The translations under genes were made by a program, and so were the position numbers. Below, in pieces: positions 1 through 32,036 of a stretch of 32,036 bases of DNA. The notes under the pieces were generated by a model, which was given only the letters and a program-made list of their open reading frames with translations, ran no database searches and was not told where the DNA came from. Within the stretch, counting starts at the first letter, position 1. Every line of letters starts with the position of its first letter. The stretch lies in IMG/VR virus record IMGVR_UViG_3300004463_000307, positions 1-32,036 of that record; one strand, written 5' to 3'. Origin of the DNA: a virus.

Positions 1-261
1 AAAGAGGGTGACGTTCGCTATTCTTACGAAGTTTTAGACCTACCGCAGTCTGGCACTGTGTTTTTGAACTCGTCAGAGGCTCTGAGACCCGTCCATGGCA
101 GCAAAGTGACATTATCTGCCACCTCAGCCCCAGAACAGGTTAAAAACGCTCAGAACGCCGCAGATACGCAAAAGACAATATTCAGGGTATTTTGGGCACT
201 CCTAGTGATTGGAGAGCTCGTAGGGCTAGGTTATCTTGTGTGGTTCTATGAGGGTTATTAG
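1..261 (+). CDS. 3' end of a gene with a C-terminal membrane anchor
   Basis: The reading frame is open from the first base, so the start lies outside the window and 86 codons are visible. The visible part is a soluble segment followed by one strongly hydrophobic stretch of about 20 residues (VFWALLVIGELVGLGYLVWF) and only three to four residues after it. This is a tail-anchored or C-terminally anchored architecture. No known domain is recognised in the fragment. Its last 80 bases overlap the minus-strand gene at 182-367, so the two converge tail to tail. Confidence 0.6.
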   Translation, partial: KEGDVRYSYEVLDLPQSGTVFLNSSEALRPVHGSKVTLSATSAPEQVKNAQNAADTQKTIFRVFWALLVIGELVGLGYLVWFYEGY

Positions 262-367
262 TTTCTTCACGAACCTGATCTAAAATCTTGTTCATGTAGT
301 CGAAATAAACCTCATCGTATCTCTGTATCATCTCATCAGCTATGCGTTCTACTTCTTGACGTTCCAT
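182..367 (-). CDS. small hypothetical protein, 61 aa
   Basis: This is a charged, helical small protein beginning MERQEVERIADEMIQRYD, with no recognised family. A TATAAT hexamer at 375-380 lies 7 nt upstream of the ATG, so a transcript from it would be essentially leaderless. The message could also be released by cutting at the 3' end of the tRNA-Gln gene that finishes at 388. The last third is antisense to the end of the plus-strand gene 1-261. That overlap is the main reason for caution; the first 35 codons lie outside it and look like normal coding sequence. Confidence 0.55.
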   Translation of the reverse strand: MERQEVERIADEMIQRYDEVYFDYMNKILDQVREETNNPHRTTQDNLALRALQSLGVPKIP

Positions 368-374
368 ATTTCTT

Positions 375-380
375 ATTATA
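375..380 (-). promoter_or_regulatory. -10 box TATAAT, 7 nt before ATG
   Basis: A perfect TATAAT sits between the 3' end of tRNA-Gln (388) and the ATG at 367. No convincing -35 is visible, because the position falls inside the tRNA gene. It matches the TATAAT-N6-8-ATG arrangement seen elsewhere in this window. Confidence 0.45.
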
Positions 381-387
381 CAATATA

Positions 388-461
388 TGGCTCGGTGGGT
401 AGGAATCGAACCTACATTGTTCGGGTCAAAGCCGAGTGTCCTGCCCTTAGACGACCTCCGA
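388..461 (-). tRNA. tRNA-Gln(TTG)
   Basis: Full cloverleaf with T-loop GGTTCGATTCC, anticodon loop CTTTGAC (anticodon TTG), acceptor stem with one A-A mismatch, discriminator G and encoded CCA (388-390). It is the last tRNA of the first minus-strand array. Confidence 0.93.
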
Positions 462-466
462 TTATC

Positions 467-558
467 TGGCGGAAACAGTAGGATTCGAACCTACGGGAGC
501 CCATTAAGACTCCACCACTTTAGCAAAGTAGCGTCATAAGCCTCTCGACCATATTTCC
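467..558 (-). tRNA. tRNA-Ser(GCT)
   Basis: Class II tRNA with a long variable arm, anticodon loop TTGCTAA (GCT), canonical T-loop TTCGAAT and encoded CCA. It reads AGC and AGU. Confidence 0.93.
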
Positions 559-723
559 TTATTTTTGTTCGCGGAGCCTTGCTTGTTCTTCTGCCTTTTT
601 TAGCACTTCTTCTGCGTGCCGAGTGGATTTCTCCAATTCGTCGGCTTCAGCCTGAATGTGCTGGGCAAGATCGAGCAATCTCTTTGCGATCTTTCGTAGT
701 TCATGTATCTTTTGCGTGAACAT
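559..723 (-). CDS. small charged coiled-coil protein inside the tRNA array, 54 aa
   Basis: The frame runs from an ATG preceded by AAGGA at 6-nt spacing to a TAA that abuts the 5' end of tRNA-Ser at 558. The product (MFTQKIHELRKIAKRLLDLA at its start) is rich in Glu, Lys, Arg, Leu and Ala with heptad-like spacing, so a single long helix or coiled coil is expected. No Cys, no membrane segment and no known family are seen. The clear ribosome-binding site sets it apart from the leaderless mini-genes nearby. Its position in an RNA array suggests it is released when flanking tRNAs are processed. Confidence 0.7.
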   Translation of the reverse strand: MFTQKIHELRKIAKRLLDLAQHIQAEADELEKSTRHAEEVLKKAEEQARLREQK

Positions 724-739
724 GATTTTCCTTGTTATT

Positions 740-813
740 TGGCTCGGTGCCAGGGATTCGAACCCCGATTAACTGAGTCAGAGTCAGTTGTCCTGCCTTT
801 AGACGAGCTCCGA
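740..813 (-). tRNA. tRNA-Gln(CTG)
   Basis: Anticodon loop CTCTGAC (CTG), T-loop TTCGAAT, acceptor TCGGAGC against GCACCGA, encoded CCA. Its acceptor and D-arm closely resemble those of tRNA-Gln(TTG) at 388, suggesting a duplicated pair. Confidence 0.93.
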
Positions 814-848
814 TTATTATAAGGCCTATTATTATTATACACCTATCT

Positions 849-924
849 TGGGGTGACCGATGAGTAACGCTCTCACTTCTCCGCCTTCACAGGGCGACGC
901 TTTTACTTCTAAGCTACGGAAACC
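849..924 (-). tRNA. tRNA-His(GTG), aberrant D- and T-loops
   Basis: The anticodon loop is CTGTGAA (GTG). The extra 5' G opposite discriminator C73 is the hallmark of tRNA-His and is present. The acceptor has two mismatches. The T-loop reads AGCGTTA instead of TTCRANN, and the D-loop lacks the G18-G19 pair that normally docks with it. The normal elbow contact is therefore missing on both sides. CCA is encoded. Confidence 0.8.
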
Positions 925-929
925 ATATT

Positions 930-1019
930 TGGCGGAAGCAGTAGGATTTGAACCTACGGTGCCTTTTACAGCACTCCAGTTTTCAAGACTGGTGCGATCA
1001 GCCGCTCTGCCATACTTCC
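930..1019 (-). tRNA. tRNA-Ser(TGA)
   Basis: Class II tRNA with long variable arm, anticodon stem CCAGT/ACTGG around CTTGAAA (TGA), T-loop TTCAAAT and encoded CCA. As the only UCN reader it would have to decode the whole box. Confidence 0.94.
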
Positions 1020-1029
1020 ACGTGATCTA

Positions 1030-1116
1030 AATATAGTATGCAGTCCTCAGAACGATTGGTAATAACCTTTCCTTTAGAACCCCCTTCCCTGCACAGGACG
1101 GGGGCGGGACTATATT
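1030..1116 (-). ncRNA. structured spacer RNA in tRNA array, function unknown
   Basis: The spacer between tRNA-Ser(TGA) and tRNA-Leu(CAA) folds back on itself. Bases 1030-1037 (aatatagt) pair perfectly with 1109-1116 (actatatt). Inside is a strong nested hairpin: CCCCC 1080-1084 with GGGGG 1100-1104, and CCTG 1088-1091 with CAGG 1094-1097. Other spacers in the array are 2-15 nt with no such folding. It has no anticodon or T-arm, so it is not a tRNA. It may be a processed small RNA or a degenerate tRNA remnant. Confidence 0.4.
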
Positions 1117-1122
1117 CAGATT

Positions 1123-1198
1123 TGGTGTGCCTAGAAGGATTCGAACCTTCACTGTATCGCTTTTGAGGCGACTCCCTCTGCCGTTGGGGTACAAGCAC
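1123..1198 (-). tRNA. tRNA-Leu(CAA) with short variable loop
   Basis: Anticodon loop CTCAAAA (CAA), acceptor GTGCTTG/TAGGCAC, discriminator A, T-loop TTCGAAT, encoded CCA. The variable region is only about five bases, whereas bacterial leucine tRNAs normally have a long variable arm. The body is nearly the same as tRNA-Leu(TAA) at 1294, so the two arose by duplication with a changed anticodon. Confidence 0.88.
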
Positions 1199-1204
1199 AT
1201 AATT

Positions 1205-1290
1205 TGGTGGCGGATGAGAGATTCGAACTCTCACACCCTTACGGACGGCAGGTTCTAAACCTGCTGCGGCTACCGTTACGCCAATCCGCC
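1205..1290 (-). tRNA. tRNA-Leu(TAG)
   Basis: Class II leucine tRNA with long variable arm, anticodon stem GCAGG/CCTGC around TTTAGAA (TAG), perfect acceptor GGCGGAT/ATCCGCC, discriminator A and encoded CCA. It is the only reader of CUN codons here. Confidence 0.95.
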
Positions 1291-1293
1291 ATC

Positions 1294-1369
1294 TGGTGTG
1301 CCTAGCTGGATTCGAACCAGCACTTGATCGGTTTTAAACCGACTGCCTCTGCCGTTGGGCTACAAGCAC
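1294..1369 (-). tRNA. tRNA-Leu(TAA) with short variable loop
   Basis: Anticodon loop TTTAAAA (TAA), stem GTCGG/CCGAT, T-loop TTCGAAT, discriminator A, encoded CCA. Like its relative at 1123 it has a class I body with a short variable loop, unusual for leucine. Confidence 0.88.
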
Positions 1370-1376
1370 ATATTTT

Positions 1377-1451
1377 TGGAGCACCCAATCGGAATCGAAC
1401 CGATGTGTACAGGTTTGCAATCTGTCGCCTACGCCTCTCGGCCATAGGTGC
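1377..1451 (-). tRNA. tRNA-Cys(GCA)
   Basis: Anticodon loop TTGCAAA (GCA), perfect acceptor, discriminator T as expected for cysteine tRNAs, T-loop TTCGATT, encoded CCA. Confidence 0.95.
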
Positions 1452-1456
1452 TTATT

Positions 1457-1531
1457 TGGTGGCACCGGAAGGAGTCGAACCTTCTACGCTCGCCTCTTCA
1501 GGGCGACGCTCTACCGTTGAGCTACAGTGCC
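1457..1531 (-). tRNA. tRNA-Phe(GAA)
   Basis: Anticodon stem TCGCC/GGCGA around CTGAAGA (GAA), acceptor GGCACTG/CGGTGCC, T-loop TTCGACT, discriminator A, encoded CCA. Confidence 0.94.
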
Positions 1532-1534
1532 ATA

Positions 1535-1608
1535 TGGTCAAGGTACGTGGAATCGAACCACGGACGGAGGTATCCAAGACCCCCATGTTACCACTACAAT
1601 ATACCAAG
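1535..1608 (-). tRNA. tRNA-Pro(TGG), imperfect acceptor
   Basis: Anticodon loop CTTGGAT (TGG) and canonical T-loop TTCGATT. The acceptor stem CTTGGTA/TACCTTG carries two adjacent T-T mismatches at positions 2 and 3. A second, well-paired proline tRNA follows at 1614, so this copy may be decaying or specialised. CCA is encoded. Confidence 0.88.
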
Positions 1609-1613
1609 TTATT

Positions 1614-1688
1614 TGGTCTGGATAGTAGGGATTGAACCTACGGTCTCGTACTCCCAAAGCACGCGTGTTGCCGCTACACTATATCCAG
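1614..1688 (-). tRNA. tRNA-Pro, anticodon read as TGG
   Basis: Acceptor CTGGATA/TATCCAG is perfect. The loop TTTGGGA gives TGG with a 7-nt loop. GGG would need a shifted loop, but either reading is proline. T-loop TTCAATC, discriminator A, encoded CCA. Confidence 0.88.
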
Positions 1689-1691
1689 ATA

Positions 1692-1765
1692 TGGCTCTTC
1701 TGGTAGGAATCGAACCTACGACTTCACCTTAACAGGGTGTTGCTTGACCGTCTAGCTACAGAAGA
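1692..1765 (-). tRNA. tRNA-Asn(GTT)
   Basis: Anticodon loop CTGTTAA (GTT) on stem CACC/GGTG, perfect acceptor TCTTCTG/CAGAAGA, discriminator G, encoded CCA. Confidence 0.94.
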
Positions 1766-1770
1766 TTATT

Positions 1771-1845
1771 TGGCGGACTAGAAGGGAATTGAACCCTCGA
1801 CTATACCGTGACAAGGTACTGTGATAACCATTTCACCACTAATCC
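1771..1845 (-). tRNA. tRNA-Asp(GTC)
   Basis: Anticodon loop TTGTCAC (GTC), acceptor GGATTAG/CTAGTCC, discriminator G as usual for aspartate, T-loop TTCAATT, encoded CCA. Confidence 0.95.
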
Positions 1846-1850
1846 GTATT

Positions 1851-1925
1851 TGGCAGGAGCACTTGGATTCGAACCAAGAACTAGAGTTTTGGAGACTCGT
1901 GTTTTGCCGTTGCTACTACACTCCT
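1851..1925 (-). tRNA. tRNA-Trp(CCA)
   Basis: Anticodon loop CTCCAAA (CCA), acceptor AGGAGTG/TGCTCCT, discriminator G, T-loop TTCGAAT, encoded CCA end. It lies directly downstream of the large structured RNA at 1926-2240, so that RNA's 3' end would be set by 5' maturation of this tRNA. Confidence 0.93.
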
Positions 1926-2240
1926 ACGATCGCTGGGCGGTTTTGTGTATTTGTACCGCCCATTCACCGATGCTACACACACCGAGAACAAAATCCCGTA
2001 GACCTTTCATTGGTAGTCTACATGAGCCTGACACTGTGCTGTTTTCGCTTATTCTCGCACAGCCGTTGCTATTACTAGCTACAAAGGGCAGCGAAGCCCT
2101 GTCGTACAACCATATATATATCCAGTGACCACTCGCCTCCCACAGTCGTGTTGCTTACGCTCATACTCCCCTCTTTCGAGTGCTACCCTCACCATCAATG
2201 TAAGGTAGCGTTTAGCCTTGTCCGTCACTTGTTGCCTAAT
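1926..2240 (-). ncRNA. large structured RNA of unknown family, about 300 nt
   Basis: This gene-free stretch on the array strand has many strong helices. In RNA order they are: GTGAC near 2214-2218 with GTCAC about 85 nt later, closing a 5' domain; a roughly 10-bp hairpin with outer stem GCTACC/GGTAGC; a GAAA-capped CTC/GAG hairpin; an AGGGC/GCCCT hairpin (around 2085-2100); CTGTGC/GCACAG; GTAGAC/GTCTAC; and a final GGGCGGT/ACCGCCC hairpin (around 1934-1960). The minus-strand terminator at 2253-2276 lies just upstream and tRNA-Trp just downstream. It lacks tmRNA tRNA-like ends and RNase P core motifs. Large ornate RNAs next to phage tRNAs (GOLLD, ROOL) are known, but this one is much shorter. 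Confidence 0.6.
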
Positions 2241-2252
2241 TGTTAAAGTAAG

Positions 2253-2276
2253 AAAAACCGCCTTTGTGGGGCGGTT
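2253..2276 (-). terminator. intrinsic terminator before the large ncRNA
   Basis: Perfect 7-bp stem AACCGCC (2256-2262) with GGCGGTT (2270-2276), 7-nt loop, followed on the minus strand by TTTTTC. It would end the short transcript that starts at the promoter at 2416-2443. Confidence 0.75.
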
Positions 2277-2319
2277 AATCGTATTTTTGTTTTGCTTTAT
2301 CTACTGAAAGCTATATACG

Positions 2320-2409
2320 CTACACGCCCGACCCATAAGTATCATTAAACTGGCTGCACAATTGGAGCCAAGATGACGGGTTTAGTTGATGTAATGTTGT
2401 TGCCTTCAT
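2320..2409 (-). CDS. leaderless mini-ORF, 29 aa, upstream of terminator
   Basis: The ATG lies exactly 6 nt after a TATAAT box, so the predicted transcript begins at the start codon. The 29-residue product (MKATTLHQLNPSSWLQLCSQ at its start) has no known family. A terminator follows 45 nt after the stop, and the structured RNA and tRNA-Trp lie beyond it. The layout resembles a leader-peptide attenuator, but no run of regulatory codons is obvious. It may instead be a chance ORF on a small RNA. Confidence 0.4.
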   Translation of the reverse strand: MKATTLHQLNPSSWLQLCSQFNDTYGSGV

Positions 2410-2415
2410 ATTCTA

Positions 2416-2443
2416 ATTATATCACACTGGTTTTCTAAGTCAA
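2416..2443 (-). promoter_or_regulatory. sigma70-type promoter, TTGACT-16-TATAAT
   Basis: The -35 TTGACT (2438-2443) and extended -10 TGATATAAT (hexamer 2416-2421) are 16 nt apart. TAGA follows the -10, as at other promoters in the window. The ATG of the mini-ORF starts 6 nt after the hexamer. The 150 nt between this promoter and the gene ending at 2579 hold nothing else that I recognise. Confidence 0.8.
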
Positions 2444-2578
2444 TAGTTTTTTTGAAAATAGGGTTCTCGACATCTATTTGTTTCCCTATAATTTGTTGAG
2501 TCTTACGCCAGTATTAAGTACCGAATTCGTCCTACTTAAAACAACTACTCTGCCGATCTATTTAATTTTATCACAAGC

Positions 2579-2827
2579 TTACTTTTTAAGCAACTTATTC
2601 ACTTCTTTTTGGATTTTACCGATTGGGCTGCCGTCTTGGGCTTTTTTTGCCTCTTCAGCACTTGCACTAGTTTCCTCATTAGCATAGACGCTACATAAGA
2701 GAGTATAAAATAGTAAAATCTTTTCATCAGTAAAGATGTAAAGAAGGATAGCAATCGGGTAATTAGCCCGCCAGAACCACTTTTTGTACGTGTGCTCATT
2801 TTCCTGCCATTTCTGTTTAAGGGTCAT
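2579..2827 (-). CDS. small membrane protein in the tRNA array, 82 aa
   Basis: The N-terminal third is charged and aromatic. A hydrophobic region follows (about residues 22-48, including PIAILLYIF and ILLFYTLLC) that could span the membrane once or as a hairpin. The C-terminal 30 residues are polar with a Lys-rich end. A TATAAT at 2834-2839 lies 6 nt before the ATG and no Shine-Dalgarno sequence is present, so the message looks leaderless. The gene sits between tRNA-Tyr and the 29-aa mini-ORF unit. Family unknown. Confidence 0.65.
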   Translation of the reverse strand: MTLKQKWQENEHTYKKWFWRANYPIAILLYIFTDEKILLFYTLLCSVYANEETSASAEEAKKAQDGSPIGKIQKEVNKLLKK

Positions 2828-2833
2828 ATATAT

Positions 2834-2839
2834 ATTATA
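2834..2839 (-). promoter_or_regulatory. -10 TATAAT, leaderless start of the 82-aa gene
   Basis: TATAAT followed by six bases and ATG. It lies 7 nt beyond the 3' end of tRNA-Tyr, so it could give an independent transcript between tRNAs. No clear -35 is seen. Confidence 0.5.
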
Positions 2840-2845
2840 CTAAAT

Positions 2846-2930
2846 TGGTGCCAGCACTAGGACTCGAACCTAGGTAGACCGAAGTCGGGAGATTTACAGT
2901 CTCCTGCAATTGCCGCTATGCGATACTGGC
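2846..2930 (-). tRNA. tRNA-Tyr(GTA)
   Basis: Class II tRNA with long variable arm, perfect anticodon stem GGAGA/TCTCC around CTGTAAA (GTA), acceptor GCCAGTA/TGCTGGC, discriminator A, encoded CCA. Confidence 0.95.
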
Positions 2931-2933
2931 TTA

Positions 2934-3008
2934 TGGTGACCGATACGGGAATCGAACCCGTATTGCAGGGATGAAAACCCTGTGTCCTAACCGTTAGACG
3001 AATCGGCC
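2934..3008 (-). tRNA. tRNA-Glu(TTC)
   Basis: Perfect anticodon stem CAGGG/CCCTG around TTTTCAT (TTC), acceptor GGCCGAT/ATCGGTC, T-loop TTCGATT, encoded CCA. It is the first tRNA of this array, 2 nt after the T-tract of the upstream terminator. Confidence 0.95.
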
Positions 3009-3010
3009 AT

Positions 3011-3033
3011 AAAAAAACCGCCAGCTAGGGCGG
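3011..3033 (-). terminator. intrinsic terminator upstream of the first tRNA array
   Basis: Stem CCGCC (3018-3022) with GGCGG (3029-3033), 6-nt loop, followed on the minus strand by seven T. It lies between the promoter at 3115-3142 and the tRNA array, so the array needs read-through or antitermination. Confidence 0.75.
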
Positions 3034-3057
3034 ATATTATGACGTACATAAGAAGAC

Positions 3058-3108
3058 CTAGCTATACCAGACGTTGCGTTCCTCATAATATGTAACTGTT
3101 GTTGTCAT
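3058..3108 (-). CDS. leaderless mini-ORF, 16 aa, upstream of terminator
   Basis: The ATG starts 6 nt after TATAAT. The peptide is MTTTVTYYEERNVWYS and its stop lies 25 nt before the terminator hairpin. Three consecutive Thr codons, three Tyr codons and one Trp codon in 16 positions recall attenuator leader peptides, and cognate tRNAs (Thr, Tyr, Trp) are encoded in the arrays. A role in sensing charging is a guess. The ORF may be incidental to a roughly 90-nt small RNA. Confidence 0.4.
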   Translation of the reverse strand: MTTTVTYYEERNVWYS

Positions 3109-3114
3109 ATTCTA

Positions 3115-3142
3115 ATTATAGCACACTCAATTTTAATGTCAA
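3115..3142 (-). promoter_or_regulatory. strong promoter TTGACA-16-TATAAT for the first array
   Basis: Both hexamers are perfect consensus: -35 at 3137-3142 and -10 at 3115-3120. The -10 is extended (TGC) and followed by TAGA. It lies back to back with the plus-strand promoter at 3155-3183. Confidence 0.88.
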
Positions 3143-3154
3143 CAATAAAAAGTG

Positions 3155-3183
3155 TTGACTTTTGCTCGTATGTGCGGTAAAAT
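3155..3183 (+). promoter_or_regulatory. early promoter TTGACT-17-TAAAAT
   Basis: The -35 is TTGACT (3155-3160) and the -10 is TAAAAT (3178-3183), followed by TAGAG. Spacer, -10 and initial transcribed bases match the promoter at 12202-12230 closely (both contain TGTGCGGTA and ATTAGAG). The two plus-strand early operons are therefore probably co-regulated. Confidence 0.85.
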
Positions 3184-3212
3184 TAGAGAGTAATTAACAA
3201 GAAAGGGTACAA

Positions 3213-3449
3213 ATGACACAAGTAGCCGAGGCAAAGTTGCTAGAAACAGTCGATAAGACAGTTGATCGAGCATCTGACCTAGGTGATCAATGGGTAGGGA
3301 CTTTAGTCGGGCGTATGCTTGATTCAGAGCGAGATCATTTACTGTACGCAGTAAAAGAGAACCGACTTGAATTAGCGAGCGTTGTGGTACTAAACCTAGC
3401 CAATCTATGTGATCACGCCGAAAAATTAAATGAAACGGAGACAGTTTAA
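3213..3449 (+). CDS. hypothetical early protein, 78 aa
   Basis: First gene of the early operon, with a GAAAGGG ribosome-binding site and a predicted leader of about 23 nt. The product is acidic and likely all-helical, beginning MTQVAEAKLLETVDKTVD. It has no Cys and no membrane segment, and matches no family that I recognise. Its stop TAA overlaps the ATG of the nuclease gene by one base, so the two are translationally coupled. Position directly after the strongest early promoter suggests abundant early expression. Confidence 0.8.
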   Translation: MTQVAEAKLLETVDKTVDRASDLGDQWVGTLVGRMLDSERDHLLYAVKENRLELASVVVLNLANLCDHAEKLNETETV

Positions 3450-4360
3450 TGGCTGTAGAAAAAGTAAAGTATTCACTAACAGCAGTCGTACCAGTAGCAC
3501 AGTACGCAAATCTTCAGCCTACGGTCGAAGTCGAAGCAGATTCGATTGAAGAAGCAGAAGCAGAAGTTCTGCCATATATTGAGAAATTCTTCAATAAATA
3601 TAGTGAAAAGCATAAGATTGGTGCTGAAAAGAAGGCTCTGAGTAAGGGTCGTGTGTTATTGAAAGACATTTTCGGCAACGAAATCTATTACGATGACGCT
3701 ACCCATGAGTACACCAACTCACTTGGTGAAGTCTACCTCTCAGGCTCTCGATATGCCTCAGAAGACCCATTTGACAGCGAGTACTGGGCACAAGAGTTCG
3801 TTAACAAGTACGGCCTTAAAGAAGAAGACAAGCAAAAGATTCTCGCTATGTGGGAAGTCAACGGTTCAGCTTCTAGCTCATTCGGTACTGCACTCCACGC
3901 AGCAATCGAGCTGTATGGTACATATAAAGACCTTGCAGACATCATTGACATCGACAAGAAGACTAATGAGCGCAAGAAATTAGACGCTAAGACCGAAAAG
4001 AACTCGGCTCTGTCTAAACTTCCATACCTACAAGAAGTAGTTAAAAAGTTCTTCACAGAAGAACGTCTAGCTGAAAAAGCACAGTACGAAGTCTTGGTCG
4101 TTGACCACAAGAACAAGCGTGCAGGTCGTATTGACCGCCTATTGACGCTACCTGACGGTTCATTCGCTATTCGTGACATGAAGACCAACCACAAGATTCT
4201 TAAGCCAGAACGCACCACGTATGGTAAGCAGTTGAGCTTCTACGGTGATATTATTATCGCTAACGGCTACAAGCTTGATGAGGGTAACCCACTCATGCTG
4301 CACCACTGGACTAACAACGAGTGGAAAGACATTCCACTAGAAAAGATAGACACACTATGA
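3449..4360 (+). CDS. PD-(D/E)XK nuclease, RecB/Cas4-like
   Basis: The C-terminal half carries the RecB-family nuclease signature: FGTALHAA with His150, GRIDRL with Asp229, the strand IRDMKTN with Asp243 and Lys245 (the D-x-K of the motif), and the QLSFY motif near 261-265 that marks RecB, Cas4 and AddB-type nucleases. Residues 1-50 form a small acidic N-terminal segment and about 65-140 an uncharacterised helical insert. In phages such enzymes act as exonucleases in recombination or replication, or in host DNA breakdown. Its neighbours (DEDDh exonuclease, SSB-like protein) support a DNA metabolism role; the exact substrate is not inferable. Confidence 0.85.
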   Translation: MAVEKVKYSLTAVVPVAQYANLQPTVEVEADSIEEAEAEVLPYIEKFFNKYSEKHKIGAEKKALSKGRVLLKDIFGNEIYYDDATHEYTNSLGEVYLSGSRYASEDPFDSEYWAQEFVNKYGLKEEDKQKILAMWEVNGSASSSFGTALHAAIELYGTYKDLADIIDIDKKTNERKKLDAKTEKNSALSKLPYLQEVVKKFFTEERLAEKAQYEVLVVDHKNKRAGRIDRLLTLPDGSFAIRDMKTNHKILKPERTTYGKQLSFYGDIIIANGYKLDEGNPLMLHHWTNNEWKDIPLEKIDTL

Positions 4361-4617
4361 TCGGGGATATAGTAGATTTTCTACTAGCCCCTCTGAATTG
4401 GGTGGTAAGCGAAATATTGATTTTCGCTGCCACCGCCCCCTTCAACCACGTTTACATAGCCATGGCGGTGTCATTCGTGCTATTGTTAGCACTTATATGG
4501 TCTATGATACCTAAAAGGCAGAAAACGGTTGTGTCGCAAAATAACTTTGCACCCTACCAAGCAACCGACGAAGATGAAGCAGAGGCACGAGAAATCTTAA
4601 AGAGGGTAGCAGCATGA
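4357..4617 (+). CDS. small membrane protein, 86 aa
   Basis: The ATG overlaps the previous stop (ATGA), which decides the start. The first 60 residues contain two hydrophobic stretches (about 6-28 and 33-54, the second AMAVSFVLLLALIWSMI), followed by an acidic cytosolic-type tail. Two membrane helices and small size recall holins, but the gene lies in the early region and far from the lysin, so a role in membrane remodelling or host takeover is as likely. No family recognised. Confidence 0.75.
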   Translation: MIGDIVDFLLAPLNWVVSEILIFAATAPFNHVYIAMAVSFVLLLALIWSMIPKRQKTVVSQNNFAPYQATDEDEAEAREILKRVAA

Positions 4618-4769
4618 CTGTAGCAGAAGCAGAAGAATATTACGAGCCTCTAACGGCAGGTGAAGCACACCGTTTTAATATGCTAGTAACTATAGCACTG
4701 AAGCTAGGAAAGCCAATTGAGGGGGCTTACGACTACGCTAAGATGATTATGGAGAGCGAAGATGAGTAA
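4614..4769 (+). CDS. hypothetical protein, 51 aa
   Basis: Start overlaps the preceding stop (ATGA) and its end overlaps the next ATG, in keeping with the tightly packed operon. The peptide (MTVAEAEEYYEPLTAGEAHR at its start) is acidic and helical, with a central positively charged helix around LVTIALKLGK. No known domain is seen. The tight coupling on both sides is the main evidence that it is real. Confidence 0.7.
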   Translation: MTVAEAEEYYEPLTAGEAHRFNMLVTIALKLGKPIEGAYDYAKMIMESEDE

Positions 4770-4956
4770 GTGTTATGAGAACGATAACGGTATGCATACC
4801 TTCACATTTAGCCACGCAGACCAAGAAGAAGACCCTATAGTACAGAAATACATAACGTGTATTGCCTGTGGCGAACGCAGGGCAATAGGTCTTCTCGGTG
4901 ATCTATTAGTAAGAAGAAACCGACAATGGGAGAAAATGGAGCCAGAAGATGAGTGA
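4762..4956 (+). CDS. small protein with one CxxC, 64 aa
   Basis: Acidic N-terminus, one CIAC knuckle at about residues 34-37 with His residues earlier (positions 12 and 18), and a basic segment LLVRRNRQWEK. One CxxC alone cannot form a full zinc finger unless the His residues complete it, or the protein dimerises. Overlaps its neighbours by a few bases on each side. Function unknown. Confidence 0.75.
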   Translation: MSKCYENDNGMHTFTFSHADQEEDPIVQKYITCIACGERRAIGLLGDLLVRRNRQWEKMEPEDE

Positions 4957-5296
4957 AATAAATAACGCTAAGATTACAGGTACCTCACTAGGCTTTGAAG
5001 ACCACGGCATTATGACATTCTTCATCTACCTAGAGTGGAAGAGTGCAGGTGTAGGCTTCGGTGGTTATGCACTAGATGCATACGATAAGACCCTAGAAAA
5101 GCGTGTAGGGGTAGGCGAGAGCCTAGACCTCATCAAAGAGATTCTAGAAGTCGTAGGCGTAGAGAAATGGGAAGACCTGAAGGGGCAGTACGTTCGAGTT
5201 GAATCAGAAGGCTGGGGTGGTAGAGCCCTTGCCATAGGCAACTTACTAGAAGATAAATGGGTTAACCCAGAGGAATTCTTTAAACGATATGAGTAA
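4949..5296 (+). CDS. conserved phage protein, 115 aa, function unknown
   Basis: The sequence has the look of a conserved hypothetical family found in many phages: it opens with ISITGT-like residues (NNAKITGTSLGFEDHGIMTF), has a central GVGFGGYALD stretch, and ends with RALAIGNLLEDKWVNPEEFF. I recall close relatives in unrelated phages but no assigned function. Predicted to be alpha/beta and soluble. Start and stop overlap neighbouring genes, placing it just before the DEDDh exonuclease. Confidence 0.8.
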   Translation: MSEINNAKITGTSLGFEDHGIMTFFIYLEWKSAGVGFGGYALDAYDKTLEKRVGVGESLDLIKEILEVVGVEKWEDLKGQYVRVESEGWGGRALAIGNLLEDKWVNPEEFFKRYE

Positions 5297-5792
5297 TTAT
5301 ATTTTTGTTGACGTTGAAGCTAGGGGAGCTTCACCTGTCAACGGTACAATGACCGAATTCGGAGCTGTACACGAGAAAAGTCTCAAGACGTTTCACGGTG
5401 TGCTATTCGAAGGGTCACCCGACCCAGAGAACCCAGCGATCCCTGTAATTGGTGATCGTGTCGCCTACGACGCAGATGTAGCCCTACAGTTCCTGTCGTG
5501 GCTGCATGAAGTAGGGGGTAATGAACGCCCTGTCTTCGTCTCAGACAACGTAGCATACGACTGGATGTGGATAGCAGGTATGTTTGACCGAGCCAACATG
5601 GTTAATCCATTTGGTCACTCAGGTAGGCGTATAAGCGACTTCTGGGCAGGGCTTAACAACAATTGGGGTGAAACCCAGTCATGGAAGCGTTTTCGCATTA
5701 CAAAGCATACTCACCACCCTGTAGACGACGCTATGGGTAACGTAGAAGCGTTCCAAGAGATTAAAAGAATAGCAAAGGAACAACGTAAATGA
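5289..5792 (+). CDS. DEDDh 3'-5' exonuclease, DnaQ/RNase T-like
   Basis: All four acidic positions and the His of the DEDDh class are visible: Asp8 and Glu10 in FVDVEARG, Asp91 in AYDW, His142 and Asp147 in HHPVDDA. Length of 167 residues suits a stand-alone exonuclease domain. The family uses two metal ions to trim 3' ends. Candidate roles are proofreading, 3' processing of tRNA precursors (RNase T is in this family) or nucleotide salvage. The presence of large tRNA arrays makes an RNA role worth considering, but the sequence does not decide. Confidence 0.88.
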   Translation: MSNYIFVDVEARGASPVNGTMTEFGAVHEKSLKTFHGVLFEGSPDPENPAIPVIGDRVAYDADVALQFLSWLHEVGGNERPVFVSDNVAYDWMWIAGMFDRANMVNPFGHSGRRISDFWAGLNNNWGETQSWKRFRITKHTHHPVDDAMGNVEAFQEIKRIAKEQRK

Positions 5793-5920
5793 TAACACTA
5801 ATAATAGGGATCATAATCGGTTTTGCTTCGGCAGCTATGGGTTATGGTGTCTCTACTTGGCAGTTCTGGCTCATAGCCATGCCATTAGCCTTCATCATTG
5901 GTCTAATTATAAGGAGATAA
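5789..5920 (+). CDS. two-helix membrane peptide, 43 aa
   Basis: ATG overlaps the exonuclease stop (ATGA). The peptide is almost entirely hydrophobic: MITLIIGIIIGFASAAMGYG, a short polar turn, then FWLIAMPLAFIIGLII and Arg-Arg at the end. A hairpin of two membrane helices with the basic end in the cytosol is expected. One of several such peptides scattered through the early operons. The last codons double as the ribosome-binding site (AAGGAG) for the next gene. Confidence 0.7.
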   Translation: MITLIIGIIIGFASAAMGYGVSTWQFWLIAMPLAFIIGLIIRR

Positions 5921-5921
5921 T

Positions 5922-6182
5922 ATGTCAGTCAGAGACACAAGTAGAGCAGCCTATAAAGAAATAGAACCTAAGCTCGGTGATAAACAAAAACTTGTTCTGT
6001 CTACAATAAAAAAAGCTAAGAGACCTGTTAACAATCAAGAGATCGCTTTACACCTAGCTCTACCAATCAATACAATAACACCTCGTACTAACGAGTTGTT
6101 GAGTATCGAAAAGGTAGAACTAGCCTTTAAAGCAATCTACCCGCCGACTGGTCGAAAGGTTTGTTACTGGAAGATAAAATGA
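5922..6182 (+). CDS. winged-helix DNA-binding protein, 86 aa
   Basis: Residues 20-85 fit a winged helix: a first helix KQKLVLSTIKKA, then PVNNQEIALHLALPINTITPRTNELL as the helix-turn-helix, and a beta wing ending GRKVCYWKIK. Similar short proteins in phages are annotated as MarR-like or as wHTH proteins with unknown targets. It has an AAGGAG ribosome-binding site. It could act as a transcriptional switch for early genes; no operator can be assigned from sequence alone. Confidence 0.75.
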   Translation: MSVRDTSRAAYKEIEPKLGDKQKLVLSTIKKAKRPVNNQEIALHLALPINTITPRTNELLSIEKVELAFKAIYPPTGRKVCYWKIK

Positions 6183-6664
6183 AACAAGTAACCATAGCAA
6201 CTGACATAAGTTGCGACCCAGACCACAAGATAGCAACCTGGGCGTGTTATATAAAACACAACAAAGGCGAGATCAAACAAACTGGGCAGTTCAAGGATTT
6301 CCACAAGAATACCGCTGCCGCTGAGACATACGCTCTCATTAACGCCTTAACGATAGCCCACGAGAACATAGATGATTGGAGTGAAAGCAATGTAACAATA
6401 TATAACGAAATAGAGTACGTACTCGACCCAGTTAAAACGAAAGCTGGGAATGTAAGATTAAGAGACAAAGAACGAGCAGATGCTATCAAAGAGATAGCGA
6501 TACCGATCCTACTAGAAGCAATGGCTTGGGACAAAGAAGATGTAAAGGCTCATTACGCTGGCTGGCAACAGTCTGGCGAAGAGAAGTACATATTGAACCG
6601 ATGGTGCGATCAGGAATCACGCAAAGTTCTAAAAGAAATTCGTGCAAAAAAGTACTTGCAATAA
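6179..6664 (+). CDS. RNase H-fold protein
   Basis: I take the ATG overlapping the previous stop (ATGA) over an upstream in-frame ATG at 6161. The start VTIATDISCDPDHKIATWAC followed by AAAETYALINAL fits the first strand (Asp9) and the Glu-bearing helix of RNase HI; later acidic residues are less clear. The length of 161 residues suits the family. RNase HI removes RNA from RNA-DNA hybrids, here perhaps replication primers. The middle part diverges from typical RNase HI, so a related RNase H-like nuclease is possible. Confidence 0.7.
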   Translation: MKQVTIATDISCDPDHKIATWACYIKHNKGEIKQTGQFKDFHKNTAAAETYALINALTIAHENIDDWSESNVTIYNEIEYVLDPVKTKAGNVRLRDKERADAIKEIAIPILLEAMAWDKEDVKAHYAGWQQSGEEKYILNRWCDQESRKVLKEIRAKKYLQ

Positions 6665-6684
6665 AAGAATTTTTGATATATAAT
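6656..6684 (+). promoter_or_regulatory. promoter TTGCAA-17-TATAAT before the SSB-like gene
   Basis: The -35-like TTGCAA (6656-6661) overlaps the end of the RNase H-fold gene. The -10 is TATAAT (6679-6684) followed by TAGAAG. A leader of about 25 nt with AAGGAG follows. It gives the SSB-like gene its own promoter inside the operon. Confidence 0.75.
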
Positions 6685-6713
6685 TAGAAGTATAAATAAA
6701 TTAAGGAGCAAAG

Positions 6714-7403
6714 ATGAGTCTATTAGACGACAACCGTCCGACAAATCCAGCAAAACATTTCATTAACGCTAAGAACGGTGGACTATCGTATTACGATAAA
6801 GAAGAAGGCCAGGACGTTTCGGTGCCAACGCCATTTGAGTTTATTGTTCTCGATCAGCTTGCAACAGTCAAGGGTTGGTCAGCAGAGCATGACACAGGCA
6901 TGTGGTCAAACGAAGTAAAGCGTATTGGTGAACAGCCACTTAACGTTCGTACAAAGAACGGTCCTGTAGCATCGGGTCTGTGGAAAGAAATCAAAGACGA
7001 AGTTAAAGCCGATGGCGGTAACTTTAACGCCGTGATCTACCTTGCAGCTAAGGGTCGTGACGGCCTAGAGACCCAAGCTCTTATGCTTAAGGGTGCTGCA
7101 CTCAACGCATGGGTAGAGTTCACTAAAAAGACCAACCTGAAGACGCACAAAGTCGTTCTCGCTAGTTGGGCAGACGCTAAAAAGGGTTCAGTCAAGTACC
7201 ACGTACCTGTATTCCAGGCAGTACCAATGGAAGATGGCGAACTAGATCAGGCCAAAGAACGTGCAGTCGAATTGCGTGACTACCACAACGAGTATTTCTC
7301 AGCTAGGACTGAAAGTAACGACAGTGAAACAGCTACCCAAAAAGATGTTGTTATCACAGACATCGACGACAAGCCTATTGACTTAAGCGAGATTCCTTTC
7401 TAG
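6714..7403 (+). CDS. putative single-stranded DNA-binding protein
   Basis: A 229-residue protein whose C-terminus is acidic and ends DKPIDLSEIPF, the kind of tail (acidic stretch, then Ile-Pro-Phe) that bacterial SSB and several phage SSBs use to recruit partner proteins. The body is beta-rich with many Lys residues and shows no enzyme motif. Own promoter and a strong AAGGAG site suggest high expression, as needed for a coating protein. The OB fold is not provable by eye, so the call rests on tail, size and position among replication genes. Confidence 0.65.
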   Translation: MSLLDDNRPTNPAKHFINAKNGGLSYYDKEEGQDVSVPTPFEFIVLDQLATVKGWSAEHDTGMWSNEVKRIGEQPLNVRTKNGPVASGLWKEIKDEVKADGGNFNAVIYLAAKGRDGLETQALMLKGAALNAWVEFTKKTNLKTHKVVLASWADAKKGSVKYHVPVFQAVPMEDGELDQAKERAVELRDYHNEYFSARTESNDSETATQKDVVITDIDDKPIDLSEIPF

Positions 7404-7410
7404 GATTTGT

Positions 7411-7554
7411 ATGTCATTCGTAATCATTGTGGGACTAGTAGTGGCGGTAATCGCCCTACTGGTCACCCTCAACTCACAAAGTAATACTATTAAGAACTAC
7501 GAACAAGAGCTTACAAAGAAAGCCAGAAAGGGTCGTAAAAATGTTTCCAAGTAA
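7411..7554 (+). CDS. single-helix membrane peptide, 47 aa
   Basis: Starts MSFVIIVGLVVAVIALLVTL, one N-terminal membrane helix, then a short polar linker and a very basic tail (KKARKGRKNVSK). The orientation is expected with the basic tail in the cytosol. It lies directly before the SPFH gene, which also has an N-terminal membrane anchor, and the two may overlap by a few codons. Function unknown. Confidence 0.7.
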   Translation: MSFVIIVGLVVAVIALLVTLNSQSNTIKNYEQELTKKARKGRKNVSK

Positions 7555-7588
7555 TACAGAGCCAAGCCGAAAATCAGCAGAGGAAATT

Positions 7589-8395
7589 ATGTTCCGCCGA
7601 TTTGTAAAATTAGGAGTGATTGGGGCATTAGTCCTTCTCGCACTCATTACGTTCTTCAGCTCTATGCGTAGCGTTGATACAGGGCGTGTAGGCGTTGTCA
7701 CACAGTATGGGTCAGTGACAGGTCGTGAACTAACAGAGGGTCTCTCATGGGTTCTTCCATGGGGCTTGAACAACGTTACGGAATATGACGTTAAGACACA
7801 AAAAGTAGAAGCAACATCACAAGCTGCTACTAAAGACCTACAGGATGTGAACGCAACAATCGTACTGACTTATTCACTTAATCGTGGTAAAGTATCAGAA
7901 GTTCACCAACAGGTCGGTAAAGAATTCCAACAGGTAGAAATCGACCCACAGGTACAAGAGGCATTCAAGGCCGTATCAGCACGTTACACAGCGTCAGAAT
8001 TGATCACAGAGCGTGCCAAGGTCAAAGAAGAGGTACTTAAGAACCTACAAGACCGCTTAGAGAAGAATGGTCGTTACAACATTCAAGACATTGCTATCAC
8101 GAACTTCACATTCAGTGCAGAGTTCAATAAGGCTATCGAAGCGGTGCAGATTGCTAACCAGCGTATCGCACAGGCTCGTCAAGAACTTGAGACCACAAAG
8201 GTACAGGCGGAAAAAGAGATTGCAGCAGCACAGGGTGCAGCAGAAGCACAGCGTCTGCAACAGCAGAGTCTTAACCCAGAGCTACTTCGTAAGATGGAAC
8301 TCGAAAACCAAGCCAAAGCTATCGAAAAGTGGAACGGTGTACAGCCAACCACAGTAGCAGACGGCAGCAACTTACTATTTAACGTAGGTCGCTAG
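7589..8395 (+). CDS. SPFH-domain membrane protein (stomatin/prohibitin-like)
   Basis: An N-terminal membrane helix (about residues 5-25) is followed by VDTGRVGVVTQYGSVTGREL and the SPFH beta domain, then RYTASELITERAKVKEEVL, typical of the end of the PHB domain, and a long Ala/Glu/Gln-rich coiled coil (about 190-250). I chose the ATG at 7589 with GAGGAAATT in front; an in-frame ATG at 7541 would add 16 polar residues. SPFH proteins form large ring or cage assemblies on membranes and often control membrane proteases such as FtsH. In a phage this could protect phage proteins or the membrane; that is inference. Confidence 0.88.
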   Translation: MFRRFVKLGVIGALVLLALITFFSSMRSVDTGRVGVVTQYGSVTGRELTEGLSWVLPWGLNNVTEYDVKTQKVEATSQAATKDLQDVNATIVLTYSLNRGKVSEVHQQVGKEFQQVEIDPQVQEAFKAVSARYTASELITERAKVKEEVLKNLQDRLEKNGRYNIQDIAITNFTFSAEFNKAIEAVQIANQRIAQARQELETTKVQAEKEIAAAQGAAEAQRLQQQSLNPELLRKMELENQAKAIEKWNGVQPTTVADGSNLLFNVGR

Positions 8396-8538
8396 TGAAA
8401 ATCACAAGTATAGCAAGGGGGGTTACCATTGACGGTGACCCCTCTGGCACAAAGTATGACCGTGTAGCCTTCATCGGTAAAGACGGTATAGAAAGAGCGG
8501 TAGTATGGACATCGAAACAGCAATCGCAGGTGTCTTAA
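8395..8538 (+). CDS. small beta-rich hypothetical protein, 47 aa, GTG start
   Basis: The GTG overlaps the SPFH stop (TAGTG). The peptide VKITSIARGVTIDGDPSGTK continues as short strands and turns (YDRVAFIGKDGIERAVVW). It overlaps the start of the next gene by 34 nt, which is more than usual here. Codon use resembles that of neighbours. Moderately supported; without it about 110 nt would be non-coding. Confidence 0.45.
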   Translation: MKITSIARGVTIDGDPSGTKYDRVAFIGKDGIERAVVWTSKQQSQVS

Positions 8539-8873
8539 AAGAAAGGGCTGCCCTTCAAGATATGGAAGGCACACCAAACCCTTCTTATCTAAGTGAACAC
8601 ATGCAACTACTCTCACAGTACAACAGCGTACTTGAAGAAAGAGTAGGCGACGAAAAAAAGAAACTTGACATACGAGAAGCAGAGCTATTTAAAGGCTACC
8701 GAAAAGAAGGTATGTCGGTCAACGCATCAGAAGTTCAAACGAAAAATGATGTGGCACCAGAGAAAGCTGAGATCAATCGTCTCACGACACTCATCAGCAG
8801 CAGTTGGCGTTTTATTTCCGCCACACAATCAAGAGTCAAGCACTTAATAACTGAATCACAAAACCAAATATAG
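8505..8873 (+). CDS. hypothetical helical protein, 122 aa
   Basis: Mostly charged and helical with no Cys: a first helix MDIETAIAGVLKERAALQDM, a Pro-containing linker, then two longer helices that could pair as a coiled coil. No enzyme motif or membrane segment. Probably expressed with the SPFH operon. No family recognised. Confidence 0.75.
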   Translation: MDIETAIAGVLKERAALQDMEGTPNPSYLSEHMQLLSQYNSVLEERVGDEKKKLDIREAELFKGYRKEGMSVNASEVQTKNDVAPEKAEINRLTTLISSSWRFISATQSRVKHLITESQNQI

Positions 8874-8880
8874 GAGCTAT

Positions 8881-9156
8881 ATGAAAGCATCGTACGCATT
8901 CAAACTAGGCGACAGCTACGGTGACCCAACCGAAGTGGTAGTCGAAGCAGAGAGCTTTGCAGAAGCAAAGAAAGCAGCAGAGTCTTTAATAAAGGGTAGC
9001 AAAGTTAAGCTAGGCGAACTGCGTAGAGTAGTCGATAGCAACCTAATGATCAATCATCAGAACATCGTAGAGCGTAAGCTATCTATCGATGAGCACCACA
9101 TGAAGCATTCGGGCGAAATAACAGAAATCAAAGTTAACGGTGGAAAGCGTAAGTAA
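8881..9156 (+). CDS. hypothetical protein, 91 aa
   Basis: An alpha/beta pattern: strand YAFKLGD, then strand EVVVEAE, then helix FAEAKKAAESLIKGSKV. The N-terminus of the nuclease at 3449 has a similar layout (YSLTAVVPV, TVEVEADSIEEAEAE), so both may share a small beta-alpha module of unknown role. Basic C-terminus. GGAGCT lies just before the ATG. Confidence 0.75.
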   Translation: MKASYAFKLGDSYGDPTEVVVEAESFAEAKKAAESLIKGSKVKLGELRRVVDSNLMINHQNIVERKLSIDEHHMKHSGEITEIKVNGGKRK

Positions 9157-9329
9157 TGTCAGAAAAGTTGAAATATGTAAGTCCAGAATACCAAAAGCAG
9201 CTAGAAGACTTAGGCGACACACTTATGCAAAGCGTGCGTGAACGTCTGGCAGCAGCAGCACTTGACGACACTGTAGAATTTCCAGCAGTAAGCGAACAGC
9301 TAGAGCTTGAATATGGAACAGAGTCCTGA
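9156..9329 (+). CDS. hypothetical acidic protein, 57 aa
   Basis: Starts on the last base of the previous stop (TAATG). MSEKLKYVSPEYQKQLEDLG is followed by a helix rich in Ala and Leu and an acidic C-terminus. No family recognised. Overlaps the next gene by 17 nt. The chain of one-base overlaps supports translation. Confidence 0.65.
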   Translation: MSEKLKYVSPEYQKQLEDLGDTLMQSVRERLAAAALDDTVEFPAVSEQLELEYGTES

Positions 9330-9486
9330 GAAAGAAGACCCACGCTACGATAACGTATCATTCATAGACGAATACCCAGAACTCGCAAAGAAAGTTTGGC
9401 TAAGACGATTAGCAAGACAACGACAGCTGGGAGTTAGCGTACTACCAAGGGTAATAAAATTTCAACCAAAAAGGAGCACCGAATAG
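9313..9486 (+). CDS. hypothetical protein, 57 aa, last gene of early operon 1
   Basis: Acidic first half (MEQSPEKEDPRYDNVSFIDE) and strongly basic second half (WLRRLARQRQ and a Lys/Arg-rich end), so it may bind nucleic acid or acidic partners. Its last codons and stop lie within the bidirectional terminator hairpin at 9474-9492. No family recognised. Confidence 0.65.
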   Translation: MEQSPEKEDPRYDNVSFIDEYPELAKKVWLRRLARQRQLGVSVLPRVIKFQPKRSTE

Positions 9487-9496
9487 GTGCTCTTTT
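9474..9496. terminator. bidirectional intrinsic terminator
   Basis: Perfect 7-bp stem GAGCACC (9474-9480) with GGTGCTC (9486-9492) and loop GAATA. Four T follow on the plus strand; on the minus strand the hairpin is followed by CTTTTT. It separates the convergent plus-strand early operon and the minus-strand gene ending at 9495, serving both. Confidence 0.88.
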
Positions 9497-9875
9497 AAAA
9501 ATCTTCTGGTAATGCTCCTTCGAGCGTGGCTGCGAACTGAGCCTCTTGCTTATCAACCTCTTGCATGTAAGCACGTAGATCACAAGCTGGTACGGTTCTT
9601 TGGTTCGCCATATGTGGAAAACTATTTTTAATTGCATGTGCTGCAATGCTTTTGTATACAGGATGGAACTGTTCAAAGAAGTACATGCCCTGTGGCTGGT
9701 CTTTCTCGTTGCGTCCTGTCTGTACGAATGCGTGGTTCGCACTTGCATTCTCAAATTGTGTATCGCCGATCGCTGTACGTCCTAGAAATGTGTAAATGCT
9801 CGTATTTTCGGGCGTTAATTCTAGTTTTTTGCCATCGGCCATATTTAACGTTAAGCCTGGTTCTTGTTCACTCAT
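9495..9875 (-). CDS. hypothetical protein, 126 aa
   Basis: A soluble protein with an N-terminal beta-rich part (LTLNMADGKKLELTPENTSI), a middle with YFFEQFHPVY and a helical C-terminus ending in acidic residues. Its ATG overlaps the stop of the membrane protein at 9868 (ATGA), so the two form a small operon ended by the bidirectional terminator. No family recognised. Confidence 0.8.
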   Translation of the reverse strand: MSEQEPGLTLNMADGKKLELTPENTSIYTFLGRTAIGDTQFENASANHAFVQTGRNEKDQPQGMYFFEQFHPVYKSIAAHAIKNSFPHMANQRTVPACDLRAYMQEVDKQEAQFAATLEGALPEDF

Positions 9876-10134
9876 ATGCTTCTTCTATCGCTTTCTCAAC
9901 CAATTTCCAGCTCAATGCTTTGTGAAAAGGGTCGTATCTCTCTGGTAATATATTAGCGAGATGACAAGAAGTAATAGCAATAGTGCCTAAAGCGAGTACT
10001 CGACCAATGCGTGTCTCTAAAGCCCTGTCTACGGCTTCTGACATTGTTTCGCCCTTCGGACAGAATGCATCGTAAGCTGCTACTCCTGTCGCAAGAACGC
10101 CCCAAGCTACTGTACTAGGTCTTGGTCTCTCCAT
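9868..10134 (-). CDS. small membrane protein, 88 aa, leaderless
   Basis: I start at the internal ATG (MERPRPSTVAWGVLATGVAA) because a TATAAT lies exactly 6 nt upstream; a longer frame would run back into tRNA-Lys. The protein resembles a short membrane protein family common in actinobacterial phages: an RPRPST-W-G opening, a first hydrophobic helix, a cytosolic helix with EAVDRALETR, and a second hydrophobic helix (VLALGTIAITSCHLANILP) followed by DPFH. I recall the family as uncharacterised (DUF7427-like); the exact assignment is from memory and needs checking. Confidence 0.8.
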   Translation of the reverse strand: MERPRPSTVAWGVLATGVAAYDAFCPKGETMSEAVDRALETRIGRVLALGTIAITSCHLANILPERYDPFHKALSWKLVEKAIEEAYE

Positions 10135-10140
10135 AGACTT

Positions 10141-10146
10141 ATTATA
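10141..10146 (-). promoter_or_regulatory. -10 TATAAT, leaderless start of the 88-aa membrane gene
   Basis: TATAAT at 10141-10146, then six bases, then ATG at 10134. It lies 9 nt beyond the 3' end of tRNA-Lys(CTT), the last gene of the second array. Confidence 0.55.
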
Positions 10147-10154
10147 ACATAAAA

Positions 10155-10231
10155 TGGTGGGACTGGAAGGAATCGAACCTTCAACATTCACCTTAAGAGG
10201 GTGCTGCTCTGCCTGATTGAGCTACAATCCC
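10155..10231 (-). tRNA. tRNA-Lys(CTT)
   Basis: Anticodon loop CTCTTAA (CTT) on stem CACC/GGTG, acceptor GGGATTG/CAGTCCC, T-loop TTCGATT, discriminator A, encoded CCA. Last gene of the second array. Confidence 0.94.
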
Positions 10232-10235
10232 ATTT

Positions 10236-10324
10236 TGGAGCCTTGTGCGGAGTCGAACCGCTTTTGTCATGTCTTACGAGGAGCTACCTCTGCCCTGACC
10301 GTGTTACCGTTACACTATCGCAGC
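10236..10324 (-). tRNA. tRNA-like gene with enlarged anticodon region, identity unclear
   Basis: A good D-arm (GTGT-AACGGTA-ACAC), a normal T-loop TTCGACT on a GCGG/CCGC stem and a CCA end are present, and the spacing to neighbours is that of a tRNA gene. The anticodon arm is abnormal: GTCA and TGAC pair, but enclose 26 nt rather than 7, and those contain an inner GAGG/CCTC hairpin. The acceptor strands pair poorly. It may be a decayed or chimeric tRNA, a tRNA with a 19-nt insertion, or a tRNA mimic. No amino acid can be assigned. Confidence 0.55.
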
Positions 10325-10329
10325 ATATA

Positions 10330-10406
10330 TGGTGGAGCCAGAGAGAATCGAACTCTCCACACCTTGCTTGCAAAGCAAAGTCGCCAGCCTTGGAACATGT
10401 GACCCC
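10330..10406 (-). tRNA. tRNA-Ala(TGC)
   Basis: Anticodon stem TTTGC/GCAAG around TTTGCAA (TGC), acceptor GGGGTCA/TGGCTCC with wobble pairs, T-loop TTCGATT, discriminator A, encoded CCA. The G3-T70 wobble pair that AlaRS uses is present. Confidence 0.92.
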
Positions 10407-10410
10407 ATAT

Positions 10411-10485
10411 TGGTGGCTCAGGAAGGAATCGAACCTTCATCTGGTGGTTCGTAGCCACCCATTCTATCCGTTATACTACCGAGCC
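10411..10485 (-). tRNA. tRNA-Arg(ACG)
   Basis: Anticodon loop CTACGAA (ACG, read as inosine after A34 deamination) on stem GTGG/CCAC, acceptor GGCTCGG/CTGAGCC, T-loop TTCGATT, encoded CCA. It would read CGU, CGC and CGA but not CGG. Confidence 0.93.
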
Positions 10486-10488
10486 TTA

Positions 10489-10561
10489 TGGTTGCAATCC
10501 TAGGTACCGAGCCTAGCTAGACGGACTTATGAGATCCATCCGGTCACCTGACACGACTGCA
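10489..10561 (-). tRNA. tRNA-Met(CAT), elongator-like, short D-loop
   Basis: Anticodon loop CTCATAA (CAT) on TGGAT/GTCCG, acceptor TGCAGTC/GATTGCA, discriminator A, encoded CCA. The D-arm is reduced to GTC-AGGT-GAC with a 4-nt loop, and the T-loop is CTCGGTA instead of TTCRANN. Because a separate Ile(TAT) exists, this is more likely elongator Met than lysidine-modified Ile. Confidence 0.82.
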
Positions 10562-10564
10562 TTA

Positions 10565-10640
10565 TGGTTGCGGGGGGAGGATTCGAACCTCCGACCTGTT
10601 GCTTATGAGGCAACCGAGCTGACCACTGCTCTACCCCGCA
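10565..10640 (-). tRNA. tRNA-Met(CAT), initiator-like
   Basis: The D-arm and anticodon arm (AGAGCAG, AGCTCGG, CTCATAA, AGGTC) follow the pattern of bacterial initiator tRNA. The three G-C pairs usual below the anticodon are replaced by GTTGC/GCAAC, and position 1-72 is a T-A pair rather than a mismatch. Canonical T-loop, encoded CCA. Confidence 0.85.
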
Positions 10641-10643
10641 TTA

Positions 10644-10720
10644 TGGTGGTCCCTGTAGGACTCGAACCTACGACCTTCTCTGTGTAAGAGAGACGTTCTA
10701 GCCAACTGAACTAAGGAACC
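10644..10720 (-). tRNA. tRNA-Val(TAC)
   Basis: Perfect anticodon stem TCTCT/AGAGA around CTTACAC (TAC), T-loop TTCGAGT, discriminator A, encoded CCA. Confidence 0.95.
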
Positions 10721-10723
10721 TTA

Positions 10724-10796
10724 TGGTGGGCGATACAGGTACTGACCCTGTGTCAACAGAATATAAGTCTGCCGCTCTGCCTTTGAGCTAATCGCC
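10724..10796 (-). tRNA. tRNA-Ile(TAT)
   Basis: Anticodon loop CTTATAT (TAT) on CAGA/TCTG, acceptor GGCGATT/ATCGCC-type pairing, discriminator A, encoded CCA. The T-loop is GTCAGTA, off-consensus at position 54. A TAT anticodon reads AUA directly, so tRNA(Ile)-lysidine synthetase is not needed. Confidence 0.9.
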
Positions 10797-10800
10797 TATA

Positions 10801-10871
10801 TGGTGGCCACGCACGGAATCGAACCGTGTATTAAGGCTTAGAACACCTGTTACTTATCCTAAGACGTAGCC
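10801..10871 (-). tRNA. tRNA-Arg(TCT)
   Basis: Anticodon loop GTTCTAA (TCT), four-pair stem AGGT/GCCT, short D-arm TTA/TAA, perfect acceptor GGCTACG/CGTGGCC with wobble, T-loop TTCGATT, encoded CCA. It is the first tRNA downstream of the RNase P RNA (7 nt gap). Confidence 0.9.
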
Positions 10872-10878
10872 ATATTTT

Positions 10879-11108
10879 GAGTGTATCTGTAAGCGGGATT
10901 CTGTTTATCTCGTCATCTATCTTGAATTACTGTTGCCAGCAATTTCTTTGCGCTTACGCTTGCATACGAATAAGTATTTAGCCGTTTCACCCTGACTTAA
11001 CAGGTTCGTCACTGTTCGCAACTCTACCCTCACGGGCGACGGGCGTTACCCGCTATTCAATTGTATGTCCCGACTTTCCTCTCTTACGAGCGACGAGTCA
11101 ATATACTC
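10879..11108 (-). ncRNA. rnpB: miniature bacterial-type RNase P RNA
   Basis: The conserved core of bacterial RNase P RNA is present in order: GAGGAAAGTCGGGAC (CR I and 5' P4), GGGTAACGCC, GCGAACAGTGACGAACC, AGGGTGAAACGG (CR II), TTGCTGGC, AGATAGATGACGAG, and ACAGAATCCCGCTTACAG (CR V and 3' P4). P4 forms AAG-U-CGGGA/TCCCG-CTT with the universal bulged U. P1 is GAGTATAT/ATACACTC with one mismatch, P2 CTCGTC/GACGAG, and P3 a tiny GTAA-capped hairpin. Compared with the E. coli RNA, P12, P13 and P14 are missing and the P15-P17 region is replaced by a minimal hairpin without the GGU that binds tRNA CCA. Length is 230 nt against 350-400. One base separates it from tRNA-Gly. Confidence 0.93.
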
Positions 11109-11109
11109 A

Positions 11110-11185
11110 TGGTGCGAGATCGGGGAATCGAACTCCGATCTCCTGTTTGGAAGACAGGCATAATGAACCATTATACTAATCTCGC
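11110..11185 (-). tRNA. tRNA-Gly(TCC)
   Basis: Perfect anticodon stem CCTGT/ACAGG around CTTCCAA (TCC), acceptor GCGAGAT/ATCTCGC, T-loop TTCGATT, discriminator A, encoded CCA. Its CCA end is one base from the RNase P RNA. Confidence 0.95.
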
Positions 11186-11190
11186 ATATG

Positions 11191-11267
11191 TGGAGCCGCT
11201 TTTCGGATTCGAACCGAAGACCTGATGCTTACAAAGCAACTGCTCTAACCAACTGAGCTAAAGCGGC
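11191..11267 (-). tRNA. tRNA-Thr(TGT)
   Basis: Anticodon loop TTTGTAA (TGT) on GTTGC/GCATC, acceptor GCCGCTT/AAGCGGC, discriminator T, T-loop TTCGAAT, encoded CCA. Confidence 0.95.
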
Positions 11268-11270
11268 ATA

Positions 11271-11344
11271 TGGTTGGCGACCAAGGTTCTGCCCCTTGGA
11301 CTGCTCCGTATCAGAGAACTGTGATACTATTTCACCAGTCGCCA
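11271..11344 (-). tRNA. tRNA-Ile(GAT), aberrant D- and T-loops
   Basis: Anticodon loop CTGATAC (GAT) on GTTCT/GGAGC, perfect acceptor TGGCGAC/GTCGCCA, discriminator A, encoded CCA. The T-loop is GGCAGAA rather than TTCRANN and the D-loop (AATAGTA) lacks GG, the same paired loss as in tRNA-His at 849. Confidence 0.85.
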
Positions 11345-11358
11345 TTGAATTGTTAATG

Positions 11359-11434
11359 TGGTGGGCTTGGCGAGAGTTGAACTCGCTATCGTCTGCTTAA
11401 AAGGCAGATGCTGTACCAAGTTAGCTTCAAGCCC
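11359..11434 (-). tRNA. tRNA-Lys(TTT)
   Basis: Perfect anticodon stem TCTGC/GCAGA around CTTTTAA (TTT), acceptor GGGCTTG/CAAGCCC, T-loop TTCAACT, discriminator A, encoded CCA. First tRNA of the second array, 8 nt after the upstream terminator's T-tract. Confidence 0.95.
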
Positions 11435-11442
11435 TTATATAG

Positions 11443-11464
11443 AAAAAAGGAGCTTATGCCCCTT
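11443..11464 (-). terminator. intrinsic terminator upstream of the second tRNA array
   Basis: Seven-pair stem AAGGGGC/GCTCCTT (with one G-T) around ATAA, then TTTTTT on the minus strand. It lies between the 46-aa membrane peptide gene and tRNA-Lys(TTT), mirroring the promoter, mini-gene, terminator order before the first array. Confidence 0.78.
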
Positions 11465-11494
11465 ATAGTAATCGAAAGTGATCAAAATAAGGGT

Positions 11495-11635
11495 CTAACG
11501 TTTGGCTTTGCCTCGCTTTGTTGTGAACATGGTTCCAATAACAGCAACGACAATAGCAGCACCGATCGCTATCACGACGGCTCTGTTTTCTCTGCTGGTT
11601 ACGAAGTTTTGAAACTCCTGGAATTGCTTGTCCAT
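11495..11635 (-). CDS. single-helix membrane peptide, 46 aa, leaderless
   Basis: MDKQFQEFQNFVTSRENRAV is followed by a hydrophobic helix (VVIAIGAAIVVAVIGTMF) and a basic tail TTKRGKAKR. The charge pattern places the C-terminus in the cytosol. The ATG is exactly 6 nt after TATAAT, so the mRNA would begin at the start codon, with no room for a ribosome-binding site. A terminator follows 30 nt after the stop, then the second tRNA array. Function unknown. Confidence 0.75.
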   Translation of the reverse strand: MDKQFQEFQNFVTSRENRAVVIAIGAAIVVAVIGTMFTTKRGKAKR

Positions 11636-11641
11636 AATCTA

Positions 11642-11670
11642 ATTATACCACACGATAATTTTAATGTCTA
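11642..11670 (-). promoter_or_regulatory. promoter TAGACA-17-TATAAT for peptide and second array
   Basis: The -35 is TAGACA (11665-11670), the extended -10 is TGGTATAAT (hexamer 11642-11647), and TAGA follows. It overlaps the end and stop codon of the glycosyltransferase gene. Confidence 0.8.
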
Positions 11671-12176
11671 GCCCTATATACGAGATATTTTGAAAAATGT
11701 ACCTTGTACCCCTGTTCGTCGAGGCGTGCAACGAAGTGAAAATCTTCATTTGGCTCGTCTAAGAATGGGTGCTTTAGGGCAACCTCTCTTTTCACCGAGA
11801 ATGATATACCAATCTGACCCCAGTGAACGACAGGCACGTTCCATATAAAGTGGTCTGGGTATTTAGAGCCTTGTTCATCCATAAGGTCTGATATAAAGTA
11901 TTCGCGGAAAACAATCACATCCGCTTCTGGGTGTGCTTCTGCTTCTTCTTTAAGTCTTTGAACGTAATCTTCGGTTACCGTGTCATCATCATCTAGAAAA
12001 GACACCCACTCAGTTGTAGCGTGCTTGATGAGGCCGTTTCTGATGGCACTCGCACCTATTTTCTGTTTGTCTATTTCTACTAGGTAGGGGGCTTGCTTTG
12101 CCGCACTGTCGATCGCACGCTGTAATGTGTCTCTACCGACAGATGGGATGATGAAAGTTGTAATTTCGTTATCCAT
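11661..12176 (-). CDS. GT2-family glycosyltransferase, short form
   Basis: A GT-A fold start, TTFIIPSVGRDTLQRAIDSA, followed by the metal and sugar-nucleotide motif FLDDDDTVTEDYV (about residues 60-72), and a later WGQIGISFSVKREV acceptor-side segment. At 171 residues it is shorter than typical family 2 enzymes (230-300), so it holds little beyond the catalytic core. It could modify phage DNA, virion proteins or host surface glycans; the context does not decide. The ATG is 8 nt after an extended -10, so the mRNA is nearly leaderless. Confidence 0.85.
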   Translation of the reverse strand: MDNEITTFIIPSVGRDTLQRAIDSAAKQAPYLVEIDKQKIGASAIRNGLIKHATTEWVSFLDDDDTVTEDYVQRLKEEAEAHPEADVIVFREYFISDLMDEQGSKYPDHFIWNVPVVHWGQIGISFSVKREVALKHPFLDEPNEDFHFVARLDEQGYKVHFSKYLVYRARH

Positions 12177-12184
12177 CTATACTA

Positions 12185-12190
12185 ATTATA
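12185..12190 (-). promoter_or_regulatory. extended -10 TGGTATAAT for the glycosyltransferase
   Basis: TATAAT at 12185-12190 with TGG in front and TAG after it; no good -35. Divergent from the plus-strand promoter at 12202-12230, whose -35 begins 12 nt away. Confidence 0.7.
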
Positions 12191-12201
12191 CCATTTTGTG
12201 C

Positions 12202-12230
12202 TTGACTTTTAGGTGAGTGTGCGGTACAAT
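12202..12230 (+). promoter_or_regulatory. early promoter TTGACT-17-TACAAT
   Basis: The -35 TTGACT (12202-12207) and -10 TACAAT (12225-12230) are followed by TAGAG and TAAC. Nearly identical in core and flanks to the promoter at 3155-3183. Confidence 0.88.
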
Positions 12231-12256
12231 TAGAGTAACTAACGTAAAGGAGCAAA

Positions 12257-12670
12257 ATGGCTGAATTAAAACAAGGCGTACGATACTACTACAGCGGTGA
12301 TTTTTACGAGTATGTAGAAGACGTACCTAGTATGCCTGAGTTCTGCGTAGTACGAGAAGGTGGCGAAGACGGCTATCTAACTGTCGTTCGAAAGAAAGAG
12401 CTCATTCCATACGAAGAAAGCTGGCAATGGCAGCAAAAAGAAAAAGAGAAGCAACGTCTAGAAACTCTTACCGACAAGGTTAAGGCAAACCTCGACGAAT
12501 TAGCTAAACAAGTAGTAGACAAAGCCCTTAAAGACCTTGCATTACGCATTAAGCTTAACGTGGCGTTCGGTAAGGCAACTGGTGGTGAAGCATACGCAAT
12601 CATTCTATCTACAGAGTTAGAGAAAATGATCAGAGAATCAGCTAAAAAGATAGCGAAGGGCGAAAAATAA
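12257..12670 (+). CDS. hypothetical early protein, 137 aa
   Basis: First gene of the second early operon, with an AAAGGAG site. Residues 1-50 are beta-rich (GVRYYYSGDFYEYVEDVPSM), then a long charged helix (about 54-95, WQWQQKEKEKQRLETL onward) that may form a coiled coil. Two Gly-rich turns and a basic C-terminal helix follow. No family recognised. The last base of its stop is the first base of the next ATG. Confidence 0.82.
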   Translation: MAELKQGVRYYYSGDFYEYVEDVPSMPEFCVVREGGEDGYLTVVRKKELIPYEESWQWQQKEKEKQRLETLTDKVKANLDELAKQVVDKALKDLALRIKLNVAFGKATGGEAYAIILSTELEKMIRESAKKIAKGEK

Positions 12671-13065
12671 TGGGCAACCCGATCAAAGAAGTAATAGACG
12701 GCCTCGTAGCATCTATGGATGCTGAGACACCAGATGAGATCACCTATAAAGATTTCATGAAGGCCGACAAAAACAGCAAGCTGTATGACATCATGAGCAC
12801 TTACGATATGGCTTCTAGCCAGCCTCACATGACACTTAACAAGATAATCAAGCAGAAATATAAGATCGATCGCATGTCAGACGAACTGTACTGGTTCTTG
12901 CGAGAATTTCCTATTGCAATCGACAAAATGAGCGACCGTATTCAAGAAGAAGAGGGCATGGTCTGCTGCGTAGACAAAGCATGGCAGCGAAGCTTTAAAA
13001 AGCTGAAGAAGCTTATCATCGAGAGCGGTGGTACGATTGAGGAAGAAAATGAAGCGAACAAATGA
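12670..13065 (+). CDS. hypothetical protein, 131 aa
   Basis: A soluble, mostly helical protein with many Lys, Asp and Met residues, and a CC pair (MVCCVDKAW) near residue 98. Coupled to the preceding gene by a one-base overlap (TAATG). No enzyme motif seen. Its final codons overlap the start of a membrane peptide gene by 17 nt. Confidence 0.82.
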   Translation: MGNPIKEVIDGLVASMDAETPDEITYKDFMKADKNSKLYDIMSTYDMASSQPHMTLNKIIKQKYKIDRMSDELYWFLREFPIAIDKMSDRIQEEEGMVCCVDKAWQRSFKKLKKLIIESGGTIEEENEANK

Positions 13066-13195
13066 CATCTTGCAGCTGATAGTGATGCTTCTACTATTGC
13101 CTTTTGTGGTATTATATCGTTTAATAATCATAGCATTACTAACAATTTGGATTTGGGGCATACCTTTAGCGATTTTAATATGGGCAATCAAATGA
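13049..13195 (+). CDS. hydrophobic membrane peptide, 48 aa
   Basis: MKRTNDILQLIVMLLLLPFV is followed by LYRLIIIALLTIWIWGIPLA and ILIWAIK, giving two membrane helices joined by a short basic turn. GAGGAAG lies 4-5 nt before the ATG. Another member of the group of tiny membrane proteins in the early operons. No family recognised. Confidence 0.7.
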   Translation: MKRTNDILQLIVMLLLLPFVVLYRLIIIALLTIWIWGIPLAILIWAIK

Positions 13196-13344
13196 GAATA
13201 TACCACGAAAAACCACACGTAGTATCTGAAAGTAGAATCTGGGTAGCACATCACAAGGAATACATTTATTTCGGCGACACCTTACCCAAACTGATAATAA
13301 ACATAATAAAGAACTGGAATAACGATAGGAATTTGGTAATGTAA
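13192..13344 (+). CDS. hypothetical protein, 50 aa
   Basis: I chose the ATG overlapping the previous stop (ATGA) over an upstream ATG at 13147. MRIYHEKPHVVSESRIWVAH continues with a beta strand and a helix LPKLIINIIKNW. No known domain. The short coupled arrangement supports translation. Confidence 0.65.
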   Translation: MRIYHEKPHVVSESRIWVAHHKEYIYFGDTLPKLIINIIKNWNNDRNLVM

Positions 13345-13763
13345 TGAAAGTATTATTTTTAGACATAGACGGTGTAGTAAACAAGCGAGATAACTTCGAT
13401 CGCTCAAAAGGCATGGGTCCTTACCCAATTGATTCATACTGTGCCTTTCTGGTAGGCCGTATAACGCTCTCTACGGGCTGCAAAGTCGTACTCAGTAGTT
13501 CATGGCGAAATCACCCTGAAGGCGTTCAGAACGTCTCTCAGAGGGTCGTAGAGCTATTAGACAAGACGGGTAACGAAGGCAAGTATCGTGGCGACGAAGT
13601 TCAGGCATGGCTTGACAGGCATCCTGAAGTCACAAAGTACGCAATTCTCGACGATGACATGGATTTCTACGTCTACCAAGCACCCAACTACTTTAAGACA
13701 CGATTTGAAGACGGTTTGACTGATGAAATCGCTAATGCAGTAATCGAGCACCTGAATGCGTAA
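13344..13763 (+). CDS. HAD-superfamily phosphatase-like protein
   Basis: Motif I is complete (VLFLDIDGVVN, Asp7 nucleophile and Asp9), motif II is VVLSSSWR, and the acidic motif IV is YAILDDDMDFY. At 139 residues it has only the core Rossmann fold with a small cap. Phage proteins of this type belong to the HAD_2/SAK-like group, whose members include nucleotide and nucleic-acid 3' phosphatases, sometimes in RNA repair. In a phage with large tRNA arrays an RNA end-healing role is conceivable, but no kinase or ligase partner is visible. Confidence 0.85.
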   Translation: MKVLFLDIDGVVNKRDNFDRSKGMGPYPIDSYCAFLVGRITLSTGCKVVLSSSWRNHPEGVQNVSQRVVELLDKTGNEGKYRGDEVQAWLDRHPEVTKYAILDDDMDFYVYQAPNYFKTRFEDGLTDEIANAVIEHLNA

Positions 13764-13875
13764 GAAGATAGGTGAGATTCTGTGGATTATGTTTCTTATT
13801 GCTGCTGCTTCGTTCTATTTCTTCGTGGCATATGAAATACTTGACTACTTTAACATAGGGGTAGATGGGTCATGA
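13756..13875 (+). CDS. single-helix membrane peptide, 39 aa
   Basis: MRKKIGEILWIMFLIAAASF continues YFFVAYEILDYF. The basic N-terminus and one long aromatic-rich helix predict N-in topology. Overlaps the end of the HAD gene and the start of the next. Function unknown. Confidence 0.65.
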   Translation: MRKKIGEILWIMFLIAAASFYFFVAYEILDYFNIGVDGS

Positions 13876-14021
13876 AAGAACACCAGCTACCACAATGGGA
13901 GCGAGGCGACGGCCTACGAAGTATTCGTGACTTAGGCACTCTCGCACTAGATACTTTAGTCGAAATGATAAGCATAAATACGGACTTTAGAGATGAAGAA
14001 CTACCTCAAGAAGAAAAATAA
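13872..14021 (+). CDS. hypothetical acidic protein, 49 aa
   Basis: Starts at an ATGA overlap with the previous stop. MKEHQLPQWERGDGLRSIRD is followed by a helix and an acidic tail. No family recognised. Overlaps the next gene by 29 nt. Confidence 0.6.
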   Translation: MKEHQLPQWERGDGLRSIRDLGTLALDTLVEMISINTDFRDEELPQEEK

Positions 14022-14241
14022 GCAGCTCTGGTGTCTTCACCTGTGGAAAAAGACTGTCCTTCTCGACATTATGTACGGGAAGGGCTTTCTATATCAGTAT
14101 GAATGCAAAGAGTGCGAAAAAAAGATTGCACGCTGGACTGGCAACGAACCAATTAGTATGATCGTACCGCCAAATCCTTGGGAAATAAAAAGGAACCCAT
14201 ATACTGATATGAGTCCCCCGATTATTCGAATTGATGATTAG
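13993..14241 (+). CDS. small Cys/His protein, possible zinc ribbon, 82 aa
   Basis: Candidate metal ligands are CLH (residues 14-16) and CKEC (38-41), separated by a hydrophobic strand (LLDIMYGKGFLYQYE). This resembles small phage proteins with a Trp-Cys...His...CxxC plan. The N-terminus is very basic (KKKNKQLW). It is the last gene of the second plus-strand operon and converges on the vWA gene. Confidence 0.7.
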   Translation: MKNYLKKKNKQLWCLHLWKKTVLLDIMYGKGFLYQYECKECEKKIARWTGNEPISMIVPPNPWEIKRNPYTDMSPPIIRIDD

Positions 14242-14242
14242 T

Positions 14243-14252
14243 GTGTCGCCAA
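14243..14252. repeat. inverted repeat copy 1 flanking the vWA gene
   Basis: GTGTCGCCAA here and TTGGCGACAC at 15066-15075 are perfect 10-bp inverted copies, one at each end of the vWA gene. In its transcript they would lie in the 5' and 3' untranslated parts and could pair with each other. Confidence 0.6.
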
Positions 14253-14261
14253 ATAATTAGT

Positions 14262-15044
14262 TTATTTAGTTTCTTCGTTTTTCTTCTGTTGTTCTGGCGT
14301 GAAATACGCTGATGTACTCATTGTTGGTGAGGCACTGTAAGAACGTGTTGCTGCTGACAGTGTTACGAACATAGCTTTTGCACCTGTTCCTGTAGCGTTG
14401 AAGTTACTTACGTTAGAAGTTGAGAAGTCGTAAGTCTTTGCTGTTGCAAATGAGTCCTGGTTTGCACCGAGGTAAACAAATGTCCAGTTTGCTTTCGCTT
14501 CAAGTTTCTTCTTGAGGTCTTTCATATCTTTGGCTGAGTACTCTTTCGAGCTGTTCTCACCACCGTCTGTGATAACCACAAACAGATATTTCTCATCCTT
14601 ACGATCTTCCATGTCCTTTAGGGTCATGCAGAATGCATCGTGAAGTGGTGTGCCACCGCTAGGCTTGTAGTCATCAGTGGTTAGCTCAGGTACATCGTCG
14701 ATGTAGAGATTATCCCACGGCTTTTCAAGTCGTATACCATCCATTGTGGTATCAAATGCGGTTAGAGATACTTTGTACTTTCCACCATCTTCTTTTAGGG
14801 TGTTGATGTATTCATTCACACCATCGATGGTAGTTTGTTGTAAGTGACTCATAGAGCCAGACTGGTCGAGAAGCAAGTGAACGACCGTAGTCTTTCCGCC
14901 CTCTGAAGTCTTTTTGCCCTTGTTAAAGATGATCGCACGAGCTTCATCTGAGGTGAGCACCCCATGTTTAACCAAGTCAGCAATTTCACCTGCTGTTGGT
15001 TGTGCTTTTAGTTTCCAAGTTAAATCTTTATTTGTCATAGTCAT
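14262..15044 (-). CDS. von Willebrand factor A (vWA) domain protein
   Basis: Residues 52-62 are a hydrophobic strand leading into DQSGS (60-64), the D-x-S-x-S metal-ion-dependent adhesion site. The other MIDAS positions fit SGGTPLHDAF (Thr and acidic loop) and VVITDGGENS (Asp). The fold runs to about residue 200 and is followed by a Ser/Thr-rich tail. In bacteria vWA proteins of this sort pair with MoxR-type ATPases, act in tellurite-resistance-like clusters, or mediate adhesion. No partner ATPase lies nearby, so its role in the phage is open. Confidence 0.9.
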   Translation of the reverse strand: MTMTNKDLTWKLKAQPTAGEIADLVKHGVLTSDEARAIIFNKGKKTSEGGKTTVVHLLLDQSGSMSHLQQTTIDGVNEYINTLKEDGGKYKVSLTAFDTTMDGIRLEKPWDNLYIDDVPELTTDDYKPSGGTPLHDAFCMTLKDMEDRKDEKYLFVVITDGGENSSKEYSAKDMKDLKKKLEAKANWTFVYLGANQDSFATAKTYDFSTSNVSNFNATGTGAKAMFVTLSAATRSYSASPTMSTSAYFTPEQQKKNEETK

Positions 15045-15065
15045 GATCTTTCGTCGTTTGTTAAC

Positions 15066-15075
15066 TTGGCGACAC
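15066..15075. repeat. inverted repeat copy 2 flanking the vWA gene
   Basis: TTGGCGACAC, inverted partner of 14243-14252; located in the 5' leader of the vWA transcript about 20 nt before its ATG. Confidence 0.6.
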
Positions 15076-15109
15076 TACTAATTGTTAAGGTAGGATTTCT
15101 CCTGTACTA

Positions 15110-15115
15110 ATTATA
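15110..15115 (-). promoter_or_regulatory. -10 TATAAT for the vWA gene
   Basis: TATAAT followed by TAG, overlapping the end of the gene at 15111. The leader is about 60 nt and begins with a small GAAA-capped hairpin (AGGA/TCCT). No clear -35. Confidence 0.65.
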
Positions 15116-15494
15116 ACATTTCATCATGGGTTGGTGCAAATCCGAACATCAATATAGACAACAGTATGGCGAAATAACCCATCGTTCCATATGTCTCTGG
15201 TGCAGCGGCTTGAAATTCCATCTGTGGCAATGGTTCAAAGTCGGCTTCTTCGTAAATAGTCTCTACTACTCTGGTAACTTCTGTTACATTAGTTTGTGAG
15301 ATTATTTCTTTTTGTAGCGGTTGAATCTCAGGTGTTGGTGGCACATAAGGTTCAAACGTTACAGGTCTAAAGGATTCTACGTCTTCCCACCCCGTCTGAG
15401 GGGGCAAAGAATACACGGGCTCCGGAAAACCCGTGTGCTCTATTTCTAATTCTACTGGTTCAGGGGGAGAGTAGGACTCCCTTTCTATTGACAA
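15111..15494 (-). CDS. Pro/Glu-rich protein with C-terminal membrane anchor, TTG start
   Basis: The frame opens at TTG (MSIERESYSPPEPVELEIEH) with AAGG in front; no suitable ATG exists. The first 95 residues are rich in Pro, Glu and Val and probably extended, followed by one hydrophobic helix (YFAILLSILMFGF) and a short acidic tail. It overlaps the end of the 47-aa gene by 10 nt, so coupled translation could explain the weak start. Function unknown. It may instead be a longer product reached from the previous gene by frameshifting, which I cannot support. Confidence 0.6.
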   Translation of the reverse strand: MSIERESYSPPEPVELEIEHTGFPEPVYSLPPQTGWEDVESFRPVTFEPYVPPTPEIQPLQKEIISQTNVTEVTRVVETIYEEADFEPLPQMEFQAAAPETYGTMGYFAILLSILMFGFAPTHDEML

Positions 15495-15628
15495 CCTTCA
15501 CAGTTCAAGTTATCTTGTGGGTCGATTAGAGCGTCTAGAAGCACTGCTTCTTTCTTCTCGTCTCCGTTAGCTTCTGCCATTGCCTGAGCAATCTTGTCTA
15601 ACATTTCTTTAGTTTCTAGTTCGGTCAT
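15485..15628 (-). CDS. small acidic protein ending in a CxxC tail, 47 aa
   Basis: ATG overlaps the reductase stop (ATGA). MTELETKEMLDKIAQAMAEA continues as acidic helix and ends LNCEGCQ. The C-terminal CEGC resembles the redox-active C-terminal cysteines of ribonucleotide reductase (here CVGGNC). Placed between the reductase and a membrane-anchored gene, it may exchange disulfides with reductase or NrdH. Role inferred from motif and position only. Confidence 0.7.
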   Translation of the reverse strand: MTELETKEMLDKIAQAMAEANGDEKKEAVLLDALIDPQDNLNCEGCQ

Positions 15629-17544
15629 ACTTCGCAGTTTCCTCCCACGCAAGCTAATTCTTTCGCACCTGTAGTCTCGTCAGTCGTCTCGTAGTCTGAG
15701 AGCTTTGAGAAATCGATGTCTTTGAATGCAGCTCGGCGTTCATTATATTGTTGTTCTGTTATTTCTTCGTAAGGTGCGAGCTGGTAAACGTGTTCTGATC
15801 GTGGCAAGAATGACAGACCTCCAACGTCTTCCCAGTTATTGTAAACAAAGTCTTTGATGTCAGCCCATTCTTCGTTTCCAGCGTAAATGGTGACAGACGG
15901 ATTGTGTTCAGTGAAATGTCTCTTAAGTCGCTTCCACTCAGCAAGCATGTCGAGAGCGGTTACGTCTTTGTTGGTTTTTGCACCATCGGGTGCTTTCATT
16001 GGGAACTCCATAACCATAGTCGAGGCAGTAGAGGTTGAGTAGCCAACTTCAGGCACTACAGGGATTCCCTGATCTTGTACCATCTTCATTAACGGGTCGT
16101 TGACTGAGATACGTACACGGCGGATGTAGTACTTTGAGAACCATGGGTGCATACCCGATCCTACGTACAGAAGCTGTCCTGAGTTGCCGTGTGGCTTCAC
16201 ACAGGTGATTGCAGTAGAACGGTTAGCACCGAATCGATCTGCATATTCTTCGTTTACTTCTATTGAGTATTCACGAAGCTCATCAAGGCTCTCGTCTTTG
16301 CGGATTAGTTCATTGTCGAAGTAACCAGTAATTGATACGCCGAGAAGTTGCTCTTCATCACAGTTCTTCTTCCAATCGTCACCTAAGTAACCGAAGTCAG
16401 TGAGAGTAGCTTGGTAAGTTCCTAGTAATGTCGCAAGACGCATCTTACGCTTTAGGTCTTCCATGGTGTCGTTAGGGCGTACCACGATTGAAGTAAGATT
16501 ACAGAATTGCTTAGAACGCAAATAAATCTCTCCACATGGGTTAACTCCTACCTGTTTCTGGTCTTTGAGAGCAGCCCAGCGTCGTGCTGGCACTTGGTTC
16601 TCTAGCTCGCCACGGTTGAAGATACCACGTTCACCTGTACCAGAAGCCACAAGAGCGTTCCATTCATCGGTGAATTGTTCCTCGGTTGGCTTGACAGCAT
16701 ATACGGCGGAATTATTAGCCATAGAACGCTGACCGTTTTCTTCCCAGAAAGCACCAGCTTTTGAGTCACGCATTTCTTTGTCGTCTAGCTCAGATAGTGA
16801 GATAAGAGCTGAACGGCGTACGCCACCTGCAACTACGATCAAACCGATCTGGCAGATAATGTCGTGTAGTTCGAGAGCTGTTAGTTTGCGACCTTGAGCA
16901 GCAAACATTTTCTCACGGGTGAACTTCATTAGGTCAATCAAAGGTTGAGGACCAGAAGCACGGCCACCCATAGTCTGAAGACGAGCACCAGCAGGACGTA
17001 CGAACGAGTAATCGATCTCTACATCTTTACCTTCTGACCATGCAGTAGCGGCGAGAAGAAAGGCTTCACACCAACCGTCACGGCTGTCGTCTACGATAAT
17101 GTTAGGTAGTTTTTCGCCAGTCTGTTCTTTGATGACTGGAAATTGAGATACGTTCTCTTTTTCTACGGCAAAACCACAGCCAGCACCACACATAGAAACA
17201 TACATGATCTCTGATAGGTCTTTCCATGTCGTAGGAGCCACGTACGCACAGTTGTAAGCCGTTACATTCGTTGCATCGGCTGCTGCACCAGCTGACCACA
17301 AAAGTCGCATAGAAGGGCATATTTCTTGGTTTAAAAGAGCTTCACGGATTTCGGAGTATTCTTCGTCTGTGAGTTTGTCATTTAGCTTACCATTCATGTA
17401 AGCCATGTAACGATCTATTGCTTCTACCCAAGTTTCACGGCGACCAAGTTCAGGTTGCCATCGTGAGTAGAATTGATAGAAGATCATCTCTTGGTATGAT
17501 GATTCGAAGTACTTAGAGCTCTCAGAAATTATATCTGTCGGCAT
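15625..17544 (-). CDS. nrdJ: class II (adenosylcobalamin-dependent) ribonucleotide reductase
   Basis: The catalytic motifs are clear: Cys99 in YNCAYV, NPCGEI at 335-340 with the thiyl-radical Cys337 and Glu339, Cys348 in CNLTS pairing with Cys99, and ITCVKPHGNSGQLL near the substrate phosphate site. The C-terminus CVGGNC supplies the shuttle cysteines. No small radical subunit is encoded beside it, and the 639-residue length and motif style match the monomeric cobalamin-dependent enzymes such as that of Lactobacillus leichmannii. It makes deoxynucleotides for phage replication without oxygen or iron, but needs coenzyme B12 from the host. The ATG overlaps the nrdH stop by one base. Confidence 0.93.
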   Translation of the reverse strand: MPTDIISESSKYFESSYQEMIFYQFYSRWQPELGRRETWVEAIDRYMAYMNGKLNDKLTDEEYSEIREALLNQEICPSMRLLWSAGAAADATNVTAYNCAYVAPTTWKDLSEIMYVSMCGAGCGFAVEKENVSQFPVIKEQTGEKLPNIIVDDSRDGWCEAFLLAATAWSEGKDVEIDYSFVRPAGARLQTMGGRASGPQPLIDLMKFTREKMFAAQGRKLTALELHDIICQIGLIVVAGGVRRSALISLSELDDKEMRDSKAGAFWEENGQRSMANNSAVYAVKPTEEQFTDEWNALVASGTGERGIFNRGELENQVPARRWAALKDQKQVGVNPCGEIYLRSKQFCNLTSIVVRPNDTMEDLKRKMRLATLLGTYQATLTDFGYLGDDWKKNCDEEQLLGVSITGYFDNELIRKDESLDELREYSIEVNEEYADRFGANRSTAITCVKPHGNSGQLLYVGSGMHPWFSKYYIRRVRISVNDPLMKMVQDQGIPVVPEVGYSTSTASTMVMEFPMKAPDGAKTNKDVTALDMLAEWKRLKRHFTEHNPSVTIYAGNEEWADIKDFVYNNWEDVGGLSFLPRSEHVYQLAPYEEITEQQYNERRAAFKDIDFSKLSDYETTDETTGAKELACVGGNCEV

Positions 17545-17765
17545 TATACGAGCTCCGCCATGCGTTGACGGTTCCAGCCCACAATGAATTCTTCCCCAAT
17601 TTGTACGATAGGTACAGTAACGGCACCAGTCTTATCAATAAGCTCCTGGTGTTTTTCGGGGTTATTTGTAAGGTCTACCTCTGTAAATTCCTTACCTTTT
17701 AGTGTTAAATATTGCTTTACCATTTTACAGTAAGCACATGTAGCGGTTGAAAAAACCGTGATCAT
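17544..17765 (-). CDS. nrdH: NrdH-type glutaredoxin-like redoxin
   Basis: A 73-residue thioredoxin fold: strand ITVFST, active site CAYC (residues 10-13), cis-Pro motif TVPIV (50-54) and a final helix with GWNRQRM. NrdH proteins reduce ribonucleotide reductase using thioredoxin reductase as electron source. It is translated from a strong AGGAGG and is directly upstream of the reductase, its natural partner. Confidence 0.93.
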   Translation of the reverse strand: MITVFSTATCAYCKMVKQYLTLKGKEFTEVDLTNNPEKHQELIDKTGAVTVPIVQIGEEFIVGWNRQRMAELV

Positions 17766-17784
17766 AACCCCTCCTTTTGGGACT

Positions 17785-17817
17785 AAAAAATACAGGCTCC
17801 TTGACTTTAGAGCTGTA
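17785..17817 (-). terminator. terminator-like hairpin in the nrdH leader (possible attenuator)
   Basis: In the untranslated leader between promoter and nrdH, TACAG-CTC pairs with GAG-CTGTA (one bulge), and six T follow. It would stop transcription about 60-90 nt after the start, so it may act as an attenuator for reductase synthesis. Confidence 0.55.
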
Positions 17818-17872
17818 AATTGTATTATATTTTTGAATTGTTGGTCGTTCGAGACTCGATGTCTGTCTTCTA

Positions 17873-17878
17873 ATTATA
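17873..17878 (-). promoter_or_regulatory. extended -10 TGCTATAAT for the nrdH-nrdJ operon
   Basis: TATAAT followed by TAGA and preceded by TGTGC. The -35 region is weak. The leader to nrdH is about 105 nt and contains the hairpin at 17785-17817. Confidence 0.72.
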
Positions 17879-17909
17879 GCACATCACGGTCATAAAATAA
17901 ACACATAAA

Positions 17910-17940
17910 AAAGAAAGACCCACACCAGGGGTGGGGTCTA
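17910..17940 (-). terminator. intrinsic terminator after the lysis block
   Basis: Stem AGACCC-AC with GT-GGGTCT (imperfect, strong) followed on the minus strand by TTCTTTTTT. It ends transcription from the GlsB-like gene before the nrd promoter. Confidence 0.75.
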
Positions 17941-17962
17941 ACTAATAGTTCTAGACGCTATA

Positions 17963-18229
17963 TTAACGCAAGCTACGGCGTGTAAATAGGTTGACGATTG
18001 CAAGCAATACGACAGCACCAAGTACTGACATCAAGAAACCTGCAAGGCTTACTTGGTCTAGGGTAGCTTCTACACCGAAAAGCGGTGCAAGAAGTAGGTT
18101 TGCAAGGAAAGCACCAACGACACCAACGACGATGTTCAATAGAACACCCTGCTGTGCGTCACGGTTCATTAGCATTGAAGCTAACCATCCTGCGAGACCA
18201 CCTAGAAGTAATGTAAGTAATAATCCCAT
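17963..18229 (-). CDS. GlsB/YeaQ/YmgE-family small membrane protein
   Basis: Three hydrophobic helices with the Gly-rich pattern of the family: LLLGGLAGWLASMLM, then GVLLNIVVGVVGAFLANLLL, and GFLMSVLGAVVLLAIVNLF, ending in Arg. The family (transglycosylase-associated) is common in bacteria and linked to envelope stress; it has no known enzymatic activity. Next to the holin and lysin it could serve as a second holin-like or envelope protein. Confidence 0.85.
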   Translation of the reverse strand: MGLLLTLLLGGLAGWLASMLMNRDAQQGVLLNIVVGVVGAFLANLLLAPLFGVEATLDQVSLAGFLMSVLGAVVLLAIVNLFTRRSLR

Positions 18230-18238
18230 TTCTTCTCC

Positions 18239-18511
18239 TTATCCTTTAGTTAATATCGTGCTAGGCTGAGGCTGTGATTTATTCCCAACGCTAGACACTG
18301 CTTTAAGTGCACCTGATGCACCGAAACCTGCTGCGATACCTGTCGCAATATCGGTCAGGCCGCCGATCTCAAAGTATCCGAACACACCACCGACTAATCC
18401 TGCTGTTAAGATTGTTGCTACAACCCACCAGTCTTTAGCTCGTGCTCTACTAAGAAGTTCTGTGATACCAGCGATTACGGCTGCTAATAGAACATATTGT
18501 GTAAAATCCAT
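18239..18511 (-). CDS. putative holin, 90 aa
   Basis: MDFTQYVLLAAVIAGITELL, then a basic loop RARAKDW, a second helix VVATILTAGLVGGVFGYF, a third weaker segment DIATGIAAGFGASGALKAV, and a polar basic tail. Size, helix plan and position one gene downstream of the endolysin match a holin family frequent in phages of Gram-positive bacteria. GAGGAG is present 8 nt before the ATG. The GlsB-like gene follows after 9 nt. Confidence 0.8.
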   Translation of the reverse strand: MDFTQYVLLAAVIAGITELLSRARAKDWWVVATILTAGLVGGVFGYFEIGGLTDIATGIAAGFGASGALKAVSSVGNKSQPQPSTILTKG

Positions 18512-18529
18512 GTATTGTCTCCTCTTTAT

Positions 18530-18535
18530 ATTATA
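18530..18535 (-). promoter_or_regulatory. extended -10 TGATATAAT upstream of the holin
   Basis: TATAAT at 18530-18535 with TG in extended position, 18 nt before the holin ATG. It would allow holin expression separately from the lysin. Confidence 0.55.
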
Positions 18536-18574
18536 TCATTTTGCTTCTTTTTAGAAAGTGTGTGAAAATTTTCA

Positions 18575-20278
18575 CTATTTCTTCGATGAGAAGAAGTTCT
18601 TGATGAACTCAACCAGAGCGTTGAAGAAGCGAACGATAAAGTTAACATCGTATGCTGGGTTAGGTACAGGTGGTTCGATCGGTACGTCTGGGTCTGGTAC
18701 TGGGTTTGGAGCTGGTGTGATAACGGTTGGTAGGAAGAATGAGTCTAAGACTGCGTTCTCGTCTACATAACCTTCAACACCTGCAACACTACCCGTTTCT
18801 GTATATTGGTGAGCTACCTGATTTGCAACAGGGTTACTCATTTCCGGTGTACCATAATGTGCCAGCCAGATAGGGCGTGAACCCTTTGTATCGGCGAAAA
18901 TCTTTGTTGTGTACCAGTTACGGTTCATGTAGAGACCAGTAACTTTGTTAGTTAGCCTGTCAACTTCTTCTAGGAAGTCTTGAGCCCAAGCGTTTACCTG
19001 AAGATCAGTAAGGCCATCATTTGTTTCAATGTCAAGCCAGTACGTGAAGTTATGAGGTACGGTTCCTACAGTATCTACGAAAGCGTTAGCTTCTGTTACT
19101 GCGTCGAGCGAAGGATATGCGTACCAGTAAGCACCGACGAGTTTATCGCCGAGACCAACCTTGTTCGCTGCGAATGTAGGGTCACCGTTGACTGGGGTTC
19201 CGCCGTAGCTCTTCCCCGTGTGTCCTGCCTTAGCTACTACGCCTTTGACGGCGTTTTTGAGCTTAGTATAATCGGTGACTTTATTGTGTGAGCTGATGTC
19301 AACTACCTTGTTGGTAAGATCAGGAGCTGGTGTAGGGTCAACAGGTGTAGGTTCTACTGCGAGGCTTACTTCAGGTAGGCCAGTGGTTGTCTGGTTTGTA
19401 AACCCACCAGCATGTGCCCATCCGCCTGTGTATTTTCCACGGAACCATACGTTGTTACCATCTACGTTAGTACCCTTAGTCCAAGCATTGAAGTCAAGGA
19501 TTTCACCAGGATTGAACGTGCTGATAACGTTATCAGGTTGAAGCTCTGGTAGCTTACGGTAGTTAATGACTGAGTTGCCAACTTGACGCTGGAATGATTC
19601 TAGTTTAACTGGTGTAAGGTCTGCTAAGTCGTGTGTGCCCTTGTCGTCGTATGCACCAGACCATGAATAACCGCCTGTAAAGCGACCGACAAACCAAACG
19701 TCGTTTCCGTCCACTACTTCACCATGTACGAAGCCCTTGAAGTTAACAACTTCGCCTGGGTCGAACGTGGCAAGTATTGTAGCGGTAGAGTTAGGCTGAT
19801 CACGGTATTTAGCCGCATAAGAAGTAATACGCTGGTAAGGTTCTAGTGGAGCTGCTGCACCTACGGTGAATGCAACTTTAGGACGTAAGAAGCCCTGTAT
19901 GTAACTTACATATGCATTGAAGACACCAGTAAATACTGGTTGCTGCGTAAACGTGTCTTGTTGATAGATCGTAATGTTCTGTCCTGAGATTCCAACGACA
20001 ACACCAGTGTGACCATAGCCACCACCGATTTGCCCATTCATAACAACGATGTCACCGAGTTTCGGTGCGTTGCCACGTGGAATCCGCTCTAGGTAGGTAG
20101 TAGACCAGTTAAAGTAAATGTCTTTTGCATTCCCCCAACCAGCACTGACCGTCCACGGCTTATCAGTCAGATATTGGATCCAACTCTTACTTACGTCAAC
20201 ACAGTCGTAACTAGCGTTATCGAAATCGATTCGCTTGTTCCATACTGAGTTCTTCCATGCTTCTAAACTTTTAGCCAT
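18575..20278 (-). CDS. modular endolysin: CHAP, two SH3-like repeats, GH25, cationic tail
   Basis: Residues 1-130 form a CHAP domain (Cys26 in YDCVDVSKSW, His90 in GYGHTGVVVGI). Two related repeats at about 148-228 and 228-305 (compare NSTATILATFDPGEVVNFKG with DNVISTFNPGEILDFNAW) look like SH3-type wall-binding modules. A Pro linker leads to a GH25 lysozyme domain (about 324-515) with VVDISSHN (Asp327) and YWLDIETND (Asp416, Glu418). A second Pro-rich linker ends in an amphipathic helix VNFIVRFFNALVEFIKNFFS and KK. The enzyme would cut both peptide cross-links and glycan. TACAAT lies 6 nt before the ATG, so the mRNA is leaderless. Confidence 0.9.
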   Translation of the reverse strand: MAKSLEAWKNSVWNKRIDFDNASYDCVDVSKSWIQYLTDKPWTVSAGWGNAKDIYFNWSTTYLERIPRGNAPKLGDIVVMNGQIGGGYGHTGVVVGISGQNITIYQQDTFTQQPVFTGVFNAYVSYIQGFLRPKVAFTVGAAAPLEPYQRITSYAAKYRDQPNSTATILATFDPGEVVNFKGFVHGEVVDGNDVWFVGRFTGGYSWSGAYDDKGTHDLADLTPVKLESFQRQVGNSVINYRKLPELQPDNVISTFNPGEILDFNAWTKGTNVDGNNVWFRGKYTGGWAHAGGFTNQTTTGLPEVSLAVEPTPVDPTPAPDLTNKVVDISSHNKVTDYTKLKNAVKGVVAKAGHTGKSYGGTPVNGDPTFAANKVGLGDKLVGAYWYAYPSLDAVTEANAFVDTVGTVPHNFTYWLDIETNDGLTDLQVNAWAQDFLEEVDRLTNKVTGLYMNRNWYTTKIFADTKGSRPIWLAHYGTPEMSNPVANQVAHQYTETGSVAGVEGYVDENAVLDSFFLPTVITPAPNPVPDPDVPIEPPVPNPAYDVNFIVRFFNALVEFIKNFFSSKK

Positions 20279-20284
20279 ATTCTT

Positions 20285-20290
20285 ATTGTA
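20285..20290 (-). promoter_or_regulatory. extended -10 TGTTACAAT, leaderless start of the endolysin
   Basis: TACAAT followed by six bases and the ATG at 20278. No ribosome-binding site could be carried by such a transcript. The -35 is not recognisable. Confidence 0.55.
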
Positions 20291-20317
20291 ACACTTTCTA
20301 GGTTCTGAGACCTTTTA

Positions 20318-21022
20318 TTATTTTGCTCGAACGACTGGGATGCAGAATTCACCTTGGTTCATAAGAACCTTCTCAAAGTCTTCCCATGTCATAAAGCAGT
20401 CACCACTTAGACCCCAGTTTTTACCCCAAGAGTTAGACAGACGTACTGTTCGGTTCTTAACGCTTACGCCACGAACGACGATAGCGTGACCACCCACTAC
20501 ATTACCCGTTGGGCGAACGAAGCCCTTAGAGTCTGGGTTCATCATACCTTCATACCACCAGCAACCAAGAACACCTGGTCCTTTACGGCTGATAGCTACA
20601 AGAGCGTCGTTAAGTGAGAATGCCCAACGGTACTCTTTAATTTTGCCCTGTGCCTGTAGAGCTTTTGCTCCGGCAAGAACTGATGTACCTTCGTAGAAAG
20701 GAATAGCACCATCATAAGCACCACCTTCCCATTCGTCGATTCTTTGTGCTTCAAAGTAAACTTGACGAGCTGTCTCGTTTGTGACACCCTGTACTTCTAC
20801 TGGGCGTGCTGCAAGCTCGTGTGACCACGAAAAGCCCACACAGGCACCTTCATAACCTTGATCAAGATACACGGGTAGTGACCATGTATAAGAACGTGGC
20901 TCATCTGCCCGAAGTAGTTCCCTAATTGGGAATGATCGGCTCTTTTCGTCGAACTCAACCAAACGGTCAAGTCGTGGGTCTTGAGTTGTTGTGCCGTCTT
21001 TTAATACGATTTCATTACTCAT
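20318..21022 (-). CDS. papain-like (C1) cysteine protease
   Basis: The papain triad and oxyanion residues are visible: Asp54-Gln55 before Cys61 in DQGYEGACVGFSW, His179 in GGHAIVVRG and Asn197 in LSNSWGKNWG. The usual GSC-W is altered to GAC-V. The length of 234 residues suits the mature domain with a short N-terminal extension and no signal peptide. Such proteases occur in several phages. It lies between a membrane protein and the endolysin, so it could act on host surface or wall proteins, or on phage proteins. Confidence 0.9.
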   Translation of the reverse strand: MSNEIVLKDGTTTQDPRLDRLVEFDEKSRSFPIRELLRADEPRSYTWSLPVYLDQGYEGACVGFSWSHELAARPVEVQGVTNETARQVYFEAQRIDEWEGGAYDGAIPFYEGTSVLAGAKALQAQGKIKEYRWAFSLNDALVAISRKGPGVLGCWWYEGMMNPDSKGFVRPTGNVVGGHAIVVRGVSVKNRTVRLSNSWGKNWGLSGDCFMTWEDFEKVLMNQGEFCIPVVRAK

Positions 21023-21348
21023 TAGTCATCTCCTTTTACTTGTTCATCAAACCGCTCTAGTGATTGGTCTGTATTCTTTTCAACCTGTACGTAGCATAAT
21101 TCAATATCATCTTGTGATGTTGGCGGGTTAGCCACCTTAGAGACGATACAGTTCGTTACACGAGTGTATGCTGAGGTTTCTTTTACTTCTTCAGTAGTTG
21201 CCGCTAGGCGAGTTGTTAGATATATAACGCCGAGAGCAAGCAGTACGATCATGTACGGCATAACCAGTAAGAAGAATCTTTGTACTCTTAAAATGGTAAG
21301 TTCCTTTTTTCTATCTACTTTTAATTCTTCTAATGTTTTGTCGTGCAT
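21022..21348 (-). CDS. membrane-anchored protein with two Cys, 108 aa
   Basis: A basic N-terminus with helix (ELKVDRKKELTILRVQ), one strong membrane helix (FFLLVMPYMIVLLALGVIYL) and an acidic exterior domain with two cysteines (VTNCIV and ELCYV) able to form a disulfide. N-in topology is predicted. Its one-base overlap with the protease gene suggests the pair work together, for example as a membrane anchor or spanin-like factor. No family recognised. Confidence 0.8.
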   Translation of the reverse strand: MHDKTLEELKVDRKKELTILRVQRFFLLVMPYMIVLLALGVIYLTTRLAATTEEVKETSAYTRVTNCIVSKVANPPTSQDDIELCYVQVEKNTDQSLERFDEQVKGDD

Positions 21349-21349
21349 T

Positions 21350-21727
21350 TTATGTTCCGTCTTTGGTTCGTTGCTTTTTCATTAGATCAAGCTGTTTTCT
21401 TAATTCGTCATTAAGCTTTTTCTGCTCATCTAATTCTGCGTGCTGCCTTGCTACGATCGCACGGGTATCATCGAGGTCTTTTTGCAACTTCTCGATGAGT
21501 TGGTCTGTCCTGTCGAGTTGTGTTTGTTTTCTGATAATATCTTCCTGTTGTTGTTGGATAAGTTTTTCATAACCATCGAAGATAGTATCCATTCTTGTAC
21601 GAGGCTCTTCCTCATTTTCTTTTTTGTCTTTACCAAGAATATTGTCTTTATACTTTACGGTAAGGTAAGTAGTAACAACGGAGCCTATAACGATGACTGC
21701 TTGTACTAGTACGTTTTCAGTAATCAT
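21350..21727 (-). CDS. membrane-anchored coiled-coil protein, 125 aa
   Basis: One N-terminal membrane helix (LVQAVIVIGSVVTTYLTV) is followed by a charged linker and a long coiled coil (about 45-120) rich in Gln, Lys, Asp and Leu. The plan resembles spanin-type or envelope-spanning rods; a Gram-positive host would need no outer-membrane spanin. ATG overlaps the preceding stop (ATGA). Confidence 0.82.
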   Translation of the reverse strand: MITENVLVQAVIVIGSVVTTYLTVKYKDNILGKDKKENEEEPRTRMDTIFDGYEKLIQQQQEDIIRKQTQLDRTDQLIEKLQKDLDDTRAIVARQHAELDEQKKLNDELRKQLDLMKKQRTKDGT

Positions 21728-22191
21728 TTCGTTTCACCTCCATTCTCAGGTAGGACTGTGTGTGCGTCGTCGCCTATAGTAGGGACAAAGAATACGATAG
21801 TCCATGCCTGTACCCAAGCCAAGAAGCTCCATAGAATAAGGGTGCTAAATGTAGGGTATCCTGTTGCCACCATGTATATGAGCGAATAAGTCCATATAAG
21901 CTTTGACATTAAACCCAGAACCAGGGCTTGCTTTATGATGCGCCAGTTGTTTCTTAGTAGGCCGTAAGCCATTTCTAGCGAAAGAAACAAGAACCAGAAA
22001 GCCCAGCCTACGAACCATGCATACGATGGGGCGGTTGGCACTTGTGCTTTTGCTGCGTTCTCAGGATTAGCAGTCACCAAGAGTAAGAAGATAAGCATAT
22101 TTACGAGTGAGAATCCTAGGCAGATCCACCATGTAAGAGGGGCTACTTTTCTAAGGCTTGGACGCAGTGATTTTATTTGCTTTGTAATCAT
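21724..22191 (-). CDS. four-helix membrane protein, 155 aa
   Basis: Four hydrophobic helices can be drawn at about 20-40, 57-76, 88-110 and 118-136, with a basic N-terminus and a polar C-terminus. Trp and aromatic residues are common at helix ends. No known family. It is the first gene after its own promoter and is followed by the membrane coiled-coil protein. It may be a holin-type or superinfection-exclusion protein; no motif decides. Confidence 0.82.
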   Translation of the reverse strand: MITKQIKSLRPSLRKVAPLTWWICLGFSLVNMLIFLLLVTANPENAAKAQVPTAPSYAWFVGWAFWFLFLSLEMAYGLLRNNWRIIKQALVLGLMSKLIWTYSLIYMVATGYPTFSTLILWSFLAWVQAWTIVFFVPTIGDDAHTVLPENGGETK

Positions 22192-22212
22192 TTTTATTTT
22201 ATCTCTACTCTA

Positions 22213-22218
22213 ATTATA
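22213..22218 (-). promoter_or_regulatory. extended -10 TGGTATAAT for the membrane/lysis operon
   Basis: TATAAT followed by TAGAG, 21 nt before the ATG at 22191; the short leader lacks a Shine-Dalgarno sequence. It separates lysis genes from the tail module. Confidence 0.72.
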
Positions 22219-22221
22219 CCA

Positions 22222-22602
22222 TTATGAACGCTTTGAAATCGGTACGATTGAGAACGCTACGTTCCCATAAATACCTTTTGTACGACTCAATAGGGTAATT
22301 TTATAGTCTGAGGCGTAATAGCCTCTTGTTTTTTGTGTTCCAGTGGCAGGGTCCCAGAAGGTCGCTGTGAAGTATGGCTGGTCAAGTGCCTCACAAAGTG
22401 TCTCTACTTCGGCCTGGCTTAATGGCATAGTTTCCGCGTCAATGTTTGGGAATATACCAATAAACGTAGCAGACACATCACCGTTCATGTTACGGTCGGC
22501 ATCTTTCCATAGTTTAGAATAGTTTACTTCATACTTAACCATCTCGGTTAGTGTGAGACCACCGATCTGAATAAGGGGTACGTTAATAGGTGCACAAATC
22601 AT
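22222..22602 (-). CDS. putative distal tail/minor tail protein, 126 aa
   Basis: A beta-rich protein directly downstream of the tape measure, coupled by a one-base overlap. Features include GGLTLTEMVKYEVNYSKLWK and a C-terminal RGYYASDYKITLLS. Position and size suit a baseplate or distal-tail component of a siphovirus. The usual large distal-tail, tail-associated lysin and fibre genes do not follow it, which is unusual; they may be elsewhere. Confidence 0.7.
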   Translation of the reverse strand: MICAPINVPLIQIGGLTLTEMVKYEVNYSKLWKDADRNMNGDVSATFIGIFPNIDAETMPLSQAEVETLCEALDQPYFTATFWDPATGTQKTRGYYASDYKITLLSRTKGIYGNVAFSIVPISKRS

Positions 22603-25600
22603 TATACGTAAATCATGTTTCTACCAGACATCTGGGTTTTTTCGTTAATTAAATCAATAACCTTAGAGGCAACTTTGTCTTCACCGATCTGAACGATAAT
22701 CTGTACAGGCTGACCATTTCCACCAGTAGAACCAGTGTTGATCTTAGCTGCAAGCTTATCAATCCATTCGAGGTTGTTCTCAAGAGGCACGATAGCTTCT
22801 TGTCCAGACTCACCAACGACTGCCAGTGTAGCTTGGTCTACCAAACCACCACGTGCCAAGCGAGGAATCAGTGTTTGACCACCGATTGTCTTACCTGCTA
22901 CGGTTATAGAAGGAACCTGCAATGGTAGGCGGAGAATAGTGTTCAAGGCATCTTTTAGCCCCCTACCTACTCCATCCCATACGTTTGAGAAGAATCCAGT
23001 GATTCTGTCTTTGATTCCATTGAAGGTATTTACGATTCGGTCGATAACGTTGATTCTAAACCAGTCACCAACGCCCTGGAATACACCCTTGATACCGTCC
23101 CAAGCCTGTTGGAACTTCTCTGATAAGAATGATTTAACGTTGTTGAATACGTTTTGAATATCACGCCATCTGTCACCGAACCACGTAGATACAGTGTTCC
23201 AGACAGCCTTAATTGCGTCCCAGGCTCCTTGGAAGATTCCCTTGTAGAAGTTTACTACAACTGAGAATATTAGCTTGATACCGTCCCATACGGACTGGAA
23301 GAATGCTGGTATAGCGTTCCAGATAGTCTTAATGTTTTCTACGGCCTCGTTGAAGCGATCGTTAAACCATTGTCCGACACCAGCGAATACCGCCATTATC
23401 TCGTCCCATCGTGCCTGGAACCATGCACCGATAGTGCTAAATAGGTCTTTGACAAACTGTACAGCTTCGTCAAATCTATCTTGGAACCACTGACCAACGC
23501 CAGCGATAGCATTCTGCATATCCGTCCACAAAGTACCACTGATTACGTAGTTGGCGAACTCAACGAACTTAGCGATTACCCATACCACTGCTGCTGCAAT
23601 GGCTGCTATTACCACGACCACCAATCCGATGGCTGCGACAACTAATGCGATAGGTGCAAGAACTACAACGGTTAAGACGATACCCAGTGCCTTTAGTATA
23701 GCCATAAGAACACCTGATTCATCAGACCATTCTTTGAACTTATCAACAAGCGGTTGTATGTATTGGGTATAGAGTTCTTTGACTTTGTTAACAAATGGGG
23801 CGAAAAACTCTCCAAGCTTTTTGAACATTGGGGCGAGAAATTCTTGAAGTTTTTCAAAGCCTTCACGTATCTTGTCAGTAACAGGCCGCATCGTATCGGC
23901 TAGTTTTTCCCATTGCTTTTTGATTTCTTCGATAGGTCCCTTGAATAGATCACCGATAAGTCCAGTGAACCATTCCCAGACCTTGCCCATGGCTTTAGAG
24001 ATAGCGTCCCAGTTCTCTGCGATTGTCCAGATTACTAGAACAATAGCGGCAACGGCAGCAGCGATAATCGCTACGAATACACCTACAGATACACCGAGTG
24101 CAGCTGCACCAGCGGTTATAGCACCACCGATTGCAGGTCCTACGGCAGCTGCGATACCACCGATAACACCACCGAGTACACCACTAATTCCCTTGAAGTT
24201 GTCAACCATGCCAGCTTTGAAGTCGGCTCCGACTTTTTGTCCACCACTGAATGCCTCTTTGCCAGAGGTTGAATTCTTGATAGCGTCTTTTAGTTTGTCA
24301 ACAGTTTTAGTTGCAGACTGAAAGCCTTGAGTCATCTTTCCTAGTTCGCCAAGTAGGGCTTGTGCGAATTTAATACCAGCAAGACCAGCGATAACGCCAG
24401 CCACGATCTTAGCCCATTTACTAGCTTCTGCTAGGTCGGCATTAAGACCATCGAATAGGTTACCTAGTTCACCAAGCTGACCTGCGTCGAACCCAGCACC
24501 ACCAGCACCCTCGTCGTCCTTCTTACCAGATGTCTTATCTGGCAGAACGTTCATCTTATCGAATGAGGCTAGAGATTTGTTTAGCTTATCAGCATCTTTC
24601 CCAGCCTTCTTAAGACCGTCACCAAGGTCTTCGGCGTTTCCAGCTCCCGCACCGATGTTATCGGCGACACCACCCATGTCCTTCTTCAGCTTGATAGCTG
24701 GTAGACCGAAGATCGACCCTAGAAGGTTTAGAAGTGTAACAAGACCAGTAATAAGGGTAATAACAACCTGTGTTAATACCTGGACTACTTGCGTTAAGAA
24801 ACTAAAGAACGACACGATGTTCTCTCGACCGATCGTATCGATAATTGCAGCAAGACCCTGCACCAAAGTGTTCTTCAATACGTTGAATGAGAACTGCATA
24901 CCGTTCATACGAGCTCTCGCCTGTTCAGCGATTGGTCCCGTACCAGTAGACATCTTTGTTAGGGCTGTTGTGAATTTAGCCATTGACTCTTCGCCAGAGG
25001 TAAGAGCTTCACCAAGTTCGTTGGCGTTTACGTAGCCCATAGACTCGGCTACCTGTTGTAGCTGGAATGACATGTTCTGAACAAGTGAACGCCATTCACG
25101 CATGTCTGGCTTACCACGTTCCAAAGCCTGGGCGAACTGAATAGCTGCCTGTCTTTGTTCTTCGAGGCTAGAGTCACCAGCGATCAAAGCGTTGTTCAAA
25201 CCAACAAAGACCGCCGTAGCGGACTTTACATCACCAATAGCACCTGTAAAACGAGTAACGTAAGATGTGGCATCACCTAAGTTACCACCAACCTGACCCA
25301 CATAGTTTCTAAGTGTGTCCATAGCTTCCGATGCACCTTGGGTACTTTGACCCATGGACTTCATCGTAGCTGGGAAGTTGTTCATAAGGTCAACCTGCTG
25401 AATGGCCTGTCCAGCAACGTCAACAAACTGCAAGAAGAGTTGGTTGACTAAAGCAGATTGAACTGTTGTGCGTGCAATGTGCTCGAAGTATCTACCTTGA
25501 GCCTTACCTGCACGGTCTGTGGCATTAGCTACTTTTTCAGTAGCACCTGCTTGCTGCTCTGCTCTCGCAGAAGCTGCTTTTGTTTGTAGAGCAAGAAGTT

Positions 25601-25760
25601 GCTGTTCACCAGCAGCCGTTTTCGTGTACTGTCGAAGAGACATCTCTTTCTTAACAGCGTCACCCGCCTTCTTAGCGGCACGTTCGAGTTTAGCAAACTC
25701 CCTGGCGGCTTCATCAGCACCAAGAGCTTTAACTACGAAATTGATTTGTGACTGGTTCAT
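22602..25760 (-). CDS. tape measure protein, 1052 aa
   Basis: Its N-terminal region is charged and helical. The segment around 160-260 (GDSSLEEQRQAAIQFAQALE, then MREWRSLVQNMS) matches the conserved tape-measure domain. Gly/Ala-rich membrane-like segments lie at about 525-575 and 680-730. The stretch from about 740 to 940 has repeats with spaced Trp and Phe (for example GVGQWFQDRFDEA and GVGQWFNDRFNEA), typical of tape measures. By the general rule of roughly 0.15 nm per residue the tail would be about 150-160 nm. Confidence 0.95.
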   Translation of the reverse strand: MNQSQINFVVKALGADEAAREFAKLERAAKKAGDAVKKEMSLRQYTKTAAGEQQLLALQTKAASARAEQQAGATEKVANATDRAGKAQGRYFEHIARTTVQSALVNQLFLQFVDVAGQAIQQVDLMNNFPATMKSMGQSTQGASEAMDTLRNYVGQVGGNLGDATSYVTRFTGAIGDVKSATAVFVGLNNALIAGDSSLEEQRQAAIQFAQALERGKPDMREWRSLVQNMSFQLQQVAESMGYVNANELGEALTSGEESMAKFTTALTKMSTGTGPIAEQARARMNGMQFSFNVLKNTLVQGLAAIIDTIGRENIVSFFSFLTQVVQVLTQVVITLITGLVTLLNLLGSIFGLPAIKLKKDMGGVADNIGAGAGNAEDLGDGLKKAGKDADKLNKSLASFDKMNVLPDKTSGKKDDEGAGGAGFDAGQLGELGNLFDGLNADLAEASKWAKIVAGVIAGLAGIKFAQALLGELGKMTQGFQSATKTVDKLKDAIKNSTSGKEAFSGGQKVGADFKAGMVDNFKGISGVLGGVIGGIAAAVGPAIGGAITAGAAALGVSVGVFVAIIAAAVAAIVLVIWTIAENWDAISKAMGKVWEWFTGLIGDLFKGPIEEIKKQWEKLADTMRPVTDKIREGFEKLQEFLAPMFKKLGEFFAPFVNKVKELYTQYIQPLVDKFKEWSDESGVLMAILKALGIVLTVVVLAPIALVVAAIGLVVVVIAAIAAAVVWVIAKFVEFANYVISGTLWTDMQNAIAGVGQWFQDRFDEAVQFVKDLFSTIGAWFQARWDEIMAVFAGVGQWFNDRFNEAVENIKTIWNAIPAFFQSVWDGIKLIFSVVVNFYKGIFQGAWDAIKAVWNTVSTWFGDRWRDIQNVFNNVKSFLSEKFQQAWDGIKGVFQGVGDWFRINVIDRIVNTFNGIKDRITGFFSNVWDGVGRGLKDALNTILRLPLQVPSITVAGKTIGGQTLIPRLARGGLVDQATLAVVGESGQEAIVPLENNLEWIDKLAAKINTGSTGGNGQPVQIIVQIGEDKVASKVIDLINEKTQMSGRNMIYV

Positions 25761-26095
25761 GATTCGGCGATCTTCCTATATTCTTTTATGAGCTTCTCTA
25801 CAAGCTTGCCCTTCTTAGAGTGAGGGGCAGCGGCAATTAAAACATGATTGTAGAATTCAATAGCTCTTTGTTTCTCAGCCTGTAGCAGCAATGCTGTTAC
25901 CTGAGAGTTCGTGAGTTTTTCTGCCGTCTCAAGGGTGTATTGAGGATAGAAGTAACAGACCCTAGTAATAAGGTCTACTACGTCTGCATCTGAATCGGTG
26001 TCATCTTCTACGGGGTTGAGAGGTTTAACTTCAACTGTGTCGCCGAAGATAGCTCTGACTCGTGCAGCAGCATCTTCCCGACTTTCCCTAGCCAT
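25757..26095 (-). CDS. tail assembly chaperone-like protein (second), 112 aa
   Basis: Lies between the first chaperone-type ORF and the tape measure, the place where phages usually encode a chaperone by frameshift. It is acidic in the first half and helical with a basic end, ending KEYRKIAES. Here it has its own ATG 2 nt after the preceding stop. A stop in the relevant frame shortly before argues against a frameshift fusion with 26098-26409. Confidence 0.7.
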   Translation of the reverse strand: MARESREDAAARVRAIFGDTVEVKPLNPVEDDTDSDADVVDLITRVCYFYPQYTLETAEKLTNSQVTALLLQAEKQRAIEFYNHVLIAAAPHSKKGKLVEKLIKEYRKIAES

Positions 26096-26097
26096 GA

Positions 26098-26409
26098 CTA
26101 TTGTCCGCTAGCGAGTTCTTTCTTGATCATATCATTGAAAGCCGCTTGAACATCAACTGGCTGGTCGTCAAGTAAATCTTTAATGTTCGATTCGTGACCG
26201 ACAGGTTGTACAAATTTGTACAGCTCGCCCATAGCTTCGTCGCTCATTTCGGTTTGCTTATCTGTGTCGGTTTCTTTGTCAAGTCCTGCGAACTTTTTAG
26301 CTACTTCACGCATTTCACGTACTGTAGGTTTGCGGAACTCGAATTCTTTGTCACCAATAGTGAAAGTAAATTTGCTTTCAAGGCTACCAGTTAAATCATA
26401 TTTTGCCAT
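26098..26409 (-). CDS. tail assembly chaperone-like protein (first), 103 aa
   Basis: Beta-rich start (YDLTGSLESKFTFTIGDKEF), then FRKPTVREMREVAKKFAGL and an acidic helical second half, as in chaperones that coat the tape measure. AAGGAG lies 8-9 nt before the ATG. Located between the tube protein and the second chaperone ORF. Confidence 0.75.
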   Translation of the reverse strand: MAKYDLTGSLESKFTFTIGDKEFEFRKPTVREMREVAKKFAGLDKETDTDKQTEMSDEAMGELYKFVQPVGHESNIKDLLDDQPVDVQAAFNDMIKKELASGQ

Positions 26410-26446
26410 TTTATAAACTCCTTGGGTTTTATTTATTTAGTATCGA

Positions 26447-26905
26447 TTAAGATACTGATGGGGCTGCTGCGAACTGAACAAGTGGGTCACCTGCAAGTGG
26501 TTCACCTACGAACATGATAGCTACGGTACGAAGACCGTCACCAATGTCGATGGAATCAACCTGTGTGCGAGCACGGTTCAAACGTAGCATTTGTGCACCT
26601 GAGCCACATGATGTGATCTCAAGATCGTTGTATTCTTCAATAACGTCGCATGATGCTGCTGCAATATCTACTGTACCGTCAGCACTGTTGTAGTACTGTG
26701 GAAGAAGAGTAGCAAGCGTAGCAACGTCGTTATCAAGAACGGTCAGTGTTACCGACATACCCATACCTGTTTGTACGGTGAAGCGGTTTCCATCAAGAGT
26801 AGTAGTGTCAGATGTGTCAACACTGTAGTCTACTGAAATTTCAGAGACGTTGTTGATTTGCTGGGTACCCCACTTGAAGTTGAATGGACCTTTTACTAAT
26901 GCCAT
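26447..26905 (-). CDS. major tail (tube) protein
   Basis: A 152-residue beta-rich protein starting MALVKGPFNFKWGTQQINNV, with the Gly/Thr/Ser-rich strands and DTTTLDGNRF loop common to siphovirus tube proteins. Position between tail terminator and chaperones agrees. Two Cys residues (CDVIEEY and TSCGSG) could form a disulfide. AAAGGA before the ATG. Confidence 0.85.
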   Translation of the reverse strand: MALVKGPFNFKWGTQQINNVSEISVDYSVDTSDTTTLDGNRFTVQTGMGMSVTLTVLDNDVATLATLLPQYYNSADGTVDIAAASCDVIEEYNDLEITSCGSGAQMLRLNRARTQVDSIDIGDGLRTVAIMFVGEPLAGDPLVQFAAAPSVS

Positions 26906-26916
26906 TGTATTATCCT

Positions 26917-27336
26917 TTAACTTATTTGTGTGTTTTGTTTAAATAGTCGGATTTGTGCCTGTAAAAGCCCGATCCGTCTGTTTTCGTTTTCGAGGTCTAT
27001 GTCCTGTGCGAACTGTGTAGCCCTTGAGTATATTGTATCAAATCCCTCTAAGGTTACGCATGTATCACAGTTTAAGACCTGTTCTAGACTGTAGAGTTGC
27101 TGTTCGATCTCCTTCCCTGCCAGTGAGCGACGATATACGTTAAAGGTATAAACCTTTATCATTCCGCCGTCGGCAGTTACCACATCAGGTGAGCCACCAG
27201 AGACTACCACGAGCCACGCTTCATCAGGAGCTTCTAGAGGCATCATACCGAGGTACAGGTCTTCACCGAATGTACCGATATTCTTGCTCTCAAGAAACTT
27301 TATAAAAGATTCTCCTACTGTATACGTGTCCATCAT
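26917..27336 (-). CDS. tail terminator-like protein, 139 aa
   Basis: Sized and placed like the tail terminator (minor capsid 3-type): directly before the tube protein and after a gp10-like gene. The sequence (SFIKFLESKNIGTFGEDLYL, IKVYTFNVYRRSLAGKEIE) shows the helix-strand-strand plan of that family. Two Cys lie in NCDTCV. The ATG overlaps the preceding stop. Confidence 0.75.
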   Translation of the reverse strand: MMDTYTVGESFIKFLESKNIGTFGEDLYLGMMPLEAPDEAWLVVVSGGSPDVVTADGGMIKVYTFNVYRRSLAGKEIEQQLYSLEQVLNCDTCVTLEGFDTIYSRATQFAQDIDLENENRRIGLLQAQIRLFKQNTQIS

Positions 27337-27716
27337 TTGATCCCCATTTCTGGATGTTTAGCCTTAAAGTCCGCCATAAAAATCGCTCTAGTCTCGTTCA
27401 GAGCCATCTGCCCGAAACCTCGTCCAGTGCCAGGCTTGGTGTAGTTCTTGTAAACTCTACCATTGCTCTGACCAGCTTCCTGTGCTGCTGCATAAGGTGC
27501 AAGCCACTGTACAGTCGCTGTGTTACCTAATAGCTGGTAGCGTACAGATCGTCTAAGACGATTCGTTTTAGCTGGTACTCGGTTCTGAACCCTGACAACT
27601 CTTCTATAAGTGTTAAGGAATTCCTGCGGAAGCAAATGTCCAGTTGAGATAATGAGTCTGCCGTTTTCACCTAGGTGATTTTCGGCAAAGTCTACTGTCG
27701 CACTAAGACTGATCAT
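27333..27716 (-). CDS. head-tail connector protein, gp10/minor capsid 2-like
   Basis: Carries the motif sequence RVPAKTNRLRRSVRYQLLG, then TATVQWLAPYAAAQEAGQ, characteristic of the HK97 gp10-like neck proteins (T-x-x-L-R-x-S and Y-A-x-x-x-E-x-G). Adjacent to the head closure and tail terminator genes in the canonical order. Confidence 0.85.
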   Translation of the reverse strand: MISLSATVDFAENHLGENGRLIISTGHLLPQEFLNTYRRVVRVQNRVPAKTNRLRRSVRYQLLGNTATVQWLAPYAAAQEAGQSNGRVYKNYTKPGTGRGFGQMALNETRAIFMADFKAKHPEMGIK

Positions 27717-28059
27717 ATGCTATCCCCGCTACTTTCTCTAGTCGGCAATAAACGTTATCTATTGCGTTGTTGAGTAACTTACGTTCTGCTACGTTAGCAT
27801 TTGAGATTCTGTACCATTGAGTTTTGTACTGAAGGTACTTGCCCTCTAGTTCGTCTTTCTCTGCTAGGTCGGCGACAGTGGCGTTAGATGGTAACAGGTA
27901 AACTGCTGCATCTGAGGTTTCACCCTCTGCGTTATCTGTACGAGTGATTCCAGCTCTCTTAATAAAGGCGGCAGGAATATCGGCGAGAAAAGTAACTGTT
28001 CTGTCTCCATACCCGTCTGGGCTGGTAGTAGCTAGTTTTACAGTATCTGGATATTTCAT
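27703..28059 (-). CDS. head closure (stopper)-like protein, 118 aa
   Basis: A beta-rich protein (MKYPDTVKLATTSPDGYGDR at its start) with KYLQYKTQWYRISNAN, like stopper or minor capsid 1 proteins in which a strand-turn-strand plugs the neck. Order relative to neighbours supports this. Its end overlaps the next ATG by 14 nt. Confidence 0.72.
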   Translation of the reverse strand: MKYPDTVKLATTSPDGYGDRTVTFLADIPAAFIKRAGITRTDNAEGETSDAAVYLLPSNATVADLAEKDELEGKYLQYKTQWYRISNANVAERKLLNNAIDNVYCRLEKVAGIAYDQS

Positions 28060-28817
28060 CTTACCAGCTTCCTGAACGCACCAGGACCAGCGTACTTCTC
28101 AATGATCTTGCGAGCTTCGAGTTGTCCTTGTGGTGCTGCTTCGTCAGGTGTCTTGCCTGTAGAGGCACGAGAGTAGCTGTGTGAGTCAATAGATTCTGAG
28201 CGTATGTTACCCATGACAGAGTAGTTGACATCTGAGTAGTAGGCCACCATATCTGCGAGTAGGTCTGCCAGATCGGGGTATCGGTTTGCGTCGCAAACGT
28301 TTACGTAATCGGCATCTACTGCAAGCATGAGGTTCTGTCGGTCTGTCCACAGAAGCGAGTTCCACCATGTCCATGTGTACCAAGTCGAGTAGCGAGTAAT
28401 CGCTGTAACAAGACCTGCACTGTTTAGGTATGGTGCTGCGTTCTCTAGGTCGTGTACTGTGATAAATTCATCACGGTTGACTGGAAGAACGATCTTCGCT
28501 CTGTAAACCTGCTTTGCTGGGTTGATTCTAATGTGCTTATCTAACTCGTCAAAGTTAAATACTTGGTATGTGCCAGATTGCTCGTCTGCGGGTAACAGAT
28601 TGTCAATCGCTTCTTCGCTTACTGGCAGGGAAGGAAACGGTGCTAGACCGTCGAATCGAACTCTCCCAAGTTCAGTCCATTTTTGTTGTTTCGATAGGGA
28701 GTAACCAAGCAGACTACCAAGTTTGACCTCTGCTTTACGCAATGCCGCTTTTACACGGGGCTCATCAGCCTGTGAGACTGTGAGACCTGTCAATTCCTGA
28801 TATTCTGCTATGGTCAT
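28056..28817 (-). CDS. head-tail adaptor (gp6-like) protein, 253 aa
   Basis: Starts with TIAEYQELTGLTVSQADEPR, the helical opening common to gp6-like adaptors, and includes the AELKLGSLLGY-like helix (KAEVKLGSLLGY). It is longer than the usual 100-150 residues: the middle holds an added aromatic-rich domain (YSTWYTWTWWNSLLW). Directly follows the capsid gene. Confidence 0.75.
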   Translation of the reverse strand: MTIAEYQELTGLTVSQADEPRVKAALRKAEVKLGSLLGYSLSKQQKWTELGRVRFDGLAPFPSLPVSEEAIDNLLPADEQSGTYQVFNFDELDKHIRINPAKQVYRAKIVLPVNRDEFITVHDLENAAPYLNSAGLVTAITRYSTWYTWTWWNSLLWTDRQNLMLAVDADYVNVCDANRYPDLADLLADMVAYYSDVNYSVMGNIRSESIDSHSYSRASTGKTPDEAAPQGQLEARKIIEKYAGPGAFRKLVR

Positions 28818-28859
28818 TATTCCCTACCTATTTGTTTGTTTTAAAGTATTGTATCTAGA

Positions 28860-31160
28860 TTAAGATACAGCTGTAGCAGCGATAGATGAAACTACAGATG
28901 GGTCTTTGATGACACCACCACGGAAGAATGATCCACGGAGTACAACTTCGTTACGCTGGTAAGCAGAGTAAACAGTACCGTCAATCTCGTAAGATGCAGA
29001 ACCGTCAACGTCGTACTTCAGACCACCGCTTGAGCGACCTGTGAATGAACGTAGGTCAGCGTAGAATACGGCTTGGTCAATAACAACGTTTTGTCCCTGT
29101 ACAACAAATGTCTTTGTGTCAGCAGAGTTTAGGGTAGGAAGTAGGTCGTTTGGAACAACTACGAAAGGTGTACCAAGAACAGATCCCTGTCCGATTTCGA
29201 TCAACAGTGATTCCTGGTTAGCGTCGATAGCTGCACCCTTAATCATTGCAAGTGACTTAGCGTTCATGATCAATGAACCAACAGTTGTAACGTCTGACAT
29301 TTCAGCTACGGCTTGTGCAAATTGGATGATACCATTGCTAATGTCGTAAGTTGTCTTGTTGCCAGTTGCGTTAACGGCCTGTTGTAGACGAGCGATAACG
29401 AGCTGGGCACGCTTACGGTCGTAGTCGTTACGGTAACCTTCAGCTACGTCGGCAAGGATGTCGGCAGCAGCGAACTTGATTACGTTGATAGAGATAGGCG
29501 TTACAGCAGCCATTTCTTCCATCTTATCGGTGTTAGGACCGTAAGTTGGGATTGAGATTGGCTTCAAACGATTATCAGTCGTGTCAGGTGATGGAACGTC
29601 TCCAAGGGCACCGATTGCAACAGGTTGCATGTCGATGTCAGAAGTACGGCTCAACCAGCTGAACTCTAGGCTGTTAGTTTCACGCCATTGTGTAGCGTCA
29701 ACTAGACCCTGGTAGTTAGTACGGATACCAACAACTTGGTTGTAAAGTTCTGGAGCGATAACGAAGTTACCAAGATCTTCAAGAGTCATGGCAGCGTTTA
29801 CGATTTTAGCGTCCTTAAGAGCCTGTAGGTTACGGGTGTTAATTTCGCTAAGAACCTTACGGCCTTCAACGCTTCCCATACGTTCTACAGCTACAGCAGC
29901 GTTAAGCTGCTTTGCGAAGATTTCGTCTGAGCTAAGACCGTCGTATGCGTTCTTAACTTCTTCTTCTTCTTCCTTAACGTATGCAGGAGCTTGTGCCTGG
30001 GTGTCAAGGGCGTTTTGAGCAAGTTCTTTAGTAGCAGCAAGTTCATCTTTCAAAGATGCAACTTCTGACTTAAGAGCATTTGCTACAATTTCTGCGATTT
30101 GTTCAGCAGTCATTTCTAATGTTTCCTCATTTTTATTTGTTTTGTTTTCAACTTCTTCTTCAGGAGCTTCTTCGACAGGTTCAACCACTGGGGCTTCTTC
30201 TGACTTAGGTGCTTCTTCCGCTTTAGTCTCTGGGTTAACAACTTCTTCAAGCTGTTCTTTTACTTCAGGTGCTTTTTCTTTAGCTTCAGTCGTTTCGACT
30301 TCTTGCTTAAGTTCTTCACCGTCAGCAGGTTGTGGAGCCGCTGTACCGCTTGTATCACGGACTACTGCTTCACTTTCTACCTTGACCTCAGTTTCAGCAG
30401 GTGCTTCAACTTCTTTCTCAGTAGTTTCTTCTACTTTGGTTTCTTCAACTACAGGTGTAGCTTCTTCAACCTTTTCGGTTTCAACCGCTTCTGTTTCTTT
30501 TACTTCTTCAACTTCAGTTGGTTCAGTTACAGGAGTTTCCTCTTTAACAGGAGCGTCATTTTTCTGTTTTGTCATGCTTTCTTCCTCAACGGCTTCCGAC
30601 TTAACAAATTTTACATTGCTAAGAATGGTTTCTTCGATACCAGAGGTATCTAGTCCGTCTTGTTGAGAGCGTTCAAGTGAATTGTGAACTATCTCGTTAA
30701 ATTGGTTTAGTTTAGCGTTGTAATTATTAGGTACAACTACCTGTGATAGACCAACAAGTTCGTGTGCGTAGTAAGTTCTATCCTCTTCGTTAGGCCATGG
30801 TCCAATAGTTTCGATTGAGAAACTGTTAGAGAATCCACCAACCAATAGGTCATATGCTAAACGAGCGTAAGGATTTTCCTTAACTGCGTATTTGATTCCT
30901 TGTATAGCAACGCGATTACCCTCTTTGATCACGCCTTGGACTTTTCCAATTAGTGTTCCGAGTGAGTCTTTATGATCGCCTGTCAACTGTCCGCCGTATT
31001 GGGATACGTCTAATGAGTTGATGTCGTAGCGAGTACCACTTCGCATTACTGAGTCGTCAGTAATAGTTAGACCGTTAGGGAAAGAAATTACTCCTTCGCC
31101 CTCGTCTACAAAGCTTCCGTTAGAAACCGAGATTTGTAATTGGTTTTGTGTTTTTGCCAT
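28860..31160 (-). CDS. fused prohead protease, scaffold-like linker and HK97-type major capsid protein
   Basis: Residues 1-170 form an S78-type prohead protease, with His63 in GDHKDSLGTLIGKV and the Ser strand GGFSNSFSIETIG (111-115). A roughly 150-residue Glu/Val/Thr-rich region (about 195-345) follows, then a coiled-coil delta-like segment (about 350-400), then the HK97 capsid fold from about residue 440 (LEDLGNFVIAPELYNQVVGI, TSLEFSWLSR-type A-domain residues). Two internal in-frame ATGs at 30575 and 30113 each have GAGGAA in front, so scaffold-capsid and capsid-only products are likely. The full-length start has only a weak AGAGAAAG site, which would keep protease copies low. Confidence 0.92.
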   Translation of the reverse strand: MAKTQNQLQISVSNGSFVDEGEGVISFPNGLTITDDSVMRSGTRYDINSLDVSQYGGQLTGDHKDSLGTLIGKVQGVIKEGNRVAIQGIKYAVKENPYARLAYDLLVGGFSNSFSIETIGPWPNEEDRTYYAHELVGLSQVVVPNNYNAKLNQFNEIVHNSLERSQQDGLDTSGIEETILSNVKFVKSEAVEEESMTKQKNDAPVKEETPVTEPTEVEEVKETEAVETEKVEEATPVVEETKVEETTEKEVEAPAETEVKVESEAVVRDTSGTAAPQPADGEELKQEVETTEAKEKAPEVKEQLEEVVNPETKAEEAPKSEEAPVVEPVEEAPEEEVENKTNKNEETLEMTAEQIAEIVANALKSEVASLKDELAATKELAQNALDTQAQAPAYVKEEEEEVKNAYDGLSSDEIFAKQLNAAVAVERMGSVEGRKVLSEINTRNLQALKDAKIVNAAMTLEDLGNFVIAPELYNQVVGIRTNYQGLVDATQWRETNSLEFSWLSRTSDIDMQPVAIGALGDVPSPDTTDNRLKPISIPTYGPNTDKMEEMAAVTPISINVIKFAAADILADVAEGYRNDYDRKRAQLVIARLQQAVNATGNKTTYDISNGIIQFAQAVAEMSDVTTVGSLIMNAKSLAMIKGAAIDANQESLLIEIGQGSVLGTPFVVVPNDLLPTLNSADTKTFVVQGQNVVIDQAVFYADLRSFTGRSSGGLKYDVDGSASYEIDGTVYSAYQRNEVVLRGSFFRGGVIKDPSVVSSIAATAVS
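30111..30128 (-). promoter_or_regulatory. internal start site for capsid-only product
   Basis: GAGGAAA (30122-30128) followed by an in-frame ATG at 30113, opening MTAEQIAEIVANALKSEVAS, the start of the coiled-coil delta-like segment. The product would be 417 residues, close to a normal HK97-type capsid precursor. Confidence 0.6.
30573..30587 (-). promoter_or_regulatory. internal start site for scaffold-capsid product
   Basis: GAGGAAG (30581-30587) and, 5 nt on, an in-frame ATG (30575) opening MTKQKNDAPVKEETPV, exactly at the boundary between protease and acidic linker. Confidence 0.6.
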
Positions 31161-31269
31161 TTACTTTCTCTCTTTTATTGTTTCTGTTTAAGGTGCAGTC
31201 TTTTTGTTTTGTTTTGAAAAGTAATCATATCTCGGAGCTTTCTCTAGCCTCTGGATACCTTCACTACTT

Positions 31270-31275
31270 ATTATA
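31270..31275 (-). promoter_or_regulatory. -10 TATAAT upstream of the capsid gene
   Basis: TATAAT at 31270-31275, with a second TATAAT at 31280-31285. They give a capsid mRNA leader of about 100 nt, A-rich near its 3' end. No clear -35. The leader region 31161-31269 shows no other feature I can support. Confidence 0.55.
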
Positions 31276-31280
31276 ACATA

Positions 31281-31505
31281 TTATACAACAGGTTTAATGT
31301 TGACGTAGGTGTTAACTACGCCGTTATCGTCACAGTCAAAGTTAAATGACAGTCTGCACTTACGACAACGTGCTTCTCCGCCCGATTGAGGCCTGACTCG
31401 AACACACAGTGAATTGCATCGGTAAAGCTTACCATCAGTCTTTGAAAGACGTTCAAATGGGCATCTTACGGGGAATATATTTTTCTTTTTGTCTTCTGAG
31501 TCCAT
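31281..31505 (-). CDS. Com-like zinc-ribbon protein, 74 aa
   Basis: Cysteines are grouped as CPF, RCNSLC and CRKC (about residues 15, 30, 34, 47 and 50), followed by LSFNFDCDD. The RCNSLC...RCRKCRLSFNF layout resembles Com-type zinc ribbons such as the translational activator of phage Mu, and other phage zinc knuckles. It lies just upstream of the capsid gene with its own promoter. A role in regulating translation or in packaging is possible but not shown. Confidence 0.75.
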   Translation of the reverse strand: MDSEDKKKNIFPVRCPFERLSKTDGKLYRCNSLCVRVRPQSGGEARCRKCRLSFNFDCDDNGVVNTYVNIKPVV

Positions 31506-31539
31506 AATCTCTCTTTGGATTTAATGTTATCTAATACTA

Positions 31540-31545
31540 ATTATA
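31540..31545 (-). promoter_or_regulatory. -10 TATAAT for the zinc-ribbon gene
   Basis: TATAAT followed by TAGTA, with a leader of about 30 nt containing AGAGAG before the ATG at 31505. No strong -35. Confidence 0.6.
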
Positions 31546-31564
31546 CAATATCGGCGGAAAAAGG

Positions 31565-31570
31565 TATAAT
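31565..31570 (+). promoter_or_regulatory. -10 TATAAT for the 44-aa membrane peptide
   Basis: TATAAT at 31565-31570, 9 nt before the ATG at 31580; transcript leader would be only a few bases. Divergent from the minus-strand -10 at 31540-31545. Confidence 0.5.
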
Positions 31571-31579
31571 ATAAGGTAT

Positions 31580-31714
31580 ATGAATAGTAACTGGCACTGG
31601 GGCTGGACACTACTATGGATTATAGATTTAGTGATTCTCGCCCTCCTTTTTATAGATTACGGTAAGCCGCTTATAGAAGTTTTTATATTTCTAACTGGCG
31701 GCGACCGTTATTGA
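31580..31714 (+). CDS. membrane peptide, 44 aa, on the opposite strand within the structural region
   Basis: MNSNWHWGWTLLWIIDLVIL continues ALLFIDYGKPLIEVFIFL and a polar end. The first helix is Trp-rich; a second short hydrophobic stretch follows. It is the only plus-strand gene in this part of the window and has its own -10. It converges with the gene at 31708 with 7-nt overlap. Function unknown. Confidence 0.6.
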   Translation: MNSNWHWGWTLLWIIDLVILALLFIDYGKPLIEVFIFLTGGDRY

Positions 31715-32036
31715 CGAGCTAATATCCAGTTACCATTGACGAGTACGTAGATTGGCTTGACTACCCACACACCGTTAACCTTGATCTTGACCGTACCGTA
31801 TACCCACTGACCGTCTACGAGTACCTTCTTGTTGCCACGTTCTGCGAATAGGTAAGCGTCTGTTGTGTGAGCTACACCGATAGTGTCGCCGAGGACTGCA
31901 CTTGTTGAGTGGCTTACGATCTGACCACGCTTCTTGTTTGCGTCGGTGCTGTGTGCTACAGCGGTCTTCTTTCTCAAGAATGAATCAGTCGAGTGAGCTA
32001 GAGCCCAACGCTGCTTCAATGACGCATCAGTTACGT
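31708..32036 (-). CDS. 3' end of a repeat-containing structural protein (partial)
   Basis: The frame is open to the window edge; a TTG at 32019 is in frame but not needed as a start. The visible part has four to five tandem units of about 15-17 residues built on A-H-S/T-T-D (VTDASLKQRW, AHSTDSFLRKKTAV, AHSTDANKKRGQI, SHSTSAVLGDTIGV, AHTTDAYLF), then two to three Val/Asn-Gly-x-Trp units (LVDGQWVYG, KVNGVWVVKP, LVNGNWILA). Such repeats occur in tail fibre or surface proteins of phages, with the Trp units perhaps binding glycans. It lies upstream of the zinc-ribbon and capsid genes. Confidence 0.7.
   Translation of the reverse strand, partial: VTDASLKQRWALAHSTDSFLRKKTAVAHSTDANKKRGQIVSHSTSAVLGDTIGVAHTTDAYLFAERGNKKVLVDGQWVYGTVKIKVNGVWVVKPIYVLVNGNWILARQ

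Follow-up and report, generated by a model that had tools for sequence, protein, structure and literature searches.

A class A RNase P RNA encoded within a phage tRNA array

Introduction

The RNA of RNase P is a near-universal ribozyme that has been treated so far as a cellular gene, and in yeast mitochondria it is encoded, as RPM1, between tRNA genes. In CPR bacteria, Lui et al. 2021 (PMC8172020) described diverged RNase P RNAs from which P12-P14, P16-P17 and the UGG/GGU element are missing, as is most of P15 in a single genome. A natural minimal RNase P RNA has been ascribed to Pyrobaculum (Lai et al. 2010, as cited in PMC4919922). In phages, theta ribozymes adjoin tRNAs and have a proposed role in phage tRNA processing (Kienbeck et al. 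2024, PMC10879173), and GOLLD RNA is found in phage-derived tRNA clusters (PMC6582537). The full-text literature that we searched, whose scope excludes preprints and most subscription journals, held no report of a phage RNase P RNA. As far as we have seen, it is not RNase P RNA itself but its phage-borne, tRNA-array form that is new. We describe here such a gene from a 32,036-nt stretch of viral DNA (IMG/VR record IMGVR_UViG_3300004463_000307, positions 1 to 32,036), hereafter the window.

Results

Identity and structure of the RNA

Using cmscan with Rfam, window positions 10874-11109 on the minus strand were matched to RF00010 (bacterial class A RNase P RNA) with 105.5 bits and E=1.6e-31 over the full length of the model (1-367 of 367), just 5.5 bits above the gathering cut-off of 100 bits; in a relaxed Rfam scan RF00010 was the top clan member at this locus. 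The covariance-model check proposed in a preliminary description of this DNA thus came out in favour of class A. The RNA measures approximately 230 nt over its mature span and 236 nt by the model match, and is composed of the following elements.

10879..11108, minus strand: RNase P RNA gene, mature span from P1 to P1' (RF00010 match)
11100..11108, minus strand: P1 5' strand GAGU.UAUU, with its partner GAUA.ACUC at 10879-10887 (eight standard pairs and an A.C mismatch)
11092..11097, minus strand: P2 5' strand CUCGUC, with its partner GACGAG at 10909-10914 (6/6 pairs)
11081..11090, minus strand: shortened P3 hairpin CUC-GUAA-GAG (sequence and Rfam alignment)
11068..11081, minus strand: CR I and P4 5' strand, the bulged U being 11073 (P4 covariation in phages and bacterial relatives)
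10982..11052, minus strand: specificity domain (sequence coordinates; covariation), containing the next five elements
11040-11052, minus strand: P8
11026-11037, minus strand: P9
11003-11015, minus strand: CR II, ACAGUGACGAACC
10991-11004, minus strand: P11/P12 stub hairpin CCUG-UUAAGU-CAGG
10982-10994, minus strand: CR III
10950..10963, minus strand: GCAA (J5/15) and remnant P15 (GC-GUAA-GC) without GGU (aligned to relatives with a much longer P15)
10925..10944, minus strand: P18 with a GCAA tetraloop (eight pairs, two-sided changes in 8/8 across relatives)
10890..10904, minus strand: CR V and P4 3' strand, ACAGAAUCCCGCUUA (Rfam, base conservation, covariation)

P4 is held by GAGGAAAGUC, in which AAG-U(bulge)-CGGGA is paired with UCCCG-CUU, and further class A motifs are ACAGUGACGAA, GGGUGAAA, the GCAA 5' of P15 and ACAGAAUCCCGCUUA. 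The ordered core motifs, the bulged U of P4 and the P1 and P2 pairings, all of which had been read from the letters alone in the preliminary description, are present by the RF00010 match, the sequence motifs and the pairing. Both the P4 helix with its bulged U, backed by covariation, and the conserved core bases of CR I-V place the RNA in class A. The L15 GGU, a common though not universal class A trait that binds the tRNA CCA, is missing, which is no bar to membership because most CPR copies also lack it (PMC8172020). The window RNA is a phage-encoded class A RNase P RNA within a tRNA array. Its single-sequence folding energy was not significant (z -1.28) and is uninformative, P4 being a pseudoknot beyond the reach of such folding.

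The inventory of lost parts needs some amendment. P12-P14 and most of P15-P17 had been described as absent; P13-P14, P16-P17 and most of P15 are indeed gone, but the P11/P12 stub hairpin persists. Likewise, the GGU loop had been noted as replaced although the phage tRNAs encode CCA, and both observations are correct, but the loop is equally missing from bacterial relatives.

The tRNA array and the surrounding record

The gene is enclosed in an array of tRNAs on its own strand.

10155..11434, minus strand: tRNA array enclosing the RNase P RNA (ARAGORN)
11110..11185, minus strand: tRNA-Gly(UCC) with encoded CCA, 1 nt upstream of the RNase P RNA (ARAGORN, Rfam)
10801..10871, minus strand: tRNA-Arg-like gene with a short D arm and encoded CCA, 7 nt downstream (Rfam)
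11642..11670, minus strand: promoter-like TAGACA-17-TATAAT preceded by TG, upstream of the array (consensus match only, 11/12)

ARAGORN called 26 tRNAs in the record and made no call for the tRNA-Arg-like gene downstream of the RNase P RNA, which Rfam placed at 10804-10871 with 29.3 bits against a cut-off of 29; CCA was encoded in all 28 tRNAs checked. The spacing of 1 and 7 nt given earlier is confirmed, with the tRNA-Arg being the weak member, and the array position means that the RNA has to be excised from a tRNA precursor, as had been argued, provided that it is co-transcribed. Co-transcription with the tRNAs is probable, since the promoter-like site precedes the array and the part of the array leading up to the RNase P RNA has no predicted promoter.

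The array's first tRNA is preceded, downstream of the promoter-like site, by a terminator-like hairpin (11447-11464, minus strand), which may be an attenuator or a chance feature. At 11268-11358 (minus strand) there is an uncalled tRNA-like sequence with a CCA-like end and an unusual T loop, by eye tRNA-Ile(GAU), and at 852-923 (minus strand) a tRNA found by Rfam only (39.2 bits) that reads by eye as tRNA-His; histidine is absent from the ARAGORN list.

The record encodes a tape measure protein, a minor head protein, a head-tail adaptor and a GH25/CHAP endolysin; the virion genes, the tRNA array and the virus record itself identify the RNA gene as a phage gene and not host contamination. A protein search with the VWA-like protein of the window yielded no relatives, and the large protein at 28860-31160 had no match among phages. 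Window positions 13344-13763 (plus strand) encode a HAD_SAK_2 protein (HAD of the RNA-repair type), a relative of which (37% identical) precedes the RNase P RNA of L015 by about 60 nt; a link of this protein to tRNA repair is possible. Neither the window record nor any of 50 phage records yielded an RnpA gene; as the window record is a 32 kb fragment, a phage RnpA may be located elsewhere.

Host origin

Bacterial and archaeal genomes scanned with a CR I/P4/CR II pattern gave 14 hits, belonging to Burkholderiales, other Pseudomonadota and three MAGs (L155, L156 and L163, one titled Parcubacteria), and these MAGs carry a compact RNA of the window type. A careful tree built from 60 RNAs nests the window RNA and the phage copy L206 (= L050) within Parcubacteria-type rnpB with support of 100/100, their neighbours being L248-L250 (99/93), and rejects a single clade of all sampled phage copies (p-AU 0.0024). 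A quick 129-row tree did not reject a single phage clade (p 0.227); it was unstable, with a constrained run finding a far better tree, and was replaced by the careful one. The placement, together with the rejected single clade, indicates that at least the window/L206 pair was acquired from hosts independently of the other sampled phage copies. The window RNA apparently derives from a Patescibacteria (Parcubacteria-type) host, and we infer a Parcubacteria host for the phage. An RnpA gene was found in two of three host genomes.

A second gene of the window bears on the same lineage.

15625..17544, minus strand: class II ribonucleotide reductase (RNR), up to 66-69% identical to Patescibacteria enzymes

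The identities to Patescibacteria enzymes were 69%, 68% and 66.5%, compared with 47.6% for the best phage RNR. In Patescibacteria L248-L253 and L284, the class II RNR gene has rnpB as its downstream neighbour (about 40 nt beyond the RNR end in L284), and in the family of L155, L156 and L163 (six genomes) rnpB adjoins a class II RNR 59-60% identical to that of the window. The two genes may possibly have been captured together, which is a guess, as 4.5 kb separate them in the window record.

Size and reduction

P12-P14 and GGU are missing even from the close host copies, which measure 273-284 nt; this agrees with the losses described in CPR bacteria (PMC8172020). The shortest full match among those listed for 188 genomes of the host class was 276 nt, and in the G096 family nearly all copies among the matches listed were at least 277 nt, with one doubtful match (G532, 227 nt, 44.5 bits). 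G532 and G614 (194 nt) were considered as short copies in bacterial bins and set aside; neither has tRNAs nearby. Compared with close hosts, the window copy has lost approximately 40 nt, namely most of the P15 arm, a segment following P4 and part of P3. That the small form is mainly a phage invention was considered, a view mostly refuted by the Parcubacteria relatives: by this comparison, most of the smallness of the window RNA is inherited from the host lineage.

Conservation and selection

Covariation was analysed in an alignment of 19 sequences (the window RNA and relatives) with 31 named pairs, P1 and P2 being left out and judged by comparing their pairing with that in relatives; the P2 pairing is retained there with its letters changed. 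Standard pairing is found in 97.4% of the cells of these pairs; the alignment has a covariation score of 0.701, compared with 0.210 when shuffled and 0.09-0.145 when slid, and 152 two-sided changes, compared with at most 32 when slid. The window sequence served to draw the structure, which favours the unslid version in the count of paired cells but hardly explains the 152 two-sided changes. P4 is paired in 99.3% of cells, with two-sided changes at three of its eight pairs.

The window RNA is 59-72% identical to its relatives, and a capture does not look recent for that reason. It retains 75 of 84 host-invariant columns (89%), with P15 accounting for five of the nine invariant bases lost, against 47% of the columns that are 50-80% conserved (24-47% for poorly conserved bases overall). 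This difference points to purifying selection and fits a selected catalytic RNA.

RNase P RNA in other phages

A pattern scan of virus contigs with CR I and CR II returned 116 contigs; among 50 motif-selected IMG/VR records, 48 matched RF00010 (E<=0.1) and 40 exceeded the cut-off. Two more pattern scans enlarged the copy set, and 58 copies were examined in total, 36 of which (30 non-redundant) lie in same-strand tRNA arrays, meaning that three or more tRNAs on the strand of the copy are no more than 1.2 kb from it. At least this many copies were found, and the earlier impression of rarity in phage tRNA arrays is therefore not supported. In the stretches examined, 357 tRNAs around the array copies lie on the strand of the RNA and one on the opposite strand. 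Twelve copies have tRNAs within 10 nt on both flanks; in many phages hundreds of nt separate the copy from its next tRNA. Copies without tRNAs nearby were not counted as phage evidence, since bacterial contamination may be among them.

P4 and the conserved regions, on whose conservation in related phages the preliminary description had staked its case, are retained in the relatives. At the P4 pair not fixed by the search pattern, four pair types occur and 51 of 52 non-redundant phage copies are Watson-Crick; the P1 strands of phage copies pair with their own partners at a mean of -18.6 kcal/mol, against -7.4 kcal/mol with foreign ones. The window's own P1 and P2 strands were unremarkable in this cognate/non-cognate test because cut points vary and P1 contains a mismatch.

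Some copies in the phage collection that are without specificity-domain signatures retain an L15 loop resembling AAAUAG/GGGUAG. They comprise forms of about 200-240 nt (L118, L122, L137, L208-L211, L213) and of about 150-165 nt (L018, L052, L149-L152), the latter situated directly 5' of a tRNA, with the 3' strand of P1 abutting it almost without a gap. Six of these copies, of those tested in Rfam, scored 60-74 bits (E 1e-15 or better), under the curated cut-off. Our reading is that the specificity domain has been lost in these phage copies of approximately 150-240 nt. L118 (6-363, minus strand; IMGVR_UViG_3300017987_000005) combines more than 25 tRNAs and a tmRNA (100.8 bits) with an RNase P RNA in which specificity-domain signatures are lacking.

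BLASTN searches of isolated phages gave no real match for the window RNA and zero matches for an L118-type copy, and the matches listed for an L152 query fell under its flanking tRNAs. A canonical phage copy searched against the isolated-phage collection returned nine records, with no clear isolated phage among them. The INPHARED entry MW495066.1 (L153, 'Microcystis phage MaAM05') was rejected as phage evidence; its rnpB sits among FabI, EngB, MtgA and GlyS, and the entry looks like a bacterial chromosome fragment filed under phages.

Discussion

We consider the window RNA, with a probability of about 0.7, to be a functional class A RNase P RNA gene that was captured from a Parcubacteria-type host, possibly with the RNR, placed in a phage tRNA array and co-transcribed with it, and that pairs with host RnpA and matures phage tRNAs, an activity that we infer. 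The RNA would be transcribed within the tRNA precursor, its 5' end would be freed by 3' maturation of the tRNA-Gly and its 3' end by an RNase P cut ahead of the downstream tRNA. Once released, the phage RNA would bind RnpA, which is likely to be that of the host, and would provide extra capacity for 5' trimming of the 28 phage tRNAs, making the set independent of scarce or inactivated host RNase P RNA. The need may arise where the host RNA is limiting or destroyed, or where RnpA is shared. A point against this reading is that P15, part of the region binding the tRNA 3' end, is almost absent.

The near-loss of P15 would also suit an RNA that keeps its protein-binding core, is a poor enzyme and acts as a decoy or competitor, sequestering host RnpA and slowing host tRNA maturation, as would the lack of an RnpA gene in the window record and the 50 phage records. 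Yet a decoy requires neither the tRNA-recognising specificity domain (CR II, CR III, P8-P11) nor the core catalytic motifs, all retained and covarying, and the phage's own 28 tRNAs need RNase P; retention of the tRNA-recognising domain in particular leads us to regard a pure decoy as unlikely. Engineered RNase P RNA-tRNA chimeras are able to cleave themselves, and the next tRNA is 0-7 nt away here and in many phages, so an RNA that chiefly cuts its own array and frees its own 3' end at the downstream tRNA, without acting in trans, can be envisaged; in many other phages, however, hundreds of nt lie before the next tRNA, and nothing prevents action in trans, which makes this restricted role improbable too.

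The host origin of the gene and its trimming relative to host copies would be expected of a captured rnpB carried as a functionless passenger. Such a passenger would hardly have retained its helices and 89% of the host-invariant bases despite 59-72% identity to relatives, nor recur in the tRNA arrays of other phages, and we consider it very unlikely. Some motif hits without tRNAs do look bacterial (MW495066), but a chance match or an assembly contamination with bacterial rnpB is scarcely credible for the window, given the E value of its match, its flanking tRNAs in a record with tape measure and head proteins, and a sequence unlike every host copy found.

For phages more generally, we lean towards a widespread strategy of bringing their own RNase P RNA, with self-maturing tRNA arrays, repeated captures from hosts and, in some, reduction by opposite routes, affecting either the CCA-binding P15 arm, as in the window, or the whole specificity domain; the latter forms, of about 150-240 nt, would be among the smallest natural RNase P ribozymes. 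The recurrence in tRNA arrays suggests that where a phage has a large tRNA set it supplies the maturing catalyst as well, and makes phage tRNA function directly testable. The phage copies also offer natural minimal RNase P RNAs, some minus a whole domain, for structure-function work, and because of them rnpB is not a safe marker of cellular DNA in metagenomes when used alone.

Comparison with known systems

GOLLD is, like the window RNA, a large structured RNA gene in phage-type tRNA arrays, without sequence or known functional relation to it. Theta ribozymes are likewise catalytic RNAs of phage genomes tied to tRNA processing, but are HDV-like and self-cleaving, act on 3' trailers and are not RNase P. 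Yeast RPM1 shares with the window RNA the excision of an RNase P RNA from a tRNA precursor and differs in lineage and protein partner. The Pyrobaculum RNA, as far as it is described in the citing source, is a precedent for the other phage short forms; it is archaeal, and the window RNA retains its specificity domain. With RF00010 class A RNAs the window RNA shares the full-length model match, the P4 pseudoknot with bulged U, CR I-V, P1, P2, P8-P11 and P18; it differs from typical members (approximately 340-400 nt) by its 236 nt, by the lack of P13-P14, P16-P17 and GGU, and by its place in a phage tRNA array. The RNase P RNAs of CPR bacteria show the same losses (PMC8172020), and the window RNA groups with such bacteria; their copies are chromosomal, whereas the window copy is phage-borne and shorter than the listed host copies of the lineage, except for the doubtful G532.
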